Source: a virus
IMG/VR virus record: IMGVR_UViG_3300021197_001994
Span: 1-20,481 of that record
Reading direction: 5' to 3' (one strand)
DNA: 20,481 bases
The notes beneath the pieces were generated by a model that did no database searches, was not told the DNA's origin, and was given only the letters and a program-made list of their open reading frames with translations. Positions 1-20,481 of the stretch are shown in pieces (position 1 is the stretch's first letter; each line of letters starts with the position of its first letter). The position numbers and the translations under genes are program-made.

Positions 1-111
1 GGCATCATTGCCGTTCTCGGTGGATTTTACTATACAACCCAACATCGTCTTGATCATATCGAGACAGAACTTGAAAGAATCGAAAAAATAGCTAAGAGGA
101 AGCGTAAATGA
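1..111 (+). CDS. C-terminal end of a small membrane protein (partial)
   Basis: The reading frame is open from the first base and stops at 109-111, giving 36 visible residues; the start lies outside the window. The visible part begins with a short hydrophobic stretch (GIIAVLGGFYY), then a charged helix with leucine/isoleucine spacing (HRLDHIETELERIEKIAKR) and a basic tail. This looks like a single membrane segment followed by a short coiled coil and a positively charged, probably cytoplasmic, end. Its stop overlaps the next start as ATGA, so the two are probably translationally coupled. I do not recognise the family, and no function can be assigned from this fragment. Confidence 0.6.
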   Translation, partial: GIIAVLGGFYYTTQHRLDHIETELERIEKIAKRKRK

Positions 112-332
112 AATTAACAAATAAACATATAAACAAGCTCATCAAAGAAGAACTTGAAACCATGAAAGCCAATCAAATAACAGAAGCTCCTTCAATGGAA
201 CACATCACACCAGAAAATATTAAAATGGTTATTGATGTCTTGGTTCACCTTGGCTATATTGCCGTACCAGCCGCAGCAGCAGCGATGGGTGTTCAAAAAA
301 TGATGCAACCACCGAAAAAAGAAGAAAAATAA
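108..332 (+). CDS. Small tagged protein, candidate capsid-internal protein
   Basis: A 74-residue protein starting in an ATGA overlap with the preceding gene. Its first 17 residues (MKLTNKHINKLIKEELE) form a basic amphipathic helix closely resembling the N-terminus of the 90-aa protein at 7607 (MKLTKARIKQIIREELD). At residues 24-27 it has QITE followed by A, which fits the (I/L)xE cleavage rule of T4-type gp21 prohead proteases; such a protease is encoded at 7876. Residues 38-62 are hydrophobic and alanine-rich (VIDVLVHLGYIAVPAAAAA), and the tail is PPKKEEK. I infer that the N-terminus may be a capsid-targeting sequence removed during head maturation. The alternative is a small membrane peptide with an unrelated helix. 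The family is not named. Confidence 0.6.
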   Translation: MKLTNKHINKLIKEELETMKANQITEAPSMEHITPENIKMVIDVLVHLGYIAVPAAAAAMGVQKMMQPPKKEEK

Positions 333-335
333 TAC

Positions 336-364
336 TTGACAAACTGCCAAGAGTGTGTTATACT
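336..364 (+). promoter_or_regulatory. Sigma-70-type promoter, near consensus
   Basis: TTGACA at 336-341 and TATACT at 359-364 are separated by exactly 17 bases: a perfect -35 box and a 5/6 -10 box. It lies in the gap after the stop at 332. Transcription would begin near 371, about 20 bases before the ATG at 391. This matters for the start choice: the upstream in-frame ATG at 355 lies inside the promoter and could not be translated from this transcript. It would be read by host RNA polymerase with its housekeeping sigma factor. Confidence 0.75.
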
Positions 365-390
365 ATATATATCACTTTAACGGAGAAGAA

Positions 391-816
391 ATGAAATCTT
401 TTATTTTGGGGTTCCTGTTGGTCTATTCACCCCCTGCGAACGCAGAAGAGCCAACCTTTATACCTTTGAAAAGGGGACAGCCCGCACCATTTGAAGGTAG
501 ACTTTTCAACAACGCCGCCGTGTCTAAGTTTATTATCGAAGACAGAATGAAGATAGAACAGTGCGATGTCCAAATTGAATACGAAGTGGGTAATGCTAAT
601 GTTGCTTCAAAGTATAAATTTGATCTCCATACTGCAAAGTGCGAAGCAGATGATCAAAGGCTCCAAGACATGATAGCCATCCGAGACGATGAAATAGAAT
701 TTTTAAGAAAAGCTTATAACCCTCCAAAATCCCATTGGTGGGCTATTGCTGGTTTTACTTTTGGCTCTATGGCTACAGTTGGTGTTATGTATTCCATCGC
801 ACCGGGTCTCCGATGA
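391..816 (+). CDS. Exported protein with signal peptide, coiled coil and C-terminal membrane segment
   Basis: I place the start at 391 (141 aa), not at the in-frame ATG at 355. GGAGAAG lies just upstream, and the 355 start lies inside a promoter. From 391 the protein begins with a classic Sec signal peptide: MKS, a hydrophobic core FILGFLLVY, and a likely cleavage after A-N-A at residue 18. A polar region follows, then a probable coiled coil around residues 81-107 (DDQRLQDMIAIRDDEIEFL), then a membrane helix near residues 116-137 (WWAIAGFTFGSMATVGVMY). It should sit in or face the periplasm, anchored by its C-terminus. A lysis or spanin-like role is possible but unproven, and no lipobox is seen. 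The stop overlaps the next start (ATGA). Confidence 0.7.
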   Translation: MKSFILGFLLVYSPPANAEEPTFIPLKRGQPAPFEGRLFNNAAVSKFIIEDRMKIEQCDVQIEYEVGNANVASKYKFDLHTAKCEADDQRLQDMIAIRDDEIEFLRKAYNPPKSHWWAIAGFTFGSMATVGVMYSIAPGLR

Positions 817-1190
817 CAAAAAAAGATCCCAACTATGTTGCGAAAATAGAACAAGCAATTTCTAAGAAATATGGCGACGAAACAATCCAACATCCAAAAA
901 AAGACTGGACAGACGAGAAAGAAAAGCAATACCTTGAGCAACAAAAGGAATTATACTACAAAGAGCTTGATGAAGAAGACATAGACAAAGTTCAAGTAAA
1001 TGGAGTTTTTATTCCTCAAAAACTAATTAAGAAGAGTTCATCTCGCTCCTGCCCTGTGTGTAACGTATATTCTTTCAAATCTAATGATGATGTCTATATG
1101 TCAAAGTTTAAATGTTGTGAAAAGTGTTACATACAATGGGTTGAGGGTCGAGAAGAAAGATGGAAAACCGGATGGAGACCTAATAAATAA
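813..1190 (+). CDS. Conserved phage zinc-ribbon protein
   Basis: I choose ATG 813, which overlaps the previous stop as ATGA and gives 125 aa. The longer in-frame ORF from 735 would run through the membrane segment of the preceding gene in another frame. The N-terminal half is charged and helical (DEKEKQYLEQQKELYYKEL). Residues 80-105 hold a putative zinc ribbon, CPVC at 80-83 and CCEKC at 101-105, followed by a conserved-looking end, VEGREERWKTGWRPNK. From memory, proteins with this ribbon and a C-terminus of this kind are common next to the terminase in marine T4-like phages, with no known function. A metal-binding or nucleic-acid/protein-contact role is inferred. The stop overlaps the next ATG by one base (TAATG). 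Confidence 0.75.
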   Translation: MTKKDPNYVAKIEQAISKKYGDETIQHPKKDWTDEKEKQYLEQQKELYYKELDEEDIDKVQVNGVFIPQKLIKKSSSRSCPVCNVYSFKSNDDVYMSKFKCCEKCYIQWVEGREERWKTGWRPNK

Positions 1191-1654
1191 TGGCTACAAC
1201 ACTAACAGCATCAACACTTAAGATAACAGTGAAAGAAGAAATCACGCTAAATGGTAAGAAGCATGAGTATAAACAAGAGCAAGAAATCTCTGATGTCAAT
1301 ATGATATCACAAAGGATTGTCCGGGCTCCCACATCACTTAAGACCGTTTTATCTTTCGGATCAGCAATTGCCGCCGGCACATATGTCGCAGCAGACGTTA
1401 AGTATATTCGTATAACAAACCTAGATAATGAAAATTATGTAACAGTTGGGTTGCTGGATTCCACAAACACTGAGAGTGCATATCTCAAGCTAGAAAAGGG
1501 CGAGACAATAATACTTCATAATACCAAGTTAGAAACCAATGTTAATGGTGCAGTTTGGTCAACAGCATTTGAAGATATTGAAACTATAAACGCTCAAGCA
1601 AACACCGCCGCCGTTGACTTAGAGGTCTTCGTCGCATCAAGTCAAAGCAGTTAA
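1190..1654 (+). CDS. Beta-rich probable virion structural protein
   Basis: A 154-aa protein, predicted mostly beta: alternating hydrophobic strands such as KYIRITNLDNENYVTVGLL and AYLKLEKGETIILHN, with a Thr/Asn/Ala-rich end. There is no signal peptide or membrane helix. The layout (leading strands, a 'ligand-like' core with ITNL..NYVTVGL, then an acidic Ala/Val tail) resembles the small beta-sandwich proteins at 9140 and 9561, and similar proteins are frequent in marine phage structural regions. I infer a virion or decoration-type protein. Its start overlaps the previous stop by one base, and it is followed by an AAGGAGA ribosome site for the next gene. Confidence 0.6.
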   Translation: MATTLTASTLKITVKEEITLNGKKHEYKQEQEISDVNMISQRIVRAPTSLKTVLSFGSAIAAGTYVAADVKYIRITNLDNENYVTVGLLDSTNTESAYLKLEKGETIILHNTKLETNVNGAVWSTAFEDIETINAQANTAAVDLEVFVASSQSS

Positions 1655-1668
1655 GGAGAAACTAAACA

Positions 1669-2220
1669 ATGGCTAATTCAGAAATGTTAAAAGTAGTACA
1701 GGGACTGGCTCAAGCAGTATCCGATATTAAAGCAAACGGTCACGATGAACGTTATGCATATGATGGCCAAGCAAGACCAGCCGGTCTTAAAAGAGAAGAG
1801 GGAGACATTATCCTTGACAAGCGAGTCAATGATGGTTTTGCTGTTCGCTTCGTCGGCAATAAAATGTGTATCTTGTACCAATCTGATGTTATGCTTAAGG
1901 ACATCTACGCCGGTAACTTTGAAAATGAAATGATCCAAATGATGAACAGCGTAAAGAAAGCAATTCAAAAAGAATACAAGAAGATTACTGGAAACTCTGT
2001 AACATTGACTGCTGATGGTGAACCTCAAGTAATGGCACAATCCGTATCTCGAGTTCGCTCATTTGTTCAAGCATATCAGCACTTTAAGATCTCCGGCTTG
2101 AAAGACAATGAGTATGATGGAAGTTCTGAAGGGCGTAAGATCGAGGACTCATTTAAAAAGTTTTTAGAACTTGATAATAAGAATAAGCGTCCCTCTAACG
2201 ATACTCGTCCAAAATCATAA
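1669..2220 (+). CDS. Conserved protein upstream of the terminase; possible small terminase or virion protein
   Basis: A 183-aa soluble protein with a good SD (AAGGAGA at 1653-1659). The N-terminal helix (MLKVVQGLAQAVSDIK) is followed by a motif-rich part (KREEGDIILDKRVNDGFAVR, then GNKMCILYQSDVMLKDIYA). A helical stretch (NEMIQMMNSVKKAIQKEYKK) follows, and the tail is charged. From memory this family sits beside the large terminase in marine T4-like phages and is usually labelled hypothetical or virion structural. Its position matches that of T4 gene 16 (small terminase) and its length is in the right range, but I see no clear helix-turn-helix, so that role is only a possibility. Ten bases separate it from the terminase ATG. 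Confidence 0.65.
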   Translation: MANSEMLKVVQGLAQAVSDIKANGHDERYAYDGQARPAGLKREEGDIILDKRVNDGFAVRFVGNKMCILYQSDVMLKDIYAGNFENEMIQMMNSVKKAIQKEYKKITGNSVTLTADGEPQVMAQSVSRVRSFVQAYQHFKISGLKDNEYDGSSEGRKIEDSFKKFLELDNKNKRPSNDTRPKS

Positions 2221-2229
2221 TGAGGCCCA

Positions 2230-3813
2230 ATGGCTTACCAACCAACAAAACAAGAGATAGTCAAAGAGATCCTCAAGTCAGGCAAAGACCCTGTTTATTT
2301 TATAAACAATTACTGTCGTATCTCTCACCCAATGAAGGGTTTGATCACGTTCAAGACTTATCCTTATCAAGATGATCTCTTAAGAGATTTCAACGATTAT
2401 CGATTCAACGTCATTCTTAAAGCACGTCAGCTAGGTATCTCTACGATAACTGCTGGCTATTGTGTTTGGATGATGTTGTTTCATCGAGATAAGAATGTTC
2501 TTGTAATGGCAACCAAGTTTGGAACAGCTTCCAACTTAGTTAAGAAAGTTAAAGCAATGATGAAGAACCTTCCACCATGGATTAGAATTTCCAATATCAA
2601 AGTGGATAATAGATCTTCATTCGAACTACACAATGGATCTCAAATCAAAGCAACATCAACATCCGGCGACGCTGGTCGTTCCGAAGCTCTTTCCTTATTA
2701 GTAATTGATGAGGCCGCACACGTTGACGGGCTAGATGATCTGTGGACTGGTCTATATCCCACGCTATCAACTGGTGGTCGATGTATTGCCCTATCAACAC
2801 CCAATGGTGTTGGAAACTGGTTTCATAAAACCTATGTTGATGCAGACAATATGGATAATGATTTTCATCCAATCAATTTGCCATGGGACGTTCACCCCGA
2901 ACGAGATCAAGCTTGGTTCGAGAAAGAGACAAAAAACATGTCTCGAAGACAAATCGCCCAAGAGCTTGAATGTAATTTCAATACCTCAGGTGATACAGTC
3001 ATCCATCCAGATGATTTAGGAAAGCTAAACTCTTCCATTCGAGAGCCAAATTATAGAGTTGGTCACGACAGAAACTTTTGGATTTGGGAAAAGTATGATG
3101 AAAACTTTAGTTATTTAATGGTTGCTGACGTTGCCAGAGGCGACGGATCTGACTCCTCGACATTCCATATTCTAAAATTGGAAACAATGGAGGTGGTTGC
3201 AGAATACCAAGGCAAACCAAGTCTTGACCTCTATTCAAATATCCTGTATCAAACTGGGCATGAATATGGCAAATGCCTCTTGGTCGTTGAGAACAATGGT
3301 ATCGGCATATCGATTCTAGAGAAATTGATTGACTTGGGATATCCCAATCTATACTACTCGATCAAGGGAACACATGAATTTATAGATTCCACCCAAGGTG
3401 AGACAAACAACAGAGCACTCCCCGGATTCACCACATCCACTAAGACTCGACCCTTGATTGTGGCAAAATTAGAAGAGTTCATAAGGAATGGACTAATTAC
3501 TTTATATTCTGGTAGATTGTTTCACGAACTTAAAACCTTCATTTGGCACAATGGAAAACCACAAGCCATGCGCTCATACCATGACGATTTAGTTATGTCA
3601 TTAGCAATTGCATGCTGGGTGCGGGATACTGCTCTCCAAACTAGTCAAAGAGATGTAGAATATAAGAAAGCTATGCTAGATGGCATGTTTTTGAAAAGAA
3701 CGCAAATGAAAACAACCATTGAGGGCATGGATGGACACAATAAGTCTTTTGATGAGAAATACAGCAAAGAGATAAAGCAAACAACCGAATTTGCTTGGAT
3801 TTTTAAAGGATAA
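2230..3813 (+). CDS. Terminase large subunit (T4 gp17-like)
   Basis: A 527-aa DNA-packaging motor: an N-terminal ATPase that drives DNA through the portal and a C-terminal RNase H-fold nuclease that cuts concatemers. Visible motifs are an adenine-binding-type YPYQ near 44-47, a Walker A variant KARQLGIST (64-72), Walker B with catalytic Glu in LLVIDEAAH (156-164, E161), and coupling motif LSTPNG (188-193). The nuclease acids are D300 (VADVARGDG), E354 (VVENNGIG) and D452/D453 (SYHDDLVMS). All key residues are present, so the protein looks intact. The length is a little shorter than the 610 aa of T4 gp17. The ATG follows a TGAGG site, and the portal gene starts four bases after the stop, with its SD AAAGGA inside the end of this gene. 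Confidence 0.95.
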   Translation: MAYQPTKQEIVKEILKSGKDPVYFINNYCRISHPMKGLITFKTYPYQDDLLRDFNDYRFNVILKARQLGISTITAGYCVWMMLFHRDKNVLVMATKFGTASNLVKKVKAMMKNLPPWIRISNIKVDNRSSFELHNGSQIKATSTSGDAGRSEALSLLVIDEAAHVDGLDDLWTGLYPTLSTGGRCIALSTPNGVGNWFHKTYVDADNMDNDFHPINLPWDVHPERDQAWFEKETKNMSRRQIAQELECNFNTSGDTVIHPDDLGKLNSSIREPNYRVGHDRNFWIWEKYDENFSYLMVADVARGDGSDSSTFHILKLETMEVVAEYQGKPSLDLYSNILYQTGHEYGKCLLVVENNGIGISILEKLIDLGYPNLYYSIKGTHEFIDSTQGETNNRALPGFTTSTKTRPLIVAKLEEFIRNGLITLYSGRLFHELKTFIWHNGKPQAMRSYHDDLVMSLAIACWVRDTALQTSQRDVEYKKAMLDGMFLKRTQMKTTIEGMDGHNKSFDEKYSKEIKQTTEFAWIFKG

Positions 3814-3817
3814 ATAA

Positions 3818-5776
3818 ATGGCGAAAAATAGCAAGAACCCGTACAATAATGAATCTGATTTATTCAGATCTCTAACCAGATTATTCTCCGGACCTATATT
3901 GAATAGAAGAACCCAGACTGGTCGTCAATTAAGACGCCGTCATTTGGATGTTTATTCCAAATGGTTTAAGTCTGCTAGTGGAAAGCAGTTCAAGAAGGCA
4001 GAATACAATCCGATGAATGTAACGTCGGCGAATATGATTTCAAACCGAAATCGATCCGAACGTTACGTCGATTTTGATCAAATGGAATACATGCCGGAGA
4101 TCGCATCGTCCTTGGACATTTATGCAGACGAGATGACAACTCATTCCGACTTGCAACCAATGCTCAAGATCAAGTGCCCAAATGAAGAAATCAAATCAAT
4201 ACTTCAAGCTCTCTATCACAATGTGCTTAACATTGAGTACAATCTGTTTGGATGGTCTCGAACAATGTGTAAATATGGAGACCTGTTCTTATACTTAGAA
4301 CTCGATGATACTCTTGGAGTCAAGAACGTTGTTGGTCTACCTCAACAAGAACTTGAACGATTGGAAGGCGAAGACATGACCAATCCAAATTACGTACAGT
4401 TTCAGTGGAATACTGCTGGCCTTACTTTGGAGAACTGGCAAGTGGCTCACTTCCGAGTATTAGGTAATGATAAACATGCTCCTTACGGAACTTCTGTTCT
4501 TGAAGGTGCTCGTCGTATCTGGCGTCAATTGACTCTATTAGAAGATGCAATGATGGCTTATCGTATAGTTCGCTCACCAGAGCGACGTGTGTTTTATATT
4601 GACGTTGGAGCAATAGCTCCCCAAGACGTTGAGCAATACATGCAGAAAGTTATGACACAAATGAAACGTCACCAAGTTGTTGACCCAACGACTGGAAAAG
4701 TAGACCTTCGCTATAATCCCCTCTCTATCGAAGAGGATTACTATATCCCCGTCCGAGGACAAACAAATACCAAAATTGAAAACCTTGCCGGAGGCCAGTT
4801 CACTGGAACCGTCGAGGACGTAAAGTATTTAAGAGACAAACTCTTCGCTGCCCTTAAAGTACCTCAGTCATACTTGACAATGGGAGAAGGCGCGACAGAA
4901 GATAAAACAACTCTTGCCCAAAAGGATGTCAGGTTTGCAAGAACCATTCAACGACTCCAAAGAGTTGTAACCGCAGAGCTTGAAAAGATTGGAATTATCC
5001 ATCTTTACACTTTGGGTTATAGAGGAGACGACCTACTCTCTTTCAAATTGGGTTTAAACAATCCTTCTAAGATTGCCGAGTTGCAAGAGCTTGAACACTG
5101 GAAGCAGAAGTTTGAAGCAGCCGGAGCAGCAACCGAAGGGTTCTTTTCAAAGCGCTGGATTGCAGAGAACATGCTTGGAATCTCTGAGGATGAGTTTTTG
5201 CGAAACCAAAGAGAAATGTACTTTGACAAGAAATTCATGGCAAGTCTTGAGGCAGCAGGTGCTGGAGCAGAAGGCGGAGGCGGAGATGCTGGAGGTGGCC
5301 TAGGTGACCTTGGTGATCTCGGTGGAGATGATGCTGGAGGCGATACAGGTGGACTTGATGATCTTGGAGATCTTGGCGGTGATGACACTGGTGGAGACAC
5401 TGACACAGCAAAAGATGAAAAAGAGTCACCACTACTCGCAGAGCCACCAGCCAAGAGAGACGACAACGCAGTCTACAATCGAAATCGCAAAGGATCAAGA
5501 TCTAAGAAAATGAAGAGCGAAGCTGGCATATCAAAGGATGCAATAAGAGCTACACCAAGGACAATCAACCCCGGTTGGAAAGGTGATCATGGCACATATC
5601 CACTAGCTAGCATGTCCAAGAGTTATGTGGCTCCCGGTCCAATGGGTACCATGTTTGAACAAAAAACTCTTGACAATGATTTGTTGGAGGAACAAAAACT
5701 ATTTAGAGTTAACAACGAAGTAGAAAGTCTTTTAAAAAGCTTAACGGAGAAGAAAGAATATGAAGATGAAACATAA
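3818..5776 (+). CDS. Portal protein (T4 gp20-like) with Gly/Asp-rich insert
   Basis: A 652-aa protein expected to form the dodecameric ring at the head vertex, through which the terminase packages DNA. It follows directly after the terminase and has portal-type features: an N-terminal region with SGPILNRRTQTGRQ and MEYMPEIASSLDIYADEMTT, a core with RSPERRVFYIDVGAI, and the segment KVPQSYLTMGEGATEDKTTL typical of gp20-family portals. It is longer than T4 gp20 (524 aa). The extra length is C-terminal: a low-complexity Gly/Asp/Leu stretch of about 50 residues (roughly 481-535, repeats of GDLGDLGGDDAGGDTGG), then about 115 charged residues. The 3' end overlaps the next gene by 17 bases. Confidence 0.93.
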   Translation: MAKNSKNPYNNESDLFRSLTRLFSGPILNRRTQTGRQLRRRHLDVYSKWFKSASGKQFKKAEYNPMNVTSANMISNRNRSERYVDFDQMEYMPEIASSLDIYADEMTTHSDLQPMLKIKCPNEEIKSILQALYHNVLNIEYNLFGWSRTMCKYGDLFLYLELDDTLGVKNVVGLPQQELERLEGEDMTNPNYVQFQWNTAGLTLENWQVAHFRVLGNDKHAPYGTSVLEGARRIWRQLTLLEDAMMAYRIVRSPERRVFYIDVGAIAPQDVEQYMQKVMTQMKRHQVVDPTTGKVDLRYNPLSIEEDYYIPVRGQTNTKIENLAGGQFTGTVEDVKYLRDKLFAALKVPQSYLTMGEGATEDKTTLAQKDVRFARTIQRLQRVVTAELEKIGIIHLYTLGYRGDDLLSFKLGLNNPSKIAELQELEHWKQKFEAAGAATEGFFSKRWIAENMLGISEDEFLRNQREMYFDKKFMASLEAAGAGAEGGGGDAGGGLGDLGDLGGDDAGGDTGGLDDLGDLGGDDTGGDTDTAKDEKESPLLAEPPAKRDDNAVYNRNRKGSRSKKMKSEAGISKDAIRATPRTINPGWKGDHGTYPLASMSKSYVAPGPMGTMFEQKTLDNDLLEEQKLFRVNNEVESLLKSLTEKKEYEDET

Positions 5777-6575
5777 TAAGAAAAGAAATACCGCTTTTCT
5801 TTACGAGTCTTTGATCAAGGAATTGACAAAAGCAATTGTTAGAAAACAAAGCGACCGCAAACAACAAGTAGTCGAGATCATAAAAAAACATTTTAGTAAA
5901 GGAAGTATCCTCAAGCAAGAGCTTGACATTTACAATTCACTTATGGAAAACGGCTCATTGAATAAAGAACTAAGCCTCAGATTCATGCATGAAAGCAAGA
6001 GAGACCACGAAGCACTAGATAAGAAATCCGTCTTCAATGCTCAAACCAAGTTGATAAAAGAAATCAACGAATCTCTCTCAAACCAAGTATTTGCCAACTT
6101 TATTTCAAATTATCGTAACATCGCCAGTGTAGGTCAATTCTTTGACTCCAACACACTTAACGCTAAACAACGAATCTTGGTTGAGTCCAAGGTTGTCGGC
6201 ATCTTAACAACAAAGAAAGCTGAAGCTAAAGAACTCAAGCACATTGACAACTTGACTTATAAGACGTTCGTGAACAAGTTCAACACAACATATGAAAGCT
6301 CGTTGAGAAAAGAACAGAAAGATTTGTTAACAAATTATATTACGTCTTTCTCGGACAATGGTCTCGGCTTGAAGTCGTTTCTCAATGAAGAGATTGGCCG
6401 CTTGAAAGAGGTCCTGACCTATGCGGCAGCAAATCCAAACATCGATGCTCGACTGTCCGAGAACACAAAAAAAGTTATTCAAAAATTAAACTCATTCAGC
6501 AAAAAGCAAATAACAGAACAACTGGTCAAAGACGTCTTCTTTATCCAAGACCTAGCCCATGAGGTATCTAAATAA
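5760..6575 (+). CDS. Conserved phage protein in the prohead-core position
   Basis: A 271-aa, strongly helical and basic protein. The start at 5760 lies inside the end of the portal gene and is preceded by GGAGAAG; a second in-frame ATG at 5766 is also possible. Recognisable segments are RNTAFLYESLIKELTKAIVR at the N-terminus, IDNLTYKTFVNKFNTTYESS in the middle, and ITSFSDNGLGLKSFLNEEIG near residue 205. From memory this is a family conserved between the portal and prohead protease genes in marine T4-like phages, with no assigned function. T4 has the core proteins gp67 and gp68 at this place, so a prohead-core or assembly role is a reasonable guess from context. No enzyme motif is visible. Confidence 0.75.
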   Translation: MKMKHNKKRNTAFLYESLIKELTKAIVRKQSDRKQQVVEIIKKHFSKGSILKQELDIYNSLMENGSLNKELSLRFMHESKRDHEALDKKSVFNAQTKLIKEINESLSNQVFANFISNYRNIASVGQFFDSNTLNAKQRILVESKVVGILTTKKAEAKELKHIDNLTYKTFVNKFNTTYESSLRKEQKDLLTNYITSFSDNGLGLKSFLNEEIGRLKEVLTYAAANPNIDARLSENTKKVIQKLNSFSKKQITEQLVKDVFFIQDLAHEVSK

Positions 6576-7177
6576 TGTCAATCAAAGTAAACGTTACTAG
6601 TGACGACCAACAAGTAGACTCAAACAAAATCAACGTCAAGGTTACCAAACCAGACAAGATCAAGGTAGAAGTCTCCAAACAAGATCCTCCCATAGCCTTT
6701 GAACTAAACGCTCGAAAAGCTCTCAATGGAGACATCATGATCTTTGACCATGCTGACATCGACATTATCATATTGACAGAGAAGAAGAAGGTTGTTGCTT
6801 TTGCAAAAGAAATCATGAGCGATATTGTTTATGGTGCGGAAACTCGCTTGTTTGAATACTTGCGTCAACATGGAGTCGTCGCTTTCGATTCTATTCAAGG
6901 TGGTAACGTCTATGGATCTCTTGAAGCAAAAATACACGAGTCAACAGAATTTGATCCAATCAAAATGACTCTGCTTAATGTTTCAAAATGGATGGACAAC
7001 GAGCGTCCCTACTTTGAATCTATGAAAGCTCATGATGACATGATGAATGACGCAATCTTGGAACCAGACAGAGAAGACTCAACAGAACTTGGAGCTATCC
7101 CACATGAAGAAGAGAAGGGCTCCATATTACAACATAACATGTTTGCTCCGTATTTATACGGCAGATATACATACTAA
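6575..7177 (+). CDS. Conserved phage protein between portal and protease genes
   Basis: A 200-aa protein whose ATG overlaps the previous stop by one base (TAATG), so the pair is likely co-translated. The N-terminal 40 residues are polar with short repeats of V-x-V and K (KINVKVTKPDKIKVEVSK). A folded core begins at LNARKALNGDIMIFDHADID and continues through SIQGGNVYGSLEAKI; the tail holds EDSTELGAIPHEEEKGSI. From memory this is another family typical of the head region of marine T4-like phages with no known function. No membrane helix, signal peptide or catalytic motif is apparent. Gene order suggests a part in prohead assembly together with the preceding gene, but this is inference. Confidence 0.75.
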   Translation: MSIKVNVTSDDQQVDSNKINVKVTKPDKIKVEVSKQDPPIAFELNARKALNGDIMIFDHADIDIIILTEKKKVVAFAKEIMSDIVYGAETRLFEYLRQHGVVAFDSIQGGNVYGSLEAKIHESTEFDPIKMTLLNVSKWMDNERPYFESMKAHDDMMNDAILEPDREDSTELGAIPHEEEKGSILQHNMFAPYLYGRYTY

Positions 7178-7186
7178 GAGGATATA

Positions 7187-7504
7187 ATGGAATTAATTTG
7201 GTTTTGCTTGGCCGCCTACGGCTTAACGCAGATTCTTGTATACGGAAAAATTTTTGATTCAATAAGGCCAACTAAAGATCTCACTAAAATGTGGACAGTG
7301 TTATTTCACTGCCCAATGTGCATGGGTTTCTGGGTTGGTCTATTTTTATTCTCAATAAATGGATTTACAGAACTATTTACATTTGACTATAATATCGTCA
7401 ATATGCTCATATGCGGTTGTGTGTCTTCTGGAACATCTTATATATTAAGCGTGTTATTCGAAGACCTTGGCCTTAACTTAAACCTTGGAGAGAGAAATGA
7501 ATAA
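7187..7504 (+). CDS. DUF1360-like small membrane protein
   Basis: A 105-aa membrane protein with three hydrophobic stretches: residues 2-20 (LIWFCLAAYGLTQILVYG), 45-60 (MGFWVGLFLFSIN) and 71-90 (NMLICGCVSSGTSYILSVLF). Between the first two is FHCPMCMGFWVG, the CPxCxGFW signature I associate with DUF1360-type small membrane proteins of phages and bacteria. The paired cysteines suggest metal binding or a redox role, but the family has no established function. AAGAGGAT precedes the ATG. Its stop overlaps a 21-codon ORF. A membrane protein in the middle of the head genes is unusual; it may act at the inner membrane during head assembly or simply be carried along. Confidence 0.75.
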   Translation: MELIWFCLAAYGLTQILVYGKIFDSIRPTKDLTKMWTVLFHCPMCMGFWVGLFLFSINGFTELFTFDYNIVNMLICGCVSSGTSYILSVLFEDLGLNLNLGERNE

Positions 7505-7562
7505 TACTTGGACACAAAAGTGGATGCTTCAACCAGTACGTCATTGCTGTAAAGGTAGCTGA
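7497..7562 (+). CDS. Possible 21-aa mini-ORF
   Basis: ATG at 7497 overlaps the end of the DUF1360-like gene in another frame, with GGAG at about 7487-7490 giving a usable ribosome site. The 21-codon frame (MNNTWTQKWMLQPVRHCCKGS) stops at 7560-7562, a few bases before an intrinsic terminator. It could be a real small peptide or a leader-like sequence coupled to the terminator. Its length alone would allow it to be chance. Confidence 0.35.
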   Translation: MNNTWTQKWMLQPVRHCCKGS

Positions 7563-7566
7563 CTCG

Positions 7567-7590
7567 AGCGGGTAGCGCCCGCTTTTTTTT
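7567..7590 (+). terminator. Intrinsic terminator
   Basis: A GC-rich perfect 6-bp stem (AGCGGG at 7567-7572, CCCGCT at 7578-7583) with a 5-base loop is followed by eight T. It lies in the only sizeable gap of the head region, after the DUF1360-like gene and before the tagged RGG protein. It should lower transcription into the protease unit, unless that unit is read by partial readthrough or has its own late promoter, which I could not identify. Confidence 0.85.
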
Positions 7591-7606
7591 ATTAGGAAAC
7601 GGAATT

Positions 7607-7879
7607 ATGAAACTTACAAAAGCCAGAATAAAACAGATAATTCGAGAAGAATTAGATAATTTAATTCTTGAATATGAAATATACATTTATCGCGATCGAA
7701 ATGGAAGACTTCGTCAATCTGATGATGAAGGGAATGACGAATCAGCAGATCACCTAGATAATGGATCTTATGATCATTTAGAGCCCGGTGGCCACGGAGA
7801 GACAACTTCCGGAACAGGTCGTGGTGGATATGGTCGTGGTGGCTATGGTCGTGGCCGATATCGGAGAAGCTACGAATGA
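7607..7879 (+). CDS. Tagged RGG-repeat protein, candidate internal head protein
   Basis: A 90-aa protein with three parts. Residues 1-17 (MKLTKARIKQIIREELD) are a basic amphipathic helix shared with the 74-aa protein at 108. NLILE at 18-22 gives an LxE site of gp21-protease type. Next is an acidic, His/Asp-rich middle (residues 35-65), then a tail with repeated GRGGYGRGGYGRGRYRR, an RGG-type motif that in other proteins binds nucleic acid. Its stop overlaps the prohead protease ATG (ATGA at 7876), so it is translationally coupled to the protease. I infer a protein taken into the prohead with a removable targeting helix and a DNA-contacting tail. The alternative is a general RNA-binding accessory protein. 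Confidence 0.7.
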   Translation: MKLTKARIKQIIREELDNLILEYEIYIYRDRNGRLRQSDDEGNDESADHLDNGSYDHLEPGGHGETTSGTGRGGYGRGGYGRGRYRRSYE

Positions 7880-8484
7880 GTAAAAAGCTTTTAACGGAAT
7901 ATTATGAACTATGCCCCGATGGAGCCTGTTTAGATATCTTGAGCGAAAGAGAAAAACGCGAAGTCAAAGAGGGCGGAATGTACCTCGTTGGTCGTGTGCA
8001 AACAGCAGATGTTAAAAACGGCAACGGCCGTAAGTATCCGGAGAAAGTGCTGAGAAGAGAAATAGAAAATTATATGAACGTCGTCAAGGATAACAGAGCA
8101 ACTGGAGAACTTGACCACCCAGACGACTCAGTAATCAATTTAAAAAACGTATCACATATGCTAACCGATATGTGGTGGGAAGGAAAAGATGTTATGGGCA
8201 AAATTAAAGTGCTCAACACACCTTCTGGAAGAATTTTAAAAGACTTGGTGAACTCCGGAGTAAAGATTGGAATATCATCCCGAGGTCTTGGTTCGGTTCG
8301 AGAACAAATGGGAGAATCAATTGTAGAAGACGACTTCCAATTGATTTGTTTTGATATTGTATCAGAACCATCAACACCGAACGCCTATATGTATCCCAAA
8401 TCTCAACAGCGCTTTAAGATGGCTGTCCGAGAGGGAAAAGAAAACAGTATTAACGATTTATTTAAAAAGATATTGAGGGATTAA
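7876..8484 (+). CDS. Prohead maturation protease (T4 gp21-like)
   Basis: A 202-aa serine protease of the phage prohead class. In T4 this enzyme sits in the scaffold core and cuts core and capsid proteins after (I/L)xE before DNA packaging. Visible features are GRVQTADVKNGNGRKYP (residues 39-55), the catalytic-His motif GELDHP (His81) and the nucleophile motif GISSRGLGS (Ser134/Ser135), with a fold-typical FDIVSEPSTPNAYM segment near 158-171. The length is close to T4 gp21 (212 aa). It starts in ATGA with the preceding tagged RGG protein and abuts the next gene with no gap. The N-terminus also carries LLTEYY and LDILSE, possible self-cleavage points, which is inference. Confidence 0.93.
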   Translation: MSKKLLTEYYELCPDGACLDILSEREKREVKEGGMYLVGRVQTADVKNGNGRKYPEKVLRREIENYMNVVKDNRATGELDHPDDSVINLKNVSHMLTDMWWEGKDVMGKIKVLNTPSGRILKDLVNSGVKIGISSRGLGSVREQMGESIVEDDFQLICFDIVSEPSTPNAYMYPKSQQRFKMAVREGKENSINDLFKKILRD

Positions 8485-8883
8485 ATGAACAAAACCGAAT
8501 TAAAAAAAATCTTGAAACCCCTGATCAAGCAGTGCATCAAGGAGGTGATTTTCGAAGATGGCACATTATCGAATATCGTATCAGAGGTAACAAGGGGTCT
8601 TAGTACTCAAGTGATGACTGAGGCCCAACCTATTAAACAAAAATCAATGAAATTGGAATCTGAGAACGACGCCGCTCTCCGTTTGGAGAGAAAAAAGCGT
8701 ATGCTCGATTCCATCGGTAAGGATGCCTACAACGGCGTCGATCTATTTGAAGGAACAACTCCCGCACCGCCCCAAAGAGAACAGGGCCAAGGTGCTTTAT
8801 CAGGAGTGGACCCTCGAGATCCCGGCATTGATATAACCAAATTTGCATCTTCCGGAATGTGGAAGAAATTAGCAGGAAATTAA
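8485..8883 (+). CDS. Conserved head-region protein with N-terminal basic helix
   Basis: A 132-aa protein starting directly after the protease stop. The N-terminal helix (MNKTELKKILKPLIKQCIKE, then VIFEDGTLS) resembles in character, but not closely in sequence, the tags at 108 and 7607. At residues 44-47 it has VMTE followed by A. MTE is a loose match to the gp21 rule, and LLE-type sites are absent. The middle is charged (LRLERKKRMLDSIGKDAYNG), and the end holds SGVDPRDPGIDITKFASSG and WKKLAGN. From memory, similar proteins follow the protease in related marine phages. A core or head-associated function is suggested only by position. Confidence 0.7.
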   Translation: MNKTELKKILKPLIKQCIKEVIFEDGTLSNIVSEVTRGLSTQVMTEAQPIKQKSMKLESENDAALRLERKKRMLDSIGKDAYNGVDLFEGTTPAPPQREQGQGALSGVDPRDPGIDITKFASSGMWKKLAGN

Positions 8884-8884
8884 A

Positions 8885-9121
8885 ATGAGAAATGGAATAC
8901 CAAAAAAGAAGAATAACTTAACAGTTTATCCTCGAAGAAACGAATCAGCCGAGAGACTGGTTAAAAGATTTAGTAAAAAAGTTAAGAAATTGGGAATCAT
9001 CGATGAAGTCAAAGAGCGACGCTTTTTTAAATCACGATCTGAAAAAAAGAGATTGGCTAAAAAGCGAGCCATTGCCAGAAGAAAAAAGGAAGAGGCAAAA
9101 GCTAAGAGAAGAACTAATTAA
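8885..9121 (+). CDS. rpsU-like: Ribosomal protein bS21 homologue
   Basis: A 78-aa, very basic protein that aligns with bS21 of the small ribosomal subunit. It has V-x-x-R-x-N-E-S-x-E-x-L-V-K-R-F (residues 14-29), K-x-G-I-I-D-E-V-K-E-R-R-F-F (35-48) and a run of K/R with kR-x-x-K-K-R-A (54-62), as in bacterial bS21 (ALRRFKR, then EVRRREFYEKP, then RKRAKASAVKR). bS21 sits near the 3' end of 16S rRNA and helps translation initiation. Phage copies, including in marine phages, are documented. By replacing or supplementing the host protein it could bias ribosomes to phage mRNA. Its late-region position is unusual. The Lys-rich N-terminal extension (residues 1-11) is longer than in E. coli. Confidence 0.85.
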   Translation: MRNGIPKKKNNLTVYPRRNESAERLVKRFSKKVKKLGIIDEVKERRFFKSRSEKKRLAKKRAIARRKKEEAKAKRRTN

Positions 9122-9139
9122 ATCATTGAGGTATAGCAA

Positions 9140-9556
9140 ATGGCATTAACAAATCAAGTATCAAATGTATACAGTGTTGGCTTAAGAAACGTTGGTTCTT
9201 ATCAAGTATCAGGAACACCATATATAACAGGTAGCACAGTCCCAGCGAACGATGAGGTTACAATTGCCTTCCCCTATGTTACAAAGAAGATATTCGTTAA
9301 AAACACAAAACCGACCACCAGCAGCAAAATATTGCGTGTGCATTTTCAAGCAACAGGTTCAGGGAATGTTATCTCTGGCAAACACTTTGTCGAGTTGGGC
9401 GCACAAGAGAGTGTAACGTTTAACGTCAAGTGCAGTAATCTGTATTTAACAGTTAAGGCATCCGGCCAAACTTGTGACTATCAAGTTTATGCATCTTTGA
9501 CAAACATACCATCTGCACGTATGTACAACCTAACTGGATCAGGAATCACGGAGTAA
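9140..9556 (+). CDS. Small beta-sandwich virion protein, copy 1
   Basis: A 138-aa beta-rich protein with no signal or membrane segment, preceded by TTGAGGT. It is a paralogue of the next gene: both start MALTNQVSNVY.VGLR.VG.YQVSGTPY.TGST and end with LTNIP....Y/F.LTGSG.TE. The central part has alternating strands (TKKIFVKNTKP and FVELGAQESVTFNVK). Proteins of this kind are familiar in marine T4-like phage structural regions. I infer a repeat-like or decorating structural protein placed at the start of the fibre gene cluster. It shares 32 identical starting bases with its neighbour. Confidence 0.7.
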   Translation: MALTNQVSNVYSVGLRNVGSYQVSGTPYITGSTVPANDEVTIAFPYVTKKIFVKNTKPTTSSKILRVHFQATGSGNVISGKHFVELGAQESVTFNVKCSNLYLTVKASGQTCDYQVYASLTNIPSARMYNLTGSGITE

Positions 9557-9592
9557 AATTATGGCATTAACAAATCAAGTATCAAATGTATA
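9140..9592 (+). repeat. 32-base identical start of the two paralogous beta proteins
   Basis: Bases 9140-9171 and 9561-9592 are identical, including the ATG. The two genes diverge after this. This marks the tandem duplication of the small structural gene. Confidence 0.9.
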
Positions 9593-9995
9593 TGGAGTGG
9601 GATTAAGAAGCGTCGGAGCCTATCAGGTTTCCGGAACCCCTTATCTGACAGGCTCTACTATCGACAAGGACGTAGAATATAATGTCTCTGGCGTCGACGG
9701 CGAATTGATGATACAGTTTCCATATGTGACCCAAACAGTCACAGTCGTTAACACAACTGCTAGTGGAGCACTATTTTTACACTTTGTGTCTTCAAGCTCT
9801 CCGGGCTGGAACCTGACAAAAAAACAATTTATAACTTTGAACGCTGGTGAGACAATGACTTTTGATGCTAAGTGTAAAGAAATATTCTTAAACAATGATA
9901 ATGCAACAGACCAGACATTTGAGTTGATCGCTGACTTAACAAATATCCCAACAGGCAGCATGTTTGCTTTAACCGGCTCTGGCGTAACAGAATAG
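9561..9995 (+). CDS. Small beta-sandwich virion protein, copy 2
   Basis: A 144-aa paralogue of the gene at 9140, with an SD (CGGAGT) inside the end of that gene and only four bases between them. It has the same opening and closing motifs, with a six-residue insert after TGST and a diverged core (ELMIQFPYVTQTVTVVNTTA, AGETMTFDAKCKEIFL). The first 32 bases of the two genes are identical while the rest has drifted, suggesting duplication with later exchange. A probable structural protein; the two may form a hetero-oligomer or serve as alternative versions. Confidence 0.7.
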   Translation: MALTNQVSNVYGVGLRSVGAYQVSGTPYLTGSTIDKDVEYNVSGVDGELMIQFPYVTQTVTVVNTTASGALFLHFVSSSSPGWNLTKKQFITLNAGETMTFDAKCKEIFLNNDNATDQTFELIADLTNIPTGSMFALTGSGVTE

Positions 9996-10004
9996 GAGAA
10001 GAAT

Positions 10005-10481
10005 ATGAGTAGTAAAAGTTTTAGCAATTTAGCTCCGAAAGGAGATTGGAATTTAACCGGCGATGCCACCATCTCCGGCAATCTAACCGTTAACGGCGCA
10101 ACCACGACAATTGTGAGCACAACTGTCACTATCGATGACAAAAATATTGAACTTGGCTCTGTAGCCTCACCATCTGACACTACTGCTGATGGCGGAGGTA
10201 TTACACTTAAAGGAGGAAGTGACTACACTATACTTTGGGAAAACGATATCGACGCTTGGCAAGTCAATCAACATTGGTGCCCATCATCTACTGATGGTAG
10301 TCAAGATCTCGGAACAGCAACATACCGCTGGGGTAATGTCTATACAATGGACCTTCATTTAGCAAATGAGAGAGGAGATTGGACTCTTGTCGAGGAAGAG
10401 AACTATTTAACTGTAAGAAACAACAAGAACGGAAAACGTTACAAACTTCTTATGGAAGAGCTTCCCGAGGACGAGGATTAG
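10005..10481 (+). CDS. Short fibre-like protein: one DDKNIELG module plus RGDWT cap
   Basis: A 158-aa protein preceded by AGGAGAAG. It consists of a short start (SSKSFSNLAPKGDWNLTG), the module ISGNLTVNGATTT and VTIDDKNIELG with TTADGGGITLKG (about residues 25-69), then a D-L-G-T-x-x-x-R-W-x-N-V-Y segment and the end MDLHLANERGDWTLVEEENY followed by RNNKNGK. Both module and end recur in the 773-aa protein at 10985. It therefore looks like a minimal version of a fibre: one repeat module capped by the same C-terminal domain. From memory, similar modules are common in marine phage fibre or virion-surface proteins. The exact target is unknown. Confidence 0.75.
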   Translation: MSSKSFSNLAPKGDWNLTGDATISGNLTVNGATTTIVSTTVTIDDKNIELGSVASPSDTTADGGGITLKGGSDYTILWENDIDAWQVNQHWCPSSTDGSQDLGTATYRWGNVYTMDLHLANERGDWTLVEEENYLTVRNNKNGKRYKLLMEELPEDED

Positions 10482-11937
10482 ACTATGGCTGCGAATTTAG
10501 GTTGGGTTAATATACAAGGCACTGGTTCAAGTGTTGTCGGCGCAGACAATGGCATCATAGTCAAAGTTGCCGGACAACAAATGAGCGGCTCCCATGAGAT
10601 CACTTGGGATTCCACCGCCAAAACCCTGACCATAGCGGGCGCATCTGCATCCGCAACTGCACTCTCAATCACTGGTAAGATATCCACTGATGCCATAGCA
10701 TCAACAAATGAAATCACCGCCGCAAGCCTCACCACAACTGGCGAAGTGGCTGTTGGCGCTTCTGGAAGAACGATGAGCGATTCCGGTCAACTAACCGGAA
10801 ACGGAAATTCTTTAACCATTTCTGGTACCGAAGTCGTTCCGGCAGATTTTCGAAGTCAAGTATACGGACCAATATCTGTATCTTCTAATGCCAACCTTAT
10901 TATTGGCACAGGTGCCATCATTGCAATTCGACCTGTCAGTGATCTACCTGCTGTTTTGCAATCATAATTACGGAGTAAAAATTAATGAGTACACTAAAAG
11001 TAAACGCAGTCGAGACCTATTCTGGCACAGCTTTGTCACTGGGAACAGCGGCTGATATTGTTACAGTCCCCGGCTCCACTGTTATTGGAACAAACAACGC
11101 AGAAACTGTCACTGTAAACGCAAAGGTAAATAGTGCAGTCATACCTGATGGTGATGGAACTCGCGATTTAGGATCGGCTGCTGCCCAATGGAATATTTAT
11201 TCCGCAACAGCAACATTCACCACAATCACAGGCCCTGCTGCCTCAGACTTAACAATTACATCAGCCCAAGACATTTATATGAACCCAACAGGAAGCGTGG
11301 GAATCGGTACTGCCGCCCCCGCCGCCACCCTTCATGTTTCCAAGGCCGACGCCCGTGTTAGAATTGAAGCAACCACCGCCGACAACAATTGCCAGTTAGA
11401 TTTCTACAATGGAAACGGAAAGTACGTTAACATCGGTAACAGCATTAATACTGCGGGCTCTCTATTTGAGATAAACGAAGTCAGCCCCAGCGCTGGCAAT
11501 GTGATGACAATATTAACTGGAGGCAACATTGGTGTTGGAACAACGGCTCCTTCCTCGGCCGCCAGCATTGCTAAATTCATCGAAATTTCTGATGCTTCCT
11601 CTGCTGGTGTGGTCCTTCATGACACTGGCGGAACAGAGGTTGGAATATACTCAGCCGATAGTGGCCTGCATGTTACAATGAATTCTAGCCAAGTAATACG
11701 AGTGAACGAAAATGGAAGAGTCGGTATTGGTACTGGCAGTCCAAACCAGTTGCTTCACGTTGCTGGAGCAGCAGAAATCGACGGAAACTTAACTATTGAT
11801 GGGAACCTGATCGTTAACGGAACAACAACCACAATTGAATCTACAACCCTTACGGTAGACGATAAAAATATTGAACTGGGAACCGTAGACACCCCTTCTG
11901 ACACCACCGCAGATGGCGGAGGTATTACACTTAAAGG
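10188..11937 (+). repeat. 26-base shared module DNA in two fibre genes
   Basis: Bases 10188-10213 and 11912-11937 are identical and encode the DGGGITLK part of the DDKNIELG module in the 158-aa and 773-aa proteins. The flanks differ at synonymous positions. The two copies lie in different genes about 1.7 kb apart, consistent with module exchange. Confidence 0.85.
10485..10967 (+). CDS. Small fibre-like protein with beta-repeat core
   Basis: A 160-aa beta-rich, Ser/Thr/Ala-rich protein starting three bases after the previous stop, with GAGG just upstream. It begins AANLGWVNIQGTGSS, continues as short strand/turn repeats (TGKISTDAIASTNEITAASL, TISGTEVVPADF) and ends in a compact segment (VYGPISVSSNANLIIGTGAI, IRPVSDLPAVLQS). 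Its repeats resemble those of the long fibre proteins that follow, but it carries neither of the two caps shared among them. It probably belongs to the same surface-fibre set; the specific function is unknown. Confidence 0.65.
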   Translation: MAANLGWVNIQGTGSSVVGADNGIIVKVAGQQMSGSHEITWDSTAKTLTIAGASASATALSITGKISTDAIASTNEITAASLTTTGEVAVGASGRTMSDSGQLTGNGNSLTISGTEVVPADFRSQVYGPISVSSNANLIIGTGAIIAIRPVSDLPAVLQS

Positions 11938-13306
11938 TGCAACCGACAAAACAATAACTTGGGTGAATGCCACTGACAAGTGGACCTTTAACCAAGGTGT
12001 TCACGTTGATGTAGGCGACCTTGTCGTCGACGCAAGTGTCGGAATCGGAACCGCTGCTCCCGGAACTGCACTCCAAATTGAGGGAGATACTCCCTACATG
12101 ACACTCAAGAATAGCACCGCTGAGAACACAGACGGTGGTTGCGAATCTAGAATCATCTTTGAAGATCATGCAGATGTGTCATTGGCCCAAATAGAGGGTA
12201 GTCATGCTGGCTCTGCCGATGACACAAAAGGTGCTCTTATATTTTCAACACACAACAACAGTGCTCTCACTGAAGCTATGAGAATAAACGAAAGCCAATA
12301 CGTTGGTATTGGAACCACAGACCCAGGCACACAAGTTCAGATTCAAAGCACGGCACCTTACTTGACTCTCAAAAACAGCACATCCGAACACACGGAAGGC
12401 GGCTGTGAATCTAGAATTATCTTCGAAGATCATGCCAATATCGCCCTAGCTCAAATACAAGCTAGTCATGCTGGAGCAAGTGACAATGGTGCAGGTGATT
12501 TAATTTTTTCAACTTCCACTGTAGCAGACCCACCAGTTTTAACCGAAGCCATAAGAATAGATGAGAGTCAAAACGTTGGTATCGGAACTGCAACACCTGC
12601 TAGCAAGCTTGATGTTGAAGGTGGAGTATCCATTGGCGCTTCATATTCCGGAACCACCGCAGCCCCAACCAATGGGCTAATTGTTGAAGGTATTGTTGGC
12701 ATTGGAACAAATGCCCCAACAAGCAATTTGGAGATCGAAAGTTCTTCGGGAGACCAAGTATTTGAAATGGACAACAACGTTGCAAATTCAGCAAACTTTC
12801 AGATTCAAAATGGAGCAGGGAACAACAGAGTAGATCTCGTTATGAACGCTCTCTCTGCCAACACTACCTTGACCATGAAAGCTCAGAAGGTTGGAATCAT
12901 GGACACTAGCCCATCATATACCCTAGATGTAAACGGTGATGCTCAAATTACAACAAATCTTACTCTCGGCGGTATTCTATCCTTGGCCGACGGTTCTGCT
13001 GGTGCGCCATCTCTAACAAATACCGGAGACACAAACTGTGGTCTCTATTTTAGCGCAGCCGACACACTAGCCTTTACTGCTGGTGGAACAGCCCAAGTAA
13101 CATTTGCCGATGGCGTGATAGCTCCGGTAACTACCGATGATGTAGATCTGGGAACGGCATCTTTAAGATTTAAGAATATATACACAATGGACCTTCACCT
13201 TGCTAATGACCGTGGTGACTGGACAGTGATCGAGGAAGAAAACTACCTCAGCCTACGAAACAATAAGAACGGCAAAATGTTCAAAATCGTTATGGAAGAG
13301 ATTTAA
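10985..13306 (+). CDS. Long repetitive fibre protein (GIGTxxP repeats, RGDWT cap)
   Basis: A 773-aa beta-repeat protein. Eight copies or near copies of a G-x-V-G-I-G-T-x-x-P motif, often followed by an L-H-V/L-x-V/I strand, are spread along it (first near residue 101, last near 640 as VGIMDTSP). A DDKNIELG module with TTADGGGITLKG lies near residues 300-320. An 88-residue tandem repeat around 12085-12600 carries GGCESRIIFEDHA twice. The end, MDLHLANDRGDWTVIEEENY and RNNKNGK, matches the 158-aa protein. Such GIGTxxP repeats are typical of phage fibres and related bacterial proteins. Here there is no C-terminal S74 peptidase/chaperone domain; the RGDWT cap takes that place. Probably trimeric and fibrous. 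SD CGGAGT precedes the start. Confidence 0.85.
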   Translation: MSTLKVNAVETYSGTALSLGTAADIVTVPGSTVIGTNNAETVTVNAKVNSAVIPDGDGTRDLGSAAAQWNIYSATATFTTITGPAASDLTITSAQDIYMNPTGSVGIGTAAPAATLHVSKADARVRIEATTADNNCQLDFYNGNGKYVNIGNSINTAGSLFEINEVSPSAGNVMTILTGGNIGVGTTAPSSAASIAKFIEISDASSAGVVLHDTGGTEVGIYSADSGLHVTMNSSQVIRVNENGRVGIGTGSPNQLLHVAGAAEIDGNLTIDGNLIVNGTTTTIESTTLTVDDKNIELGTVDTPSDTTADGGGITLKGATDKTITWVNATDKWTFNQGVHVDVGDLVVDASVGIGTAAPGTALQIEGDTPYMTLKNSTAENTDGGCESRIIFEDHADVSLAQIEGSHAGSADDTKGALIFSTHNNSALTEAMRINESQYVGIGTTDPGTQVQIQSTAPYLTLKNSTSEHTEGGCESRIIFEDHANIALAQIQASHAGASDNGAGDLIFSTSTVADPPVLTEAIRIDESQNVGIGTATPASKLDVEGGVSIGASYSGTTAAPTNGLIVEGIVGIGTNAPTSNLEIESSSGDQVFEMDNNVANSANFQIQNGAGNNRVDLVMNALSANTTLTMKAQKVGIMDTSPSYTLDVNGDAQITTNLTLGGILSLADGSAGAPSLTNTGDTNCGLYFSAADTLAFTAGGTAQVTFADGVIAPVTTDDVDLGTASLRFKNIYTMDLHLANDRGDWTVIEEENYLSLRNNKNGKMFKIVMEEI
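12085..12600 (+). repeat. 264-bp tandem repeat in the 773-aa fibre gene
   Basis: Two adjacent units of about 88 codons encode TLKNST-x-E-x-T-x-GGCESRIIFEDHA, then AQI-x-x-SHAG, LIFST, a LTEA(M/I)RI(N/D)ESQ segment and a GIGT motif. The sequence GAATCTAG begins at 12143 and again at 12407, 264 bases apart. The DNA has diverged at third positions, so this is an older duplication than that in the giant fibre gene. Edges are approximate. Confidence 0.85.
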
Positions 13307-13342
13307 TCTAGATCTAATCTATTTTTGACTATTTATCAATAT

Positions 13343-13371
13343 GGGTGCAATGCGCCCTCTCAACTTTTGAG
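13343..13371 (+). promoter_or_regulatory. Two small hairpins before the 468-aa fibre gene
   Basis: GGGTGC (13343-13348) and GCGCCC (13352-13357) form a 6-bp stem with a 3-base loop. Directly after it, CTCAA (13359-13363) and TTGAG (13367-13371) form a 5-bp stem that covers part of the GAGG ribosome site (13369-13372) for the ATG at 13381. It could slow translation or act as a weak terminator, but no T run follows. The structure is short and may be chance. Confidence 0.3.
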
Positions 13372-13380
13372 GATCGATGA

Positions 13381-14787
13381 ATGGCAAGAAGAAGTAATGG
13401 CAATAGTAATGGATCGAATGGGCACCGCCACCGTAAATTTACCATAACAACCGCCCCACCCACTGGATACTCATCAACAGTAAGCTCTGTAGCTAACACT
13501 GCCACTGCCCCCGTAATTGGAGCGAGTAGCGAAGGTGGTTCTTTATCGTTGGCAACAACCAAAACCAAGGTAAAGGCCGGAGACTCATTGGGAAAAATTG
13601 AGTTTAAAGCTCCAATCGAGTCTGGCTTGGCATCTTCCACATCCCAACAAGAAGTCGTTGCTGCCTCGATTGAAGCAAAAACTGTGTCTGCTATGGACAG
13701 CAAGAATGTCCCTTCTGAACTTGTGTTTAACACTGGTACACCAACTGGTATACAACAGCAGATGACACTAAACTCTGTTGGTTATTTGGGAATCGGAACT
13801 GCTGCACCAATTGTGCCACTGCACTTGTTGAATACAAATCCAACATTTATTGTACAATCGTCAACACCATTGTCTTCAGATCCTCAAATTCAATTTAAGA
13901 ATTCATCTGGCGCTTTGCTTGGTTCAATTCGAACCCACACCACTAATGGCTCCTTAAACCACATCAGCTTCAATCACAACGGAAGTTCAAACGACATTGT
14001 TATAAATAACTCCGGTTCCATCGGCATCGGAACTCCTACTCCGACATCAAAACTTCATGTCAAGGGAAACATAACTCTCGATGGCGACTTGGTGCCGGCT
14101 TCTAGCGTACGCAACCTAGGTAGCCCCACAGCCAGATGGAAAGAATTATTCCTATCCGAAGGTACTCTACATCTTGGGGACAATTGTGCGATCTCCACAG
14201 CAAACAATACCATTATAATGAACAAACCAATTGCATCAAGTGGTTCAATTGAGATAACAGCCCCCTCTTCGACTCCACTTAAACCTGCAATTGGCCGAGG
14301 TTATATTTATTCTAAAACAAATGGTCGCTTATATTGGAGATCACACGATCTGGAAGAGATTGAAATATCTTCAACCAATAACGTAGCCAATGCAATGGAG
14401 AACAGACTGGTAACGGTTGGGTATAACATAAACCAACTTGAAGGAGAGACCGATTTAACCTTCGATGGTTCTAAACTGTCGGTACAAGCGGGCATGGTAC
14501 ACAAAAGAAGAGTCATACTTTCTTCAACAACAATCATGAACACAGATTATTATTTAGCTGTGTATCCAACCGCCACAGTGACCTTATCTTTACCCTCTGC
14601 TTCTTCCCTATCCAATGGTCAAACCTTCGTTATCAAGGATGAAGGCGGACTTTCGGGACTTAAAAAGATAATAATTGCAACTACTGGTATGGATACCATC
14701 GATGGCCAATCCACAATTGAGTTACTTTCTGAAAATGCAGCAATCAGTATATACACTGATGGCACACAAAAATATTTTATTTATTGA
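13381..14787 (+). CDS. Fibre protein with GIGT repeats and IDG-type C-terminal tip
   Basis: A 468-aa protein. I use ATG 13381 (after GAGG); the ATG at 13377 leads to an immediate stop. Residues 1-18 are Asn/Ser/His/Arg-rich (RRSNGNSNGSNGHRHRK), then Thr/Ser-rich. Two GIGTxxP copies lie near residues 136 and 212 (GYLGIGTAAP, GSIGIGTPTP). A segment RNLGSPTARWKELFLSEGTL is near 243, and NGRLYWRSHDLEEIEI near 310. The C-terminal domain (about 379-468) has TLSLPSASSLSNGQTFVIKD, MDTIDGQSTIEL and TDGTQKYFIY. A domain of this type also ends the 589-aa protein and, from memory, is widespread in marine phages. Probably a fibre with a globular tip; its receptor is unknown. Confidence 0.8.
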   Translation: MARRSNGNSNGSNGHRHRKFTITTAPPTGYSSTVSSVANTATAPVIGASSEGGSLSLATTKTKVKAGDSLGKIEFKAPIESGLASSTSQQEVVAASIEAKTVSAMDSKNVPSELVFNTGTPTGIQQQMTLNSVGYLGIGTAAPIVPLHLLNTNPTFIVQSSTPLSSDPQIQFKNSSGALLGSIRTHTTNGSLNHISFNHNGSSNDIVINNSGSIGIGTPTPTSKLHVKGNITLDGDLVPASSVRNLGSPTARWKELFLSEGTLHLGDNCAISTANNTIIMNKPIASSGSIEITAPSSTPLKPAIGRGYIYSKTNGRLYWRSHDLEEIEISSTNNVANAMENRLVTVGYNINQLEGETDLTFDGSKLSVQAGMVHKRRVILSSTTIMNTDYYLAVYPTATVTLSLPSASSLSNGQTFVIKDEGGLSGLKKIIIATTGMDTIDGQSTIELLSENAAISIYTDGTQKYFIY

Positions 14788-14835
14788 ATCATTTGCCGCT
14801 TCCACCGTCTACTTACAACGAGGGCTGCCCGCGTT

Positions 14836-14862
14836 TTGCCGGTAGCTCCATCATATTATAAT
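14836..14862 (+). promoter_or_regulatory. Weak promoter candidate before the 589-aa gene
   Basis: TTGCCG (14836-14841) and a perfect TATAAT (14857-14862) are 15 bases apart, shorter than the usual 17, so the match is poor overall. It lies in the 95-base gap between two fibre genes, upstream of a strong GGAGG (14869-14873). A hairpin-like GAGGGCTGCC...GGTAGCTC sequence is also in this gap, without a T run immediately after it. Strong expression of the next gene would make a promoter here sensible, but the call is tentative. Confidence 0.3.
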
Positions 14863-14882
14863 TTTTTTGGAGGAAATAAAAT

Positions 14883-16652
14883 ATGGCTTATAAATATCAT
14901 ATCGGTACGCTTAAATCTGCCGGTGACATTGATGTTGCAGAGATTAAAAACTCGGACGTCGATGATGCAACTGCTGCGAATATCGTAGCTGAAATTGACA
15001 ATGGTGAAATACCAATCGCCAAGTTGTCTGCAAAAACCATTTCTGGTAAAGATCTTGGTGGAAACCTTGATCAACTTTCTGTCGCTAATCAAAAGGGACT
15101 TAGTATGTCTGCTTACAACGGTTCTGCCGCTGTTGCTGACTTGCAAGTTGTTCTTGATGGAGCAGGCGCGATGGAATTCAACGGTGCAAGCGGTATCCGT
15201 ATTAAAGCTGACGGTATCAAAGATACTATGATCGACTTCGGTACTGGCGGTGGACAAATTAGTTCTGCCGATATTCCGGAACAAACCAATCTTTACTACA
15301 CTGATGCTCGTGTAACTACTCGCATTGCCGCTGCTGCTTCTGCTGCTGCTGTTCGCGGTCACTTTACTGGTGGAGTTGGTGTTGACCTCTCTGCTGGTGG
15401 TGATATCACTCTTGACTTGGCTGAATTACCTGCTGCTGGTTTTTCTGTTTCTGATGCAAAGATTCCATGGATAGACAACGCTGATGCTTCAAAGCATGCT
15501 GTTTGGGATGACATTATTGGCTTTACTGCTGGTGGCGCTCTCAAAAGCTCTGGTGGTGTTATGGCTGTTGACTTCGCTGCTAATGGTGGTTTGGAAGCTC
15601 CTTCCGGCGCTAATCTTCGTTTAGATATTGGTGGCTTGGCTGGCACCATGACCGACAATGTTGTTGTTGGTGGTGACTTCCTTGTTATTCATGATGTATC
15701 TGAGGCCGGTGCTCAAAAGACAAAGAAAATCACAATGGAAGAATTCGCTCAAAAACTTGCTGCTGGTTCTGGTCTTACACCAAATGCTGCTGGTCACATG
15801 CTTTTGGACGATGCTTATGCTCGCGGATTGGTTTCTGCTGTTGATGCTGGTGGTGATGGTAGTTTTGCTTATAACTCTTCTAACGGACAATTCACTTATA
15901 CTGGACCGTCTGCTGCTGAAGTTCAGGCTCACTTAAGTGTTGCTGACTCTAACTCTATTGACATGAGTTACTCTGGTGGAGCTTTCTCTGCTGCTGTTTT
16001 ACCACATGCTGATTCTTTAGAATTGCATGCTTCTGGTCTTCGATTGAAGGATTCAATTTCTGGCAACAGAACCTTTTCTGGCAATGTTGTTATTAGTGGT
16101 GACTTGCAAGTTGATGGAACCAGTGTTGTTCTTAACACCACTACTCTTGAAGTAGAAGATAAGAACATCTATATGGCTAAGGGTAATGCTAACTCTGCTG
16201 GCGCTAATGGTGCTGGTCTCACAATCGAAATGGGTGCTAACGATCTTACTTTCGCTTGGGATCATACTTCTCAGGCAATGGAACTTAAACTTGGTGCTGG
16301 CTTTTCTGCTGACATTAAAGCTAGAAAGTTCATTGGAGACTTACAAGGTGCTGTATCTCAAACTGTAAATGTCATCGGCGACGCCGCTGCTACTTTGGTG
16401 AAGGGATTCAACTCTGGTAACACTAGTTTCACTGCTCCTCGCGAGTGGACTCTTCCAGCCGATCCTTCTATTGGTGATGTTGTTATGGTTAAAGCCCCAG
16501 CTAATGCTGAAGCTCAAAACCTTACGATTGCAAAGGGCGCTGTTGGTCAGTCTATTGATGGCGTAGCTTCTGCTGTTCTTCAATCAGATGACGCTGCTCT
16601 TTCTTTCATAGCGACTACCGCTGGTAACACCGCTAAGTGGAGAGCATACTAA
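14883..16652 (+). CDS. Highly expressed fibre-like protein with IDG-type tip
   Basis: A 589-aa beta/alanine-rich protein with the strongest ribosome site in the window (GGAGG, nine bases before ATG). Segments: GQISSADIPEQTNLYYTDAR near residues 122-143, a fibre motif familiar from marine phages; VISGDLQVDG then VEDKNIYMAK (about 400-425), a relative of the DDKNIELG module; and a C-terminal tip (about 515-589) with REWTLPADPSIGDVVMVKAP and SIDGVASAVLQSDDAALSF, matching the end of the 468-aa protein. From roughly 15060 onward Ala, Gly, Ser, Val and Leu codons are almost all GCT, GGT, TCT, GTT and CTT, unlike its neighbours. A strong terminator follows. All this points to an abundant virion protein. 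Confidence 0.8.
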   Translation: MAYKYHIGTLKSAGDIDVAEIKNSDVDDATAANIVAEIDNGEIPIAKLSAKTISGKDLGGNLDQLSVANQKGLSMSAYNGSAAVADLQVVLDGAGAMEFNGASGIRIKADGIKDTMIDFGTGGGQISSADIPEQTNLYYTDARVTTRIAAAASAAAVRGHFTGGVGVDLSAGGDITLDLAELPAAGFSVSDAKIPWIDNADASKHAVWDDIIGFTAGGALKSSGGVMAVDFAANGGLEAPSGANLRLDIGGLAGTMTDNVVVGGDFLVIHDVSEAGAQKTKKITMEEFAQKLAAGSGLTPNAAGHMLLDDAYARGLVSAVDAGGDGSFAYNSSNGQFTYTGPSAAEVQAHLSVADSNSIDMSYSGGAFSAAVLPHADSLELHASGLRLKDSISGNRTFSGNVVISGDLQVDGTSVVLNTTTLEVEDKNIYMAKGNANSAGANGAGLTIEMGANDLTFAWDHTSQAMELKLGAGFSADIKARKFIGDLQGAVSQTVNVIGDAAATLVKGFNSGNTSFTAPREWTLPADPSIGDVVMVKAPANAEAQNLTIAKGAVGQSIDGVASAVLQSDDAALSFIATTAGNTAKWRAY

Positions 16653-16681
16653 TCCCAGATTAGAGTTTATCTCAAATTCAC

Positions 16682-16714
16682 GGTGGGTTCCCTTTGGGTT
16701 CCCACCTTTTTTTT
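16682..16714 (+). terminator. Strong intrinsic terminator with outer stem
   Basis: GGTGGG (16682-16687) pairs with CCCACC (16701-16706), and CCC (16690-16692) pairs with GGG (16696-16698) across a TT/TT internal loop, followed by eight T (16707-16714). In addition, ATCTCAAA (16669-16676) and TTTGAGAT (16717-16724) form a perfect 8-bp outer stem around the whole unit. It ends the 589-aa gene transcript. In reverse it also has four A-rich bases upstream but no clear minus-strand gene to end. Confidence 0.9.
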
Positions 16715-16781
16715 GTTTTGAGATTGTTTTGTCAAGAACCAAACTATTTAAAAGAGAATAAATCTTTAAGGAGAACTTTAA

Positions 16782-19700
16782 ATGGCTGGATTAAACACTA
16801 CAACGATAACCGACAAGGACAATGATGGGATTGATATCGACGCAGGTGGAGCAATAACAATTGACTCTGCGGGCGTTTCAATCGATTCTGCTGGTGTCGC
16901 CGCAAACTTTACTGTTGCATCTGACGGCGCTGCCGAAGACTTGACAATATCAGTCACAGGAGCAACTGACTCAAGTGTTGTGATTAGTTCATCCGGAACT
17001 GGTGCCGATGCTGTCAAGGTTTCAACATCCGCAGGTTCAATTGATATAGACTCAGCGGATAATATTGCGATCGATGCTGTTGATGAAATCAGTATCGCGA
17101 CCACATCAGCCGATGGACATATGACATTAACATCCGCTCACACTTCCGGATTGGCTTTTCATATTGATGCAAACGCTAATGCTGGGTCAGAGGTTCAAAT
17201 TGATGCTGGTATTTTAGACATCGATGTAACCGGAGCAGCCACACTTGATTCCGGTGGGGCGATGACCTTAACCGGTGCTGGTGTTAACATAGCTGGTGGA
17301 AGTAGTGAAGTTGATATTACCACGACAGGAACTCTTGACATAAACGCAAATGCCATGGATATGGATCTTACGGATTCATCTTCCATCACTATCACATCGA
17401 GCGAAGCAGCCGAGGACCTTATTATAGAACAGGTTGGTGGCAACGATTCTTCAATCATTATACAAGCTGCTGGTACAGGCACAGACGCAATCAGACTTAA
17501 TGCTTCTGGAGGCAGTATTGATATAGATGCTGCTGACAATATAGCAATCAATGCTGTTGATGAAATCAGTATCGCGACCACATCAGCCGATGGACATATG
17601 ACTTTAACTTCTGCCCACACTGCTGGTGTTGCGTTTCATATTGATGCTAATGCTCACGCTGATTCTGAAGTTCAAATTGATGCTGGTATTTTAGACATCG
17701 ATGTAACCGGAGCAGCCACACTTGATGCCGTTGGAATTGCTCTTGGTGCAGGATCTGGTGAATTGGATCTGACCACGACAGGAACAATGGATATTAATTC
17801 AGCCGCATTAGATATAGATACAAGCGGAGCAATAACAATTGATGCTGCTGGTGCGGCTAGTCATATTGCAATAGTCACAGCACACACAGCAGGGGATGCT
17901 TTTCACCTTGATGCTAATGCAAATGTAGGCTCAATTGTAAATATTGACGCGGGTATTTTAGATATAGATTCTGATGGAGCCACCACTATTGATGCAGCTT
18001 CCACAGTTACAGTTACAGGCGCCACTGGTGCTACCTTTGGAGACGACACAGAAGCAATAGCCTATGATGGATCTGGTAATCTTGACCTTGATGCTGTTGC
18101 TCTGGATGTTGATACAAGTGGAGCAATAAATATTAATGCTGCCGGTACAGCTAGTGATATTGCAATAATCACAGCACACACTGCTGGGGTAGCATTTCAT
18201 CTAGATGCTGATGCAAATGCTGGATCAATTGTGGACATTGATGCTGGTATTTTAGACATCGATGCCCAAGGGGATGTAACTATCGACGCTGACGCTGTGA
18301 AAATTGGCAACGAAGCTGCTGGTGCTGGAATACTTCACATTATGGAAGACACCGATAATGGTGCTAATTATTCAGGCTTTACAGTAGGAAATATGGCAGC
18401 AAATGTTGTATATACACTTCCAACCAATGACGGCTCTAGTGGCCAACAGTTAACCACAGATGGTTCTGCTGTTCTTTCTTGGACTGATGCTGGTAGCGGT
18501 GGTGGATCACTTAGTGGCTTAGGAAGTACAGACAATGCCCTTGTTAGAACTAACGGTACCGGTGGAGAAACCGTGCAAGGTTCCGGCATTATTATTGATG
18601 ACAGCAACAATGTAAGCTCCATGGGAACATTGGCTTCCGGAGCGATCACCTCATCAGGCAGAATTGTTTCAGATGACGCCACAGAAGCAACTTCAACAAC
18701 AGACGGCTCACTTCAAACTGATGGTGGTCTTTCAGTTGCTAAGGATATTGTTATCGGTGATGGCAAAACAATAGGCACTGCAACAACAAATGCAGCCTTG
18801 ACAATTGCAGCCAATGGTTTGTTAACCGCTGCCGCTGGTATCACTTCAACCGCTGCTTCTAATACACTCGGAGCTACATCATTTAATGATGCCGACATTA
18901 CAAATGTTGGAGATATTGCCCTTGACTCTATTTCTTCAGACGGAAGTTTGGTGACAGTCAATGCTCCAATGGAAATTGCCCAAGGATCTAGTGGTGGTGC
19001 AACTGCCTTAGTTCTTGATAATGACGACACCAACCAAATTGCTTTAGATATCGAAGCTGCCAATATTGATGCAGACGTGTTAAAAATACAAGCAACCGCT
19101 CTAACAACAGCAGATGCTATTTCTATTGATGTAAATTCTTTAACAACTGGTAATGCTTTGTTTATTGATCATGATTCGGCATTGACAACCGATGGCGCGT
19201 CCATTGTTGGTTTGCATTATGATTTCGATCACGGTAACAATACTCTGGGTGATGGAGAGTCAATGACAATGACTGGTTTTGACATAGACATGAACGATGC
19301 AGCGAATGCTCATCATGCAAACGCCACCGCCACAATGATTGGTTTGGACATAGATATGGCGTCTACAAGTGCTCAAGGGACTATAACCAATAAAGGTATT
19401 AGCGTCAATGTTTCTGGTGGAGATGCCCAAGGCGGCAATATCGCTATCGAGGTCGCGGCCGGTGCAGTTCACATGAAAGATGGTCAACAAATAGTGTTTG
19501 GCGATGCCTTTGACGCACAAATCAAATGGGACCACGGCGGTAAAGAAGCTCTTTTAATCGATGGCGGGATACACGCAACATCAACGGATGGTAACAATAA
19601 TCCTATCCTAGAGATTGAAAACGCTTCTGATGGAGCCTCCACATGTCTTCTTATTGACAATGATGATGTCGATCAACTTTGTATCGATATTGATGCTGAG

Positions 19701-20333
19701 AACACAACTGCTGACATTATTAATATTCAAGCAAATGCACTTACAACAGCTAATGCAATCGATATTCCAAATGCTGATGCTTTGACAACAGGATCAATCT
19801 TAAATCTTGTTTCTAATGCCTCCAGCGATGACAATCGAACTTTGGCTAAAATTGAAGCTTCACATGCAAACTCTGATAACGTTATTCCGCTTCAAGTGAA
19901 AAACGCTTGTACTCATGCCGATGGAAACATTGTCGCACAATTTAATGGCCCAGTGGATGCAATCGCTGTAAAAACCAAACAGGTAATATTAAACAGTCCA
20001 AGCGGTGCAAGTTTTGTTGAATCAAGCGGCTTCTTCCCTGCTGGTATCACAGTTCTTGGTTTGACAGCAAAAGTTACAACCGTTATACCAAATTCAAAGT
20101 TTATTGAAGAAATAGGACATGTCTCCGGAGGTTCACCAGACCCCAACTCTTTTGGTACATTTGCCAATGCATCAGTTCTTGGTAACTTGAATACCATAGC
20201 CAAAATGGTTCCCCGAGTGTTTATAGATCATTTTACTCAAGCCGATTTAAGAATAACCTTCAATGCTGACCCAGCCGCCACATCTGGTGTAATTCGCGTC
20301 ACGCTGTTTTTCACGGAACAAATCCCTGGATAA
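16782..20333 (+). CDS. Giant Asp-rich repeat fibre protein
   Basis: A 1183-aa protein with SD AAGGAG. Residues 1-506 contain only three Lys/Arg and many Asp, arranged as I-D-I-D strands (GAITIDAAG, DAGILDIDVTGAATLD). Two copies of a 159-residue unit start near residues 50 and 209; two shorter units near 350 and 448 repeat AHTAGxAFHLDA and AGILDID. The middle (516-575) has GILHIMEDTDNGANYSGF and VYTLPTNDGSSGQQLTTDG. The second half repeats a LDNDD-x-x-Q-x-x-x-DI module at D746 and D959. The end (about 1083-1183) is a compact beta domain finishing VIRVTLFFTEQIPG, probably the tip. It is likely a long beta-helical, possibly calcium-binding fibre. Neither fold nor receptor is proven. Confidence 0.8.
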   Translation: MAGLNTTTITDKDNDGIDIDAGGAITIDSAGVSIDSAGVAANFTVASDGAAEDLTISVTGATDSSVVISSSGTGADAVKVSTSAGSIDIDSADNIAIDAVDEISIATTSADGHMTLTSAHTSGLAFHIDANANAGSEVQIDAGILDIDVTGAATLDSGGAMTLTGAGVNIAGGSSEVDITTTGTLDINANAMDMDLTDSSSITITSSEAAEDLIIEQVGGNDSSIIIQAAGTGTDAIRLNASGGSIDIDAADNIAINAVDEISIATTSADGHMTLTSAHTAGVAFHIDANAHADSEVQIDAGILDIDVTGAATLDAVGIALGAGSGELDLTTTGTMDINSAALDIDTSGAITIDAAGAASHIAIVTAHTAGDAFHLDANANVGSIVNIDAGILDIDSDGATTIDAASTVTVTGATGATFGDDTEAIAYDGSGNLDLDAVALDVDTSGAININAAGTASDIAIITAHTAGVAFHLDADANAGSIVDIDAGILDIDAQGDVTIDADAVKIGNEAAGAGILHIMEDTDNGANYSGFTVGNMAANVVYTLPTNDGSSGQQLTTDGSAVLSWTDAGSGGGSLSGLGSTDNALVRTNGTGGETVQGSGIIIDDSNNVSSMGTLASGAITSSGRIVSDDATEATSTTDGSLQTDGGLSVAKDIVIGDGKTIGTATTNAALTIAANGLLTAAAGITSTAASNTLGATSFNDADITNVGDIALDSISSDGSLVTVNAPMEIAQGSSGGATALVLDNDDTNQIALDIEAANIDADVLKIQATALTTADAISIDVNSLTTGNALFIDHDSALTTDGASIVGLHYDFDHGNNTLGDGESMTMTGFDIDMNDAANAHHANATATMIGLDIDMASTSAQGTITNKGISVNVSGGDAQGGNIAIEVAAGAVHMKDGQQIVFGDAFDAQIKWDHGGKEALLIDGGIHATSTDGNNNPILEIENASDGASTCLLIDNDDVDQLCIDIDAENTTADIINIQANALTTANAIDIPNADALTTGSILNLVSNASSDDNRTLAKIEASHANSDNVIPLQVKNACTHADGNIVAQFNGPVDAIAVKTKQVILNSPSGASFVESSGFFPAGITVLGLTAKVTTVIPNSKFIEEIGHVSGGSPDPNSFGTFANASVLGNLNTIAKMVPRVFIDHFTQADLRITFNADPAATSGVIRVTLFFTEQIPG
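17074..17726 (+). repeat. 477-bp period repeat in the giant fibre gene
   Basis: Bases 17074-17125 recur exactly at 17551-17602 (52 bases) and bases 17193-17249 recur exactly at 17670-17726 (57 bases), both at a spacing of 477 bases, or 159 codons. The bases between them have drifted. The exact blocks imply recent gene conversion or strong constraint on parts of the unit, and they are sites for unequal recombination that could change fibre length. Confidence 0.9.
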
Positions 20334-20405
20334 TAATCCATTAGGACTTTTCTATAACATTATACTAATTATAAAAGAATACAAATACCTTTAGGAGAAA
20401 ATTGA
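20334..20405 (+). other. Gap between the giant fibre gene and the scaffold gene
   Basis: A 72-base AT-rich gap. It contains TATACT (20361-20366) and TATAAA (20370-20375) but no acceptable -35 box, and no strong hairpin with a T run. AGGAG at 20393-20397 serves the next gene. A late promoter of unknown consensus could be here, but I see no proof. Confidence 0.5.
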
Positions 20406-20481
20406 ATGCCTTCAATGCTAGAACAAGCAATTATTGATGCTGCCACCCTTCGTGAAGCTGCTCTTAAAAACGCAGAACAAG
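20406..20481 (+). CDS. Start of a probable prohead-core scaffold protein (partial)
   Basis: ATG at 20406 with AGGAG nine bases upstream opens a frame to the window edge (25 residues: MPSMLEQAIIDAATLREAAL, then KNAEQ). The sequence is an acidic, alanine-rich helix, as expected for a scaffolding protein. From memory, proteins with nearly this N-terminus are called prohead core or scaffold in marine T4-like phages. The position after the protease and before the expected major capsid gene matches T4 gene 22. MLEQ gives a possible LxE cleavage point. Only the N-terminus is visible, so the call rests on memory and gene order. Confidence 0.6.
   Translation, partial: MPSMLEQAIIDAATLREAALKNAEQ

Follow-up and report, generated by a model that had tools for sequence, protein, structure and literature searches.

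A recurrent N-terminal tag on unrelated proteins of uncultivated T4-like phages that probably marks cargo of the virus head

The window, the whole stretch of 20,481 nucleotides analysed here, is a fragment of a marine phage, and the phages bearing the tag described below form a group of uncultivated T4-like phages. The genes and features considered are listed below (↓, expected cut).

108..332, + strand: tagged 74-aa protein with tag, putative gp21 site QITE↓A and small hydrophobic C-terminal domain
108..173, + strand: N-terminal tag of the 74-aa protein, codons 1-22, MKLTNKHINKLIKEELETMKAN (from the sequence and the profile of 417 tagged proteins)
177..185, + strand: putative gp21 site I24-T25-E26 of the 74-aa protein, cut expected between E26 and Ala
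2230..3813, + strand: T4-type terminase large subunit
3818..5776, + strand: T4-type (gp20) portal protein
7607..7879, + strand: tagged 90-aa protein, C-terminus basic and Arg/Gly/Tyr-rich
7607..7672, + strand: N-terminal tag of the 90-aa protein, codons 1-22, MKLTKARIKQIIREELDNLILE (from the sequence and structure prediction)
7664..7672, + strand: putative gp21 site I20-L21-E22 of the 90-aa protein, next residue Tyr23, an atypical P1'
7876..8484, + strand: gp21-type prohead protease (phrog_207, E=1.8e-60; T4 gp21 structure 5jbl, E=1.1e-20)
8485..8883, + strand: conserved 132-aa protein 3' of the protease, with an N-terminal amphipathic stretch ending VIFE

Both small open reading frames of a preliminary description were recovered where it had placed them (108-332, 74 aa; 7607-7879, 90 aa). 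As it had proposed, the two proteins have an N-terminal tag in common, of roughly 22 residues, ahead of unrelated bodies. Over the first 17 residues, 9/17 are identical (M1, K2, L3, T4, I8, I12, E14, E15 and L16), and the (I/L)xE triplets are present as I24-T25-E26↓A27 and I20-L21-E22↓Y23, respectively. For the 90-aa protein a helix is predicted at residues 5-23 (pLDDT about 88), with the remainder mostly disordered. Its gene lies directly 5' of the protease gene and overlaps it by 4 bases (ATGA).

The assignment of the gene at 7876-8484 to a gp21-type protease also holds, on its phrog_207 and 5jbl matches. Protease-domain homology and the retained catalytic-type His (GELDHP) and Ser (ISSRGLG) motifs place the enzyme in the T4 gp21 family, its best isolate relatives being about 46% identical. 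GELDHP and SSRG are present in 74/74 protease relatives, and the motifs align with those of T4 gp21. The window protease has an N-terminal LTE of its own at residues 6-8, and all 74 relatives have an LLxE-like [LIV]xE within the first 12 residues. The aligned MCPs of the clade's contigs carry LL(R/K)E↓A/S/Q near the N-terminus. MCP and protease are canonical gp21 substrates, and for an enzyme that would cleave after (L/I)xE, LLxE stands at the expected place in both. The 132-aa protein is a candidate component of the prohead core (compare T4 gp67/gp68) and might be a docking partner of the tags.

Among related viral contigs the same tag opens 508 ORFs, representing 417 non-redundant bodies, with the consensus MK(I/L)TKxQLKxIIKEELxxVLxE. 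Across the 417 proteins, the core of the tag holds about 2-3.9 bits of information per position but residue 23 only 0.16, and conservation is lost beyond residue 22. When the N-termini of 4,385 genes were clustered without bias, the tag formed the largest cluster (660 members), followed by ordinary orthologue families. Both the 417 bodies and the clustering have the tag starting unrelated proteins, as in the functional class of capsid-targeting sequences (CTS). Matches to the tag motif lie at a Met in 519/591 cases, and single contigs carry up to about 27 tagged genes, with arrays of about 18. The recurrence is far beyond chance; the earlier observation was real and understated.

The tagged bodies include a PNK-like (polynucleotide) P-loop kinase, DEDD exonucleases and pentapeptide repeats, as well as a weak ART-like match and a SAM lyase match (5e-13). 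A SAM lyase copy with tag 2 and one other copy were located, but not the tag-1 protein of the weak SAM lyase match. In L103 a GNAT match begins at residue 10, so the tag of this protein may partly be the domain itself. Most tagged bodies are short and without known domain, and most find no match in Pfam, against which 280 were scanned, or in PHROGs, with 140 scanned. By analogy, the body types parallel the theme of T4 IPI and Alt.

The same genomes hold a second tag, KLIMENWRxFLxE (ENW), and a third, NLLREYIRELLxE, both ending in LxE; a phi-x-E site is present in 51/53 ENW tags. The P-loop kinases L193 (tag 1) and L070 (ENW-like tag) are 68% identical from just after their tags, and the bodies of L184 and L142 are 75% identical under different tags. 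Given such homologous bodies under different tags, the tags look interchangeable. The tag is therefore modular, with one tag on unrelated bodies and different tags on related bodies. Many cargo genes stand in arrays.

It had been proposed that tag-bearing proteins would share an (I/L)xE at residues 18-30. This was the case for 204/417, against 84 expected and a maximum of 104 in shuffles, while only 29/417 have the motif at residues 31-43. The Glu of the site is followed by A/G/S in 79/165 cases (48%), compared with 51/252 for residue 23 where the tag has no site (p=4e-9) and 79/414 after LxE inside bodies (p=1e-11), which are slightly depleted in LxE. Residues 18-30 hold no strict motif in about half of the tagged proteins and no relaxed phi-x-E in about a third. 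The tagged protein in the slot before gp21 has no site near residue 22 in L002 and L005, whose proteases make them close relatives of the window. The tag end thus carries the (L/I)xE and small residue of the CTS class, though not in all tagged proteins. In homologues of the 74-aa protein, IDE↓G, LSE↓G, LEE↓G, VKE↓G, MQE↓G or VME↓S stands immediately N-terminal to the common C-terminal domain; orthologues keep phi-x-E↓G/A/S at this conserved junction, at a very variable spacing from the tag. Some tagged proteins, those of the 74-aa family, have a hydrophobic segment.

Tag-bearing proteins spread widely among phages lacking a gp21-type protease would have spoken against the preliminary description. 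Among 40 contigs chosen on the tag alone, 25 encode such a protease, 1 stops inside the gene and 14 miss the portal-capsid interval. Each of the 15 without a complete gp21 match was inspected, and none is a counter-example, since these contigs do not fully cover the head-gene interval: G026 and G045 run out within the portal or past it, G032 starts at gp22/MCP, G050 stops partway through the protease gene, and the others have no head genes. The 40 contigs therefore include no gp21-less tagged contig spanning the head genes, and the tag occurs, as for the CTS class, in genomes with a gp21-type protease. Conversely, 13/13 long contigs anchored on the protease carry the tag, and the tag slot adjoins the protease gene at 22/76 loci. 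This association is confined to one clade and could be due to common descent.

Beyond the clade, the tag is essentially absent from unrelated phages and from 85,000 bacterial and archaeal genomes. No cultured phage clearly bearing it was found, searches with the tag alone returning chance-level or weak matches, such as MKKSQLRQIIKEAL in the immuto Flavobacterium phage. A profile search did not find the sequence in T4, cyanophage S-PM2 or pelagiphage HTVC008M. The earlier suggestion of a cargo mark common to related phages stands for this clade but does not extend to those three phages.

An element conserved as DNA or RNA where genes begin, for example a translation signal, and merely read as protein would explain why the tag is always at the start codon and why Thr4 is mostly ACA and Glu14 mostly GAA. 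However, L8 uses six codons, the synonymous codons of I12 vary and E15 is 194 GAA vs 185 GAG; with synonymous codons free at these positions, it is the amino acids that are conserved. This variation largely refutes such an element, which is extremely improbable. It is also very improbable that the tagged proteins are a single fast-evolving paralogous family with bodies diverged past recognition. The bodies are indeed mostly short and without known domain, but homologous bodies bear different tags, and the unrelated folds among them (P-loop kinase, DEDD exonuclease, SAM lyase, pentapeptide repeats) led us to reject this as a general explanation.

The remaining alternatives accept a protein helix. 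The tag may dock on the core yet generally not be removed, the LxE belonging to the helix rather than to a cleavage site. Leu20 and Glu22 extend the amphipathic pattern L8-I11/I12-L16-V19/L20, the predicted helix reaches residue 23, many tags have no site, and targeting and processing are separable in T4 (PMC9026906). Yet the small-residue preference after Glu is much weaker without LxE, tags 2 and 3 are other helices that still end in phi-x-E, and in the 74-aa orthologues the site stays at the junction with the domain despite the varying tag distance, which makes a retained helix unlikely. Sorting to or interaction with a host membrane, tail, host protein or phage compartment, and not the head, fits the generic nature of K/E-rich amphipathic helices and the hydrophobic segment of the 74-aa family. 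Against this stand the restriction of the tag to gp21-bearing phages, the P1'-specific signal, the tag slot beside the protease gene (22/76 loci) and cargo types resembling T4 internal proteins, and we regard a destination outside the head as quite improbable.

It is likely that the tag is a capsid-targeting propeptide cut by the gp21-type protease, with the cargo delivered to the host. This reading draws on the 417 unrelated bodies with one tag, the site enrichment and the A/G/S preference after Glu, the same site at MCP and protease N-termini, the gp21 link, the other phi-x-E tags, body types like IPI and Alt, and the T4 CTS precedent. Against it are the tags without a site, the ILE↓Y P1', L002 and L005, the single-clade association and the non-T4 sequence. 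The capsid-cargo interpretation of the preliminary description is thus supported, and tagged proteins are probably loaded into the virus head and carried from it into the host. We infer that the short N-terminal amphipathic helix would dock the new protein on the core of the prohead ahead of or during shell assembly. After assembly, the protease encoded at 7876 would cut behind the (I/L)xE at the tag end, releasing the mature body within the head, where it would be packaged with the DNA and then enter the host.

Phage proteins injected alongside DNA act ahead of any phage gene expression, and among those of T4 are factors for anti-restriction and host takeover. The genes for such proteins usually escape recognition. 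If the capsid-targeting reading is true, the sequence by itself could assign hundreds of unannotated proteins from uncultivated marine T4-like phages to the virion interior, mature N-terminus included. Further short tags for loading capsids would become available, along with a long list of candidate counter-defence proteins. The chances are about even that at least three interchangeable capsid-entry tags, all phi-x-E-ended, form a general delivery code preloading each virion with many kinds of small effector and anti-defence proteins from swappable arrays, with SAM lyase, nucleic-acid kinase, exonuclease and a possible ADP-ribosyltransferase as cargo. One sequence rule would then reveal which proteins uncultivated phages inject.

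In phiKZ and SPN3US, a protease related to gp21 cuts ejection-protein propeptides behind Glu, as may happen here, whereas the motif is A/S-x-E and the text consulted describes no comparable shared modular tag (PMC5694885); a profile search found no tag match in phiKZ. The N-terminal 30 residues of P1 DarB suffice to send a reporter to the capsid, with anti-restriction cargo, but no common consensus is reported among Dar proteins (PMC9024508); P1 has no match to phrog_207. The T4 CTS has 10 residues and L/I-X-E cleavage (PMC9026906). Tag 2 resembles the T4 IPIII/IPI propeptide by eye only, and for tag 1, compared with that propeptide (MKTYQEFIAE / MKTFKEF), T4 gave no match to the tag profile. 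The tag also differs in length (about 22 residues vs 10 in IPIII), in the several tag types per genome and in the up to about 27 tagged genes per contig, where T4 has just a few CTS proteins. Like the CTS of IPI/IPII/IPIII and the Alt propeptide, it is a short N-terminal propeptide, by our reading, on unrelated bodies, with (L/I)xE before a small residue, in phages with a gp21; the window protease shares with T4 gp21 the phrog_207 and 5jbl matches, GEL(D/N)HP and SSRG, and T4 cargo (IPI, Alt) acts on host defence or machinery. The tags are thus best read as analogous to the T4 CTS, with other sequences and far wider use.

Within this 20.5-kb fragment of an uncultivated virus, both small open reading frames lie where the preliminary description placed them, with 9 of 17 N-terminal residues identical, and the gp21-type protease it named is borne out by profile and structure matches. 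The relevant features are:

108-332, tagged 74-aa protein
7607-7879, tagged 90-aa protein, with a helix predicted at residues 5-23 (single-sequence model); the last four bases of its gene are shared with the protease gene
7876-8484, gp21-type protease (phrog_207; solved T4 gp21 structure 5jbl, 1.1e-20), with His and Ser motifs retained in 74/74 relatives
T4-type terminase (phrog_2)
T4-type portal (phrog_213)
8485-8883, strongly conserved protein following the protease (N-terminus ELKKILKPLIKECIKEVIFE), a possible core protein of the prohead on which the tags may dock
8885-9121, bS21-like ribosomal protein gene (phrog_21469), two genes past the protease; an annotated RpsU occupies the matching position in Microcystis phage Mel-JY01
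9140-9556 and 9561-9995, tandem related genes, both starting MALTNQVSNVY-VGLR-VG; many related contigs encode proteins of 120-150 aa that resemble them, sharing a conserved start (VGLxNVGSYQVSG) but differing in their bodies, likely a virion protein family
16782-20333, probable fibre or adhesin of 1,183 aa, made up of short repeats rich in Asp, Ser and Ala

The shared N-terminus (tag 1) is a widespread module. Around 80 protease relatives, 99 ORFs begin with it, and in a search set widened by contigs from a tag-only DNA pattern and by regions of long contigs, a profile of residues 2-16 found 508 tag 1 ORFs with 417 non-redundant bodies (the protein after the tag). The consensus is M-K-(I/L)-T-K-x-Q-L-K-x-I-I-K-E-E-L-x-x-V-L-x-E, with about 2-4 bits per column at core residues 2-4 and 8-16 and 0.16 at residue 23. 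When profile matches were accepted at any position, 519 had a Met start and 72 had none. When the N-terminal 20 residues encoded by 4,385 genes were clustered without bias, tag 1 formed the largest group, with 660 members; the other clusters inspected are ordinary gene families. Codons at the conserved residues vary synonymously; therefore, selection acts at the protein level.

The end of tag 1 looks, by sequence, like a gp21 site. T4 gp21 cleaves after L/I-X-E (PMC9026906), and (L/I)xE falls at residues 18-30, the range that the preliminary description proposed to check, in 204 of 417 tagged proteins (within-protein shuffles: mean 84, maximum 104); at residues 31-43 it occurs in 29 of 417. 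The relaxed site (L/I/M/V)xE is present at residues 18-30 in 276 of 417, with 135 expected from shuffles. The site Glu peaks at residues 22 (107) and 21 (60) and is followed by A, G or S in 79/165, compared with 51/252 at residue 23 where the tag lacks a site (p=4e-9) and 79/414 after LxE within bodies (p=1e-11), where LxE density is slightly under all 100 shuffles. This site recurs in these phages' known gp21 substrates: most major capsid proteins have LL(R/K)E|A/S/Q (| marks the expected cut) where MAFFT aligns them with the T4 gp23 cut site, and 74/74 proteases carry (L/I/V)xE, typically LLRE or LLTE, within their first 12 residues. Distant homologues of the 74-aa protein (ITE|A, LSE|G, IDE|G, LEE|G, VKE|G, MQE|G, VME|S) keep the relaxed site and G/A/S directly before a common C-terminal domain while its distance from the tag varies from about 26 to 140 residues.

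Tag 1 is one of several. Tag 2, (M)KLIMENWRxF(L/V)xE, starts about 60 non-redundant proteins on the same contigs, and the relaxed site lies within about 10 residues in 51 of the 53 that have the ENW core. On one contig, tag 3, NLLREYIRELLxE, starts about nine proteins, most of which are neighbours. A P-loop kinase carries tag 1 in two loci (L193/L013) and an ENW-like tag in another (L070), with 68% identity beginning right after both tags. Similarly, versions of a small protein begin with tag 2 in locus L142 and with tag 1 in L184, with 75% identity and LEE|A at the matching junction despite the different tags; further such pairs are more distant. Since homologous bodies carry different tags, the tags appear to do the same job, and their interchange is otherwise hard to explain.

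Tags accompany gp21 in 13/13 long protease-anchored contigs and 28/30 protease-anchored loci of at least 15 kb. Conversely, among 40 contigs (37-186 kb) selected by tag only, 25 encode gp21. The other 15 offer no counter-example of the kind the preliminary description thought would count against it, a tag-bearing phage without gp21: G050 stops within the protease gene, G026 and G045 break off in or after the portal, G032 begins at gp22/MCP, and the others have no head genes. Across 84,980 bacterial and archaeal species genomes, the tag pattern occurs in only three contigs, one of them a 305-kb contig with gp21 and some 18 tagged genes arrayed in roughly 11 kb. As the association lies within one clade, it is confounded by common descent. 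Six tag matches occur in an uncultured 484-kb phage that has gp21.

Its protease (LR756508.1, 156480-158198) is split in frame by about 1.1 kb (576-codon open frame), which may be an intein. Dense tagged-gene arrays make two contigs filed under bacterial MAGs look like phage: NHDW01000006.1 (Methylococcaceae TMED69), which has gp21 as well, and PBIO01000025.1 (Halobacteriovorax SP2999). Both are likely mis-binned.

Most tagged bodies have no recognizable identity. The exceptions are a PNK/AAA_33 kinase, a GNAT-like protein, RNase_T-type exonucleases (which occur behind tag 3 as well), a SAM lyase (4.9e-13) that follows tag 2, and a weak match to ADP-ribosyltransferases that follows tag 3. In 22 of 76 loci, the position immediately before the protease gene is taken by a tagged gene, and the bodies there differ. 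SAM lyases counter restriction, and a 655-aa SAM-lyase-containing protein starting with tag 2 (L296:1351-3318; MKQLIENWNKFVINE) is a candidate pre-packaged anti-restriction enzyme.

Tag 1 is, with good confidence, best read as a capsid-targeting propeptide. The sequences themselves show the tag, its modular use, its site with the preferred A, G or S at P1', the link to gp21 and the types of cargo. We infer that the tag helix would dock on the prohead core, that the gp21-type protease would cut after (I/L)xE, and that the body would remain packaged in the head for later delivery to the host. Tagged proteins that lack a site may still be targeted yet escape cutting; in T4, a change at residue 10 of the capsid-targeting sequence blocks processing and not targeting (PMC9026906).

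The principle is known from T4, which packages the anti-restriction protein IPI and the ADP-ribosyltransferase Alt behind gp21-cleaved propeptides (PMC9026906, PMC5694885). However, tag 1 is by sequence not the T4 capsid-targeting sequence; it had no match in T4, S-PM2, HTVC008M, ValKK3, lambda, phiKZ, P1 or SPO1, and a non-exhaustive literature search found no paper describing it. What these phages add to the T4 system are the tag sequences, their scale, the arrays and the exchange of tags between homologous bodies.
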